The position numbers were made by a program, and so were the translations under genes. The notes beneath the pieces were generated by a model. The model was given only the letters and a program-made list of their open reading frames with translations, was not told the origin of the DNA and made no database searches. Shown here one piece after another: positions 1 to 64,000 of a stretch of 64,000 bases of DNA. Numbering within the stretch: position 1 is the stretch's first letter; each line of letters opens with the position of its first letter. This DNA comes from Reticulascus tulasneorum (lineage: Eukaryota; Ascomycota; Sordariomycetes; Glomerellales; Reticulascaceae). Location: assembly GCA_001557505.1 (NCBI GenBank), contig LSAX01000004.1, positions 496,001 to 560,000 of the forward strand, given 5' to 3'.

Positions 1-38
1 AAACTACTCTCGCCAAAGACTTACAATCTTGCTCCAAG

Positions 39-1215
39 ATGGACGGAAAGCCTGGTCAGAACTCCAGTATATCCTACTCACAGCGTTTCCATTGACATAT
101 AGTAGTGGCTGGAAGTCTCTTCGTTTATGCTCCTAACAAGGCGGCACCAATCTTCTTCACCATCGCGTTCGCCATCTCTGCGGCAGGCCATATCTGGCAG
201 TGTTAGTGAGTGTATCATGGTCCCTACCGTAACAGAATCATATATCTAATGCGTAGGATCAGTCACTACAAATCCTTTAAGCTGATCGGATTACACCCGC
301 TATGTGCAGTGATGCTTACTGCCGGCTATGGTTTGCGGGAATACGGGGCTTTTAACTACTTGTACAGCAAGCAAAATCTGATAGTATTCATCATGAGTCA
401 GGTATTCATATTCGTATGCCCGTGAGTGGTACCTCCGGCGGACTGGTTCTTCAGATCCCGACTGATTATATCTCTCTCTGCATAGTCCCCTTCTCGAACT
501 CGCCAACTACCACGTCCTGGGCCGAATATTGCACTACGTGCCGCACCTCGCACCTCTTCCTCCTGCTAGAGTTCTGTCTACCTTCGGTGGCCTGATCGCT
601 ATCGTGGAGGTCTTAAACTCGTTGGGAGTATCCTTGTCCGCCAACCCGTCATCAACCCAGAGCTCGCAGGAACTAGGAAAGCATTTGTCGCTAGCCGCAC
701 TCGCGATGCAACTTGTTGTTATCGTCATATTCGTCCTCCTTGCGGCCATCTTCCATTGGCGGTGCAGCAAAGCAAAAATAAAGGCCATGGCCGTCTCGAC
801 GCCTCTGATCACGCTATACATCAGCATGGGGTTAATCTTCGTTCGCTGCATCTACCGCCTAGTAGAACATTTGGGCAACACGGCCGTGCACCTCGATGAC
901 CCTGAATCACTGATGAACCTGACTCCCATTTTGCGGTACGAGTGGTATTTCATGGTCTTCGAGGCGACCTTAATACTCATGAACTCTGTTCTGTGGAATA
1001 TATGGAATCCCGGTCGGTATCTGCCCAGGGACCACCACGTATATCTGGCGGAGGACGGCAGGACTGAATGTCGTGGAGAAGAGGGGGAGGATGGTCGGCC
1101 ACTGATAGCTAAGGCCGGCCACATACTCACGTTTGGCTTCTTTTTTGGCAAGAAGAAGCAGGATCGGTCATTCGAGGAGCTCCATGAGTACCCAACTGCT
1201 AATAGCCATGCTTAG
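39..1215 (+). CDS. RTA1-like seven-span membrane protein
   Basis: Four exons join in phase: 39-54, 103-205, 263-421 and 486-1215, giving 335 residues. The start reads MDGKPVVAGSLFVYAPNKAA, the usual opening of the fungal RTA1 family (Rta1/Rsb1-like lipid-translocating or stress-export membrane proteins). Family landmarks follow across the splice sites: HIWQCYHYKS, then GYGLREYGAF, then CPPLLELANYHVLGRI, and in the last exon NPSSTQSSQELGK. Hydrophobic segments continue to about residue 280, followed by a charged cytosolic tail. The plasma membrane or an internal membrane is the expected location. RTA1 members are linked to lipid export and resistance to membrane-active compounds; the substrate cannot be read here. 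The length matches the family. All three introns (48, 57 and 64 nt) have GT-AG ends. The first exon is only 16 nt, which makes the N-terminus the least certain part. Confidence 0.9.
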
Positions 1216-2806
1216 CTCGGACTTCTCGGACGCACGCAGTCCATCTAATTCGGGCATTCCCTTTACCGCTTGAGATAGATACAGAGTGAACGAGTGCATC
1301 TTGATTGGTCAAACATCGTTGGTTAGATCGTGTCTGGAATCTCGATCCAAGAGCAAAGTATTGTCCACCGCGTCACCAGTTTCGGCTGCCTTGGAGAGCT
1401 GGGAAAGCATCCGATGAGAATAAAGCAGGGCAAAGAGTTGCCAGGAATCTTTCGACATGATCTAAGCGAGTAGGCGAGCCCTAAAATGGCCGAGACGGGG
1501 TAGTAGGTTACGAAGGCTGATGGACGAGTGTTGTGGTAGGCGAAGCCGCCGCTGCTACTATATCTGTACTGTACTGTCAACCTGATATCGGGTCACGCTC
1601 GCCGCAGCGCATGCGAGCACTACGACATCACCTTACATCGCAGCTTTGATGGATGTGAAAGTGGAAGCTTGATACTGAAGTACATACTTATTTGCCTACC
1701 AACTGTGGGGACGCACACCCTGGCGCCAGCAACAAATTCAAAACAAAGCAACTAGCTCGGGCTTATATTACGATGGGGACAATCCATTTCTCAAAGCAGT
1801 AAATGGCTGGCCTTGCAAGATCCCTACCTATCGTAGTAGCGCGTAGTGCTAAGCCGACTTGGACTCTTTGGGCGTGCTTACCAATTCTAGCGCATATGCA
1901 CCCGCCAAGCAGCCGACTTGCCTTGCATCGCAGAGGACGCCCCCCTCCCTTGCCAGGGCTTTTTGATATCTCTAATAATTATTACGAAGGATTCATTTGT
2001 ATCATTGACAAATAGTAAGAAATCAAGCACAGCAGTCAAATCGGCTATTAACAAAGGGATCCCTCATGACGTTGTTAAGCAAGTTCGGTCCCGGCCCGCC
2101 CACAACAGCCACAATTGATGATCCAGGTCATCAATGCGGTCAAAGATGGTTGGTGTCTTGGCAGCTGTACTGCGCAGCACAGCACATGCTTTAGTTGCCC
2201 TTAGTTGCTCCGAATAAGCGGGAATTTGTGGCCTCCTTCGGAGCTTAGGCTGGGCCAACACACGCACTACCCCTTGTACGGATTATGAGAGCCGAATCCA
2301 AAAATAGAAAAACCACCACGGCGAGGAATCCGATTGAGAGTAGTAGGTACGAAGTACTTCGTAGGGCGAGATGATATGGGCTTTGCCCTATGAATAGTGA
2401 TCGCTAACGAGAGCTTTCTGGAATACTCATCGCCGAGCACCCAATCCCCCGAACTGGCTCTAGCCATTTTAGATGCCCGACTCGAGGAACCCGGCATCTC
2501 AACCGCTTCATCGGGGGGCTTGTCAGAGGCGCAGATGTCTGATTCGCGTCTGTAGCGGCCAGGCTTTAAATAACCTTAAATGTTACTTACCTCAATAGGA
2601 TTGTGTTGGAACATGCAACAAATGAAATCCACGAGCAATCCATTTAGGCTCGCATCTGAAACGACCGCGCAAGACGCCCGATCTTCTGCTGCCTTCTTAT
2701 CAAGCGCTGATTCCCCGCACCCATTCCACCTTCTTGTGATTCCAATACTTTGCTCACACTTCAACCACATCGCAACAAGTCTTCCATCCAGTTGACTCGC
2801 GCCAAA
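1216..2806. other. intergenic, no supported gene
   Basis: Only short unconnected frames are present and none resembles a known protein or splices into one. It holds a perfect 16-bp palindrome at 2348-2363 (centre GTAC). The last part is presumably the promoter and leader of the FAD protein that starts at 2807. Confidence 0.6.
2348..2363. repeat. 16-bp perfect palindrome
   Basis: The sequence TACGAAGTACTTCGTA equals its own reverse complement. It lies about 440 bases upstream of the FAD protein gene. It may be a dimeric-factor site or a chance or mobile short palindrome; nothing around it decides between these. Confidence 0.5.
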
Positions 2807-5122
2807 ATGCGCAGATCCCTCTCTCCCGCGGGCTTCCGCAACCGCAGCCCAAGCCAGTCCGGCGGTGCAGCCCCCGCCCCCGCCCCCGATGAGATTCTGT
2901 TCCCCAGAGTCTATGAGGATGCCTGGGGAAGCGCCGACTCCGAACGAACTGATCTGGAGCGGGCTCGCATCTACCTGCTCCGGTTCGCAAATATGTGCCC
3001 CGATCCCATGATAAACGCCGAGTTGCGTGCAATTGTTGTGAACCCAAGCCACCGCACAGTCCCGGCTCTGGCTGCTGCGGTTCAGGTCAGGATCCTCGGC
3101 AATAAACATGCGAATTTCGAAACAACGCCCTTGATGCAGAGTGTCCGGTTTATGTTGATCAAGGCAAGGGTACCCGAAATCATATTCAGCGACAGAACCA
3201 AGCTTGTTATCGATTTCTTCTTTGATCCAACCTTGGCCAGGAATCTCAGCCCTCTCCCTGCAGATCCCGTTGTCTACAAGTACCCCGCAGCACGCCTGAA
3301 GGTCGTGATTGTGGGCGGTGGCCCGACCGCTCTCTCTTCTGCCATTTCCTTGGCTGAAAAGGGGGCAGGAAAAGTCGAGGTTCACATGTACGAGCGGCGA
3401 TGGGTGAAGAAGAACGGGCCGAATGGCACGTTTATTATTGATTACCCCCCCGAGGCCAAGCGACGCGACCAAGTCGTCACTCTGCAAGAGTCCGTCACGG
3501 TCTTGATGAGCAGCGGCTCGCAAGAAGCACTCTTCCAAGGACGCCCGGAGCGCGTGTGGCCCGGGTCGGCCAACATTCAAATCAGAAAGGTCGAGGACCG
3601 GCTCCTCAAGCGATGCCAAGCGGACGAGTTCCGCGGACTTATTCACCTGTACCCTGAAGGGGTAACGAGAGAGGATCTCCCGAAAGTTGGCGACTTCCAC
3701 GTACTTCTTGGCGCAGATGGCGCCGCTTCCTGGGTGCGCAAGTCGTTCTTCGATGGATACGAGAAGGAACGGGGCAGGAGCTATGCCCTCGGTCTGGCGT
3801 TCAACCGACCGGCCGGCCTGCCATGGCCGCAGCCTCTAAACGTCTTCCTGACCCTCGGCCAGACTCGGTATCTCCTCAACGCCAGCACATATGATGGTAG
3901 GGGCTACCTCAACATGCAGTTGACGGAGGAGGAGTGGCACAAGATGGTGGCGCTCGATGGCCAACCTGTCACCTTTGGGTATCCCGGGTGCTTGCGAGTC
4001 GATGGGAAAGTACCAGAGGGCTTTACGGAGAATCAGGTCTTCGCACCATCTGAGGACAGGGATACTCCGCTCTGGAAATCTATTGAAGATGGATTGAAGC
4101 TCTTTGGCTTCAAGGAAAGTGAGGTCATCAACGTGGTTCGGATTCCTATTGTGGTGCAGGCCGTCAGAGAGGGCGTCCAATTCGTCCCGCCGGCCGACTC
4201 CCGTTCCATCAATCGTCCACATGCACTTGTTGCCGTGGCTGGTGATGCAGCAATGACCGTGCATTTCTGGCCCGGCAGAGGATTGAACAGCGGCATCAAA
4301 TCGGGAATAGCATTGGGAGACGAGATTGTCCATGCGCTCAACGGCGGAAAGTTTGTCGGCATGCCCATCACCGCCATGAAAGAGTACAACGACTTCATCC
4401 TGAAGCTCCAGGGACGTGAGCACGACAAACGAAGCATCCCAATTCTCAATCAGTCAGGATCCCCCGAAATGTTGGGTTGGCTATTGAGCAAGGCGCAAGC
4501 GGTGCCCGACAACGTGGCTATCGAGTGGTTAATCGGCGCCATGACGCAGATTGCGGATCGCCTAGAGAAGCGCGATGATTGGGCGTTTCCTGCCGTACCA
4601 AACGTCGAGCCACAGCTACGCATCATTCTGCGACAGCTCAACTCCCTCACACTCCGGGAGATGGCCGTCAGCTTCCCCTGGCCAACAAGAGAAATGGCGG
4701 GCGCAGAGGTCCTCCCCATCCGATCTATGAAGCCCGAAGAGAAGCAGAAGTGGGTTCAAAATTTGTGGAAACTGCTAAAGGACGAGAAGAGTGGGGAGTC
4801 TCGCTCACGCGGCTCCAATGGCGACGGACCAGAACCATCGGCCGGCCGGTTCGAGGCGCCACGAGCACCGCGCTCGAAATCCCCGGCTCCTTTGCAGTCC
4901 ACGTTGACCATACGTCGAAGCAACGCAACCACACAATCATCGGCCCCTGCTCGGTTTGAGCAGAACCTGTCGTTGCCGGGTGGAGGTCCGTCTGCACGGT
5001 CACGATCGCCGTCTCCGGGTCCTGATGCCGGGTTAACGAGATTACTGAGTGTGAATCAACGGCCTGGCAAGGAGGTCTTGGCCAATGCTATGTCATTGGC
5101 GCTCTTCCGTGTGGATGAATGA
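2807..5122 (+). CDS. FAD-dependent monooxygenase-like protein with Ser/Pro-rich ends
   Basis: This is one uninterrupted exon of 771 codons. I chose the ATG at 2807 because its context (GCCAAAATG) is good and an upstream in-frame ATG at 2750 adds only an unremarkable 19 residues. All three landmarks of group A flavin monooxygenases are visible: a dinucleotide-binding strand-turn-helix VVIVGGGPTALSSAISLAEK near residues 165-185 (last glycine of GxGxxG is alanine), a GADG motif near residue 303, and a GDAAMTVHFWPGRGLNSG segment near 476-494 that would bind the FAD ribityl chain. The family uses NAD(P)H and O2 to hydroxylate small aromatic or terpenoid substrates. Unusual points are a 160-residue N-terminal part before the Rossmann fold and a Ser/Arg/Pro-rich tail (about 665-771) with SRSPSP motifs, mirrored by RSLSP/RSPS at the N-terminus. 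The substrate is unknown. Confidence 0.85.
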   Translation: MRRSLSPAGFRNRSPSQSGGAAPAPAPDEILFPRVYEDAWGSADSERTDLERARIYLLRFANMCPDPMINAELRAIVVNPSHRTVPALAAAVQVRILGNKHANFETTPLMQSVRFMLIKARVPEIIFSDRTKLVIDFFFDPTLARNLSPLPADPVVYKYPAARLKVVIVGGGPTALSSAISLAEKGAGKVEVHMYERRWVKKNGPNGTFIIDYPPEAKRRDQVVTLQESVTVLMSSGSQEALFQGRPERVWPGSANIQIRKVEDRLLKRCQADEFRGLIHLYPEGVTREDLPKVGDFHVLLGADGAASWVRKSFFDGYEKERGRSYALGLAFNRPAGLPWPQPLNVFLTLGQTRYLLNASTYDGRGYLNMQLTEEEWHKMVALDGQPVTFGYPGCLRVDGKVPEGFTENQVFAPSEDRDTPLWKSIEDGLKLFGFKESEVINVVRIPIVVQAVREGVQFVPPADSRSINRPHALVAVAGDAAMTVHFWPGRGLNSGIKSGIALGDEIVHALNGGKFVGMPITAMKEYNDFILKLQGREHDKRSIPILNQSGSPEMLGWLLSKAQAVPDNVAIEWLIGAMTQIADRLEKRDDWAFPAVPNVEPQLRIILRQLNSLTLREMAVSFPWPTREMAGAEVLPIRSMKPEEKQKWVQNLWKLLKDEKSGESRSRGSNGDGPEPSAGRFEAPRAPRSKSPAPLQSTLTIRRSNATTQSSAPARFEQNLSLPGGGPSARSRSPSPGPDAGLTRLLSVNQRPGKEVLANAMSLALFRVDE

Positions 5123-7087
5123 TGAGGTTTCATCATGAGAACATCTGAGCAAGCGGGTCTAGACAGGATAAAAGCATCAGAAGATTGTAGGATACCTTAA
5201 ACTTAAACTTAAACGCAATGGATAATGATTCCGATCTAATGTCCTTCTCACCCTGCCTCGGTGTTGTCCTGTCGTGTCCCCTCTACCGCTAAAGATGACG
5301 ATCAACCGAAATGTACCTACAGATCATGGATAAGATGAGGCTTGGTTGGTAATCGAAGTAACAAAGGAGATGACAGTCGAAGCCTCTCACAAGGGACCTG
5401 GAACTGTCTTTGGTGAGGGTAAGAGACGCTGATTGCAGGGTGCACCGCATCTCAGAGCTCTCTAAATACTTCTGTTTATGTGCTGTTCACCCAGTATATC
5501 GAGGCTCCTGCTCAACTGCTAATAGTTTGTCTAGCTTCACTATCTCCGCTGCGGACATTTTGCGAATGAGAGCTTGACGATCGCCTTTATAATCCTCATG
5601 ATCCCCAGCAACAATACCAGCATGAGTACCCTTCGTCAACCTCAACGACCTGCCCGAATCTTTTTGAGACTGCCTTTGTCGATCTTTGTTCTATTTTACC
5701 TCGTCTATGCAGCTAGTAAGCAAGATGAGGTCAGAGATTTTCAAATGCCGAAGAAGAATTCGAAGGTAATCAATAAAGCCATCACCCTACGGCTGATATA
5801 ACATAAGCTGGATCTCGCACGAATACGAGTACGTTACTGGCGCAGTGTGAGCCGTAATGGGCTGTTAACTTGTCCGATAGAGAAATAAACAGGAGGTGTC
5901 AATTGGTGTCCATATGAACGACTTCGTACTGTCAACCGAATCGGTCTGCGCAAGCTTAGCTGATGACGAGGACACAAAATTGTCGTGCTTGGCAGGGTGA
6001 ATTTACTACCTTGAAAGGATCGGAACGATCCCGGTGGCTCACTTCATGTGGTAGGACAAAGGGAACTGTCCTCGTAGGGCTGCACCCTGGGTTGGGTGGG
6101 AGAAGTCCAAGAAACATTCAGCTTGGGTCTTCTATACTGCCTTTAGCTATATGGATTCGTATGGGATTCGGGTGGCTGACCAATGGCCGTATCGCTAAAG
6201 CGCCACACATCATGGTCACTTCGATGTCCTGGACGAATTCAAATTGACCTCAGCGCCACGATACGTTCTGGCATGTATCCAGTGTTTGTAGGAGCGAGCA
6301 TATGCAGTACCACCTAATCACACAGTCAGTTATCAGCACGTCATCTTTGGGACCTGATGCTTTATTACTAGTGCATATGGATGGACTTTGATTATAGTAA
6401 TTGTACCTCATTCGGAACCATTTCCAGGGGGACGTTGTCAGCATATCTCGGTAAAAGCCAATCGGAGGTGTATGCTGTAAGGCCGAATGCGATACGAAAA
6501 GGGAAAAAAAAAACCCCGATCTAGATGCTACCCCAGCTGAACTGCCACGGACCATCTTGGCGGATCAAGATGCTGGACAAGCATGGTTTCCTCTGACGTA
6601 GAGCCAAAGGGTTTCGTACTTGGTACGAAGGACATTTGAAGGTACATAGGTGATGATCGCATTTTAGCCTGAGAAGTTGGATCCTTGCTTGGGATTCCGG
6701 TCAGCACCGGATCTGTCCCGCCCCAAAACTGCTGGGACCACGGCTTCTCAATTGATCGTCCATGGGCCCCAAAGGCAAACGAGGGATTGGCCGCAGCTGC
6801 ATTCAATTGGTGCAGGGATCAAAGTCCTTGCGGCAGGGCCAACGTCACGAACCATAGCAAGTTTAATTACATATATGAAGCTTCGATCCCAGGAACTTCT
6901 TTGCTCCTCTAACTTACTATGCGTAGAGCGACACTCGGAATTTCATGAGACTTGGAGTATTGCAGGTGAGTGTGATTGATCTTGTGACGTGAGTCAATGG
7001 CTTTAGCCCATTTATCTAGCCCTTCCTGACCAGGACATAATCTCTCTAGGCTTTCTTACGACCATGCCATCAATAGACCGGTCAATC
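5123..7087. other. intergenic, no supported gene
   Basis: A few frames of 70-100 codons occur (for example 5574-5801, 5963-6247 and 6528-6806 on the minus strand), but they have no recognisable domain, no splice partner and overlap one another. Near 5203 there is a short run of AAACTT units. Confidence 0.55.
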
Positions 7088-8752
7088 ATGACGTTTAACC
7101 GTAGACTCGTTCTCGGCTTTGCGGCCGTTGCATCAATATTCGGGCACGGATCCGCGGTCTCCGCGGCCACTGGCGCCTCCGTTGTGTGCAACGAGATATA
7201 CGATTCGATCTCGTGCTTTATCGCATTCGATCCTTTAGGCCCCGACGCGTCTAAGACCCCACAACTAGCAGGCATCTACAACGAGACGATAGATACCTAC
7301 ATAGACGAGGCGAATGCAGCCGATCGGCCAGCCTGTATCGTGCTTCCCGCCAACGCAAAGCATGTTTCCCTTGCCGTAACTGCCCTGCAGAAGCATACAT
7401 CGGTTCCTTTTGCCATCAAGTCCGGTGGCCACCAGTTCAACCGTGGGTTCTCGAGTACCCAAGGCGGCGTGCTGATATCCTTCCGCCCATATCTAAACAG
7501 GACCGAGCTCTCAGCCGACGGCACCACGGCCAAAGTTGGGCCAGGAGCTAGATGGAGAGAGGTGATTGGGGTGCTAGATCCAAAGAACAAGGTCGTTGTG
7601 GGCGGTCGTGCTGCCGACGTTGGTGTTGGCGGTTATCTTCTGGGCGGGGGTATCTCGTATCTGACTGCGCAGTATGGCTTTGGGATGGACAACGTCATCG
7701 AATTCGAAACTGTGCTTGCTAATGGCACTATTGCATATGCGAGTGCCACATCGAATTCGGACCTCTTTTGGGCACTCAGGGGTGGAGGTATGTACTTCTT
7801 CCGCAGAAGCGTATTTCTGCGGCTCATTCTCACCATTTTACTTTACGTAGGCAATGCCCTCGCCATCGTAACCGCCTACACCCTGCGAACGCACGATATC
7901 GGCGACGTATGGGGTGGGCAACGCATATACAGCGAGGATAAGAACTCGCAGTTGATGGCTGCCATCACCGATTTCGTCGCCAACAACGCAGACCCTAAGG
8001 CAGCTGTGATCCCAACTTTCCTCATGGCTGGGTTAATTAACCCTATGAACATTGGCCAGCTCTTCTTGTTCTACGATGGCCCAACTCCTCCCACAGGCAC
8101 ATTTGCAGCGTTTGACGCCATTGTCCCTTTGATCGACACCACGAACACATCGCGATACGGACCATTACTTGAAACAGGTTCTGTCGGAGACCTCAGCTTT
8201 CGCACCGCCACCGCAGTTAACACACTCCCGAACCTGCCGGCGGCCGATATGAGCGAGCTCTTGTCTTGGCAGTGGGACCAGGTGAATAACTCAGTTCTCG
8301 TGTCTTCGGCCTTGGAGCTCGGCGTCGTGCTTTTCACTCTCGCAGTGCAGCCCATCCCGGCCAGCCTGCAGGCCGCATCGCTTACAGCTGGAGGGCCTGC
8401 GCCTCTGACCATGGAGCCCGCTATTGGTGATAAGGTGTGGATCGACTACACGGTTTGGTACGAGGACTCGACGTGCGGGGAACGATGCCCGGCTGAGCTA
8501 CGAGCGCTGCAAGAGGGTGCTGTAGTCCATGTGAAAGATCAGTACAAGGGTGTGCGTCCGACGCACTATCAAGCTGGTGATTTGGAGTCAGGTCCCTATA
8601 ATCCCTTGTTTATGAACGATGCGGCGGCCTGGCAGGATGTGCTGCGCAGTTACGGCGAAGAGAGTTACAAACGTCTGAAGGAGATACACGATGCGGTAGA
8701 TCCAGCTGGGTTCTTTACGCAGCGCCAGAAAGGGTGGTTCTTTCGGGAATAA
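7088..8752 (+). CDS. secreted BBE-type FAD-linked oxidase
   Basis: Two exons, 7088-7787 and 7851-8752, give 533 residues. The 63-nt intron has no stop and keeps frame, but removing it restores the family sequence ALRGGGNALAIVTAYTLRTH. The ATG at 7088 is preferred over 7064 because it puts a clean signal peptide (MTFNRRLVLGFAAVASIFGH) first. An FAD_binding_4 (PCMH) fold follows: IVLPANAKHV, then KSGGHQFNRGFSS with the histidine expected to bind FAD covalently, then GGRAADVGVGGYLLGGGIS. The cysteine that forms the second FAD bond in bicovalent members is absent from that loop, so a single covalent link is likely. The C-terminus (YNPLFMNDAAAWQDV, ending DPAGFFTQRQKGWFFRE) is the BBE substrate-lid region. 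It probably oxidises sugars, alcohols or alkaloid-like compounds outside the cell or in the secretory pathway. Confidence 0.9.
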   Translation: MTFNRRLVLGFAAVASIFGHGSAVSAATGASVVCNEIYDSISCFIAFDPLGPDASKTPQLAGIYNETIDTYIDEANAADRPACIVLPANAKHVSLAVTALQKHTSVPFAIKSGGHQFNRGFSSTQGGVLISFRPYLNRTELSADGTTAKVGPGARWREVIGVLDPKNKVVVGGRAADVGVGGYLLGGGISYLTAQYGFGMDNVIEFETVLANGTIAYASATSNSDLFWALRGGGMYFFRRSVFLRLILTILLYVGNALAIVTAYTLRTHDIGDVWGGQRIYSEDKNSQLMAAITDFVANNADPKAAVIPTFLMAGLINPMNIGQLFLFYDGPTPPTGTFAAFDAIVPLIDTTNTSRYGPLLETGSVGDLSFRTATAVNTLPNLPAADMSELLSWQWDQVNNSVLVSSALELGVVLFTLAVQPIPASLQAASLTAGGPAPLTMEPAIGDKVWIDYTVWYEDSTCGERCPAELRALQEGAVVHVKDQYKGVRPTHYQAGDLESGPYNPLFMNDAAAWQDVLRSYGEESYKRLKEIHDAVDPAGFFTQRQKGWFFRE

Positions 8753-9964
8753 AGCGAGCGAATAGCTGCGTGGATACCGTTTTCAAACAAATGGCGAGCG
8801 CGGGAATCTACAGCTGAATCTGCAGATGGCGTGTGGAACAGTTTGTAAGAATATCAGCAACGCATCAAAAGCACTTAATACTCACCGTAGCAAATTATCC
8901 TAACCTTGAATTCCCCGCTCACTTACTCATCGTGTGCCCAATTAGTGTGATATGCTGGCCAGAGGTCGGATTGGGGCGGCCCGCTTCTTGCGCTTGTGTA
9001 TATAGCTCGCCAACACAGCCCGAGGTAGGGAGACGAGTGTCGGGGGCATCCCAGTGCCGATCTCTAATGCCAGCATGCCTGTAGTGAAATGTAGTAATCA
9101 TGAAACTTGGCTCATTCTATGCTCACGGAGGTGACGACATCGAACTGGCTGGCTCAGGTGTGATTTGCTCGCATCCAGACCCAAGGGGCCGCCAGCAGAC
9201 GCCATATTCAATGCAGTTCAACACCGCACTCATTCTTGCGACAAAGCAAACTCTCCAAATCGTCCCGACGTAGCACTTAATTCAGTCTGTTTAAATTTAG
9301 AACATATCGCGGTATGGTTAGCCCGTTTGACGTGTTGTTTGTGAGAGCTGGCCCAACATCCCTGCTACGGAGATCGCTTCCCGTATATCTAGACTACACA
9401 TCTTCCAACGGAGCATTGCAGTGAAGCTATGAAGACTGGTAGTCAAAGAGATCTCCGAATTGATGAAATAGCTGCATTTCTTGTGGTTGGAGATCAAACG
9501 GTATGGGGTGTGATTGGACCGGCGACGTTAAGTCGGTGCCTGATATGCACGGCGATGCCTTTTAGCTTGGTCACACTAGGCACCGAGATAGCGTCCAATC
9601 AGTAGAAAGATTGAGTTTAGATACGATATCGTTTCAAGTTTATTTTCCTCTCGTTCTTGACGGCTCATTGGCGTATCGGGCTGCTCGTGGGGCCGTCGCC
9701 AATGCTCAGTACCAGCGTAGTGGAGAATACGAGTTCTCCGGGAAAGACCCAGGAGGCTTTGCGGCGCCGGCAAACTCGTTGCGGTGTAAGGTCATGTATT
9801 TAACAATGGCTCTTCTTCAAGACTTGAAACTCTTTGCCAGCTGCTGAGAAACACAAGAACATCGGCGTTTTTCTACCAGCACCCTGCTAGAAATCCACAA
9901 CCGAAGACAGACAGTCGGCAAAGAGAGATTCCAATCCACTCGTTTCCTCTTTCATCTCTTCGCC
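8753..9964. other. intergenic, no supported gene
   Basis: Short frames at 8833-9084 and 9611-9847 have no recognisable content. I see no repeats longer than a few bases. Confidence 0.55.
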
Positions 9965-10725
9965 ATGGCTGAACAACTCGCATTTGACTCGCCTGCCTTA
10001 GAAGGACAGAGGAAGCTTCAACATAGAACCGGAAAAAACGACAGAGGATGGCACATCGCCAAGATAGTGCTACGCTCTCTCGCCGCATCTATTTGCCTGA
10101 TGCTCGTCGGGTTTTCCTTGGCGGGCAGTCTAGGACAATACCTGTACAACTGGTTCGGTCTTCCTCCTGGTATCTCGGCGCTGGTTTACAACGTTGCCGA
10201 GCTGGCAGTACTCTGGGTCAACTCGCAGACACTACGCGGGATCCACCCTGCGGTTACCCTGAGCGCCGACCTCCTCATCTGGCTGGGCACAGTGGTGTGC
10301 ATTACCATGCTGTCCCTTTTCAGAACTAGTTGGAAACAAGATTACAACAATACCACGACAATTGACATTGTCGTGTTCGTATTGATGTTTATCCTAGTGT
10401 AAGTGTTACGTCACATGTCTTTATTCTCCCAGAACTTAGTTACCAATTGTGGAATACTGACACAAGTGATATTTGCAGTGCTCTAGAATTCACCCTCTTT
10501 GTACGCGCATGTGTCGAGACCGCTCGACGAAACAGATCCAACAAACAGTTATTGGACGCATACCGCTTGAGCATGGCTCAGAGTCCGAACCCTCCAGTGG
10601 AGTACTACAACCCAAATGAATACGAGGATGCCCCGCCGCAAGTCCCCTCGCCGGACTATGACGTTCGCCCTCAGGATGCTACACATAAGGAGCTGATTCC
10701 CGGGAAGGCGCATCTACGTGGGTAA
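9965..10725 (+). CDS. small four-span membrane protein
   Basis: Exons 9965-10398 and 10479-10725 (80-nt intron, GTAAGT to GCAG) give 226 residues. Hydrophobic spans are visible at about residues 36-58, 74-92, 99-121 and 133-152; the splice junction falls inside the fourth span (FVLMFILV joined to ALEFTLFVRA) and makes it continuous, which supports the join. The protein has a charged N-terminus and a soluble, proline-rich C-terminal tail with tyrosines (VEYYNPNEYEDAPP). The layout is like fungal MARVEL-type tetraspan proteins, but I cannot see a diagnostic motif, so the family call is tentative. The function is not known. Confidence 0.75.
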
Positions 10726-11610
10726 ACTGGTGGCTAAGCTATGTGTGCTATAGGCCGTCTTGACTATTTCCGATGCAGTGCGGAGTTCTTTGCAGAGGCT
10801 ATCTGGTTTCGAGATTGCATTGTATATCGTTGATTGTCATCCGATTGTATAGCCCTTATCACAGTTAGTTGCTTCCCACGCCACTTGAAATGGTGTTCAT
10901 GCTCAAACAAATCAACTCCCTAATCTAACGTAAATCAGCAACTACTTCAATACAAAGTAGTTTATCTTAAATTATTTGCACCGGCTCAGGAGCACAGTGC
11001 CACGTAATTTAGTCTCGAACTGCATGTCACATAAACACTCTCAGTCGTAGAGAAATCGCGGGCCAATGCTTTCAATCAGTCTTGAGAAGCATAATGAGCT
11101 TCCTTAGCACTGCCTAAGCACAAAAACAACCAGTGTCTATGTATCCTTGTACCAATTGCACTAGATCTAGAAACTCCATGGGGTGGACTTGCTACAGCAT
11201 CCACGCGTTCTGGTTATTAGAGGTACCTAGACTGGCAAAGCGACACACTATCGTATTTGATGAATGCAAGGAAAACACGACCCTCTCGCCAAGGGTTAGT
11301 GCTTAGAAACATTCCATTTTGAGAAATACCAATTACCATCTTGCGAATACTGGAGGGCATGCCGAAGTACTAATAATCGTGGAACCAAGCTGTCCCTGTA
11401 TTAAGATTTGTTGCTCCAACAGCATGGTCATCTCAGCGACTGATTCACAGGTAAATCTTATGTTGTCTTTTGTAAACATTGGCTTTGGAAGATATCTCAA
11501 GAACATCCAGGTAATATTTTGATGACCTGCTTTATTGACTGTGTGCAGAGACTGCCACAAGCACTTTAGGCAAGGGACTAATAAAACATGAGTACTATGG
11601 CAAGAAGCCA
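10726..11610. other. intergenic between convergent genes
   Basis: This is the 3' flank of the four-span protein gene and of the GH16 gene. The frames at 11319-11522 (plus) and 11333-11611 (minus) overlap each other and carry no known motif. Confidence 0.55.
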
Positions 11611-12885
11611 CTACTGATACAGCTTGATGGAATTAAACAGCCAGTACGCATCCTGATATTCTTCAGGATGATCTGCAACATAGGCTTCGCAGGTGCCTCC
11701 AGACGAGGCACCACACTGGCCTTGAGTCTGCTCGGTCCAGTCATAGATGATATCCCCGCAAAAGTCAATATTTATGATCTGTAATGTGTTAGTGATTGCA
11801 CCATATCTCATCCCTACTGGCAGCACGGTATACGGTGCAGAATGGATACTTACGATTGTTTGTTCCCTGAAGAGTCTTGGAACTTGACAAGAGTTGCCCG
11901 ACTGGAAGTTGGCCATCGGCGTTCCCCAGCGTCCAGGGTTAGGATTACCGCTGGTGATATCGGCTGGGATGTTTGAGCGTCTAAAGAACCAGATCTTGAT
12001 GCCGGCATCATCGAGCAATGTAGCATAGATTCCACCCCCACCAGTGTTGAAGCCATCACCAAAGGAACCAGTAACTCCATCTAATCCGCACCCGGACCTG
12101 AGCACGAAGTGATGTCAGAAATATCCCAGCCTGTGTATGTGTGATTAGGCCCTTGGATTACTCACGGGTTCGTTTCGTTTGAGCACATGTCATCCCCGTG
12201 AAGATCACAGTCTGTTCGTATCTCCGTGCCGCCCGTCAGATTCGGGAACGAGCAAGTTCCGCAAGTATGCAACGACACTGTGTTCTGGTGCTGCGATGTC
12301 CAACCGTTGCCCTCGAGAATGTCTACTTCTCCATACGGATCTTCATCGAAGTTGAAAGACCAGCTAGTGCGAATGAAGTGCGTTAGATCATGAGATTTCC
12401 AATGACATGTTTCCAATTGGTGGGTCTTACAAAGCCGGCCAGACACCGCAAGCATTCCCTGGCATGTGTTGGATATCCGCGATGAGCAAACCAAAGCTGA
12501 AAGTGTCTTTCGACTCGAGGCGGACACTGTTTCGTCCATTCGCGGACGACGGGACCTTAGCTTTGCTGTCGGCACCCAGAAAAACCCGATCACCCTGATA
12601 GACGGCCAAGCCAGTTCGGTTGGCCTCCGCATAGCTGAGATAGTTCACGAAGCCGTGGGTTGGGTCGGTGACGCCAATGATATCCTCGAAGTACGCTGCC
12701 TACGCGGATATCAACATAATATCTGCAGTGCCACGGAGATTACTGCCTACATCTCGGAAGAAGAACTGCTCAAAGAAGTTGCTCTGCTTGTCATAAGTTC
12801 TTCTGAGTGTCAACTGGCCGTTGACTACGGTCGAAAGAGCCAGACCAGTCGCAAATGCCAGTTGCCAAGGCTGCTGGGTGTACAT
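11611..12885 (-). CDS. secreted GH16 endo-beta-glucanase-like enzyme
   Basis: Five exons on the minus strand: 12885-12751, 12699-12431, 12363-12166, 12097-11854 and 11778-11611, 337 residues. A signal peptide (MYTQQPWQLAFATGLALSTV, cut after VNG) is followed by a concanavalin A-like fold. The catalytic motif GEVDILEG (ExDxxE: nucleophile and acid/base glutamates) lies near residue 144. Other family marks are DPTHGFVNYLSYAEANRTGL, HMPGNACGVWPAFWSF, NTVSLHT, PADITSGNPNPGRWGTPMA and DYxC-type cysteines at the end. Related fungal enzymes cut beta-1,3(4)-glucans in cell walls or plant mixed-linkage glucan. The first acceptor is the least certain: phase allows 12699, leaving a few extra residues (AAYFE) before the conserved block. 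A TATA-like box is present about 105 bases upstream. Confidence 0.9.
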
Positions 12886-12987
12886 TTTGGTTGCCTATTG
12901 CAGTTTCGCGATAGCTTGAGAACTCGGCCGGTGTGTGGATGGGCATCACGTAAACTGAAAGCCTTAAATTGACGGGATCATCAATTG

Positions 12988-12997
12988 CCTTATATAG
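12988..12997 (-). promoter_or_regulatory. TATA-like box of the GH16 gene
   Basis: On the minus strand the sequence reads CTATATAAGG, about 105 bases upstream of the GH16 start codon at 12885. The position fits a fungal core promoter. There is no other evidence. Confidence 0.5.
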
Positions 12998-13956
12998 CAA
13001 GTATAGAAGTCTGTTACGCAATGTGGTTGGCTTAGCATTGACCCTACGCCTGGCAATCCTCGGGAAAATCCGATCCATCCTACGAAATGCCATATGCCTT
13101 TGCCTTCGTCAGCTAAAATCCCACCCAAAGGTTAGAATACGTGCTTCCGAAGGCATGTTTCCCACAACCTACCATTAGACAAGGCAGCAATGCTTGCGAA
13201 GGATTCAAAATTCCTTCGCCAGCTGACTGCCATTGGATTTCAGGAGAACTCGCCCAGAATGGGAAAGAATAATAAGCTCCCGCTGGGCCACTTGTGCCGT
13301 CTGATGTGGAACTCCGGGGACCCCTTACGAAGGAGGAGGCACAGCGAATTCCAATGTCGCCCTTGCATGTTTTACGTGGGCAATTGCCCAGCCTCACCTC
13401 GCTACCATTGAATGCTTGCTGCACCATGTTCATATGGGCTTCTAGAAAGGCATGTATTGAACTTAATTTGCCCGAGTGAGAAGAAACAGCCGCAATCGTA
13501 GGATTTGATTGTGGTCGCTCTCAGTCGATAAAGGACATGTGCCCGATTTGCGTTATGGGCCTACCACGAAAGACAATTCTTGATGGACACAATGCACTCG
13601 ACACAAATAATGCGACCTAAGGTAAGGTAGTCAAAAATAGCAGCTTCAATTGACTAAATATTCAGGATTGGCCACTCTGATGCATTTAAATATCGGCCGC
13701 GTCACTTCACGGACGCAGGGGTAGCAATTATTTGGCAATTGAAGACAAGTCTGAAGGATCGCTATCACGGTGAATGACTCACCCGGCAGATTGGCCGAGA
13801 ATGCCCCATGCCAGCCACTAATAGTCTAGGTAGATGACCTGCCAACCTGCCCTGAATTGTACCTGTAATGCTCCACACACTCACCCATCGTTATCAACTG
13901 TGGGCCACATAGCTCTGAATTTGGCATGGGCACACTACAAGTTAACAACAGCTAGC

Positions 13957-13967
13957 CATATATAAAG
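13957..13967 (+). promoter_or_regulatory. TATA-like box of the SMP-30-like gene
   Basis: CATATATAAAG lies about 150 bases before the start codon at 14118. This is consistent with a core promoter and a leader of roughly 120 bases. Confidence 0.5.
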
Positions 13968-14117
13968 TCTTGGCCATTTCACTGAAGGTCAATGTTACCA
14001 GATTCTCAGCCCATGGCATCGCTTCAGCCCCAGTACAACATAGAGATGCTTCGACCCGACCATCATCAAAGTACACCCTAGCAGCTCAATAAGTCATTGT
14101 ATTTACCAGACTTCCAA

Positions 14118-15134
14118 ATGATTCTTAGTTCATCGATTTCTATTATTTTTGGACTGATTTCGCTCATCCCGATGGCCACGCCATCTGTCGTCCATAAAGT
14201 CCCCTCTCTTCCACTACCCTCCCATGTTGTGGCACAATTCCCGGAGCAGACGTGGGTAGAAAACATTGCTGTTCGTCCCAATGGCGCACTACTCTTGACG
14301 ACCTTATCTCCCAACGCTTCAATGTATCAAGTTACCGATCCGACTACCTCAAAAGCATCTGTTTCACTGGTTCATACTTTCGCCGAGGTCAGGGGACTTC
14401 TTGGTATTACCGAAACTACTCCCGATGTATTCGTTGTCGTTGGTACCAGCTTCACAGTAAACACGGCCTTCACATTCAGCGTCGACTTCAACAATCCCGA
14501 ACCTATTGTTAAGACGGTTGCCGGGATCCCAGAGGCTGTTCTTCCCAATGGTCTGACTTCCCTGCCGGGATCCCCTACTACAGTACTAATCGCCGACTCC
14601 GGCAAAGGCTTGATCTGGCGCATAGACACATTGACTGGACAGCTTGATGTGGCAATCCAAGTACCGGAGATGAACCCTCGCGCAGAAGTTCCGGTCGGCA
14701 TCAATGGTCTCCATATCTTTGGGGAGTACTTGTACTTTACCAATTCTGCCCTCGCCACCATCTTTCGGGTGAAGGTCGCCTCGATTACTTCTGCCTCTCT
14801 GCCCGCCGCGGTGGAAACCGTTGCCGTATTGGACGCTGTATTCTTGGATGATTTTGCCTTTGCCGCCGATGGAACACTGTACGTCGAAACCAACAAGGAT
14901 AACAGACTCATTGCCCTGAAGCCGGATTGCAAGGGAGGGTATGGCGAAGGCGTTGTCATTGCGGGTTCACTAGCAAACTCAACAATCCCAGCAGATACAG
15001 CGGCTGCTTTTGGTCGGACGGAATCGGATGGGAAAATCTTGTATGTGACTACGGGTGGAGTGACGGCCAATCCAGAAAACGGCACCTTGGCTGAAGGTGG
15101 GAAGGTTGTGGCTATTGACACTACTGGATATTAA
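14118..15134 (+). CDS. secreted SMP-30/gluconolactonase-like beta-propeller
   Basis: A single exon of 338 codons from the ATG at 14118; an in-frame ATG seven codons earlier would blunt the signal peptide (MILSSSISIIFGLISLIPMA). The body shows the repeating strand pattern of six-bladed TolB/SMP-30 propellers: ENIAVRPNGALLLTTL, LPNGLTSLPGSPTTVLIAD, GINGLHIFGEYLYFTNSA, DDFAFAADGTLYVETNKDN and DGKILYVTTGGV. In fungi this family includes secreted lactonase-like proteins and also the hetero-Diels-Alder enzymes of tropolone-sesquiterpene pathways (EupF/AsR5 type), so a role in metabolite chemistry is possible. I see no neighbouring polyketide synthase to support that. It is transcribed divergently from the GH16 gene. 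The substrate is unknown. Confidence 0.85.
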   Translation: MILSSSISIIFGLISLIPMATPSVVHKVPSLPLPSHVVAQFPEQTWVENIAVRPNGALLLTTLSPNASMYQVTDPTTSKASVSLVHTFAEVRGLLGITETTPDVFVVVGTSFTVNTAFTFSVDFNNPEPIVKTVAGIPEAVLPNGLTSLPGSPTTVLIADSGKGLIWRIDTLTGQLDVAIQVPEMNPRAEVPVGINGLHIFGEYLYFTNSALATIFRVKVASITSASLPAAVETVAVLDAVFLDDFAFAADGTLYVETNKDNRLIALKPDCKGGYGEGVVIAGSLANSTIPADTAAAFGRTESDGKILYVTTGGVTANPENGTLAEGGKVVAIDTTGY

Positions 15135-15880
15135 CCACAATGGATAGAATAGATTCGCAAGATAGATCATCGAATTAGAAAGGTTCAATGGACGCGTTTA
15201 GAGGTCATGTATCCATGCGGGGCCTCGCGGGCAGATAGTCTCGAGACTTTCTACGAGGTTGACAGTGCCACCACATGTTAAACCCCAACTTCCGATCAAC
15301 TCAACGACCCGGTTCTGCAGGATTGATACAACATGCAAGGACTTCCCCAGAGGTCTATAGCACTCTATTCCAGGATCAACCTGGTGCTGAGGCGATGCCA
15401 TGAAGCATCCAATTTGATTTAGAGCCGCGGGTGAGATCTAGATCTAGCGGGGTCCTAGCTCGAAAGAGCACGGAGGCCCAGGGGACGAGTTTGTCGGGGC
15501 GAGCACCTCCATTCATGGTGAAGAATATCGCGTTAACAAAACACGTGCTCATTCGAGAGAACTCCAACTGTTTATCCAAGTTCCGGAGTGCCATCTTCCG
15601 CGCTTTTGGTAGCCTATTTGGGCATTCGCCTGGTAATGCCAACGCCAATTTAGGCAGTTGATGGTTCCAGGTTAGTTGACGTCGCGGTATTCTACGATTG
15701 ACAGATATTAGCGTACATGAATCTTAACTATGCTTACGATTCATCAAGTCCACGCAAGAGACAAATGCATTCGAGAGGGGAAACGTGATTGCGGAGAAAA
15801 ATATACATATATCCGCCGTCATGCCAGGACATCTGCCCCCAGCCCGTGGAAAATCTTGATGACAGCAACAGTCTTTTGTC
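15135..15880. other. intergenic, no supported gene
   Basis: The small overlapping frames (15376-15648 on minus and 15431-15661 on plus) have no recognisable content. The 3' part should hold the promoter of the mannanase gene. Confidence 0.55.
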
Positions 15881-17095
15881 TTGAAAATGAAACTACCCAT
15901 CATCGGAACTCTAGCTGCGTGGGTGGCAGTCAACGCCTTGCCTACAACCGACACCAGAAGTGTTGGAGCGCCTGCAGCATTTCCATCAGTCAACGGAACC
16001 CTCTTCACCATCGATGGCACGACTAAATATTTTGCAGGCAGCAACTCGTACTGGATATCTTTTCTCACCAACAATGCGGACGTGGACTTGGTGATGAACC
16101 ACTTCTCATCGGCGGGCTTGAAGATCTTTCGGATCTGGGGATTCTACGACGTCAATAGCCAGGGAAGCGGGGTTTGGTTCCAGTCGCATTCATCGTCCGG
16201 ATCGCAGATCAATACCGGCGCGAACGGGCTTCAGCGGCTAGATGCAGTTGTTGCATCAGCGGAGAAATACGGAGTGAAACTGATCATCAACTTCGTCAAT
16301 TACTGGGACGACTACGGTGGAATGAATGCGTACGTGAAGGCGTACGGAGGCACAAGAGAGACCTGGTATACGAACACTAGAGCTCAGAATGCATACCAGG
16401 CATACATCAAGGCTGTAGTCAATCGATTCAAAAGCTCCAATGCGGTATTCGCGTGGGAATTGGCGAACGAGCCCAGGTGCAAAGGCTGCAATACCGATGT
16501 CATATACAAGTGGGCCGACGCAAGCTCCAAGTATGTCAAGTCCTTAGATCCAGACCATCTGGTCACTCTGGGTGATGAGGGGATGGGGCTTCCGGGCGGT
16601 TCGAGCTATCCATACCAGACCGGCGAGGGTACAGACTTTGTCAAAAACTTAGCCATCAAGACGCTCGATTTTGGAGTATTCCATTGGTATCCAGGCTCCT
16701 GTGAGTTAACCAAAGCCTAGAAGACGGAGCCAGCTAATGCCTACTGATAGGGGGTGTTTCTAATTCTGATGCCGCTGGATGGATCAAAGCCCACGCAGAC
16801 GCTTGCGTCAAAGCAGGAAAGCCTTGCTTGTTCGAAGAATGTGAGCCATCTCATAATCCTGTGGCCAAAATGGAAGCTGACCCGTGGTATAGATGGGACT
16901 TCAAGTAATCACTGCAGCGTCGAGAAACCGTGGCAGCAGTCATCACGGACCACGCCTGGGATGGCTGGAGACCTCTTCTGGCAATGGGGAGACAGACTCA
17001 GTACTGGCCAGACTCATAATGACGGCAACACCATTTATCATGGCAGTAGCGAATTTCAGTGTCTGATTACTGATCACGTCAAAGCAATAGGCTAG
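15881..17095 (+). CDS. secreted GH5 endo-1,4-beta-mannanase
   Basis: Exons 15881-16700, 16751-16840 and 16893-17095 give 370 residues (368 if the second ATG, 15887, is used). After a signal peptide ([19 protein letters not shown]) comes a GH5 (subfamily 7-like) barrel: [41 protein letters not shown], then the acid/base glutamate in WELANEPRC. The nucleophile glutamate is in CLFEEYG, which is formed by joining exons 2 and 3 (LFEE plus YGTSSNHC). Tryptophan motifs FHWYPGSWG (across the first splice) and LFWQWGD complete the substrate cleft. There is no cellulose-binding module. Expected role: cutting beta-1,4-mannan in plant hemicellulose outside the cell. The length matches fungal Man5 enzymes. 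Confidence 0.94.
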
Positions 17096-18291
17096 GCTTT
17101 CAAGTATCCAGGGTCTACATATGAATGAATATGTTATAGCTTGGCTGGATATGAATGAATTCTCATGGGTTCTCCTGGCTTGTCCAGTCCGACAGATTGC
17201 AAGACAGACACGGACTGACAGTGAATGATCGGTGAGATATGGAAATATGGCAAGCCGGTGTGCTCAATCAACCGATGTATATGCAAAGGACGCTTTTATT
17301 CAGTCTTAGGCCCATAAACTGTACGATGTTCGTGTCACCACTGTACCTGTCGCTTTCGGCACATTCGTGCTGTCAGAGACATTTCTGCTTCTATCCTCCG
17401 GTAGTTAAACCCTCGCCGTTGGACATGCATTACCGTGCCGATGGTGGACGGGATAAGCTGGAGTGCCGAAAACGTGACATCATTGCCCAGCCACAATCTG
17501 TGGTTGGCCAAGCCACTAGAGCATGGATCGTCTTCGATCAAAGTTGGAGGTGCTCCGATTCGTGATTACAACCGAGCAGAGATCTGTGACGATGGTCATT
17601 CGCAGACTACCGCAACACCACATCTAGTCATCTTCTCACAGAAAATAGACCATGAGAGAACATGAATTTCATAAATAACATCCCTATGGATTTCCAGCTC
17701 GGAATTTTTAACATGGCCACTCAAATACGAGTCTCTGTTGAATCAGCCCTGCGGACATTGGACCATCGACAACTTCGCCACGACGGGCCAACTAATGTAT
17801 GCTGTCGTGCACCTTTCATGCACAATGTACCACACGATTCGAAGGATTCCATGATGTGGTGTAGCATCCTACCGCCTGTACTAGGGTTGAGCTGCACCGG
17901 GCGATCTCCTTAAGGCTCCGAGCTGGGCATTCCACGTCGCGCAGCGTGTGGCTCCGCCAAGTCCCGGAGGTTGGCGATGCACCAACACACGACGCACGGG
18001 CATCATTACAACCAACATATTTATATTGAAGAACCAACACGAAAACCAGGGAAGATGAATTCTCGAATAGGACGACCAAGAACGAAATCAAATCAGCTAC
18101 ACAGCCCGCAGCTGAAACAGGGGTCCCGAGTACAAGCACACCGCCAAAAACCGACTTCCCACAAAGACAACCGAAACTCGACTTGATGTTTCCAGGCGCT
18201 GTTCCATCAACTATTTCATCCTCCTCATTTGATCAGTATCTGGTAACCAGACTCGAAAACTACTCTGAATACTCTGCGCCGCCGATTCGCA
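17096..18291. other. intergenic, no supported gene
   Basis: Frames at 17239-17565, 17662-17913 and 17816-18139 (minus) lack any known motif and overlap in opposite directions. It covers the 3' flank of the mannanase gene and the promoter of the peroxidase gene. Confidence 0.55.
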
Positions 18292-19630
18292 ATGCATTTA
18301 CTCGCGCTCTTCACGCTCCTCTCCGCCAGCTCCGTTCTCGCCTTTCCCGGCATGGACAAGTTGGTTCGAGATCTGAGTCACCGACAAACAGAAAACAACA
18401 CTATTGTGATGATCGGAGATCTTGTAGAAGGCGCCACAACCCCCATAGGGGAGCATGTTAGGGATTGTCTTCTGGGGGCTGTCTCATGCGAAGACTTCAC
18501 AACAAAGGTGAGAGTCAAGTGTTGAGTCGGGAAACTTCAGCTAATATCTGGCCAAGACGTACAATGCACCAGGCATGCTGGGTAGCCCTGCTTGCGACGC
18601 GGATACGTGTTGTGTCTGGGACTTTATCCAAGAGGAGCTTGTTCCCCTTTTCACGGAACCGAACGGCGAATGCACCCCACTTGCGGCCGCTGCCGTTCGC
18701 CTTGGTTTCCACGATGCAGCCACCTGGTCTAAAACGAGTGACTTTGGTGGAGCAGATGGTAGTATCCTTCTCTCCGATGATGAAATACTTCGCGCCGAGA
18801 ACAACGGTCTACAAGATATTCGCAATAAGGGCTTGGACATTCTGTCACGATACGGGAGATACGGTGCCGGCGCTGCAGATCTCGTTCAATTCATGCACAA
18901 CCTAGCAACAGTTGTCTGCCCTCTCGGCCCGAAAATGTTGACGCTTATTGGACGTGAAGACAACAGCACTGCCGCACCGATGGGGCTTCTCCCAGATGCC
19001 TTTGACTCAGCAGACCGGTTGGTAGAGTTGTTTGCGAATAAGACAATCAGCGTACTGGATCTGGTTGCGCTGTTGGGTGCGCACACAACTGCGAGGCAGT
19101 CATTCACCGACACCGCACGCGCTGGCGAGCCACTCGACTCTACTCCAGGAATTTGGGACGTCGAGTACTACAAAGAAATCATGAACGGCAACGCTCCAGC
19201 GTAAGTCATCTTCAAACCCATCCCGAGGTTGTCACTGACGAGATCGTGCAGCGGTGTCTTTCGAATTCAATCCGAGGAGGATCTGCTGAAGAACAACCCT
19301 ACTGCCGCCGCAGATTTTTCATTGTTTGCCGTATGTGTATCATCAATCAGTTAAAGTGGCCCCAGAACTAAACATGTTCAGGACCCTGAGAGTGGCCAAT
19401 CCGACTGGAACACACAGTATGCTATCGGAACTGTTCGATTTAGCCTCCTCGGCGTCAAGAACATCAATCAGCTCACCGACTGCACGAAGGTTCTTCCAAA
19501 TCCCATCACGGACTTCCCCAGAAGACAGGCCATATCGTTTGGCTCGCCTAGTTCGCAGCCTCGACCGTCATTTTTGTTCTCCATAGTCGCAGCTCAACTA
19601 GTGTTTGGAGTCATCGCATGTTTCATATAA
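18292..19630 (+). CDS. secreted class II-type haem peroxidase with hydrophobic tail
   Basis: Exons 18292-18507, 18557-19200, 19252-19330 and 19382-19630 give 395 residues. A signal peptide (MHLLALFTLLSASSVLAFPG) is followed by the fold of fungal secretory peroxidases. Distal haem pocket: AAVRLGFHDAATW (arginine, phenylalanine, histidine). Distal calcium site: GGADGSILL. Proximal haem histidine: VALLGAHTTARQ. Paired cysteines occur early (CDADTCC). The exon junctions are in phase and restore DFTTK-TYNAPG and NGNAPA-GVFRIQSEED. The protein ends with a Pro/Ser stretch and the hydrophobic segment FLFSIVAAQLVFGVIACFI, so it may be GPI- or membrane-anchored rather than free. Reaction: H2O2-dependent oxidation of phenolics or Mn(II); I cannot assign lignin-, manganese- or generic-peroxidase type. 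Confidence 0.92.
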
Positions 19631-20137
19631 CTTGTTGGGCTTTTGATGGATCCTATGACATACAGTTGGGTCTTGACGACTCGCATAGTTATCTGAATAA
19701 GTCCAGGACAGATACAGGAACGCTTACGCTGATGATAATATGACTCCGAGAATGGATTGCGATAGAGCCTGTGGTTTGTGCTGGATTAACAAAGTTATGT
19801 CGGGGCGTTGTCTTTTCTTGGTGCATCTATAATTGATCGAGTAATCTGGCATCGATTCGGCGCAGGATAACGGGCAAAGGGTTCAGTTAGAGTGGCAGAT
19901 ACCCAATAGATCTCTAGTTACATAATAATTCTTTCATGGAACTCAACCTTGTTTCTTGCTGGTGATCATTTCTGTGCTACTATACTATTATGCTTGCAAA
20001 TCGTCTGTTTGTGATAAGAAATGGCACCGCTGGCATCTCCAAGTCTTATGAAGCACGCTTTATTTCTAGAAAGTGTTGCCCCCTCCACCTCTGATCCATG
20101 CTACAGAAGTCAGGACGTCGTGAAACCATCCAAATCG
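19631..20137. other. intergenic between convergent genes
   Basis: The 3' flanks of the peroxidase and SET genes. AT-rich, without a frame worth reporting. Confidence 0.55.
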
Positions 20138-21549
20138 CTACCTCCAGGTCTTCAATGCATCCACATTTTCCCGTAATCCTTGACAAAAACTGCCTTCGGG
20201 ATCATCAAACGCCTCAGCATACCGCAAGGCTCTCTTAGCATATCGCATCGCGTTGTCGAAATCTTTTCTGTTGTAGTATAGAGCAGACAAACCATGATAG
20301 TACTCCCCGAATTCTCGCGTCAGCCCCTCCCTTTTGATAATGCTGATGAACTCGCGACTCAGGCTGAGAAACTCGGCGTCTTTGGTATTCTCTTCACTCA
20401 TAATGAAAGGAATATCGGTTAACCGAACTCTGCGGCGATCGGACGCTTCCCGCTCGGCTGCGGGTGCTGTGCATAAGGAACAAGTGCAGTTGAAGCCCCA
20501 TCTCTGCAGAGCATCAGCCCGATCATTGGTCGCCATGCCTAACGGTATATCTGTACACACAATCAGTAGATATACTTGCGATTGCGGTGGGAATTATTGC
20601 CGCACAGCTGATTGTAATCTCTTCTCCAACTGATATATCCCTTGTGGCGATCGCCTCAAACGACAAAGTCCGAGGCGAGAAACGAGCAGTCGCGCTAGAC
20701 CTCTTAGAATCTCGTCGAAGTGGGTTGGGAGCCAAACATTTACCTCGGGTTACATCCATGATTCATTCTCTAGATTGTGAATCATCGGTCAGAATTGTGG
20801 AGGGAGATGTTTCCGTGATAAGAACTCACAGCAATCTCAGGATACAGTCCCATATGGCCCCTCTCGTTGATACGAACTCCAAAGGAGTTAGTTCGGATGA
20901 GATCGTCAATGACATTGCTGGCGCTGACACCGCTCTGTGCAAGAGATAACAGTCTCTGCTGGTCTGATAACTGGTCTGCAGCCACCTGGAACATGCGGGG
21001 GCCTTCCACCGGGCCGTTCCCGGGCGGAAAGAAGTCATCGTCAGCGATTATTGTGGGAAATCCCACCATGAATACTTCAAACTGCTTGATCTGCCGTGTC
21101 GCCACAACACCCATGTCTTTGCCCGGAATGGGCCTGACCTCGTACGATAGACCTGCTGGCTGGTGATTCTCTGCCGGAGTTCGACTAACGAGGTATTTTC
21201 TCGCTTCCCATGCCCCTGCAGGATTCTGGATTGCTTCGACGATGCTTGCTGCAGATTGCGGCGTGGCAATGATGCTTATGCCAGTGTTGTCGTTGAATGA
21301 TGATGAGGTGTATACGCAAAACTTGGCTTGCCCCCCGAGAGATTCGGGTACCAAGCAGAACGGGCGATGCGTCCATGGCAAATGATCTCCGGCGTCAACA
21401 GTGTCGTCAACTGGTGCATTGCATGCCTGGGGCTGCAACAGCGAGATTGGGTTCCAAGAGCATTGTGTATTATGTGCCCTGGCTGACCCCGCCAATACCA
21501 GATAAGCGGTCCAAATGAAGCGACAGCGAGTTCCCCATTCGCGAACCAT
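20138..21549 (-). CDS. SET-domain protein with N-terminal signal sequence
   Basis: Four exons on the minus strand: 21549-20830, 20769-20744, 20700-20606 and 20550-20138, 417 residues. The N-terminus looks like a signal peptide (hydrophobic IWTAYLVLAGSARA after a basic start) and is followed by a cysteine-containing region. The SET fold is split around residues 140-300: SYEVRPIPGKDMGVVATRQI, then MNHGCNPR across two introns, then FSPRTLSFEAIATRDI, then VGEEITISYIPLG and the post-SET cysteines WGFNCTCSLC. The second exon is only 26 nt, yet it supplies the key NHGC motif, so the model is well constrained. The C-terminal part (YYHGLSALYYNRKDFDNAM) is TPR-like. SET proteins methylate lysines; proteins of this layout are common in ascomycetes and a secretory location would be unusual for that chemistry. 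Target unknown. Confidence 0.88.
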
Positions 21550-22161
21550 CTCGAATGCCGCGAAAAGTCACAGCAGAATACAGACTACTCATGAGCGTTC
21601 ATAGCAGACATTTTCAGAAGTTTAAAGGACACGATCATCAAAACGATTAATGTAAAGAGGACCCTCTTATGTCATCCTCATACAGTTTCAGCCGGCTGAA
21701 TGGCATCGCAACGGCTACGAAGAAAATAGTCTGCATTAGCCTACCGGAAGATATGCCGGCAATATACCGTTACATCATCATACTGTCCGGTATTGGAGGT
21801 GAGGTATTGGCGTAAGGACCAATGTGATAGTCGAACTTGATTTTCTGCTCGTCTCAGACGAAGGATTTCATCGCTTCCTCAGAACTGTGTAAATGCGTAT
21901 ACTATACCTATTCCATGTTGGATGTAAGAAGAGCTCTGCGAAGCAATATCGTCTTCTTACGGAAATCATGTAGCCCCTTGAAACAAAGACCACACAAGGC
22001 AAAGAAGAAGAGTCCCCCCCGGGAGTTCAGGTGAAGCCAAATATCTGGTACAATATTAAAGGCTACCCTCCAACGGAACAAGATCATTCAAAGTTTTTGA
22101 CCGTAAACAACATGGCTTTGAGAACATCAATCACAGCTCTGTGAGGAACGAGGATTCAAAC
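21550..22161. other. intergenic, no supported gene
   Basis: Upstream flank of the SET gene and 3' flank of the methyltransferase gene. The 65-codon frame at 21837-22034 is not supported. Confidence 0.55.
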
Positions 22162-23722
22162 TTACAAATCAAACTGTGCGTGCAGCCCAGGCGTTTTCAA
22201 CTCCTTCCTTACTTTGGCGACGAGGATCAACACCTCCTCCTTTCGCCAACCAAGCACATCGCAGAACAAGCGTAGCGAGAACCCTTCCAGGCCGTCCAGG
22301 ATCTGCGACAAATTGTAGAAACCGATCTCCTTCATCTTCGGATCCTTCGGCCAAGGGCCGATGGGGAGCTTGAGCCGCTTGTGCACAATGTTCTGGAAGC
22401 CTGCGTCCTTGGCCAAGGTTTCGAGTTGCGGGCCAGGACTGGGCTCGCGGCCTGTTTTGCGAGCTGCGTCGAGGAGGGCGTTAATCCATTTCAACGTGTC
22501 GTGGTTCTCGGTCAGGGTACCGTCCTCGGAGTAGTACTGGAGATCAAAGTCTTGGAATTCGGCCCAACCGCCGGGGGCAAGGTTGCTGTGCATGTCAATT
22601 TGCGACCTATTTGTGATTTGACATGACGTGTTGCGGGTGGGACGTACTCATAAATGCTGGTTGCGAGCTTTGGCCAGTCTGCGATACATGCTGCTAGGTA
22701 TCGACAGAAAATGAAGTCAAATTTCTGAGAGTAGGACCACGGGCTCTCAATATCGTCCACTTCGAATTTGACATTAGGTGGGACCCTTAGATGAAGTTAG
22801 TCCTGGCTCAACAACCCTCCGGTGGACCTAATCAGAGACGCACGCACCAAGATGACTGGATGGGACTCAAATCGTTTCCAAGGACCTAGTCATCGTTAGT
22901 ACTGACTCGCTGCGCTAGGAACTGGGGAACAAGTCGTTCCTCGGCGTTGGGAAACGCATCGCCAATCTCTATTGCCCCTTTTTGCGCGTTAGCAAATAAA
23001 GCTGCATAGTGTAATTCTCATGGGCGGAAGCCTAGGAACATACAGATGCCAGTTCCAGTTCCGAGGTCAAGAATCCTCTGTATTTTCTCCGGTTCGAGTG
23101 GAGCGAGATACAGGCCCCCGACACCCTTGGTCATTAAAGCATGGGTCATGTCGAGTCGGTCCATTTCGGGCTTAGTGAGCTCAGGTTAGCAGGCTCCCCC
23201 ATCGCGTCCTGTCGAGCACGCTCAGCTGGAAGGGGAATGGCCTACCTCATCATTAGGGAGCGGGTACGCTGAATGGGTAAGTTTAAATGTCAGAGCTACA
23301 AAGCCAAGATTGAACAGGCGAAGTTCATACCCCCGGATCGGTATGCATGGTATCGGCGCCCATGCTCTACAGGATAGTCAACGACGCTAGATGACAGTGA
23401 TGCTGTGAATGCAGATCTGTGTCCCTGGTCAGACAAGAGGCGCGCATTTTTGAAGCAGATAAATCTTACAAAGCATCATCAATCGCAGAATCGCCGGCGT
23501 CGCTCCCGAACTATGCGACCAACAAGTCAGCAATCGAGGCCGGTTGAGCAGCAAACTGCCCGTGAGCCCGCGCACAGGAACACATACATCGTCGACCTCA
23601 ATTGGCGCATCATCGAGGGCTGCCCCTGGTTGCGTAGCAGGCGCGGTTGTGGGCGCAGGCGCTACCTCGGACGTTGTTTCAACAGGCGGCTCGACGGGAA
23701 CAGCGGATGGCGTGCTCGCCAT
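22162..23722 (-). CDS. SAM-dependent methyltransferase, LaeA-like
   Basis: Nine small exons on the minus strand join in phase: 23722-23588, 23510-23470, 23416-23331, 23268-23246, 23170-23044, 22977-22931, 22885-22848, 22785-22648 and 22585-22162, 352 residues. The spliced reading gives the familiar order of fungal TAM/LaeA-like methyltransferases: HGRRYHAYRSGAYPLPNDE, EMDRLDMTHALM, the SAM-binding motif I LDLGTGTGIWAIEIGD, VLGNDLSPIQSSWVPPNVKF, EVDDIESPWSYS, FDFIFCRYLAACIADWPK, then NLAPGGWAEFQDFDLQYYSE. The N-terminal 50 residues are Pro/Thr/Ala-rich and probably disordered. Relatives methylate small metabolites, or in the case of LaeA act in regulation of secondary metabolism. It faces the P450 gene across a shared promoter, which suggests they work together. 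Confidence 0.9.
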
Positions 23723-24746
23723 TTCAGCAGGCTTCTAGAAACAGACGGATCTGGGAAGGAGGGGATGATTGCTAGCGATGAATAGAAGAGGACTCGTTTC
23801 ACAAATCCAGGCGTTTACGTAGAAAAGAAAGGAAGTCAACTGCAAACGATGTTACGTGGTCTTGGACGGGGGTGTTGTATGTAGTTTGTGTGCTCCGCCT
23901 TGCGTGCCCAGGGAATTTTTATGGCTCCCTGCTAAAGTCTCGGCCCGCCCGCTCATACATATTGACCAAACTCAAGTCAGCGAGGGGAAAGGCGGGAGAG
24001 CTGCTGAGCGGGATGACCGGTCGCGGCATCTTCCATCTTCCATGCAGGCCGCTTCTGGCACGCACGTCTTGTAGGGGGGGATGTGGGTGGGACACTGCTA
24101 CGCAGTTCGCTGCAGAACATTTTACGACGCGGGAGGAAGTGGAGCGGAATGGGAGGGCTTTTTCTGCATCGGAAGGCGGGTGCTTCTCCCCACGCGACTA
24201 GGAGCTTGCATTTTCGACTGTTTGCCAAGATGACGCAGCGAATCAGCTGCAAAGGTGAGCTCGCGGAGGCCCTGCGGTCAAGAAGCCATGTGGGATTGCG
24301 TCTCACCGGATATGTCTCCGCGTGACATTGGCCAAACAGGATGAGGAAAATCACCCAAGCCCAGTGGTGTTGGGGCTTCACATGGCTCCAGATTCCTTCC
24401 CGTCCGAGAAACGAACCAACATGCAATGCTTGCTTGGAAGACTACCTAGATGGGGCATCGCGTCTTTTCTCTCAGTCTCTTCCCTCAGTTCCTCCCCCCA
24501 ACCTCCTTATCATACATAATATCAGAGCGTTACCCCCACGTGCTGGACAAATCAAAGTGAGGGGACCTTGTCCGCGTTTCCGGGAAGCCTGGACACTCGT
24601 TTTCTTCGTACCCCCCATATAATTGCGGTGTTCTTGTTATTTCGGCCCCCTTTTCTACAACGCGTCCCATCTGTCCAACTTTCAAGTTACACTACCTACA
24701 TGCGCCTTGCCGTCCCGTGGGAGAATCGTCGTCAAACCGGGCACGG
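23723..24746. other. divergent promoter region (methyltransferase / P450)
   Basis: A 1,024-base stretch with the methyltransferase start on one side and the P450 start on the other. Short frames inside are not recognisable. TATA-like sequences (CATATAA near 24617) occur near the P450 side. Confidence 0.55.
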
Positions 24747-26776
24747 ATGGAGTGGGTTCGTAACCTTACCGCGCCGACTGTTGGTGCCGCCATTGTTGGT
24801 CTCACAGTGGCATATGTGATCTGGACGGTAAGCAAAACCATGGCTTTGTTGGTCTCAACCAGGAAATTGCCACTGCACCCGGTTCCATGGACCGGTCTGT
24901 CGGGCTCAGGTTCTCGTGGCCACGTCGCACAATCCAGCACCTGCAGAACCCCCGAAATAACCCCGCTCTTCATTTCTTCTCTGTCTTTCTGTCGCCCAAA
25001 TCCCTCTTGTCCCGCTTCCGATGTTTTTCTGCAGGCTCCGGGCTCACACTCAGATTGCAGATTTCATCCAATGTTCTGTCCTCGCCCATCCCCGGCTCCG
25101 TTCCTGGGCCACTTTTGGCCAAGTTGACCAAGAAATGGATCCTTTTTGTGGACCTGTCCGGCCTCCGGGGCCAGACCATCCACAAACTGCACAAGAAGTA
25201 CGGGCCCGTCGTGCAGGTCGCCCCCGATGAGGTCTCCTTCGCCTCGATCGAGTCCGTGAAGGCCATTTACGGGCCTGGCACAACATGCATCAAGTCCCCC
25301 GCCTATGAGGATTTTGGGAGGCCGGGAGTATTCCAGATGCGGGATCCGGAGGACCATAGGCAGAGGCAGAAAAGGGTGCGTATCTGATGTCTTGTTGGCT
25401 CCACCCAATTGACACTTGTCTCATGGCGCCTATGCACTTGCGGGAGGGAGCTCGGGCACCAACAGGAGCTAATCTGCAAGACTGCTAGATCGCCCACATT
25501 TTTGCTGCTAGCTCTTTGCAGCAGATGGAGCCGTTGGTTCAATCGGTGATTGGCGAGCTCCGTGATGCACTTGCCAAAAGATTGAGGAAGCCGGTGGATG
25601 CGCTGCATTGGCTGAGGATGACGGCTCTGGACATATCTGGTACGACAGTTTACGGCTAACATCGAATTGTTTGAATTGCAGGCATGATTGTCGCGCGTAC
25701 TTACTGACATTCGTAGGCGAGGTTCTTTTAGGAAAGTCGTTTGACGCCCTCAAAGGGGAAGGTGAGGCGCCCGCCTACGTCGAGCATCTCGACAATGCGT
25801 ATCTCGTTTTCAATCTGTATGGGCTGGCGCCATACTTGTGCAAGGCCCTGGCATTCTTGCCGTTTAAGGGATTGCAGGATTTTCTTGGAGCTGGATTATA
25901 CGTTTACAAGGTAGGCTGACCCTCAAAAAGCCAACCATTGATATGTTACCTGACCCCCTTCCAAGTATGGCGACGATGCCATGGACGAATATCTCAATCG
26001 CTACGGCAGAGTATCAAGTCGCCGAACTCTCCTGACGAAGCTACTCGCCGGAGACCCTTCAACAGAAACTGAACCGCTTCCAGATTCTGAAATTAGCGTT
26101 GAAGTGTCCAACCTGCTCTTCGCAGCAACTGACACAACCGGGAACACATTAGCGTACGCGTTCTACCGTCTGTGCTGCCATCTAGAATGGCAAGAGAAAT
26201 TGCGCGAGGAGCTGCGAACCTCGAAAGTCAAGGAAAAAGGGTTTGCCTATCAAAGCTTACAGACGTTGCCCGTGTTGAACGCCATTGTCTACGAGACGCT
26301 GAGGCTGCACCCAGCGGCTCCGAGTGCCCTGCCGAGAATCACATCTAAGGGGGTTGAAATCGGCGGAATCAAACTCCCAGGAAATGTAACCATTCCTCAC
26401 CCATATGCGCATTTTATAATTCTTGCTAACTTCCAAGACCCTTCTCTCCATGCAAGCCCTGACGACCCAGCGCGATCCAGCCTACTTCCCCGAGCCTGAC
26501 AGCTTCAAGCCGGAGCGCTGGATTAGCAATGGCGCCATCTTCTCTGGAACTCCAGAAATGCGCGAAATGATGCTCGTCTGGGGCAAAGGCACTCGCGTCT
26601 GTCTCGGGCAGTATATGGCGATGATGGAGATAAAGATTCTTATCGCGACGCTCTTGGAGCGGTTTCAGGTGAGGCTCGAGGGCGAGAAAACGCATGCGGA
26701 TATGGAGATGACGGATCATTTTACTCTTATTCCGAAGGGGAAGAGGTGTGGATTGATATTTGACGAGGCAGACTGA
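24747..26776 (+). CDS. cytochrome P450 monooxygenase
   Basis: Six exons, 24747-24827, 25061-25375, 25489-25639, 25717-25910, 25966-26385 and 26438-26776, give 499 residues. An N-terminal membrane anchor (VGAAIVGLTVAYVIWT) is followed by the proline-rich hinge IPGSVPGPLLA. Family motifs: helix I AATDTTGNT, ExxR as ETLRLHP, PERW, and the haem loop GKGTRVCLGQYM with the cysteine ligand. The first intron is long (233 nt), the others 52-113 nt. It resembles ER-bound P450s of ascomycete secondary metabolism (YGPVVQVAPDEVSFAS), though I cannot give a CYP family. The divergent methyltransferase suggests an oxidation-plus-methylation pair acting on one metabolite. The 3' end is well defined by FTLIPKGKRCGLIF. 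Confidence 0.93.
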
Positions 26777-28505
26777 GTAGTTATCTGGGCGGGTGGGAGA
26801 GACTCAGTGCTGACATGGCTCTGCCTTGTCGGGTTAGCTCATGGTCTGCCCCCGAACTGCTTGCTTGTTCTGCATCCTGTCTTCTGCCCATGGCAGATGA
26901 AGTTCGCATTTGCACAGGTACCAGACAGTTAGCTACCATTCAGGTGCTCCAAACAAGATTGTTTTCCGCCTAGTCTTCTGCAGTGCAACGAACTTGTGCC
27001 GAACGCGTTACTGTCTGTTTCCCGGCCCTTTTGAAGCCCGCTGACGTCGGACCCCTTGCTTTCCGTCTCTACTCACCCCCTCTACATCTCAGGGGGCAGA
27101 GGATATCATTGGACAATTTTGATCACCGGCCCTATTCCTCACACCAATCTGATCGTGCTGATGGCCCACTCGTCATTCACTACTCTTCATCTAGCAAGCA
27201 TTTCGCCTAACCTTGCAGGAGATTAAATGTGGTAGGTGCTCCATTGCATGATGATCCACGGCCAAGTGAGAACTCTAATGTTTCGCGCCTTTGCTCACGA
27301 TTATGGCGGAAAGAAAGAAATATCTCCTTTATATTTATGATTAATTCCATCAAATAATGCAGCGACAGCCTAATATGTCCAATGCTCGACACAAAGTTTA
27401 TCCTTTTCGTTGAGTTACATACGGCCGCTGTCTCAAAAGTTCGGAACAGCGGCCGCTCGAGCGGAGTGGAAAGCCGGCCCGCACAATCACAGCCCGAGCA
27501 AGCATCTTTCGCTTCCAAAAGAATTCTCTTATTTGATGCAGGCTCTCTATTGGACACTTGGACATCATAATTTCTTGACTACTACGCAGTAGCTCTTGGT
27601 ATCGCGCTTACCATTGGACTTTTGCTTGTGTTCGAGCCATTGATTGGGGGCCGCTTCCGAGCAAGGACAAGAATAGCCTGCGTGGTAAGCTGACCTCAGA
27701 TGCATAAATACTTGGCACCAATGTTAGTCATCTTGGGACCCCCCTAGCACGTGGGTCCTGAGGGCGGCATAATGAGTGAGACTTGAAAAGTTTTTGCAGT
27801 GAATTGAAGACGATTAGGATTATCTCTTTTCCTCTTGTCGAGTTGACTTGGATGGTTCGGTTGACAAGAGCAATGAAGACGTGCTTGGCTGGCGATCTCG
27901 TCGTAGTTCTGGGTCGCATGGTGTCATGGCCGCGTTACACAGCCGACTCTTCTGGCCATCAATGAGGCACGACCACATATCTTTTCTCTCATACGCCAAA
28001 TACGCCAGCGCGCCCGCTTCTGAGTTGTCGGGGCACAGCCCTATGCAACATAGGTAGCATCTAATATTGCAGGGGCCGAACGCTAAAGTAGCGGCAACCC
28101 GTTGAAACGGCTCTGAATTGTGCAAGCCCGGCCTGATTGGCTGCTACACGAGAGCTAGGTCAAATGGGGCATTTGCACTGAAAGCGGCCATGAGGCACAT
28201 AGGAGTTCCACCTCGCGTTGAATTGGCACCTTGGGGGCTAGGTCGGCAGGTCGGGTTGAAATATCTCATACCTAACCTTATTATTGCCCGTCAGGGGCGT
28301 GAGTAAATAGCTTGCCCACTCCGCTCCTTGCCCTTCCTCCGTACTTCCTGATCTTGACGAGTTCTTGAACCTCGATCACCGACATCGACAACACACTCGT
28401 TTTATCCAGTACTACACGTCAAGCCTTCTTAGGAAGTCTCTCACATTCGTTTTTAGCTTCTTCTCCTCTGCATTAAGTCAGGGTGCTAGGAATTCATCAC
28501 TCAGC
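26777..28505. other. intergenic, no supported gene
   Basis: Frames at 26983-27210, 27207-27557 (minus) and 27820-28125 (minus) have no recognisable domain. It holds an inverted repeat at 27422-27455. The end should carry the promoter of the GH128-like gene. Confidence 0.55.
27422..27455. repeat. GC-rich inverted repeat (10-bp arms)
   Basis: CGGCCGCTGT at 27422-27431 is matched by its exact reverse complement ACAGCGGCCG at 27446-27455, with a 14-base loop. It could form a hairpin in RNA or be a paired factor site (CGG triplets occur in both arms, as in sites of Zn2Cys6 regulators). Confidence 0.5.
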
Positions 28506-29595
28506 ATGCAGTCTAAACTCCTCTTGTCTCTCCTCTCCATTCCCTTCTCCGTTCTCGCAGCCCAATCCCCAAAGCGAGGCCTCATCTATATCAACAATGG
28601 CCAACCCCTCGACAACCAACTTTTTATCCGTCCCGAATATGGTCTAAAATGGTATCACAACTATGGCCCCAGGCCTGCAGATGCCATCGGCGCGCCACAA
28701 TCACAGATCGCGTTTGTTCCGACAATGTGGGGGATATCCGAGAACCCGGGTGACATATCGTTCCTTAACAGCATCAAGCTCCAGCTCCAGCAGGGACGTG
28801 AAATCACTCATGTTCTGAGCTTCAACAATCCGGACACGAAGTGGCAGTATGGTGGTAGCGATATCTCGCCCGAGAATGCTGCGAAGGCTTGGGTGGCCAA
28901 CATGATTCCTTTGCAAGGGATGGGGATCAAAGTTAGCCTGCCGTCCTTATCAGCACCGGCGAATCCTTCAGGCTGGATGGAGCCCTTCCTAGCAAACTGC
29001 TCGGCGCTCATCAGCACAGACGACGAGCAGAAGAATTGCACGTATGATTTCCTGGGACTGCACATCTCCGGCGATATGAACCAGCTCAAGGGTCGCATCA
29101 ACGAATCTGCCACATTGTAAGTCAAACTAAATCTTCACTGACGTCATGCGACGTATCGCTTGTGGTTTATATACCTGTCTCAGACCTCGTGTGATAGTAC
29201 ACCGTGTTCCATTAAGAACATCTTGACTAACCTCCACCTACAGGTTTCCTGGTGCACCAGTCTGGGTCCTGGAGTATTCTTTGCCAAACAAACCTTTAGA
29301 CATAACGCAAAAGTTCGTCAACGAATCACTCGAGTATCTGGACAACCTGGACATTGTCGAGCGGTACGCCTATTTCGGGTCATTCAGGAACAAGGCATCT
29401 AACCTCGGACCTTATGTTGCGATGCTGGATGCTAATGGTAAACTTACGGATATCGGGCGTTGGTATCTCGGCGTAGAGCCCGAGCAGACCGACACTGGTA
29501 AGGACAAGGGGAGTGATGGCTCAAGAGCATTCAGTGCTGGAATGGTTGGAGCATTGGTGCTTCCACTTGCGTGCCTCTTTACTCTTTTCCTTTAA
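28506..29595 (+). CDS. GH128-like GPI-type secreted protein, catalytic residue changed
   Basis: Exons 28506-29116 and 29244-29595 (127-nt intron) give 320 residues. The ATG at 28506 is chosen because it begins a signal peptide (MQSKLLLSLLSIPFSVLAAQ). The body matches the Glyco_hydro_cc/GH128 fold of fungal beta-1,3-glucanases: KWYHNYGPRP, FVPTMWG, ISPENAAKAWVANMIPLQGM, FLANCS, CTYDFLGLH, and PVWVLEYSLP with the likely nucleophile glutamate. The C-terminus (GAFSAG-type small residues, then ALVLPLACLFTLFL) is a GPI-attachment signal, so it should sit on the cell wall or membrane. Where active members have FNEP with the acid/base glutamate, this protein reads FNNPD, and HWYG is replaced by HISG. 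It may therefore bind rather than cleave glucan. That comparison rests on family knowledge, not on an alignment. Confidence 0.85.
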
Positions 29596-30138
29596 TCAGT
29601 GATACCAGGTGTTGGATTTTGTGTTCTTGTTGTCACATCATATCACTAATAGCTTATATACCACTTACTACATAGAGCATCGAAGACCTTTGTCGATTGT
29701 CAATGAAGATATCCACATTACCTATTATGACCCCTGGCACGTACCAGTACTCAGTGTTTGGTGCTACGGTAGGCCCCTCCACTGACTTTCGCTCACGGCA
29801 TTCTCATGATTACGTGGCCGAGAAAAGGCAGAAGAAATATAGTAGGGTTAATAGAGGAAGCTGTTAGACTGACCCTATATATGCTCTTCTAACTAACAGC
29901 ACACTATCGCTCGTATTCCAACGGAATTGAAACAGTTTGGGTTCTTATTTTGGAAAGTTTACCCGATAAAATCATCGCGACTTCAATTTCAGAGCCACGC
30001 ATAGCAAGGCATTTCTATTGCTATGTAGTTCTTCAAGTAAAAGGAAAACCCGAGCTTTTCTCACAGAGTTTTGGTGAACACCCATTAACTTAGCAGTTTA
30101 CTCCAAACCATAGCCCCCAAATAGCCTTAGACGAACTG
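29596..30138. other. intergenic between convergent genes
   Basis: The 3' flanks of the GH128-like and laccase genes. AT-rich; nothing else seen. Confidence 0.55.
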
Positions 30139-32408
30139 TTAACGCAGACCTGAATCAAACTGCTTGGCAGGAGACGTAGCATAGTAAGAGGTCCATAGAG
30201 AGCAAATAGGCTCGATTTGGGCCAATGCAACCGCTCTCGGTATATCCTGTACTCGCTCTAGGAATTGAACACTGAGTCCTTGTGAGACATGCCAGGCTAT
30301 ATGGCAATGGAATAACCAAGCCCCAGGATTGTCCGTCTTGAAAGCGACGACAAGCCATCCATTTCCAGGCAGCATAGTCGTGTCGCGACGGGTTGGATTG
30401 GTGAAATCAAGACTGGCCGTGTCCGTTGCCGCATTGAACCGACGTGGTGGAATAGTGAATGGGAGAGCAACCGCTGGTGAGCGACCTAAGATGAGGAAAT
30501 CATGCCCCTGTGTATCACATGGTTAAGACACGTAAGAGGTAAGAAGAAGATGCTACTGCTTACATGAAGATGCACTGGATGCTATACGGCTGTTAGCTTT
30601 TATTTGCAGTTTTTTTTTAGATGGGAGAATCACTCACAGGAGCTGCTCCAAGATTTTCAATAACCCAGAAGGACCACTTTCAACACGGGTTAGTGAATCT
30701 CTGTACCTTTGCACTATTGCAAGCTTCAGGGACGGTTGCTACTCACCTGATTCTGCTGGGGTATCTGGAAAAGATTGTAACGAGGAGGGTAATTTGTGTT
30801 TCCCTTTGCAACATACTCTAGAGTCGGCTCATCCCATGTAATATTCATGTCCTGGCCGTTGACTTTCCAGTAGACACGATTCTGGCCCTGCCATTGTTGA
30901 GTAGCAAGAGTCACAGCAAGGTCATTACTGGGTGTAGCAGTGAAGGAAGCAGCAGGGGCAGTTCGAGTCACGACCGGTGTGTACTGAATGACATCCTGGC
31001 AGATGGAGTCCGGTGGAGGTGTACCTCGATTGGTGGGAATGGCCGCCGGCACGTTGTCATACTGGAAGATGGCAGCTGGGAACTTCTTGGTTGAATTACC
31101 GCAGAACCCCGAGGCCGCGAAGGTGACGTTGAACCAGTAGTTTCCAGGCGCTTGGGACGCATCGATAGTCACATCGTAGCGCTGGCCAACAGCTAGGAAG
31201 ATGGAGTTCGTTGTCCAGGTTGTAACAGGGACGAAATCAGTAGCAATGATAGTAAACTGATGGCCCACGAGGGTGACAGTGAAGGTATTGTCCACGGATG
31301 GGTTGATGATTCGTAGAAGATGACGCTTGTTGGGCTTGAGCTTCACTCGGTAGAAAGATCCAGTGCCCGTGGAAGAAACACCCGTGCCATTGAAAAGCAC
31401 GTTATCACTATTAGGGGCAATTCCAGGTGGTGGGATGAGGGAGTGCTGGATTTCATCGGCAGCGCCGTAATACCAATCAGTAATGGGGAAGACACCGAGA
31501 TCTTCATCATAGTTAAGCGAAGCTGGGCCATTGATTAAGATAGTCCCAACAATGCCGTTGGCGTACTGTGAAGAGAAGTGTGAGTGGTACCTGGTATCTC
31601 GTTAACAAAGTTGCAGTTTAGCCCAAGGCGGATAATACATACCAGGAGCTGCCGTATTGCTCCGCTCGGAACCGGTACACCTTGCTGGCGCCGGGACGAA
31701 TAGGACACTCAGTGATTCCATTAGCTCCATCATTGACAGCATTATTCAGCATTCGAATGCCATGCCAATGGATGGATGTGCTATTGCATATTTAGTTAAC
31801 CGTTGACGCCATGTGTCTGGAATATTGACTGACCCATTGATGCGCAGGGAGTTAGTGACCGTGACCTCGATCCAGTCACCCCAATCTGCTTTGATAATGG
31901 GACCTTGGTCACGTTTGATTAGCTAAAGGGGCACTACAAGCATGAGTGAGTTAGGCATTCGTACCAGGGAATTGTCCTAAAGTAATCTGTTAGCAATCTG
32001 AAGCCCTGAGGGCTTGTCGGAAGTTTGGTAGGCATACCATTGATTAACATAGCCTTCTTCTTTCGAACACCATCTCCACCGAGCCAGTTGTCATGCTCAG
32101 TAATGACAAAGTTGTACTGGATTGTGTTAGTCGAGCTATTATAGAAATCGTGATACAAATGGCAAACTTACGCGGACCGTTCGGCCGGTAGTAGGGATAC
32201 TGGCTTCGTAGTCAGTGTTGATGTTGAACGCCGGGCTTGTGGTCCAACAAGCTCTGTTGGTAGGGGTGTTGCAAGTTGGAGCTCTTTTGAAGAGCTCCCC
32301 ACGAGGAGCAAGATCCGAAGTCTCTGCATTCCACAAGCCTTGTGGGGCTGCGGACACGAGTCCTGCAAAGAGGAGGCTAAATCCCTGAAGACTCAATGTG
32401 AACCTCAT
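30139..32408 (-). CDS. secreted laccase (multicopper oxidase)
   Basis: Nine exons on the minus strand: 32408-32172, 32116-32038, 31976-31965, 31903-31834, 31780-31643, 31590-30747, 30676-30638, 30581-30564 and 30507-30139, 601 residues. After a signal peptide comes PTCNTPTNRACWTT, the usual N-terminus of ascomycete laccases. All four copper-binding blocks are present: SIHWHGIRML, SWYHSHFSAQYANG, HPVHLHGHDFLIL and HCHIAWHVSQGLSVQF. Two micro-exons of 12 and 18 nt are needed: the first completes ING-QFPG-PIIKADWGD, the second supplies HPVHLH. The protein ends in DSGLR, so the C-terminal plug motif DSGL of ascomycete laccases sits one residue from the end and no long propeptide follows. It oxidises phenolics with O2, as in lignin or humus breakdown or pigment formation. 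A TATA-like box lies about 130 bases upstream. Confidence 0.95.
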
Positions 32409-35400
32409 GATGAGAGACAGCTATTCAGATACTGAAGAGACTGGAGTTGAAAGACAGAGAAGAGAAGAGAAGACTGATCTTCGCTGATCAAGATGCTTCA
32501 CGAGAAAGCAATTGCTGAAGCCATTCTACCAGGCTCCTTTATATCTTCATCCTGGCCTCAGCGAGGCCATGAATACGAGCTTGATTGCTCGCAAGACGGC
32601 AAGACATTCCATCCGTCTTGTTGGCTACCACCCATCTTGTTCTGTTCCTTCCAATCGGATTCAAATCCTGGTGTTCAATATTGTCCTGCCGCGATGTGCG
32701 GCCGCCTTCCTCATGACTATCGTGGTCATTCTCGTCGCACTTGCGGTTCATCAACGACAGCCCACCCGCAACTAGTATCATGAGGGTCTGAGCGGGGGAA
32801 TAGGAAGTGGCTTCCGCTGCCTTGCTCATGGTCAAGCACCGAGGAACGCCACAAGGCAGAATCATGGATCCTGAAACCAATATTGCAACTGTTCCACGGA
32901 CGGTTGGAACTTAAGGAGGATGATGTGCAGGAACTGATCGTGTCCGTCAGTGCTTACTGAAGACGACAAGCCGCCAATAGTCGTAGCTACCCCGGAGTTT
33001 GCAGGGGTTGGCAGCGGCCTTGATGCGATGAGGTTGCGGCCATGAGAACTTCGTATGGCCATGATGAATTGTCAGTGCTTACTGACTGCAACCCATATGA
33101 CAAGCTGTCTCACAACCACCGATGCCATCCTTAGATCCGGGCGTTCAATAGTCCAAGATGGCTGCAGGTGTTGCTGTGCTGGAGGTTGATTCAAAGAAGC
33201 AAGGAACCATGCAGGGAAGGCAAGAGACGGGTCAATGTTAAAGGAGAAGACAGCAAGCCACGTCTCCTGAGTGACCCTCTGATCCTGGTCGTGTGTCGGG
33301 TTTGGGCCGCTATCAAGCGTGTGACTGGTTGAAGCCAACAATATCAACTAATGCCTCCCCCTCCACAAGGAGGATGCCTGTGGTGGGAAAAGTCTGTTTT
33401 CTTCGCTGCTTGGACCGAATGACACTGGAAATTTTCGAGTAGGTGCCTAGATTTGAGATCACGTTAAAGGAATAGAAACGGTCATCCCAAAAGCCCGGGT
33501 AGGTAGGTGTCATCGGAGGATTATTGATGCTTGAATCCTTCCGGGAGAGCCGCGAAACGCTCGGGTGGACAAGACTCGTGTAGCTAGACGACAGAATAGT
33601 CACTGGCACAGCAGGTTATCTTTTCCAAAAGCAGACAAGCGCTTGAGTAATGAACTGTTTTGTTACCCGGAAAAACGCATCGTTCTCGCTTGAGCTCGCT
33701 CGGTTACTTGTTTGACCGAGCTTTTAGCGCCGGCTGCCGAAGACCAGCTGGACTCCGTTATCTAGTATCCGCCCATGCGCATACAAATCAGGAGCTTGCT
33801 GATCCAGCTTTGTCAACCTCGTCGTGCATTCCATTTAACCGTGCCGTCTTGGCAAGTGGCAGTAGCTGTAGTGCGCGCAACTTTTGGCCGTAAGCCAAAC
33901 TAGTTGGGACCTTGCGGGAAGTGGTGGTTACGCGCGGAAAACAGCGTGTGTGTAGAAGAGATGCGAGACGGGCGAGCAACATGTATTGGAGGGTCGCGGG
34001 ACTAAAGTCGGTAAGGGTTGCGACGATGCAGCCCAATATGGACAGGGCCGACGGCTCGGAACCGAAAGCAAGGGCCTTCACACGGGATATAGTTTGCAGA
34101 AGCGAAACTATCGAACGTCAGCCGTCTTTCACCCAATCCGGGTTCCTGAGGCGCAAAAGGGACGACAAAGAGCTGAGATAATATGGTTTGTCAAGTTCGG
34201 CAGATGGATGATGCAATTCACCTTGTTCCGGAATGCAACGGCGGGATGAGAGGAGGTCTCGCGAGATGCAGTCAGGTGGTCGGCGAATCCTGAATAGGCG
34301 CATGTGGATATGGCAAGGCACATGTGGATGACTGTGTCGTTCGGGATTTCGAAGGGCTGCTAAGACGGGGGATTTCCCCCTTCTACCCCAAGATCATGTT
34401 GCAGCCATCCAGTCCGGGGTTGACGGTGCTCTGCCGCGCCATTCCCTGTGCGACGTTAATTGTACAACCTTGTCGACGAAAACGGGTTAGAGTGGGTAGA
34501 TTCTGGGGGGTCGCAATACACGTAGGGCGGCGCCCTGACACCATAAATAATCCGGAACCCGGTAGTGCGTGCATGGTGACCCGTCAATAGTGCACACAAC
34601 ACAATTAGCACATGCTAGCAACCAATTGCATCGGTGGGAAAGGCTCTGATGGTGATTCGGGGCATCGATATCTTCCCGTCTCTTTATTGGCACGGGCCTA
34701 TTTCGTACCATTGGCGTATAAAACGGACCGCCGTTGACTTACCGAACCCAGACTTTCTTGGTAACGTGGTAGGATCACGCCGTTCTATTACATACCTTAC
34801 GTGGCCGGGAGGTGGGGAGCGACGGTGGGCTCGATTGATCTCACCAGAACAAGGGGTCCGGAAGAAACCGCTTCTCGGATTCTTCGCAAGACCTTTCGTT
34901 CTTTCAACGAGGCTCCTCAGCGCTGCCTGCTGCCAGGATGATGACGCGTCCGAGTAATGGGACCTTTGGGTTCTTCTGGACGGTCGTCAGGCTTGACATA
35001 CCAAAAAGAGCAGTAAATACGAGGCGCATCTGTACCCCATTCCACCCCTGTGACTTGCATCTAGAAATACTTTCTTGGCGTAATTCGGCACAGAGTAGAC
35101 TAGCAGGATCAAATTTGTAGCCGAGGGGGAGAACCTGCATGGAGAACTGGAGAGAACTCATCACCTCGGCCGTGTGTTGCACAGACCATCCCGGTGCCGT
35201 AACCATCTGGCGTTCAAGTCTGGATCACCATTTCCCGCGAGCAGGAGAAGCTTTGGCAGCTTTGACAAAGTAATATGCAGAAATTATGCATGTAAAACGT
35301 GGATTGTCCAGGCACTGCGAGAAAGAACTGGTTCGCGAGAGCGAACGGGGGCGGCCAATCGACCAGTACGTTCTCGTGCATACGAACACAAGACCTAAAT

Positions 35401-35955
35401 GTACTAGTGTATCTGCGGTTCCTAAGCATCTCGCATTTTCTCCCGTCTTATTGTATGCACCTTTGCCACGCAACCTGCGTAAGATGACTCGTGGAAACTC
35501 GATTCAGGGCTGCGACAGCAAATACATGCGATGATAAGCACCCAATCCAACTAATTGCGACACAGATGTGCAGGCTAGGATGCATTGGCGCATTCTGTCT
35601 GCCACACATCGGTGGTTGTGGCTGCGATCTCCCAGAGGTTCCACTCATATCGCCGAACTGTTTGTAGTCACGCCGGCTGGCAAATCGATATCCGCGATGG
35701 TGCCGCCTGAGGCAAGAAATTTGCGGGAATGGCGAGCTACGATCCTTAGTGTATTTGCAAACGCAAGTAGCATACAGATCTAGGAACGCTGACTAGCGAG
35801 TGCTGCTTTAGGTCGAGCTCAGAATAGCTGCTCCCATGCAAAGACGGTTTGAGCACGCTAGCGTGATTCGAGTATTCAGATCGTGATACATACGGTAGAA
35901 TCTGAGTAATATCTTCTGATTCGATTCATCTCTTATATTATTAGCCCAAGCAATT
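32409..35955. other. 3.5-kb gene-free stretch
   Basis: This is the longest stretch without a supported gene. Many frames of 60-115 codons occur on both strands, all overlapping, none with a recognisable motif or splice partner. The first few hundred bases should be the laccase promoter. I saw no transposase, long terminal repeat or long direct repeat. Confidence 0.5.
32536..32545 (-). promoter_or_regulatory. TATA-like box of the laccase gene
   Basis: On the minus strand GATATAAAGG lies about 130 bases upstream of the laccase start codon at 32408. Confidence 0.5.
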
Positions 35956-37206
35956 CTATTCGCTCCGGCCAACTTTATGATTTCTTTGGTCGCGCAGTAG
36001 CCGCTGGTCTCGGTGCCAGAGTGAAAACAAAACAACGCCCGCTGGGCCAGAGAAGATCATGATAGCCAAGTTCCTACCAAACAGCCAAGCCCAGTCCAAT
36101 GAAGACAACCGTATTGGTCTTGAATTGAGTTCAAGAGCCACAGCCCAAACAACTGCAGCCCCCGAACCTGCATACTGATCATATTGTAACAGGTATTGAA
36201 TACCCTCCGCCATGGACACTTGTTGATTTGAATGGAACGGTGGCGGTATGAAAACATTCCCAAATGTGATCTCACCCATGCGTGAGAAAACATGGGCAGA
36301 AGGGAAAACCAGGTTCGCAACGATGAAGCAGTATACTGTTAGTTGGGTTGCAGCACAGATGAGGAATGCAAAAAAATATGCACGGCGCAAGAGGCCGATC
36401 TCAGAGACCTGAGGAACAATCTGCTCACTGCGGAGTCCCCGACGAGTGCATGTTTCTATATTGTACCACTGCTCGAGGCCCCTTCGAGTCAAGCCGACAT
36501 AAAGTGGAAAGCCTTGCCAAACCCCCCCAAGCCATTGGTGTAAGAGGCTATAGCTCGGCGGGAGAGGGAATGCCATCATGATAGCAGGAACGATGTAGCC
36601 AATGACGAAGCTAGCCGGGAGGGCTTGGAGGCAAACAAGGTTTTTGATTCGGGTGGCTTTTGCAAGGCTGCTATCTGCGTTCCCATCCGACTTGGAAGTA
36701 AGGAGGTGGACTACGCAATACAGCGGCATTGTAGCTCCGTAGGTGAGAATTTGCATCGCGAAACCCCAGAGCATTGTTCTTGAAACAGATATTGGTAACC
36801 ATGAATGACAGATGGTTTATAATGAAGCAACATACAGATTGATTGGTGTCCGCCGATTTCCATTCCTCACTCCTTCAATGGTAACAGCCATATAGATGCC
36901 AAGCAACTGGCCAGCAAAGTGCAATGCGTACAGAGCTAGGCGAAGAGTTGATCCGTCTGTGATGTTTGCAAACATGACCGACGATGCCGTAAGAAGCCTG
37001 TCCATAGGCGGGAACCCAACATAATACGTCATTATGGGGTTGTTTGAACCTGGAAGTACATGGGGGCCATTGTCCCACAGTCTGATCAGAGAGTCGAGAT
37101 AGCCAAGATGGAAGAGAACACGGTGCATGCCATTGATCCCAACCACCAGGATGGCCAAGATGACCAGAATCGCGCACTTGTTTGCAACTCCAGTTGCTGA
37201 CGCCAT
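35956..37206 (-). CDS. multi-span membrane protein, possible membrane terpene cyclase family
   Basis: Two exons on the minus strand, 37206-36836 and 36778-35956, give 397 residues. The ATG at 37206 is chosen because the sequence is hydrophobic directly after it (CAILVILAILVVGIN); an upstream in-frame ATG at 37317 adds a polar, unlikely leader. About eight hydrophobic segments span the chain, with conserved-looking polar spots between them: DNGPHVLPGSNNP, DGSTLRLALYALHFAGQ, and EGVRNGNRRTP. Proteins of this length and pattern form a large fungal family; some sit in meroterpenoid or indole-diterpene clusters and act as membrane terpene cyclases (AscF/AscI, PaxA-type), while most are uncharacterised. 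No prenyltransferase or synthase lies next to it, so the role is open. The 57-nt intron joins RRTPIN to LTMLWGFAMQ in frame. Confidence 0.75.
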
Positions 37207-38771
37207 CGTAATCCTCAGTCTTGGTCTGTTTGTCGATCCGAAGGTTGACGTTGAACGTCTTTGGTGGTCGGAAGAGTCGGATTGAGTGTTTCTCAGCAAG
37301 ACGCCGCAATATTCCAAGCGGGCGAATCAGAATACGGGAGGTATCTCGCAAGCACAGTCCCAATAGTGATTCTTCATCCTTCGGGTCATTCAGACACATG
37401 CCTACATGGGAATTGTGTGGCTGGGAAAGGTCTGTGGAAAAGACGAGATTGCGAAGCTGTTGGTGCTACCCTGTTGGTGCACGCCAATGAGCCGGACTAT
37501 CTACTGCTGATTACGCCAAATTATTAAGTAGAACCCCCTCAATCGAGCAGCCTATTAAGAAAGCACGTATGCACACACATGTATTGTTGGGGCGAGACTT
37601 TCCAATTAAAAAATCTGCATGATGGCGGCGAGGCTTCACCAACACATTTTTATCAAGTTGGACGGACGGTGAGGCAGGTCTAAGCACCGTGCAGGATTAT
37701 GCAGCTCTGCACACGATAACGAACATCCACAATGGGCTTTTCCTTTCCAGGTAATCATCTGACAGAACCACCAGATCTGTTAATAATAAGGTATTGAACG
37801 GTCCACCTCTTGCCCCACATCCATTCCAGGTACGACTCTGCCTACGACGGGAAGGGCGGCTTCATCGGGTATGCCAGTTCCGTTTGTCTTCGGCCTGGCC
37901 CGCACTAGAAGGGAGGGTTGACTTGCGTCAGCTTCCCCTCTTTCCCAATCCGGCAAAGACTCTCTTAATGATTCGTTCTGCTTCACGGGCGGAGGAGATC
38001 GACAGTGGTGAGTCCGCCGGCAAGTGGACGGAGCTCGCAGCTTTGGAACCGTTGCGGAGAATCAGGCGTTCTTTACGGGGTTCGAAAGTTCGAAATCTGT
38101 GCATATCAAAAGTCTGAGCCCAAGAATCCAGAAGAACTCTCCATAATGTTAAACTCTAGCTTCTCTAAATCGTCGATTTAAGTGAAGGACAAGAATCATT
38201 TAACTACAGATGTTCGTTCACAATGTCATGGCTTTGCGCAAGTCGAGAGCGGAGTCTGCCACAGCATTCTCGAAATGGAGAATGAAGGTCTTGGCTGCTC
38301 TATGAAAGGGTCGGAATTCAGAGGCTTCATGATGTCAGGACCGTGCGGAGTGGCGGCGGGACAAAGACCAATCAGCAGGAGGAATGAGAGCAGACTTCGT
38401 TAGTACGGACGTACACGGCTCTGAAATGCTAGTTTCTGTTGTCGTGGTTAGACTCTGCAGGGAAATGACTTGAGACTGAATGGCGATGGCACTCTGCGTC
38501 CTAGGAACCAGGACACCAGTTCAATAGCACTTCATCAGCTCTTTATAGTCAAACATTGTGGGAACTTGCGAGAATGACGAAGAGGATTCTTTCATATTCC
38601 ATTTGTACATATCTTCATTGGTGATTACCAGCGCCCTTCGCTCCGTGTTGTGTGAAAGGTATGCCCGTCCCATGACAATTTTCTGATCTGCTTGATCTCT
38701 CAACTTTCTGATTACTACCGTCTTTAGTTTTGCCCGTTACATTGTAAATCTACAATCCCACTCCGACATGC
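37207..38771. other. intergenic, no supported gene
   Basis: Overlapping frames at 37794-38117 (plus), 37780-37986 (minus) and 38521-38703 (minus) have no known motif. Confidence 0.55.
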
Positions 38772-39327
38772 TTAGAAAGCAGCCATCGCGCCGAGAACAA
38801 GCATGCCGAAAGTCCCAATGGACCCCATGGTGGCAGCACCAGCTGGGGAGCTAGTAGTCGAGAGAGGCGCGACACTACCAGTTGGTGACGTGGTCGGGGC
38901 CGAGGTAATGGTAGGGGTCGAAGTAATGGTAGGAGCCAGAGTGGTGGATACGGGGAGAGAGGCGGAGGGCGATAGACTGCCGCTGGCGGCGGCTGCAAGC
39001 ACTTCCTCGCAGAACCTGGCGGCGCCCGGGAGAACCTGACCTGCGAAGAAGTCAGCACATTTCGTAGGGTCAATGAAGCACAAGGGAATGGCGCATACCA
39101 GTGGATACGTCATTGCCGCAGGACTGGAGCACACAGGATACGCCGACTGTGTAGGTGTTTCGGTAGTTGTCGTCTTCACAGATGCAGTCATCGTCGTCCA
39201 GCGAGCATGGTGTGCCCGACTTGATGGCGTCTTCGAGGCACGTCACTGCGCACTCGGGAACGTAATCGGCGATCTTTAGCGCGGAGGAGAGGCCGGCGAC
39301 GGCGAGGAGGACAACGGAGTACTTCAT
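38772..39327 (-). CDS. CFEM-domain GPI-type cell-surface protein
   Basis: Two exons on the minus strand, 39327-39099 and 39040-38772, give 165 residues. A signal peptide (MKYSVVLLAVAGLSSALKIA) is followed by the eight-cysteine CFEM pattern: ECAVTCLED, TPCSLDDDDCICEDD, SCVLQSC and, after the splice, ARFCEEVL. The aspartates just before the CxC pair include the residue that binds haem iron in characterised CFEM proteins. A Ser/Thr/Pro-rich spacer and a hydrophobic end (GTFGMLVLGAMAAF) mark it for GPI anchoring. CFEM proteins serve in haem capture, adhesion or, in pathogens, as effectors. The 58-nt intron is in phase and brings in the eighth cysteine, which supports it. Confidence 0.93.
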
Positions 39328-41537
39328 CTTCGCGATTGGAAGCTGGAGGGGTGCTTATTTATCTGGCGATATTCGAGAATGCGATGGGCGGTTCAATTGC
39401 GATGGTTTAGTTATAGCTGGTTTGACGAAAGCATGTGACAAGCAGAAAGACAGAAGCTCGCGACGGTGATGCAGGAAACTGGGGAACGGCCGGGTTATAT
39501 GGGCAAAAGCTGGTCCCAATACAACGCTGCAAGCTCGGGTTCTTGGCAATGCGTGAAGGGCCGCATCCGTCGGGGGCGATGTGTGTGGGCAATGGTGGAG
39601 AAGTGCTAGAAATCGCTCAACGAAGCGCAGGGATGTTGACGGGGTGTTTGTGTCTTCCATTGTGCCTGACCTAGGCCCAAGCCGGCCTGGGATGGATCGT
39701 ATGCTGCAACAATGGACAGACTTGGGAAAATGAAGTGGCCGGTGTCGCAGGGGAACAGGTTTTCGCTAGCCTCATATGGGGTCTCGACCGGTGATGGCGG
39801 CGACGAGTTGCTCTGTGATTGGGTGTCCATTTGATGGTTTCGTTTAGGGTCGTGACAGCGCCCCTGTCCAATATTTTATCAGATGATCAGATAAGATCAA
39901 TTTTAGCCGCTAACCATCTTGCCCCGCTTCTCGCCTCGCTCTGTAGGGACCCAACATTGTGGTCTTCATCCGATGGGGATGCAGTAGCTGTGGCCCGTGA
40001 AGCTGATGGGCGCAGAGGAGCCATGCAGAGTATACAGGCTATCCTCGATCTAATTACGTAGTAGCTAATCCCATCTGATGGTGTGAGTGCAGCCCTTGCT
40101 GATCTACGCAGTATGGTGGATTGCTGGTTTAAGTTCTCAGGACTGGACCACATTTCAGTTGCCCGGAAACCACGGAGAATCCTGGTTGTTTTCATGTGGA
40201 TCTGCTCCACCATATCTTCTTCCAGTGCATCCGATCACGGTATCTCAGAGGGATATGAGGCTCAAACTCGTGAGCCGTAAGTAATGTTGATAACCCCGAC
40301 CCTGGAGAGGATTGATGTCAGCGCCCACGGATGTAGAGTCATGTTGTGTATGCGGATTCTGTAACTCTTGCAGCGCAGGGTGGACGATGTGAGCTGGTTC
40401 CGGAAAGGAAAACGCCTTTGGGGAAGAACATCTAAGCATCAAGACTTGATGCCCGCAATGTAACTATTTGAGGAAGCATTGGCCACAAGGCCAAAGTGCA
40501 ATGGCCCGCGAGTAAAGTCTAAGTCCTGCCTAACTCTAGTTTTCATGATTGTTTTACTTCTATGGCGATATCTCGCTACTAGAGCCCTGGAATTTGTCCA
40601 ACTGGGATTAGTCACAACAAGCACACCAAATCAACGGGTGATCATGACTTCAGAGGCAGATCACATCACAACCGTACGAAGTGGTCCTTGGAGAACGCAA
40701 GCAGGATCAAATTGGCCGCTGACTTCTGGACTTCGAGAATGTCTCTCTTGCGATCAAGGCTGAAGGATCAGCCGTGGCTGGCAACCATTTTGTCTGCTAC
40801 GCCGACCAGGCAGGCCGGATGCGAACGACGTTCTGGAAGCCCGGACTGTTGGGACGCGAGAGCCAATCAATTGCGCGGATCTCAATACCGCACAACGAGG
40901 ACCTGCACGCACTGCAAGCTAATGCTGCGGAAACTTTGAGGTCGGGAGGGTATCTGAAAACGCCAAAAATGGCGAGGTCGATCAGCGAACGGCTGTAGGT
41001 AGATGCACCCAAGGCAAGCCAATCAGACAAACCGCCCAGATCGATCTGTTGCGGCATGCTGCGACCATTGATCCCCGATGAAACGAACCCTTCCGCTCCA
41101 GAATGGCGTCTTAGACATGTGTTCTGTTGGTGAGATGAGGTTCAATTGAGTGGGGTGCAATTCGAGGTGAGGCAGAATCGAGCCTTTCCCTTCCGAAAGA
41201 AAGCAAAACATGTGCTTGCGGAGAAACTGGCGTAGTCTATTGGCTTCTGCGTCGTCCTATTGGACAGGATGTGCCGTGACTGGTGATAGTGGCTGCAGCC
41301 GAACGATACAGCCAGTGAGGGGCAGACAATTGGATTAATGCCATAGCCCATTGCAGGGCAGTGCACGCGAGCATACGGACTACTCTCTCGAGGCTCTGCG
41401 AATTTGTGACGTGGTTTCCTTTCAGCTCAGCCTGACATCTTTGCGCAGTCCAAACCAACCCTCGACCCTCATTTTCCCCAACTCCTTGAACCCACAGGTC
41501 GCACGCTATAGACAACGTGAGCGCGCGAACCGTCAAG
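39328..41537. other. divergent intergenic region (CFEM / Ras fusion gene)
   Basis: The two flanking genes read away from this 2.2-kb stretch. Frames inside (39819-40061, 40083-40280 and 40688-40939 on plus; 40797-41057 on minus) overlap and carry no known motif. Nothing else seen. Confidence 0.5.
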
Positions 41538-44500
41538 ATGAGCAGGAAAATGGATCTGTACAAAATGGTGATCCTGGGGGACGGCGGAGTGGGAAAGACA
41601 GCGCTCACAATCCAGGTTTGTTCTCACTCAATCTAGCCTTACACATTTGCTCACAATATTCTAGTTGATGCTCCAGCACTTTGTGGAGACTTACGATCCT
41701 ACCATCGAGGATTCGTACAGGAGACAAGCCGTGATTGATGGCCAGGGTTGCATGATTGAAGTCCTCGACACTGCAGGCCAAGAAGAGTATACCGCTCTCC
41801 GGGATCAGTGGATCCGAGATGGCGAAGGGTTTGTCCTCGTGTACAGCATCTCATCTCGCTCATCGTTCAGCCGCATACATCGATTTCATAATCAGATCCA
41901 AAGGGTGAGAGAGGCATGTGCGTCGTTGCCCAGCTATCCCGGCTCTCCACTCACTGCACGCTTTGACTCTGGTGGGCCAGTCCCGATCATGTTGGTAGGC
42001 AATAAATCCGACAGGGTAACGGAACGAGAGGTATCAACCCAGGATGGCCATGCGCTTGCCCGGGAGCTAGGTGTTGAATTTGTGGAGGGTTCAGCCAAAA
42101 ACTGCATAAACGTCGAAAAGGCATTCTATGATGTTATCCGTATACTGAGACGGCAACGCATGCAGCGTCAGCGATTGCAGCAATCAACAAAATCACAGAT
42201 CCCGGCATCTCTGGCAGAAGGGAGTTTCTACAGAACAAAAAGGACGCTATGGGGCACACACAGGATCTCTATTCCGCAACAAGAAATTGGCACAGAACTT
42301 GGTCGAGGCAAGCTTGTGGCTTCTCTTGTATCTTCGGCCAAGTCCAATAATGAAAAGATGCTACTGGCATACGTGGGTGCTGGTGCGGACGTCAACGGAC
42401 ACTCTGGTGCGGACGTCAACGGACACTCTGGTGCGGAGGGAAGTGCCTTGCACGCATCCGCCGCGGCTGGCCATCCCAACATTGTCAATATTCTAATAAA
42501 AAAGGGGGCAGCTATCAATGCTCTGGGACCAACAGGAACCCCGCCATTACAGTTGGCTGCAGCAGAGGGGCACCTCGCGGTCGTCCGTCTCTTGGTTCAC
42601 AAAGGTGCCACAGTCAACCAGACAAGTAACTTGCACGGGACAGCGCTTAGTGCTGCAGCTTCACGCGGAAGAGCGGAAGTAGTGCGGTTCCTTCTCAAAA
42701 ATAAGGCCGATGTCAGCATTCCCGGCGGTCCGTATGGCTACGCGTTACTTGCGGCATCCTGGAACGGCAACCCCCACGTTATAAAACATTTACTGGATGC
42801 CGGGGCGGATATCAAAGCAAGAGGTGATGGGGATTTCACAGCTCTTCAAATGGCCGCCTTTGTTGGAAAGGCTCAGGCCATTCGAGTCCTGCTCGACCGA
42901 GGCGCAAAAGTGGATATCGATGCTCCAGGAGAAAGATACGGATGTGCCCTAAAGGCAGCAAATGATCGCGGTCACTTCGATGCGGTTACTATGCTACTTA
43001 ACGCCGGTGCTAAGCCGGTAGATATTGAGAAGAAGAAGGGAGATGGAAAGGATGAGAAAGAGGCCGAGGAGAAGGACTTCAATGGCAGCGAAACGAAAGA
43101 CGCAACTCCAAGCGACTTACCGCGATGCGACAGCATAGCAACCACCCTCGTATCGCCACTGGCAAAGTCAACAAGCCCGTTAACAGAAGAACTCGGGCGG
43201 CCACTCCCGCTGCCACGACCAATCTCGCAAGTATCTCTACCCCAGAGCCGGACTTTTAGCGAACAACGTCGCTCGATTCAGCTTCCGATTCTCAAATCTC
43301 GTTGTAAGATAAATTCAATCGGATTCTCGACAATACACGATTCTCCCAATGCAGCAGTTGAGTAGGTGCCCCTGGATTAACGACAGAATAAGCCGGTGAC
43401 CGTGTTCTAACTTTCCATCTAATAGCATAGTGTTCATCCACGGGTTACAAGGCCATCCAGAAAGAACCTGGACATACACTGGGCCATCCGCAAACTTGAG
43501 GACAACACTGAGGCAAAGGATGTTTCGCTCGGTATCGACGTCAGTGATCGAAGATTCCTCCTCAGTATACTGGCCATATGATCTGCTGGCACAGTCCGAA
43601 GACTTCGCTGATACCAGAATATTGGCATGGGGGTATGATACAAAGGTCGTGCGGGAGTTTTTTGGAACCACTGATCAGCAGAATATTTCTCAGCATGGGA
43701 ACAATCTCATGGTCAGCTTGCAGCAGGAAAGAAAGTCAAATGTTAGTTCAATGTAGCTAATCATTGAGGGAGGATCTAATATCATCCTAGGCTGATCGGC
43801 CATTGATCTTTGTAGCCCATAGCCTTGGAGGCATCGTACTCAAAGTGGTAAGCATCGGAAGTTTTCGGGATTGACTGAGAGATATTTTTAACAAAGATCC
43901 GGATATAGGCTCTAGAGAACTCGAGAAGATCAAGCTACCAGCCGCAGTACCTTAGTATTTACAATGCTACGAAGGGTATCATTTTTCTTGGCACACCTCA
44001 TGGCGGATCAGGCACAGCAGATTGGGGACTTATCGTAAGCAATATCACGAAATGCGCTATGCAAGGACCATCGCAAAGGGTTCTGCGTGGCCTCACGCCA
44101 AACAGCGAGCTGCTGGAGAACCTACGGAAAGCATTTCTGCAGATGCTCGAAGACAACAGATTCAATATACATTCGTTCTTTGAAACTAGGCCTGTTCTTA
44201 GCATGTATGGTCTGAATAGTTTGGTAAGCCGTTTTACAGGGGCAGTACTATGCCGAGAACGACAGTCTGCTAACGATAGATGCGTTAGGTTGTTCCATTC
44301 GAATCTGCTCTTGTGGGCCATGCAAGAAGAGAAATCTCTCTAGGGCTCCCGGGAAACCACTCAGAGATATGCAAATTCTCAGGCTTGGACGACCCAGGCT
44401 ATAAGGCTGTTTTTGGTGCGTTACAAGACTATGTCCGAGAGGCAACAGGTCATACAAGAGCCGTAAGCAAGACTGCTGTTTCATACACTGCAAAATATTC

Positions 44501-44657
44501 GGGGCTGCCGCAACTCGAACTATCCATGGGACAGCCGCTTGATCTCGGCGACATGTCCGATATATATGCCCACACTCCCAGCACTACCTCCGAACAACAA
44601 ACAGCGGCAACATCTCCTGAAATGTCCAGCTCCGTTTCCATCGGATTGGCATTTTAG
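41538..44657 (+). CDS. Ras GTPase - ankyrin repeats - SERAC1-like alpha/beta hydrolase fusion
   Basis: Six exons, 41538-41615, 41665-43361, 43426-43741, 43791-43847, 43909-44223 and 44289-44657, give 943 residues. Residues 1-200 are a full Ras-type GTPase: P-loop GDGGVGKT (14-21), switch I YDPTIEDSY, DTAGQEEY with the catalytic glutamine, NKSD (139) and SAK (169). Residues about 240-480 are ankyrin repeats (GTPPLQLAAAEGHLAVVRLL, LVHKGATVN). After a charged, Ser-rich linker, residues 593-860 are a SERAC1/DUF676-like hydrolase: IVFIHGLQGHPERTW, nucleophile serine in FVAHSLGGIVLK, FLGTPHGG, and histidine in GNHSEICKF. Ras and ankyrins share one uninterrupted exon; the hydrolase is joined by a 64-nt intron with GTAGGT donor and TCTAAC branch site. 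There is no CAAX box. The logic (nucleotide switch, repeats, hydrolase effector) recalls fungal NLR proteins but with Ras in place of NACHT. Function inferred only. Confidence 0.85.
42382..42429 (+). repeat. 24-bp in-frame tandem duplication in ankyrin region
   Basis: The 24-base unit starting GGTGCGGACGTCAACGGACA occurs twice in a row (42382-42405 and 42406-42429), with the first 8 bases of a third copy. It encodes GADVNGHS twice. The copies are identical, so the duplication is recent or is kept uniform. Confidence 0.9.
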
Positions 44658-45240
44658 AAGGCTTTATTCAAAGCATAATTCTGTAGATTTGTATTATGGA
44701 GCAATCTATAGAGAGCATATAGACGTTTGCTTAACAATCGGGAAGCTCGGAAACTGGAGCTAAGACCCCATTAGCAAGTCCTACTCTAACGCCAGCAGTC
44801 GTGATGGGTTCATCCTCCAGACTAAAAGAAGAACAAAGAATTAAGATAAATGACCGGAATCCCGGTCTGTGGCATGTTCTCCATAAGCCAAATTCCATAG
44901 AAAAAACTCGTGCGATCTAAGTATAGCTCGTACGTGTGACCATAGTCCGGCTCTCGAGTTTCTAAATCGCTTCCCCCTACTGCCGCTATTCTCGCCGTAT
45001 CGGCCACCTACCAAAGCAAATTGCGCCGAACGAAGTTTGAAGCCCCATGAACAACGGGGGATGCTATCAACAACTCGCATCCGCAAGGATAAAGCATAAC
45101 GAAACGGATCTGGGCATTCGAGGCATTCTCCATGGCGGCAGTGCAACTGGAGAGTAATATATCTTCTACTAGGCTTGCGTAACACTGTGTGAAGGCGCAA
45201 GCCTGGCCAAAAACCTGCTTTCGGGACTATTTTTTGTTGT
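44658..45240. other. 3' intergenic between convergent genes, with coding-like remnant
   Basis: On the minus strand, 45133-45008 reads 41 codons from a strong start context (GCCGCCATGG), including FVMLYPCGCELLIASPVVHG, and stops. A different frame directly after it (45007-44822) reads on as ETREPDYGHTYELYLDRTSF. The two halves look protein-coding but lie in different frames with no room for an intron, so this may be a frameshifted relic. I do not recognise the family. Confidence 0.35.
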
Positions 45241-45350
45241 TTACTCTCTAATGATTCGCCGAATACTTAAGAGACTAAGGTTGTCCGGAGGAAGGTCTTT
45301 CGGTGCTCGTATTCTGGCACCAGATCTTCCAACTTTGTAGTTAGATCCTC
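45231..45350 (-). repeat. segment duplicated at 48937-49057
   Basis: About 100-120 bases are shared with 48937-49057 in the same orientation, with near-identity in the block ending CTTTGTAGTTAGATCCTC on the plus strand. Here it forms the presumed last exon of the HET gene. Confidence 0.85.
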
Positions 45351-46741
45351 TTATACGCAAGCTAAACAAAAAAGGGCTGTATTGGGCTAAAGGTCTACAA
45401 AATGCATACCACGTACGTGCTCCCGTCAAACCCGTGCATTCGTCCTTGCTGTAAATGCCTTGACTTTCTGAAAGCAGTGAGCTCCGAGGGAACCCTGGGC
45501 GATGCGAGCGCGTGATCCTCAAATACCCTTGGTCTCACAAGCAGGGAAAATTCATCCTCTTGGTCCGACGGGAGCCTATTAGCAACGTTCAATGCTACCA
45601 GTTCCTTCATTAAGTCAAGCCGGCGGATCATGCCCTCCACCCTGGTCGCTGCTATTCGGAGGTACATAACTTTCTTCAGCCGGACCATGCCACTCTTTGG
45701 TCCATGATACACCACGGTCCATTTGTCTCCTTGTTTTTGGTAGCTCCATTGCCAATCACTGGATCGGTTAATAGAGTCGATTTTCTTAAGGGTTGCCCAC
45801 GTCTGGGGCTCCAGTCTTAGACGCACCCAGTCGCAGTTCTCATACCTTGCAATCTCGGCGTCGAATCTCGCCATGTATGCCACGTACGAGTCTAGAAAGT
45901 GCCCGGCCGGACGGGCGCCTCGATCCTCTCTGAGAAGTGCTCGAAGCACGGGTAAGACATTTTCTAAGTCCGTCTCTGCAGGAAAGATCGCACTCCACTC
46001 TGTCGTATGGATAAGTTGAACAGAGTTCCAAAATGGTAAGGAACGAACCATCGGCTTCTTCCCTTCCTCAATCATCTTACTGACCTTCGCAAGCTGAAAA
46101 TTTTGTGCCATCTGCAGATCCTGGAGTCGATATACCGTGCTGTTGGCCCCGGGACCAGGCTGCACCATGAACAACAACTTGTCGCCACAGCACACCAACT
46201 GGAAGACCAGTTGAACGCTAGTAGGTCTCAAAACCAGGTACAAGCAAGCGCTATCTCCCCGGTTAAGAACGAAGAGATGGTCATCTTTTTGAATAGGGCA
46301 GGCCTTCGGCACTCCGGTACGGACGACTAGGTACCAACTATGATCCATCCACCAGTTGGCATCGAATTCAAGAACTTCAAAGTCGCCGGAACTCTCCACC
46401 ACTCTGGGATTACTTTCGATTTGAAATATTCGGATAAGCTTGATGCGCAGCGCCCCGGTTGACTGATGGATGGCAGCACCTTGATACCACCCACACTGAC
46501 TATCGTACGGCGGCCCTTCACCCGACCAGCCCAGCCTGACTTTGTGCCAGTCACATTGCATGACCTGATATCCGGAAGATGCGTATTTTCCCAAAAACTC
46601 TGTGGCATCGGCAACAAACGGCAAGAACCTAGCCATCCTAAAGGAACGCCCGTTATTCGGGGCAACGAAGTCTTCTTCGAGGACGTATTTGTAACCGTCA
46701 AATTTCAGTTCTCTTAAAAGCTTCCTTTGCCACTCCCGGCT
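45241..46741 (-). pseudogene. in-frame continuation of the HET gene beyond a TGA stop
   Basis: Directly after the TGA at 46744-46742 the same frame stays open for 448 codons, to 45395. The junction has no usable in-phase intron that would remove the stop. The text right after the stop (REWQRKLLRELKFDGYKY) looks like ordinary coding sequence. I also see a possible last intron, 45416-45362 (GTACGT to TTTAG, in phase), leading to a 39-codon end (RGSNYKVGRSGARIRAPKDL) that stops at 45241. That end segment is duplicated at 48937-49057, which supports it being exonic. The region has no domain I can name. Alternatives: the HET gene truly ends at 46742 and this is a second gene starting at an internal ATG (46636), or the stop is read through or is a sequence error. 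Confidence 0.6.
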
Positions 46742-48070
46742 TCAATGCCTAGCCTCGGCACTCTCGAGGTCTAGCTGCGCTTCGAGCGGCGACGTCGATG
46801 TCAGCGAAGGGATCCACGAAGGGAGAGAGCCATCGCTTCTAGATCCCATGGCATTCTGCAAGATTCGAGTGTCGAGCAAGTTCAGAAGGCAATGGGCAAA
46901 GATGCCGATGAAGGCATGCTTGCTGGAAATGGAATAGTCAGGGCGGATGAGCAGCGATAGGTCCTCGATCAAACCCAGGATGCCAAAGACTTTATCCCGC
47001 GAATCCGACGCCTTGCAGATCGAGGTCATTCTCAGAATCTCCAGCAGGCGGGTCGGGGATTTTCCCGGAAGCCAGCGCTGTGCCATGTGCTGGAGCCAGG
47101 GAGCTGCGGTGTCATTCCAGTCCCATTCCGGAACCGCCGCCTGGAGGCGGTTGGAGGTGACATGGTCGCCCACAAACTCAACATCGCCGACTCGGAAAAG
47201 CACCTGTTTGGAGATGACAAGTTCCTGGACCACCCACACACGGCTGAAATATTTTCGTTCCATGATCTGTTTAAGCGTTGAGCCCTTGATAGCGGTGCTT
47301 TGGAGATGGTGAAGTCCGCGTCTTGGGACATACGGCGTTGACGTTGAAACAGCGGAGACAATGTCTTGGCCTAGGTGCACGTACACGCGAAAGGCATCCT
47401 CGTAGATTCGGCCCATCTTGGCCACCTGGTTCTCTCTCTCTGTCCTGTTCCGCTGGTCGATGCATATCGCGTCCACCCAGATGGTCCGATCCCTGCCGGC
47501 GTGGGGTCGGAGAGTCTGGAGCATGTCCCAGCAGTTCTTTGTTTGGAACAGCACGTCCCACCATCTTCCGACATAGATGGGCCTGTGCCGACGGGCGTCG
47601 CCATCCTCGCCGCCCCAGGTGTACGATACGGTCTCGTACTCCGGATAGTTATCGTCTGTAACCGTGAGTAGTGTTACGTGGATCGGGTGGCTGCCATCCT
47701 CGACGGGGTGGACGCGAAGAAGACGAATTTCGTTGGGCAGCAGAGGCCGTTCGTAGATCGTCGAAACATCAAGTTGACAACTGCCTGGATCGACAGCTGG
47801 GTCCGGGGATTCGATGATTTGATTGCCAGGCTGGTTGGCCTCCGCCGATGAGATGGAAGCGAAATACCGGACGCACGGCGGCCAGTGCAATTTCATGTCC
47901 CCGCTATCCTCATCTGGGGGCGGCGGAGGCAGGCCCTCGGAGTCTGCTTGTTTGGAAAGCAGCTTCTCGAGCTGGGGAGTGCTGTTGCATGTCTTGCAAT
48001 ATGGCGTGTTGTTCCCCGGCTGAATATGAATCTCGGGAGCCTTGCAGCCGTGTTGATGCCATCGCGCCAT
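46742..48070 (-). CDS. HET-domain (heterokaryon incompatibility) protein
   Basis: A single open frame of 442 codons on the minus strand from the ATG at 48070. The N-terminus holds spaced cysteines (HGCKAPEIH, YCKTCN) that could bind a metal. All three HET blocks are present in order: YETVSYTWGG (about residue 155), IWVDAICIDQRNRTERENQV with MGRIYEDA (about 195-225), and FSRVWVVQEL (about 270). DSRDKVFGILGL and RPDYSISSKHAF follow, as usual for the family. HET proteins trigger cell death when genetically different hyphae fuse and can be effector parts of NLR-like systems. The frame ends in TGA but continues unbroken afterwards (see 45241-46741), so this may be a truncated allele. It converges on the Ras-ankyrin-hydrolase gene. 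Confidence 0.9.
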   Translation of the reverse strand: MARWHQHGCKAPEIHIQPGNNTPYCKTCNSTPQLEKLLSKQADSEGLPPPPPDEDSGDMKLHWPPCVRYFASISSAEANQPGNQIIESPDPAVDPGSCQLDVSTIYERPLLPNEIRLLRVHPVEDGSHPIHVTLLTVTDDNYPEYETVSYTWGGEDGDARRHRPIYVGRWWDVLFQTKNCWDMLQTLRPHAGRDRTIWVDAICIDQRNRTERENQVAKMGRIYEDAFRVYVHLGQDIVSAVSTSTPYVPRRGLHHLQSTAIKGSTLKQIMERKYFSRVWVVQELVISKQVLFRVGDVEFVGDHVTSNRLQAAVPEWDWNDTAAPWLQHMAQRWLPGKSPTRLLEILRMTSICKASDSRDKVFGILGLIEDLSLLIRPDYSISSKHAFIGIFAHCLLNLLDTRILQNAMGSRSDGSLPSWIPSLTSTSPLEAQLDLESAEARH

Positions 48071-48736
48071 CTCTGCACCGCACTGAGTTTTGTTGCCATG
48101 CGACGGTCCGATACAAGCGAAGTCGACGTACTTAGAAACTGAACTCTAGGTTCAGGCGGAGAAGACTCACACCATGCCCAGCAGAGTCGTTGGGACCACT
48201 TGCAATGCAATCGAGAATGGAAAACCGCTAATTTGGGAGGTTTACATTCATTATTCGATAGGCTCTTTATGGTGCCGTGGCGGATGTGCAGCGGCTACCT
48301 CAATAAGACCCAGCAAGAGGTAAGGGATGTGCATTTCTGCTGCAGCCTGCAATGGGTCACGGGCATTGCTCCCATGGTGGTGGCTGAGGCCCTGAATCCA
48401 TGCCACTCCAGAAACGATTTATTCGACGCTGAGAAATTCCTACCTGTTACCGGGACAGTGGCCAAAGATATGACCCAAACGATCCACGCGATCGAATCAT
48501 TTAGCTTTCGGTCACAGTTGGGATGGGCACCCTAGCCCATACAAAATGACCATGCGTTTTAGCACTTTTTCCCGAAACAATTCCCCTTTCTAGAACTAGG
48601 CGACTGCGTAAATTTCGGTGTAGTCTTCTTAATTAACCAACGCCTGGCGGACTGGGCCGCAATTCCCAAGCCAGGCCTTACTGGTGGGCTTGACCTCTAA
48701 TTAAGTATTTGCCAGTGGCATAAGTCACCTCCCTCC
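48071..48736. other. intergenic upstream of the HET gene
   Basis: It should contain the HET promoter. The 111-codon plus frame at 48200-48535 is not recognisable. Confidence 0.5.
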
Positions 48737-48870
48737 TCATTTGGCTGGAGCCTTCATAGCACTTTTCAGACCCCGCGGCATCAAAGGATTCGGCGGCCTT
48801 AAAGAATTTTTTATATCACTTTTGCTTTTACTGCTTTTTCCAATCATTCGATGCCGCTGAGCCATGCCTT
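48737..48870 (-). pseudogene. fragment of the membrane-protein gene tail
   Basis: On the minus strand this reads a diverged copy of the last ~45 codons of the 818-residue membrane protein found at 54397-57064, including the identical stretch GMAQRHRMIGKSSKS and the end LKSAMKAPAK (LKSALKSPAK in the intact gene). DNA similarity runs over 48741-48870 versus 54410-54540, with no matching sequence beyond. It has no upstream exons, so it is a relic. Confidence 0.85.
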
Positions 48871-48936
48871 TCCAATTCATGAGTTTGAAGTTACAGATTA
48901 TATTCAAGAAAGGAACATGCAGGCACTCCGCGAGCA

Positions 48937-49057
48937 ACAATTTCGTGTTCGCCTAGTAATGGTTCGCCTGAAACTTAAGAGACTGAGGTTGTCTGGAGGG
49001 AGGTGTTTTCGTGCTCGTATTTCGGCACCAAATCTTCCAACTTTGTAGTTAGATCCT
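48937..49057 (-). repeat. copy of the presumed last HET exon
   Basis: The same orientation and sequence as 45231-45350. On the minus strand both copies can be read as SNYKVGR-GA-IRA-K-LPPDNLSLLS, with several silent differences, so the segment has been protein-coding at least once. It stops abruptly at the edge of a poly-C run. Confidence 0.8.
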
Positions 49058-49068
49058 CCTGACAACAA

Positions 49069-49088
49069 CCCCCCCCCCCCCCCCCCCC
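49069..49088. repeat. 20-bp C homopolymer
   Basis: Twenty consecutive C on the plus strand, placed exactly between the HET-exon copy and the epimerase fragment. It marks a junction and is a likely slippage site; the true length may differ. Confidence 0.9.
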
Positions 49089-49099
49089 AGAACCCCACC

Positions 49100-49219
49100 T
49101 TGCCGACCACCTCATAAAAATCGTCACAGCGTATTTAGGGGAGTTTACGGCGAGACATCCAACAACATGCCTGCCAATGTAGCCTGAAACCCCCGTGACC
49201 AAAACTATAGGTGATGACA
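49100..49219 (-). pseudogene. 5' fragment of an epimerase-like gene
   Basis: The minus strand starts at an ATG near 49219 and reads MSSPIVLVTGVSGYIGRHVV followed by about 20 more plausible residues (SPKYAVTIFMR), the NAD-binding start of an extended SDR/epimerase, before running into the poly-C tract. It is similar in motif but not in detail to the intact gene at 50249, so it comes from a different paralogue. No 3' part is present. Confidence 0.75.
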
Positions 49220-50248
49220 TGGTGGGTGGCGGGTAATTGAACGAGGTTGTGGATTGCTGGTCATGGTAGTCCGTATTGTTGCGGGATATGATTGAATTGA
49301 TGTTTTGTCCAAAGTCAAGTAGAGCGAATTAATTACGACAGCTGTGAATCAATAATCGAAATAGTTTGAATTGTAAGACTGTTAAACCAAAATGGGGAAA
49401 CTTGAATAAACGTTCTAATTAAACAATGATGCTCAATATTTTGAGGCGGGTCCTGAGCTGTGTCTATAGCCTACATACAAGACAACTATTTGATGATCCA
49501 CAGTACCTCCCGATAACCAAACCAGGCATATCGCCACTGGATGATGCCGCAGCTTGTTTTACTGCGGTTGCACATCTCTGGCAGATGGCTGATGGAGAAG
49601 ATTATCCTGGCCAGGCCATCGTCGAGTAAGAAAGGCTTGCTGAGTCTTCCAGCGTTGCACCACGGAGCCCAGCCGGGAAGTCCTACCCAGGCCGCACGGA
49701 ATCTTGAGATTCGGTATGTACAGAATAAATATGGTAGTTTGTCACAAGTTCAATCTCATGAATCTCAGTGGCGTAGAGAGCGGAAGGGGGTCTGGTTTGC
49801 CAAGCCGTGCATTATCCCAAAGCGGTTAGTTCTTGCCATTAGCATGCATTCACAGTATCGTTGCTATTCTATTGGATAACTGGTTTGTGTGCATCGTGAA
49901 CTGGTCAGCGCATTCAACCTACACTAGGCAACAAGTAGAGGCTAGCAGTCAGGACTGCCGAGATAGACTCGATGATCAAGCAAATACTTACGATATGCTT
50001 CCAAAGCTTTGTCATATTAAATCGTCTTCCAGACGAGAGCTTAGCATTAGAGCACAAACCCAATTTTTTCAAGTAGTATATAATGGCAAGGCTCGCCCTT
50101 TATCCAAGTTCACTTCCTCAGCACAATCGCACCCATTCGCATTCACATCCCATACTCAGAGCTTCTCCAGCCCCTAATATCAGTTCGGGTCAAACGCAAT
50201 CTTTCCTCGGCGTTTGAAAAACAACTTAAATCGGCTTAGCAACATAAC
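49220..50248. other. intergenic, weak coding-like stretch
   Basis: The plus frame 49426-49629 contains a protein-like run (FDDPQYLPITKPGISPLDDA) that then stops, without a known domain. It may be another gene scrap. The remainder is AT-rich and is probably the promoter of the epimerase gene. Confidence 0.4.
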
Positions 50249-51369
50249 ATGGCTTCAATCATTTTCATCACTGGTGTTTCTGGCTATATTGGCGGTGAGG
50301 TTGTGGATGTCTTCTCAAAAAAGCACCCAGAATGGCAACTGGTGACCTTGGTTCGAAATGAAGAGCAGGCGAGGATCGTAAAGGCCGCGTATCCGGCTGT
50401 TCAGACAGTGATTGGAACCCTGGATGACCATGATCTTCTCGTCGCACAGGGCATGTTTGCTGACGTTGTTTTGCGTAAACACTCTCGCCATATATTCAAA
50501 AGCAGGCTGACAATAACATAGAAACTGCATCTGCGGATCATATTGAGGTGGGCCGATCCATCATCAAGGGAATGTCCAAAGGAAAGAAAGGCCACTATGT
50601 CCATGTTTCTGGTTCTGGCATGCTCCATGATGTTCAGAACGGATATGGAAATCCTTCCTCGAAGATCTATAGCGATGTTGCGGATGTGATGGAAATCACT
50701 TCCTTTGACTCCAGCCACGTCCATCGCGACATCGACGCCTCCGTCATTGAGGCTGGCGAGCAGTTTGGTATCCCAACGGCAATTCTATCACCCGTTACGA
50801 TCTACGGCATTGGAAATGGACCTATTAAGACACGCAGTCTCCAAATCCCGTTCTTGATAGAGGCTATTCTCAACCGTTCAAAGGCGTTTACTGTTCTGGA
50901 GGGCAACAACATCTGGGATAGTAAGCATGACCCCCCACAGCTTTCACAAACCAGGGCCTGACCCAGAATTATAGATATCCATATTACCGATGTTGCCGAG
51001 GCCTACGTTGTCCTTACTGAGGAAGCTCTCAAGCCTAATGGTGGAGCAGCAGCCTGGGGTCGCGCAGGTTATTACTTCACGCAGACTGCCGAGCACACAT
51101 GGGCCACCGTCGTGAAGGCTGTATCAGCAATTGCTCAATCGCGTGGTGCTTTGCCTTCCCAGGAGATTGACAAATTAACTCCTGAAGAAGCATGCATCGT
51201 GCACCCATGGGCTCCACTACTTTGGGGTGGCAACTGCAGATGTCGTGGTCATCGCCTCCGCGCTCTTGGCTGGAAGCCTATTGGCCCTACTCTTCAAGAG
51301 TGTCTTCCCGAAATGGTTGATGCTGAAATTAAGACCCTTGGTACTCAGTCAGTGGCGACAACTTTCTGA
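50249..51369 (+). CDS. NAD(P)-dependent epimerase/SDR-like protein
   Basis: Exons 50249-50474, 50522-50920 and 50975-51369 give 339 residues. The N-terminus MASIIFITGVSGYIGGEVVD holds the Rossmann TGxxGxxG signature of extended or atypical short-chain dehydrogenases. The first splice restores DVVLQTASADHIEVGRSIIK, and the second restores NNIWDNIHITDVAEAYVVL, a stretch typical of the family. The ending (VHPWAPLLWGGNCRCRGHRL, LGWKP) also matches fungal relatives. The classical YxxxK pair is not clearly placed (candidate: YGNPSSKIYSDV), so activity could be that of an NmrA-like sensor or a true reductase. No membrane segment. It lies next to a minus-strand epimerase fragment at 49100-49219. Confidence 0.87.
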
Positions 51370-51638
51370 TAATAAGGGATATCTGAGTCATATTTGGCCG
51401 GCTTAGAGCAAATTATCTGTTTTTACCTCAGCCCCATCCACCCCTAGGCCGTTTCAGACGTTAAGAGACCGCCCCTACGCATCATCATGGCATTTACACC
51501 TCTAAAAATAAGTTCCTTGCATATTATGATCTTGTGATCACTACTCTTGAGCTCTATTCTATACAATAACTGCACGCACGTTAGACTGGCAGTGGCAGCT
51601 ACTACTCTACTTTATGTACATGATAGATGTTGCACACC

Positions 51639-53299
51639 TTAGGCTGTTGTAGAAATAACCTCCACATCATGCACTTCCTGTGGCTTGCTGAAAAGGCGAC
51701 ACCACCTTCTTATGCTTTCGTCGCATTCCCTGCCCCCTTCGAAAATTCCTACTCTCGCAAGAAACATCATGTAGTAGCCCCTTTCCTGGCGGTATACGGC
51801 ACAAGCAGCACTGACGAGGAGGACCCAGAGACGAATGCCGGGATTAATAACCCACTGCAGAGAATATGAATTAGTTCTTCAGAAGCGGAATGACGAACCT
51901 GGGCAATGGCTTACGAATTCAGCAGAGCGCGTAATATCCATGTTCTTGTTGATCGTTGCCAGGTAATTGCCAAGTAACGGACTGGAAAAGACGAAGCGTG
52001 GTAAGCCACTTCGCAGCGCCGGCAGAAATATCTGTGAAGCTGATAAAATAACCCGGTGAATTGGATTTGGAGGACTATCAACTCCAGGCAAGCTCAATTT
52101 CCTTGGCGTTCTGGTTGGCAACAGACCAGCTTCGGTTTCCTCTGTGCGTTCGCGTAATTCTGTGAGAAGGGAAGCGATTTGTTCGTCGGCGTCGGTGTTG
52201 ATAATGAAGGAGTGGAACGGGAGGGATCCATGTATTGGTGAGTCGTGGAAGCGGGAGTGGAGTAAGATGGACGGGAACAGCATCGCACGTGGTCGAAGAG
52301 GGAAGCGGGGTTTATAAAGGGTCATTGCCGCGACAGTGTGGTCAAACCTGGCGAGGTATTGTATTAGAGAATGGTCTCTGAGTTGAACGAGATAGGAGAC
52401 TCACAGTGCCAGCTTGAGAGCTAAATCTGATGGTATGGCGCCTAGTCCGCCGCGTAGGCGAACCAGTTGTTCAAGTCCATTCATGTGCGTCACAAGATCA
52501 GTATGGTCGACCTTTACTCTGTATGCCTGACATGGAAACTCGTTAGTATACGAATATTTCAACTGCCATCGAGGAAAGAAACCAGGCTCCGCAACTCACT
52601 TCCCACATCGCAAGCGTCATGATAGCTCCAAGTGTCTCGTCTTCTACTAAAGTGCCAAGATTCGCTAATTTATCACGGATCCAGTTGATCGTCCCTATTC
52701 GGTACTGGAAGCAATTTGGTGTGTTGCTAATCCAGTGTACAACTTCAAGATCGAGAATGGGTCCTTTAATCTTGAAGATGTCTGGAACGGCAGCATTTGG
52801 CATCCAGATTGATTGGCGGGGAAACACAGTATGGTGATACTTTTCTTTGGACACAGCGTTATAGAACGGACGAGACATATAGGGGAGCTCGAGCATCGGA
52901 CCGAGATTGGCAAAGAAGGTGTATGGGATGACTACAGTGTGAGAACGAAAGTCAATCGCAGTTCGAGATCATACGCTGGGCATAGGAATTAAAGGCCGAA
53001 ATAAACAGGCTAGGTTCATTCTACTCACGGTTGTCTTTGTAAAGGAGGGCAGGCTTCACAGAGTAATAGACTTGTCGATCTTCTGTCGGATTGGTGTTCT
53101 CTTTCGATGTTTTGGCCGTAAATGTTTTCTCCACCGATGTTGCCAGATCACCTAACCGAAACTTTGTCATTTGTTTCTCCCTCAGTTGCCTATGATATCC
53201 TCGAGTAACATGACTTCGAACGACGTTCTTTACCTTGGCACGGCGTTCCTCTCCTGGCACTTCCTCGATGAACTGCAAGGGCCGGTGCGAGCCGGACAT
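51639..53299 (-). CDS. Fungal_trans_2-type transcription factor-like protein, no zinc cluster
   Basis: Five exons on the minus strand, 53299-53029, 52931-52600, 52526-52405, 52347-51915 and 51854-51639, give 457 residues. The start MSGSHRPLQFIEEVPGEERR with RSHVTRGYHRQLREKQ is the usual opening of ascomycete regulators that keep the C-terminal regulatory fold but lack the Zn2Cys6 DNA-binding cluster. Other landmarks: PYTFFANLGPML, ETLGAIMTLAMWE, HMNGLEQLVRLRGGLGAI (a hallmark of the family), and PGIRLWVLLVSAACAVYR near the end. It is probably a nuclear regulator working with a partner or acting as a repressor. It converges on the epimerase gene, with only about 270 bases between the two stops. 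All junctions are in phase. Confidence 0.88.
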
Positions 53300-54396
53300 T
53301 TCGACCCAAATGCCAATGAAGCTTCTGGACTCCGACTGTCACTAGTACGGGCTAAACGATGATTTTATGCTATACAACTGCGTTGGACTCGATCAATCTA
53401 TCTGGTCATCGTCGACGAAACATTTGACCTCAGAGATCCAGGCTTCACCACTTCGCGTTGGCTAACAAAATTATCAAAAGAAAACGGGCGCCTTTGTCAA
53501 ACTGGGCTATGATATATGCGTCGAAGCAGCCTTGAGAGAGTTCCTGGAATTGAGGTCTTGGGGTACTGAGTGATAAGAAGTGGTGAATTATTCCCAGTGA
53601 CCCATGTGCTTGTATGCCGTTGCCACTCTTCAAAGGACTTACTAAGCGCAAATGTCTGACCCCGCCTTGAGCGAAAAGGTGAGTCAGCCTAGGGCAGCGC
53701 TTGTTGGGAAAACTTCGAGCCACGCTGTAGATCAATCGGTATTATGACCCGCATGTCGCTAGTCATGATATCTAAGCCAGTCTTAGTACATTTATAACAC
53801 TTTCTCTTATTCAGAAAGCCCCAAGACTTCTGCCTTCGTAGTTAGTTAGTGTCGGGAATCTTCAAAAGCTTACAATGACTATCGCCGTCGACAAGTTAGC
53901 AGAGGCGTGTCTGTAATGGTTCGGCGAGGTGGAACGATGAAGAGTACCAACCCCTTGACTCATGAGAGTTCCGATCATCACATGAACTCCGATCACTTGA
54001 TGGCAAGTCTGGATCCTTGGACAAGTTTGGAATAGAAGATCAGGTGATTAGATTGACGTTAAGGATGGAGCGCATAGACAATAGATAAGCTTGTATGGGT
54101 ACATAGAGGGAATAGAGCAATTTGAGCAAACTATATAACGCGTGCACGCGTAGTGAGCTTCAATAGCGTTGCTTTGTCTATAATTCTTGCAGATAGTCTG
54201 GTGCTCGACTTGAATGGACTATTACATGGTTTTAGAGGCATTGTTTTACTTCCTTCTAGCAAACAATTTTCGATGTTATTCGGGGACCGGAGCTGAGGCT
54301 TAAACTTTCGTGATAAGCATGTGGGTTCGCAATTCCCCAGTTAAATTATGCCTTATTAGCTAGCTAGACCTCTAAACTATTTGCTTGTCGCATAGC
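53300..54396. other. intergenic, no supported gene
   Basis: The 96-codon minus frame at 53445-53735 is not recognisable. The region is AT-rich toward 54,100-54,400. Confidence 0.55.
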
Positions 54397-57064
54397 TCAT
54401 TTCCTTTCTTTGGCTGGAGACTTCAGAGCACTTTTCAGACCAACTGGTGTCACATAGTTTGGCGGCCTTAGTGGATCTTTCATCTCACTTTCGCTTTTAC
54501 TGCTTTTTCCAATCATCCGATGCCGCTGAGCCATGCCTCTCTCCCCGCCGGTCAAAGTCGCTCCGAGATCGATATTCCTTTCCGCGTTGCTCATGGTCCA
54601 CTCCCGTGCCGGCATCGTCAATGTGCTGTGCCCGGGATACAATAATGTTGTAATTATTCGCCCGACCGATACTTGCTGCAGCCGGAGGCGGACCTTGGCG
54701 ATGCTACTCTTTCTGAATGCGGCTGCGCCTACAGCAAGAAGCGTGGTGAAGACAAGAAAGATGGCGAGAATAAAGGCGGGGATAGCATATGTCAAGTAGT
54801 ACTTGATGCAGTATGTATACGGGCGGACAAGAACTGTACTTGTATCGTTTGCTGTGCCGAAATTCCTGTGTCCCAATACTCCCTTCGATCCTACTACTGC
54901 GCTGGCGGCCAGATCAGTCCATAACAAGTTCACAATCGTACCTGAGCTGACTGCATTCCGACTTAAATCCTGCCAACGCGTGAAAACGGACATGCTTGCC
55001 CTCCCCACAAGGTCGAATGGCCAATTTCGATCAGTGACGCCACTCCCGTCTTTGGCTTCGAAAACAGTGTTCATGGCTGCTGCAGGAAAGTAGCTCGCAG
55101 GCATGTTTTCAACATTTGGAGCAGTGTTAAGCGTCTGAGAGAGGGTGCCAGAATATCCGGGGAGGTGAAGTGAGCCCTGTCTTGCGAAGGAGATGTTCGG
55201 GTAACTTTGATACTTGGGGGAGATAATACCCCAGACCGGGTTGATGCCGTCAAGGGCGAGCCCTGGACTCTCCACAGCCCATAGGGGTAGATCCTCGTTG
55301 CTAGGATACGTCTTTTCGGTGATGTTGGTGACAGCCAGTCGCGCGAGGGACGTGTCGGTACCGTTGACAGAGAATGAAACAGTTTTGATAATGGCTCGGA
55401 CCGTCGAGGCGCAAGAGTGAAGAGATGATGACCAGCGGCTGTTGTCTTCAAAGAGGCTCTGCGGGCCTCCATCGACCCGCCGGGGAGCCCCACGGAGAAG
55501 TCCACAGTTAACGTATATATTGGAGATATTGGCAAATTCAGTGAACCCAGCACCGGCACATGCAGTGTCTATGCCTTTGTCAGTAATTGCGATGTGAAGA
55601 AAATGCGGTTTGCTCACAAATGCTGGAGAAGTTATCTCTCTGGGTGACACCGAACGGATTGGGATACACCAGATCACTAGTGGACTGGGACCCACTTTCA
55701 GAAAGGTAATATCCGTACTGCGTCGACAAGCCTAGGCTGCGAAGGTCGCCCGCTGCGCTTACAGATAACGGGAACACTTTACCGAAATCACTTTGTAGAT
55801 ACGCGAAGCTCTTATTCTTGTTGGTCAAGATATCCGGATTCGTCAAGTTCAGGAACATCATCGTGTACACATTGTTCAACCACGCAGCCTGGTATGCCCT
55901 ATTTAGCAAGTTCGGGTTGCCCTGCGCGTCATCCCGATTGGCATAGGGGTGTTCTCGGCTGAGATTAGCGAAGCCACCTTGATCCCTGAGAACAAGATCC
56001 TTGATTCCATTCGCAGACAGAGAGGCGTCGGTTGCGATGGTAAACTCGAACGTGAGGTTTGTGTCGACGCATTCCGTGACGGGTTCAACGAAAAGAATAT
56101 CCTCCTCCCAGGCGGCGCCGGCATCCACGCCCGCAGGTAGAGTGTGGTTGCGGAAACCAACACCCCCTGACCTACCATCGACGACGAGACCCTCGACTAG
56201 CTTAAAATTGTCGTTAGAAACAAGGCTATCGACCTGGCGAAACATGCCCACGGAGAAGGCGGTGCCGTTATCGATAGACTGGTCGGTACGAGTGGTGAGA
56301 TGTCTCCACTCTATGTCAAAGTAGTTTGATATAGTCGTTTGACGATCCCGCGTACCGCTTGAGAAGATTTCCTTAAGTAATAACGGCACTGTTGACGTGT
56401 AGTTGCTCGTCATGTCGGAGCTGACGCTACTGCTCGTGTAAGGGCACGGCGCCGGCCTCATCGCAGCTCCGTGGCCCAATGAACACACGCGAGAGAAGGC
56501 ATGATTTCTTGTTCCAACGGTGCTGATACCATACGGACCCCTATCAGGGGCATATAAGAAAGGAACTGGACGTTCACCCATATACTCATACGCATCGTAG
56601 AGCCCGAGAGGAGTAACGACACCGGCGATAGCTCCGAGAATTCCAACGAATGGAACAGCTATGCTAATGAAAAGAACGGCTGGACGAACAGCATGATGAC
56701 TTGGTGTCGGATCCGATCTGAGAAATATAGGCCAGCAGGAGGATTGGAGAACTCGACCAGCAACAGTCCTGTAGTCCTTGTAAGCTTCATTTTTGCACAA
56801 TCAGCAGGCTTGCTCTGACCATGTCGCCGCAGTTTCCCTATCTCGCAGCATGCCCGCCAAGGCAAATGACAGTGCCGTAGACAACCATATCTGCACTTCA
56901 TCCAACGCATGTCAGTACCGTCGCCAAGCATGCAGCTTATTTTTCAATGCCTTCGAGTTTGGCAAGGCATTTCAAGATGCACATTGAGAAGTGGGCTCAA
57001 TCTTACCAGTGAAAACCGCGAGGACAATGAAGCCGGCAATGTAGCCAACAGTCAAGTAAGCCAT
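54397..57064 (-). CDS. large fungal integral membrane protein with extracytosolic domains
   Basis: Four exons on the minus strand, 57064-57007, 56895-56820, 56768-55618 and 55568-54397, give 818 residues. Hydrophobic spans: one at the N-terminus (MAYLTVGYIAGFIVLAVFT), one around residue 90 (AVLFISIAVPFVGILGAIAG followed by VVTPLGLYD) and one late (YLTYAIPAFILAIFLVFTTL). Between the second and third spans lies a domain of about 500 residues with many NxS/T sites (NYTS, NVTN, NFSS), as expected outside the cell or in a lumen. The C-terminal tail is basic and cytosolic (RHRMIGKSSKSES). The pattern is common among uncharacterised ascomycete membrane proteins; no function is known to me. The small first exons are the least certain. 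A piece of its 3' end is duplicated at 48741-48870. Confidence 0.82.
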
Positions 57065-58672
57065 CGTTTGTCAGAGTATGATCCTCTTCAGAGGCGGTCT
57101 TGAGATCTCAGACTTTAATGCCTAAGGGAATGCCCTTCCATTTGAGTCTTCTAGCGATCCCGCTCGCTGGCCGTTTATCGAATGCTTTCAATACCATCGC
57201 ATTGCACAGCCCCAGCACATCACCCATCATGAATTGACCCAAAAGGATCGCCCGGTTGTACTTGACGATGCACGAGGTCAAGTTGCATCGTCCCGTGTCC
57301 AACTCCAATACACTGATTCCATTGGCTGCCGCAGACAATCGCTTAAGAGGGATCGACGCAGCCGCCTGAACCAATTGATTAAACATGGCAGGACGCTCAA
57401 TTACCATGCAGGCCAAAGGGCAGCATCCGAGAAACCATCGTTGTGTGTCGCGCGACGCACACACATGAGCTGGGACGGGCTGTGCCGTTTACCAGACCGC
57501 GGTGAGAATAAATTATAGTTAAATGAGTAGCTGAATGCCGTGCCTGGTGGTCGCTTGCATGTGCGAGAAGGGAAAGTAGGCTACACGACGCTGCGGAAGA
57601 GAAGCGCTATGGCCGGGCCCTGAGTTAGTGTCGGATTTTCGCCCGGCCGCCGGAGGACTGGAAATGCTGGGTGTTATAACTATCAAAGGTATAATGGCCA
57701 GATCTTTGCTCGACAAGAGAACAGTGACTAGCATACGGCTTCCAGACTGCATGGTGGGTGATATGGTTTGGCCGCCATGGTGATGAATTCTCTGGGCACC
57801 AAACGTGTCCTACGCAAATGGCGTAGCTACAAACCAAGTGTTCTGTCCTTATTGATAGCACTCCTCAGCTATGATGACATTGTTAGTCTCTTATCCTTCA
57901 AAGCTGTCTCCAACCAATGAGGCCTTGTTGGCCTAACTGTACCCTGTCTGCCGAATTCTTTACGCCAGCACCGTGGCATTTCAAGTGGGCCATGTGTAGG
58001 TCCTGAGACTTCAACGGCAACGATACCGACACTCAAATCCCCGTTCGTGCAAAGCCAAGCTTTCTGGTGTTGATTGAGGTCAGCCACCCCAACGGTATTA
58101 GGGCTGACCAACTGCCTCTTCAAATTCTCCGCCAGCACAGTTCGGCGATATTCCTATGTGGGGCTGCTTTTTGAGTTCGAGTTGTTGAGAAATATGATTC
58201 GGTACCGAGCTATCGATAACAACATTCCTGAAAGGCATCATCGTTGGATTATTGTTTGAGTCCAATGAAGAAGGTCTATAGATATACGAGAGACGCTAGC
58301 CCGAATCATCACCCGATCCTACATGCTGCAGTGAGATCTTTGATGTAAGCGATGCTATGACCATCCAATACGGGCGATGATCTTTGGACAGCCCTTGTCT
58401 TTGCCGCATTGCAACATGAGTAGGTATCGCACCTGCCTTACGCCAAAACGCACTTCCATGTCGTTATTCAGATCGAACACCAACTTCCGAATGCGATGGT
58501 TTAGTTACACTGCTCAGCTAGCTCCTTCAAGACGGATTATGGTTTGGCTGCACGGGAAGGGACTGGCGGGCCGTTCGCCGCAAACATATATATATGTGTA
58601 TATAATGTTTGATTTGGCCCAGTCTCCAAGAGTGCATACCTTCGTACTAAGCGATTGGTACAATTCAACAAG
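57065..58672. other. divergent intergenic region (membrane protein / subtilisin)
   Basis: It contains the 118-codon minus frame 57108-57464 (not recognised) and short frames at 57869-58259. A TATA-like element precedes the subtilisin gene at 58597-58606. Confidence 0.5.
58597..58606 (+). promoter_or_regulatory. TATA-like box of the subtilisin gene
   Basis: GTGTATATAATG-type sequence about 70 bases before the start codon at 58673, preceded by an alternating AT stretch (CATATATATATG). Confidence 0.5.
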
Positions 58673-61600
58673 ATGCGTTTCTCGATAATTATCCAGGCAC
58701 TGTTTGCCGCTGGGAGCGGACTCGCTCAGCGCAGCAGCATTCCTCGACGAGGAGCTGAGAACTCGGTATTCAACGAGACCGAGGCAACCCAGCCAACACA
58801 AAAGCGCTATATTATCGAGTTTATTGAGGTGCTCTTCTTGAAATCTGCTGAAGTCAGCAGCATGCTGATATAGTAATTCGTAGGGAACCAACCAACAGGC
58901 CGTCATAGACCAAATCAACTCCCGTGATGGCACCAAAGTTCTGAAAATTTTCAACTCTGATGTCTTCAGAGGTGTCAGCGTTGAGTCTGATACGGAGAAC
59001 ACCGATTCACTCCTGGCGATCAATGAAGTCTCACAGGTCTGGAAATCCAACCTGATCAAGCTAGAACCCATCATTAGCGGTGAATCCTTCAGCGACGATG
59101 CTACGGCGCCAGAATACTCTGTTCACAACATGACTGGCGTGGATAAGCTCCATGCTGCAGGAATTTATGGAAAGGGGGCCGTGGTTGCTGTAATTGACAC
59201 GGGAATTCAGTATACGCACCCTGCAGTAGGTTATCCTATGGTTTCAGGCAAAAAGTATACTTGGTTGACATGCGTAGCTCGGCGGAGGCTTCGGTCCCGG
59301 TTTCAAGGTTGCTGGAGGCTATGATTTTGTTGGGAGTGGTAGTCAGTACCTCCAAAACCACCTACTCTTGCCTACATGACTGAGCGAGGTTGGCACTGAC
59401 ATCCCAAATTGCTTAGCCTGGCCCCTTGCACCGGCAGAAAAGGAACCAGACTCGGATCCGATGGATATCATCGGCCATGGAACGCACGTGGCGGGCATAA
59501 TCGCAGGGCAAAGCGATTTGTACGTCTTCTCTCTTGCTGACTAACAGCAATTTTGATCCTAACGTTGTCATTCTGATGTCAGGTTCACGGGTGTGGCCCC
59601 TGAAGCAACTCTTCTCGCATTCAAGGTGTTTGGGCAAGTTGTAGGTACTCTAATCACTCGAAGCAAGAGTCCCTGAAACTAATTATGCTTAGGACGGGAC
59701 AGACGAAGACACGTTGATGGAGGCTTTTATCATGGCCTATGACGCTGACGTACGGCATTGTCCACCTCGAGCAGCCCTGACATGTATTTTGAACGGATGG
59801 CTAACACGATGTTCAGGTGGACATCATAACTGCTAGTATTGGTGGAGCATCAGGGTGGTCAACAAACGCATGGGCAGTACTAGCCTCTCGCCTGGTAGAG
59901 AAGGGTGTTGTCGTCACTATTGCAGCGGGGAATAACGGTCTTTGGGGGCCATTCTTCATTAGTAATGGCGCAGCAGGCGAAAACGTCATTGCGGTGGCTT
60001 CCACAGAAGCTTCAACCATACCTGCTCAGCCGTTCTCTGCAACATTCAACCTGGACGGACAATCCAACGTCACCACCGTTGCATATCTAGCTGGATCGAA
60101 CTTCTTCCCTGCTTCCATCAAAGACTGGCCCATTGTCCCGTTAACACTTGACACATCCGTGGCAGCGGATGCTTGTGAAGCCCTTCCAGAGGATACAGGA
60201 GACCTCTCACAAGTTATCCCGCTTGTCCGCGTAGGCGGGTGCGATGTCATGGTTAAACAAACAAACCTCGCCCCTTTCAACCCACCATACATCCTTTTCT
60301 ACAACGACGAAGGCCCTGTAGCGGATGTCGGCTCATGGTATGACTTCAGTCTTCTGGGACTAATTGAAGAAGAGGCTGGGAAAGCCATCATTTCCACTGT
60401 AGCGGCTGGAGGCAACGTGACCGCTGACTTCTCAGCGTTCGAGACGACTAACTATGTTGGTATGCATAACGCAATCGGTGGCAAGCCCAGTTATTTCACC
60501 TCGTGGGGTAGCACCTTTGACCTCATCCTAAAGCCGGACATTGCAGCCCCAGGCAGCCGGATCCTCAGCACGTATCCAACAGATTCTTACCGGGTATACA
60601 GCGGGACGAGTATGGCGACACCATACGTCGCAGGCGTTGCGGCACTTTTTGTGGGACAATATGGCGGTAAAAAGACCCACGGGCCTGGTTTCGCGAAAGA
60701 TCTTGCAGGGCGAATTACTGGGAGTGGCAGGGCTATCAAGTGGTCGGATGGAAGCGCAACCGACTTTGGTTTCTGGGCGCCAACGATCCAGGTCGGCAAT
60801 GGGCTAATTGATGCATTCAAGGTATTGAACTACAGCACCAGCCTGTCGTTTACGAAGTTCAATCTCAACGACACGCATCACTTCAGCAGATACCAAGCAG
60901 TGGATATCACCAATGCTGGAAAAGAAACAGTCACATACAAGTTCGCTATCCAGGATGCGGGAGGTTTCGAGTCCTGGTCGACGGAAGGTTTTGGATCCCC
61001 GAGGGTCAATGACGGATCGGAAGGAATGCTACCTTTCAAGATCGTGCCAAAGGTTAAGCTGCCGGCGGGCACTTTCAAGGTGAAACCCGGGGAGACCAAA
61101 AAGGCAGAGTATGTTCGGTGGTACATTTTACCTAGTCCAACCACGCTAACTGGAAAAACAGGTTCATATTCAGCTTACCAGAAGGGACCAATTCCTCCAA
61201 GATTCCCGTTTACAGTGGCAAGGTCCTTGTAAGCGGTAGCAATGGAGATGAGGTATCCGTCCCGTACTTCGGTATGTCCCCAATCTGCTCCTCATGTCAA
61301 GCGTCGGATTTGAACTAACGTACCCCCAAGGCGTCGCCTCCGATATTAAAGAGGTGATTAGCAATGTAATCACAACCCAATGGGGCTATCCGTTCTCGTA
61401 CTCAACCAACTCTGTGATAGAAATTGAAGAGAAGCCCTTGTGAGTTCCACGTCGTTGATAAGAAATATTAGAATCGTTAATGATTTGGGATAGCTGGTCT
61501 TTCAACCTCACTTTGGAAGAGCAGGATTACCCCAAAGTCTTTCTCAGGCTCGTTTGGGGGACTAAAGAACTTCGTTGGGACGTACGTAATTCTCGAATGC

Positions 61601-62091
61601 ATTTGTTTTACTGAAAGAGCCTTCAAAACATTCTGGCAGCACGAAGAAAGCTGACTCCCATTTCTCTTTAGATCTTTGATTCAGACTGGACTGAACGCAA
61701 ATGGAAATATCCACCAGTAGTCGGCAAAAACGGTTACGTAGGGTCTGTTGCGTACTGGCCGATACGCGCCTGGTCATTTGACCCGTCTATTCATAGCGCA
61801 GATGATGCTATAGCGTTCCCTCTTGCGGACCGGTACCGTGACGTTGAGTTTGGGTACTACTGGCTAGGAAAACTCGCAAATGGATCCCAAATCGCGCCAG
61901 GGAACTACAAGTAAGTAATACCACGACGTTTTCGGAGTTTATAGATGCTTGATTTTGCGTCTGTAAGGACAATGCTGATGTTTACCTATAAAAGGATGAG
62001 ACTCGCGGCTCTTTCGCCATTTGGAAACCCCGAGGCTGCGAATAACTGGGACGTCTGGAAGGTACCGCAGATATCAGTTCTGCCCCTGTGA
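58673..62091 (+). CDS. secreted subtilisin-like serine protease (S8, minor-extracellular-protease type)
   Basis: Twelve exons join in phase: 58673-58828, 58884-59225, 59278-59338, 59417-59519, 59583-59640, 59693-59749, 59817-61108, 61162-61271, 61331-61439, 61494-61581, 61672-61910 and 61995-62091, 903 residues. Order: signal peptide (MRFSIIIQALFAAGSGLAQR), inhibitor-type propeptide (KRYIIEFIE, VIDQINSRDG), then the catalytic domain with aspartate in AVIDTGIQYTHPA, histidine in IIGHGTHVAGIIAG and serine in SGTSMATPYVAGVAAL. A PA-type insert (VGGCDVMVKQTNLAPF) lies between the histidine and serine. A C-terminal beta-rich region (Fn3-like) follows, ending DVWKVPQISVLPL. It resembles fungal relatives of Vpr and C5a-peptidase-like subtilases. 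Role: extracellular protein breakdown or processing. Confidence 0.93.
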
Positions 62092-62975
62092 GCTGGTGGT
62101 TCCGCTTAGTGAAGACGGTTGAGGATTGGGCATTTGAGAGAGTGCCCTTGCCTTCATAATAGGCAGTCTTATTCTTTTAGGTCGATTTGGTGTTCAAAGC
62201 ACCGACCGCGAGGTCTCAAGCGACGATGGCTCATACGATGCATCGTCACTTTGGCTATTACATGTTCACAACTCAGACTCAACATTCATTACTTAAAAGG
62301 GCACTTTAGCGGATAGATAGAAGCCCGATTTTAACTAGCTTCTGTTCATTGGCATGAAACCCAGGGCTGCGTGCGCAGATGAGCTTCATGTAGCCCATTC
62401 AGTCACTCGAATCCCTGTGGGATAGTGCCCTTTGAACGCGCATGATAATGCTCTTTAAATTTACGTACCAACGAATTTATTCTATGGACAATCGACCCAC
62501 TACTACCAACGGCCGCCAAGATCCGCAGATGCTTCCTCTTCAGGCAAAAGGCTCAAAATCCCCAAGCCCAGAGTCGTTCGTTGGATCAGTAGTACAAATA
62601 CGGCTGCATAGTAGCCGAAAGCGTCAAAACATCAATTCTGAAAGTCCACTCGCAATACGAATCAGCTCAGCATCTGTTCGGCCCGTATTTGGAAGGTCCA
62701 GGTACAGGTAATATTGGTCGATTCTTCGCAGAAACCTTCACATGCCGTGCATTGGGTGTTGCCTGCTCTCAGCCGCTTCAATGGGTCCGAAACAATACAG
62801 GACTGAGTGAGGGGTTGGTGGCAGTGGCGCACCCACCATTGGTTTGGCAACTTGCATTGTTTGGCTTCCAATCTCTTGGCTTAATTTCCCCCATCGCCGT
62901 CTCCTTTCGTGAGGAACTACTTATTCTATCGTACCTGCCTCCGCCATCCGACCACTGCAGTTGAATGCCACTCAA
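62092..62975. other. intergenic, no supported gene
   Basis: Promoter side of the final gene. The short frames at 62442-62711 and 62662-62871 (minus) overlap each other and are not recognisable. Confidence 0.55.
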
Positions 62976-64000
62976 ATGCGGATCATCATAGTCGGCGCGG
63001 GCCCCGCGGGCCTCGTCCTCGCCCACGCTCTTCCCCTTGCTGGAATCGACGATTTCATCGTGCTAGAAAAACGCTCCGATGTTGTCGAGTTCTCTGGGGC
63101 CGGAATTGGGCTCTGGCCACACTGTGTGCGAGTGCTCGACCAGCTTGGGAATGGTTTGCTCGAGGAAGCGAGAAAAGTCGCGCCAAAGATGAAGCGCAGC
63201 GTCCGGCTCGGAGCAGATGGGAAACTTATTTTAGGAACTAATTTATACGAACAAATCGAGGAAAAGTAGGCGTCATCATGGAATACTCGCTGCGCAGATA
63301 TTGACTGCCACTAGCCACGGGCATCCTTTCATGCTATTCGAACGCATGCGGCTGATGCAGCTTTTATATGAGCAACTACCTAACAACTCTACTCGTATTC
63401 TCACCAACAAAGCAGTCATGTCGCTCGTACAATCAGATTCCGCAGTGAACGTAGCATGCACGGATGGCTCTTCGTACGAAGCGGATCTTGTCATCGGCGC
63501 CGATGGTGTAAGGAGTACCATTCGGAATCTCATGCTAGGCTCTTCGGTTGAATCACTGCCAAAGGGCTTCTCGTCGTCTTTCAAATGCATCTTTGGCTGT
63601 GGACCAAGGGTCCCTGCATTGCCAATCGGAGAAATGATAGAAACTCAAGATGGGTGGCTGTCATGGCAATTGCTCGTATCCGAGGACATGGTGGTGTGGT
63701 TTTTTTATATTCGAATGGAACATTCTGTGAGAGAATGGGCGAATTATGCAGACGAAGAGATGCATGCCCTTGCCAACCAATATTTGGACCATCCCGTCTC
63801 CGAGGGCGGAAAGGTCGTATTTGGCGACCTATGGCAGACGAGAAAGAGAGCAAAGCTGGTTGATCTCGAAGAGGGAGTTCTGGAAAAATGGTATAACGAC
63901 CGAGTTGTACTGGTTGGAGACAGTGCACACAAGATGGCTTCGAATCTTGCCTTGGGGGCCAATAACGCAATTGAGTCAGCCGCATCCCTCGTAAACCATC
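62976..64000 (+). CDS. FAD-dependent monooxygenase, cut by window end
   Basis: Exons 62976-63265 and 63315 to beyond 64000; about 325 residues are visible. The start [20 protein letters not shown] is the FAD-binding GxGxxG motif. A 49-nt intron (GTAGGC to CTAG) joins YEQIEE to [18 protein letters not shown]. The NADPH/FAD motif [11 protein letters not shown] and the second FAD motif [20 protein letters not shown] are in place, so the catalytic part is complete up to the last helix. The pattern [20 protein letters not shown] with VRVLDQLG is typical of fungal epoxidases and hydroxylases in meroterpenoid and indole-diterpene pathways (PaxM/AusM type), which often carry C-terminal membrane helices lying outside this window. 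A secondary-metabolite cluster may continue to the right. Confidence 0.9.

What the first reader, a model, noticed from the sequence alone, without database searches (positions are those of the whole stretch)
41538..44657. Ras GTPase, ankyrin repeats and a SERAC1-like hydrolase in one chain
A complete Ras domain and ankyrin repeats share one uninterrupted 1.7-kb exon, and a well-formed 64-nt intron carries the frame into an alpha/beta hydrolase with intact serine and histidine motifs. Ras proteins are normally single-domain and lipid-anchored; this one has no CAAX end. The order switch-repeats-effector resembles fungal NLR immune proteins, with Ras replacing the NACHT or NB-ARC switch and the hydrolase (usually N-terminal in NLRs) at the C-terminus. 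I know of no described system with this architecture.
Basis: partly seen in the sequence, partly recalled or inferred. Interest (0 to 1): 0.9.

Follow-up and report, generated by a model that had tools for sequence, protein, structure and literature searches.

The report
Ras-ankyrin proteins with swappable effectors
This fungal gene joins a copy of the growth-control switch Ras to ankyrin repeats and to a kind of enzyme otherwise found on fungal immune-receptor-like proteins, and it belongs to a family, not described in the papers searched, in which that enzyme is replaced in other members by other enzymes of the same immune set.

Summary
One six-exon gene (41538-44657, +) encodes 943 aa: Ras (9-187), ankyrin repeats (about 256-476), a linker, and a SesB/SERAC1-like hydrolase (about 577-880; Ser708, His845). 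It is no gene-model artefact: the hydrolase's first strand is encoded before intron 2, the rest after it, and 19 of 42 Ras-ankyrin ORFs without a detected effector stop at that same point. 22 other proteins share the Ras-ANK-hydrolase order. It is one of a family: in 46 Ras-ANK proteins the last module is a hydrolase (23), kinase (11), nucleoside phosphorylase (10) or subtilase (2), all four in the 2014 table of fungal NLR effector classes. The hydrolase groups with NLR hydrolases, where it is N-terminal (99 of 99 non-Ras hits); here it is C-terminal. The Ras part resembles the genome's separate, CAAX-bearing ras-2 (86% identity) with unchanged P-loop and switches but no CAAX. I read it as an NLR-like family with Ras in place of NACHT/NB-ARC. 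That Ras gates the effector, and that the output is immunity or cell death, is inferred. I found no description in the papers searched.

The parts
41538..44657 (+). whole coding region, ATG to TAG, six exons, 943 aa
   Evidence: homologue-guided splice model; same order in 22 other proteins
41538..41615 (+). exon 1: MSRKMDLYKMVILGDGGVGKTALTIQ, Ras P-loop
   Evidence: aligns from Met1 with the genome's own ras-2
41616..41664 (+). intron 1, 49 nt, GT-AG
   Evidence: in the genome's own ras-2 the frame reads on here and the first break comes after ...HFVET (read from the frames)
41665..43361 (+). exon 2: rest of Ras, ankyrin repeats, linker, first beta-strand of the hydrolase
41562..42147 (+). 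Ras domain (aa 9-187), interrupted by intron 1; P-loop, switch I and switch II identical to own ras-2
   Evidence: Pfam PF00071 E 5.8e-48
42352..43014 (+). ankyrin array (about aa 256-476)
   Evidence: Pfam Ank_2 E 4.6e-42; 10-residue blocks at pLDDT 87-97 in orthologue P0001
42382..42429 (+). exact 24-nt tandem duplication (GADVNGHS twice) in the ankyrin part
   Evidence: array 42380-42437, 2.4 copies; absent in the P0001 sequence
43015..43314 (+). linker (about aa 477-576), by analogy with P0001 probably disordered
   Evidence: P0001 residues 471-558 pLDDT under 50
43315..44465 (+). SesB/SERAC1-like alpha/beta hydrolase (about aa 577-880), split by introns 2 to 5
43362..43425 (+). intron 2, 64 nt, phase 2, inside the hydrolase domain
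   Evidence: 19 of 42 Ras-ANK ORFs without a detected effector end at the same place
43426..43741 (+). exon 3
43791..43847 (+). exon 4 (57-nt micro-exon) with nucleophile motif HSLGG, Ser708 codon 43821-43823
43909..44223 (+). exon 5
44289..44657 (+). exon 6 with NHSEICK, His845 codon 44358-44360, and a C-terminal tail without CAAX

Best explanation
The gene is a member of a family of NLR-like proteins in several classes of Pezizomycotina in which a copy of the ras-2 GTPase stands in place of the NACHT/NB-ARC switch, ankyrin repeats form the binding or autoinhibitory scaffold, and a C-terminal effector, different in different members, sits on a tether and gives the output. Shown here: the fusion (from sequence and homologues), the Ras-ANK-effector order, four effector classes that are all in the 2014 table of fungal NLR N-terminal domains, GTPase and effector motifs mostly kept, no CAAX, and close kinship of the hydrolase with NLR-type hydrolases. 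Inferred: GDP/GTP exchange on the Ras part, probably by the ordinary Ras exchange factors and GAPs since both switches are unchanged, opens or clusters the Ras-ANK unit and releases or recruits the hydrolase to membrane lipid. By analogy with NLRs, the output would be cell death or defence signalling.
For: Order: 46 of 46 effector-bearing Ras-ANK proteins, window included, have Ras-ANK-effector: hydrolase 23, kinase 11, PNP 10, subtilase 2. All four classes are among the 12 N-terminal classes of fungal NLRs in PMC4986451 (passages). Hydrolase: of the 120 listed hits, 21 are Ras proteins and the other 99 list NPHP3_N (PF24883) or NB-ARC (PF00931) by my reading; in a sample of 17 of these, 16 match NPHP3_N and 13 NACHT. 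19 of 20 Ras-linked hydrolases form one clade (100/99) inside a 24-row clade (100/99) with 5 NLR-type rows, in a tree with 45 of 90 usable NLR-type rows. The same genome holds L018, L019 and L020, NLR-type proteins with the hydrolase start motif or domain before NPHP3_N or NB-ARC. Switch: of 31 family proteins with a complete Ras start, by pattern, G1 30, G3 29, G5 29, G4 27, switch I 26, CAAX 0; P-loop and both switches identical to own ras-2. Effector motifs: kinase HxDxKPxN and DFG 11 of 11; hydrolase Ser motif 17 of 23, His motif 19 of 23; subtilase motifs complete in P0090, two of three in P0061. On the Ras+ANK tree the classes cluster and need 5 changes where 3 would do, which suggests repeated exchange.
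Against: No functional data and no transcript. The effector is C-terminal, unlike in NLRs. The ankyrin repeats lack high internal conservation (mean within-array identity 0.29, family members sampled 0.26-0.44; orthologous repeats 0.58-0.85 against P0001), which argues for a fixed partner rather than variable non-self recognition. There is no prenyl anchor, so how it would reach a membrane is unknown. The Ras tree is poorly resolved and marginally rejects a single clade of fused Ras (p-AU 0.043). The hydrolase tree is unrooted, so the direction NLR to Ras-ANK is not shown. Six of 23 hydrolase members lack the Ser motif, perhaps through a skipped micro-exon. In 42 of 88 Ras-ANK proteins no effector was found, three of them (P0022, P0031, P0057) gene models with an NCBI name. 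PMC12258605 treats PKinase as a non-canonical NLR domain and calls Peptidase_S8 rare or absent in Sordariales NLRs (passages). Only four effector classes were sought, those named in the Pfam columns of the hit lists.
Confidence: 0.52

Rival explanations
1. Integrated decoy or guard: the Ras-2 copy is bait. A mycoparasite, mycovirus or bacterium that targets Ras-2 also modifies the fused copy, and this frees the C-terminal effector. Ras then is the sensor, not the switch.
For: The fused Ras is 86% identical to the separate ras-2 of the same genome with P-loop and both switches unchanged. Integrated decoys are proposed for fungal NLRs, e.g. C-terminal CHK2-like kinase domains in nine Sordariales NLRs (PMC12258605, passages).
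Against: It does not by itself explain the ankyrin scaffold or why GTPase motifs are kept in most members. No parasite effector on fungal Ras is known to me (recalled, not searched). In the effector-bearing members the Ras part is only 38-75% identical to the window's Ras, more divergence than a faithful bait should show.
Confidence: 0.18
2. Ordinary Ras-regulated enzyme: Ras-ANK is a targeting and allosteric module for a lipid-modifying or signalling enzyme in growth or stress control, with no part in immunity or cell death.
For: Ras is a growth regulator; the ankyrin array is conserved repeat by repeat against P0001; Ras, ANK and hydrolase diverge at like rates against P0001 (74, 72, 72% identity), as in a conserved housekeeping protein.
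Against: A housekeeping enzyme would not be expected to have its catalytic module replaced by a phosphorylase, a kinase and a subtilase, all in the 2014 NLR table.
Confidence: 0.22
3. A ROCO-type protein (DAPK1/LRRK2 kin): Ras-like Roc GTPase with ankyrin repeats and an effector.
For: Same ingredients (Ras-like GTPase, ANK, kinase in one branch); Roc profile matches at 58.8 bits.
Against: The Ras profile scores 163 bits on the same residues, no COR domain is reported at E 0.01, and only about 70 residues separate Ras from ANK. The separate ras-2 of the genome matches at 86%.
Confidence: 0.03
4. Gene-model artefact: a Ras-ANK gene ending at the TAG at 43363-43365 and a separate hydrolase gene downstream.
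For: Exon 2 does run into that stop, and one annotated model, P0022 of Trichoderma, ends there.
Against: The first strand of the hydrolase lies before that stop, and NLR-type hydrolases start with a like strand. The downstream reading frame 43400-43756 has no Met before VFIHGLQ. Several separately annotated species read through.
Confidence: 0.02

Closest known systems
Fungal NLRs with SesB-like effector, NACHT or NB-ARC, and ANK/TPR/WD40 repeats (PMC4986451, PMC12258605; own-genome L018, L019, L020)
   Same: Same effector classes, superstructure repeats, a P-loop NTPase in the same chain, different effectors on like cores.
   Different: NTPase is Ras, not STAND; effector C-terminal, not N-terminal; ankyrin repeats not internally homogenised.
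Canonical fungal ras-2 (own genome L002, ends CVVL)
   Same: 86% identity over 191 aa; identical P-loop and switches; a like insert with SYPGSP.
   Different: No CAAX, different intron position, about 750 extra residues with ANK and hydrolase.
ROCO proteins / AP-GTPases (DAPK1, LRRK2, architecture recalled; AP-GTPase displacing STAND in bacterial conflict systems, PMC8195603 passage)
   Same: Ras-like GTPase combined with ANK and an effector; precedent for a Ras-like switch in place of STAND.
   Different: Roc is a separate GTPase family followed by COR (recalled); here Ras scores far above Roc, no COR hit, and the effectors are of fungal NLR kind.
SERAC1 / SesB-like lipases
   Same: Hydrolase motifs and family (one homologue, P0256, bears the name Protein SERAC1).
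   Different: SERAC1 has no Ras (recalled); fungal NLR versions carry the domain at the N-terminus.

Membership tests
Fungal NLR (STAND) | central NACHT or NB-ARC NTPase | tested here: not met
   Pfam on the 943-aa chain gives Ras, Ank and weak hydrolase, no NACHT, NPHP3_N or NB-ARC at E 0.01
Fungal NLR (STAND) | superstructure-forming repeats (ANK, TPR, WD40, HEAT) | tested here: met
   Ank_2 E 4.6e-42
Fungal NLR (STAND) | effector of a known NLR class | tested here: met
   SesB-like hydrolase by homology and tree; family also PNP_UDP, PKinase, Peptidase S8, all in the table of PMC4986451; PKinase called non-canonical and S8 rare or absent in Sordariales by PMC12258605
Fungal NLR (STAND) | effector at the N-terminus | tested here: not met
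   C-terminal to Ras and ANK in 46 of 46 effector-bearing members
Fungal NLR, recognition type | internally homogenised repeats | tested here: not met
   within-array identity 0.29 here against 0.70 and 0.54 in own-genome L021 and L022; but L017 is 0.26 too
Ras (ras-2 subfamily) | G1-G5 boxes and Ras switch I/II | tested here: met
Ras (ras-2 subfamily) | C-terminal CAAX lipid anchor | tested here: not met
   ends SIGLAF; 0 of 31 family members with a complete Ras start end in CAAX
ROCO | Roc followed by COR | tested here: not met
   Ras 163 bits against Roc 58.8, no COR hit at E 0.01; a profile search only
SesB/SERAC1-like hydrolase | homology with conserved GxSxG-type nucleophile and catalytic His | tested here: met
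   HSLGG, NHSEICK; tree
SesB/SERAC1-like hydrolase | lipase or esterase activity | not testable with these tools
   needs purified protein

The most novel reading that the evidence does not exclude
A second, non-STAND lineage of NLR-like immune or cell-death proteins exists in Pezizomycotina: a captured ras-2 GTPase serves as nucleotide switch (or as bait for attackers of Ras), ankyrin repeats as scaffold, and a C-terminal slot holds the same kinds of effectors that NLRs carry N-terminally. Ras signalling and fungal immunity would then be coupled in one molecule.
Probability: 0.5. Interest if true: 0.92.

Novelty: new variant of a known kind. Interest (0 to 1): 0.82.

Why it matters
If the reading is right, fungi built a second class of modular death or defence proteins by putting an ordinary Ras in place of the STAND NTPase and using the NLR effector set in reverse order. 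It would link Ras signalling directly to fungal cell death, show that the NLR logic does not depend on NACHT/NB-ARC, and give a small, well understood GTPase whose locked forms make the switch question directly testable. Surveys keyed on NB domains, such as the one whose methods I saw in passages of PMC12258605 (NACHT, NB-ARC, AAA), would miss this family.

Tried and rejected
Split-gene artefact: rejected. Pfam on single exons: the pieces with exons 3, 5 and 6 alone give no family at E 1; only the joined chain gives weak hydrolase hits. Origin of the fused Ras by tree: 44 rows (27 of 46 effector-bearing fusions with enough Ras, 17 of 24 ANK-less Ras), poorly resolved; holding the fusions together is marginally rejected (p-AU 0.043), so single or repeated fusion is left open. 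Ras+ANK tree used 45 of 46 rows; long branches P0090, P0091, P0092 are placed insecurely, and they carry part of the count of changes. Hydrolase tree used 20 of 23 Ras-linked rows (the rest too short) and 45 of 90 usable NLR-type rows, those most like the query; P0092 falls outside on a very long branch, one clade not rejected (p-AU 0.107), so a second capture is possible but not shown. Solved-structure search with the hydrolase: nothing better than E 0.32. Model of P0001: Ras and ANK mostly confident, linker disordered, hydrolase core partly confident, residues 731-831 not (mean pLDDT 68.0, pTM 0.41); domain docking cannot be read. The Foldseek and VIA listings show Ras and ankyrin chains, so the hydrolase was in effect not tested by fold. 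PNP-type model P0041 is poor beyond Ras-ANK (mean pLDDT 51.6). The first repeat-identity script found no units because of a wrong pattern; redone with a crude motif that finds 4 to 11 units per protein. A rough pattern for the NLR start strand matched only 10 of 90 NLR-type rows; the strand claim rests on the aligned starts printed there (10 NLR-type rows, of which P0225 lacks the strand), not on that count. Kinase kinship was not resolved: the listing for P0059 shows Ras and ankyrin chains. Naming NPHP3_N (PF24883) a NACHT-type NTPase is recalled; 13 of 17 sampled proteins also match NACHT.

Full report
Gene and observation. The window is part of an unnamed 42.8-Mb, 35-contig fungal assembly (C15:496001-560000). 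The gene runs from ATG 41538 to TAG 44657. Splice arithmetic over the candidate sites left 144 open models for the last exons. Homologues fix one: exons 41538-41615, 41665-43361, 43426-43741, 43791-43847, 43909-44223 and 44289-44657, 943 aa, all introns GT-AG, 49 to 65 nt. Pfam finds Ras at aa 9-187, ankyrin repeats, and weak hydrolase matches on the joined chain.

Why the fusion is real. The strand GFSTIHDSPNAAV before DIVFIHGLQGHP is encoded at the end of exon 2 and the rest in exon 3. NLR-type hydrolases such as P0223 begin with a like strand at their N-terminus (GFSILFDPVDATTDLVFVHG). The intron is therefore inside the hydrolase domain. Of 42 Ras-ANK proteins in which no effector was detected, 38 have no NCBI source (labels lgn, jgi, ena; I take them for environmental single-frame ORFs). 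19 of the 42 end at this strand with E before the stop, as the window's own exon 2 does, and 6 read a little beyond it. This is what a conserved splice donor at one place would give. Separately annotated fungal gene models carry the whole chain, among them Xylariaceae sp. FL1272 (P0001), Glarea lozoyensis (P0023), Trapelia coarctata (P0011) and Fusarium poae (P0046). Against this stand three models with NCBI names and no detected effector (P0022, P0031, P0057).

A family with different ends. Three homologue searches (each lists only its best 120, of 1087, 3190 and 261 hits, and the first two scored only about 8000 candidates) gave, with the window protein, 88 proteins with both Ras and this ankyrin part. 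The third module is a hydrolase in 23, kinase in 11, nucleoside phosphorylase in 10, subtilase in 2, and not found in 42. The order is Ras-ANK-effector in 46 of 46. Carriers that I looked up belong to Leotiomycetes, Lecanoromycetes, Eurotiomycetes, Dothideomycetes and Geoglossomycetes; Xylariaceae and Fusarium members are also listed. On a Ras+ANK tree the four classes cluster but need 5 changes where 3 would do. I sought only these four classes, because they are the effector accessions in the Pfam columns of the hit lists; others may exist. In the window's own genome one search shows this one place with Ras and ankyrin together.

Effectors are of NLR kind. Dyrka and others list 12 N-terminal classes of fungal NLRs, with sesB-like, PNP_UDP, PKinase and Peptidase S8 among them (PMC4986451, passages). 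PMC12258605 (passages) is more reserved: it treats PKinase as non-canonical, finds it at the C-terminus in nine of twelve cases and proposes an integrated decoy, and calls Peptidase_S8 rare or absent in Sordariales. For the hydrolase, 99 of 99 non-Ras hits start it in the first 35% of the chain, and 22 of 23 Ras hits end it beyond 75%; the odd one, P0220, is a longer model in which it still follows Ras and ANK. The tree puts 19 of 20 Ras-linked hydrolases in one clade beside five NLR-type hydrolases from Fusarium, Cordyceps, Pestalotiopsis and Nemania. The tree is rooted for drawing only, so the direction of capture is inferred. In this same genome L018 (hydrolase, NPHP3_N, ANK), L019 (hydrolase, NB-ARC, TPR) and L020 (hydrolase, NPHP3_N, WD40) have the ordinary order; in L018 the hydrolase is seen by its start motif and the match rather than by a Pfam hit.

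The Ras part. The genome's own ras-2 (L002) ends in CVVL and is 86% identical to the fused Ras over 191 aa. P-loop, switch I and switch II are identical. Intron positions differ, so the copy is probably not a fresh duplicate. Across the family the G-boxes are mostly kept and CAAX is absent in 31 of 31 with a complete Ras start. GTP cycling is therefore likely but untested, and anchoring by prenylation is not expected.

Ankyrin array. Within-array identity is low (mean 0.29; 0.26 to 0.44 in six other members) and repeats agree with those of P0001 at 0.58-0.85 by position. Two own-genome NLRs have more alike repeats (0.70, 0.54), a third does not (0.26). The array looks like a fixed scaffold, not a hypervariable sensor. 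This counts against a simple non-self-recognition reading and for an internal partner or an autoinhibitory contact.

Mechanism. My best reading is a Ras-gated effector: Ras state, set by exchange factors and GAPs that see an unchanged switch surface, controls through the ankyrin scaffold a tethered enzyme. The long disordered linker in the P0001 model fits a tethered output domain. Which state is active, what the substrate is, and whether the output is death, defence or neither is not shown. The bait rival and the housekeeping rival stay open.

Novelty. Ten searches of open-licence PubMed Central papers (listings were capped, e.g. 10 of 163) listed no title or abstract that describes such a protein. 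I opened passages of six papers. In the main text of PMC12258605 Ras and GTPase do not occur, in PMC9815663 neither does, in PMC12881547 Ras does not, in PMC1325252 Ras does not, and in PMC4986451 the only word beginning with Ras is an author's name (GTPase not searched there). Subscription papers, preprints and supplements were not searched. A Ras-like AP-GTPase in place of STAND is known in bacterial conflict systems (PMC8195603, passages), so I file this as a new variant of a known kind rather than categorically new.

Noticed in passing
window 46742-48145 (-) and 45395-46741 (-): A HET-domain ORF (PF06985, E 2.5e-25) about 2 kb downstream of the gene, convergent with it; an in-frame TGA at 46744-46742 separates it from a 448-aa ORF in the same frame. 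Nonsense mutation or unmodelled intron, not resolved.
   Followed up: partly
window 42382-42429: Exact 24-nt tandem duplication inside the ankyrin exon, adding eight residues not seen in orthologue P0001; possibly recent.
   Followed up: partly
window 59808-61229 (+): Subtilase ORF (Peptidase_S8, E 1.7e-20), about 15 kb from the gene.
   Followed up: no
L021 2711-5293 and L022 694-4080: Own-genome NPHP3_N-ANK proteins with alike ankyrin repeats (mean 0.70 and 0.54), candidates for fast-evolving recognition repeats.
   Followed up: no
P0092, P0061, P0068, P0090: Divergent Ras-ANK proteins, two with subtilase ends (P0061, P0090), one with a kinase (P0068) and one with a distant hydrolase (P0092), which hint at repeated effector capture.
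   Followed up: partly
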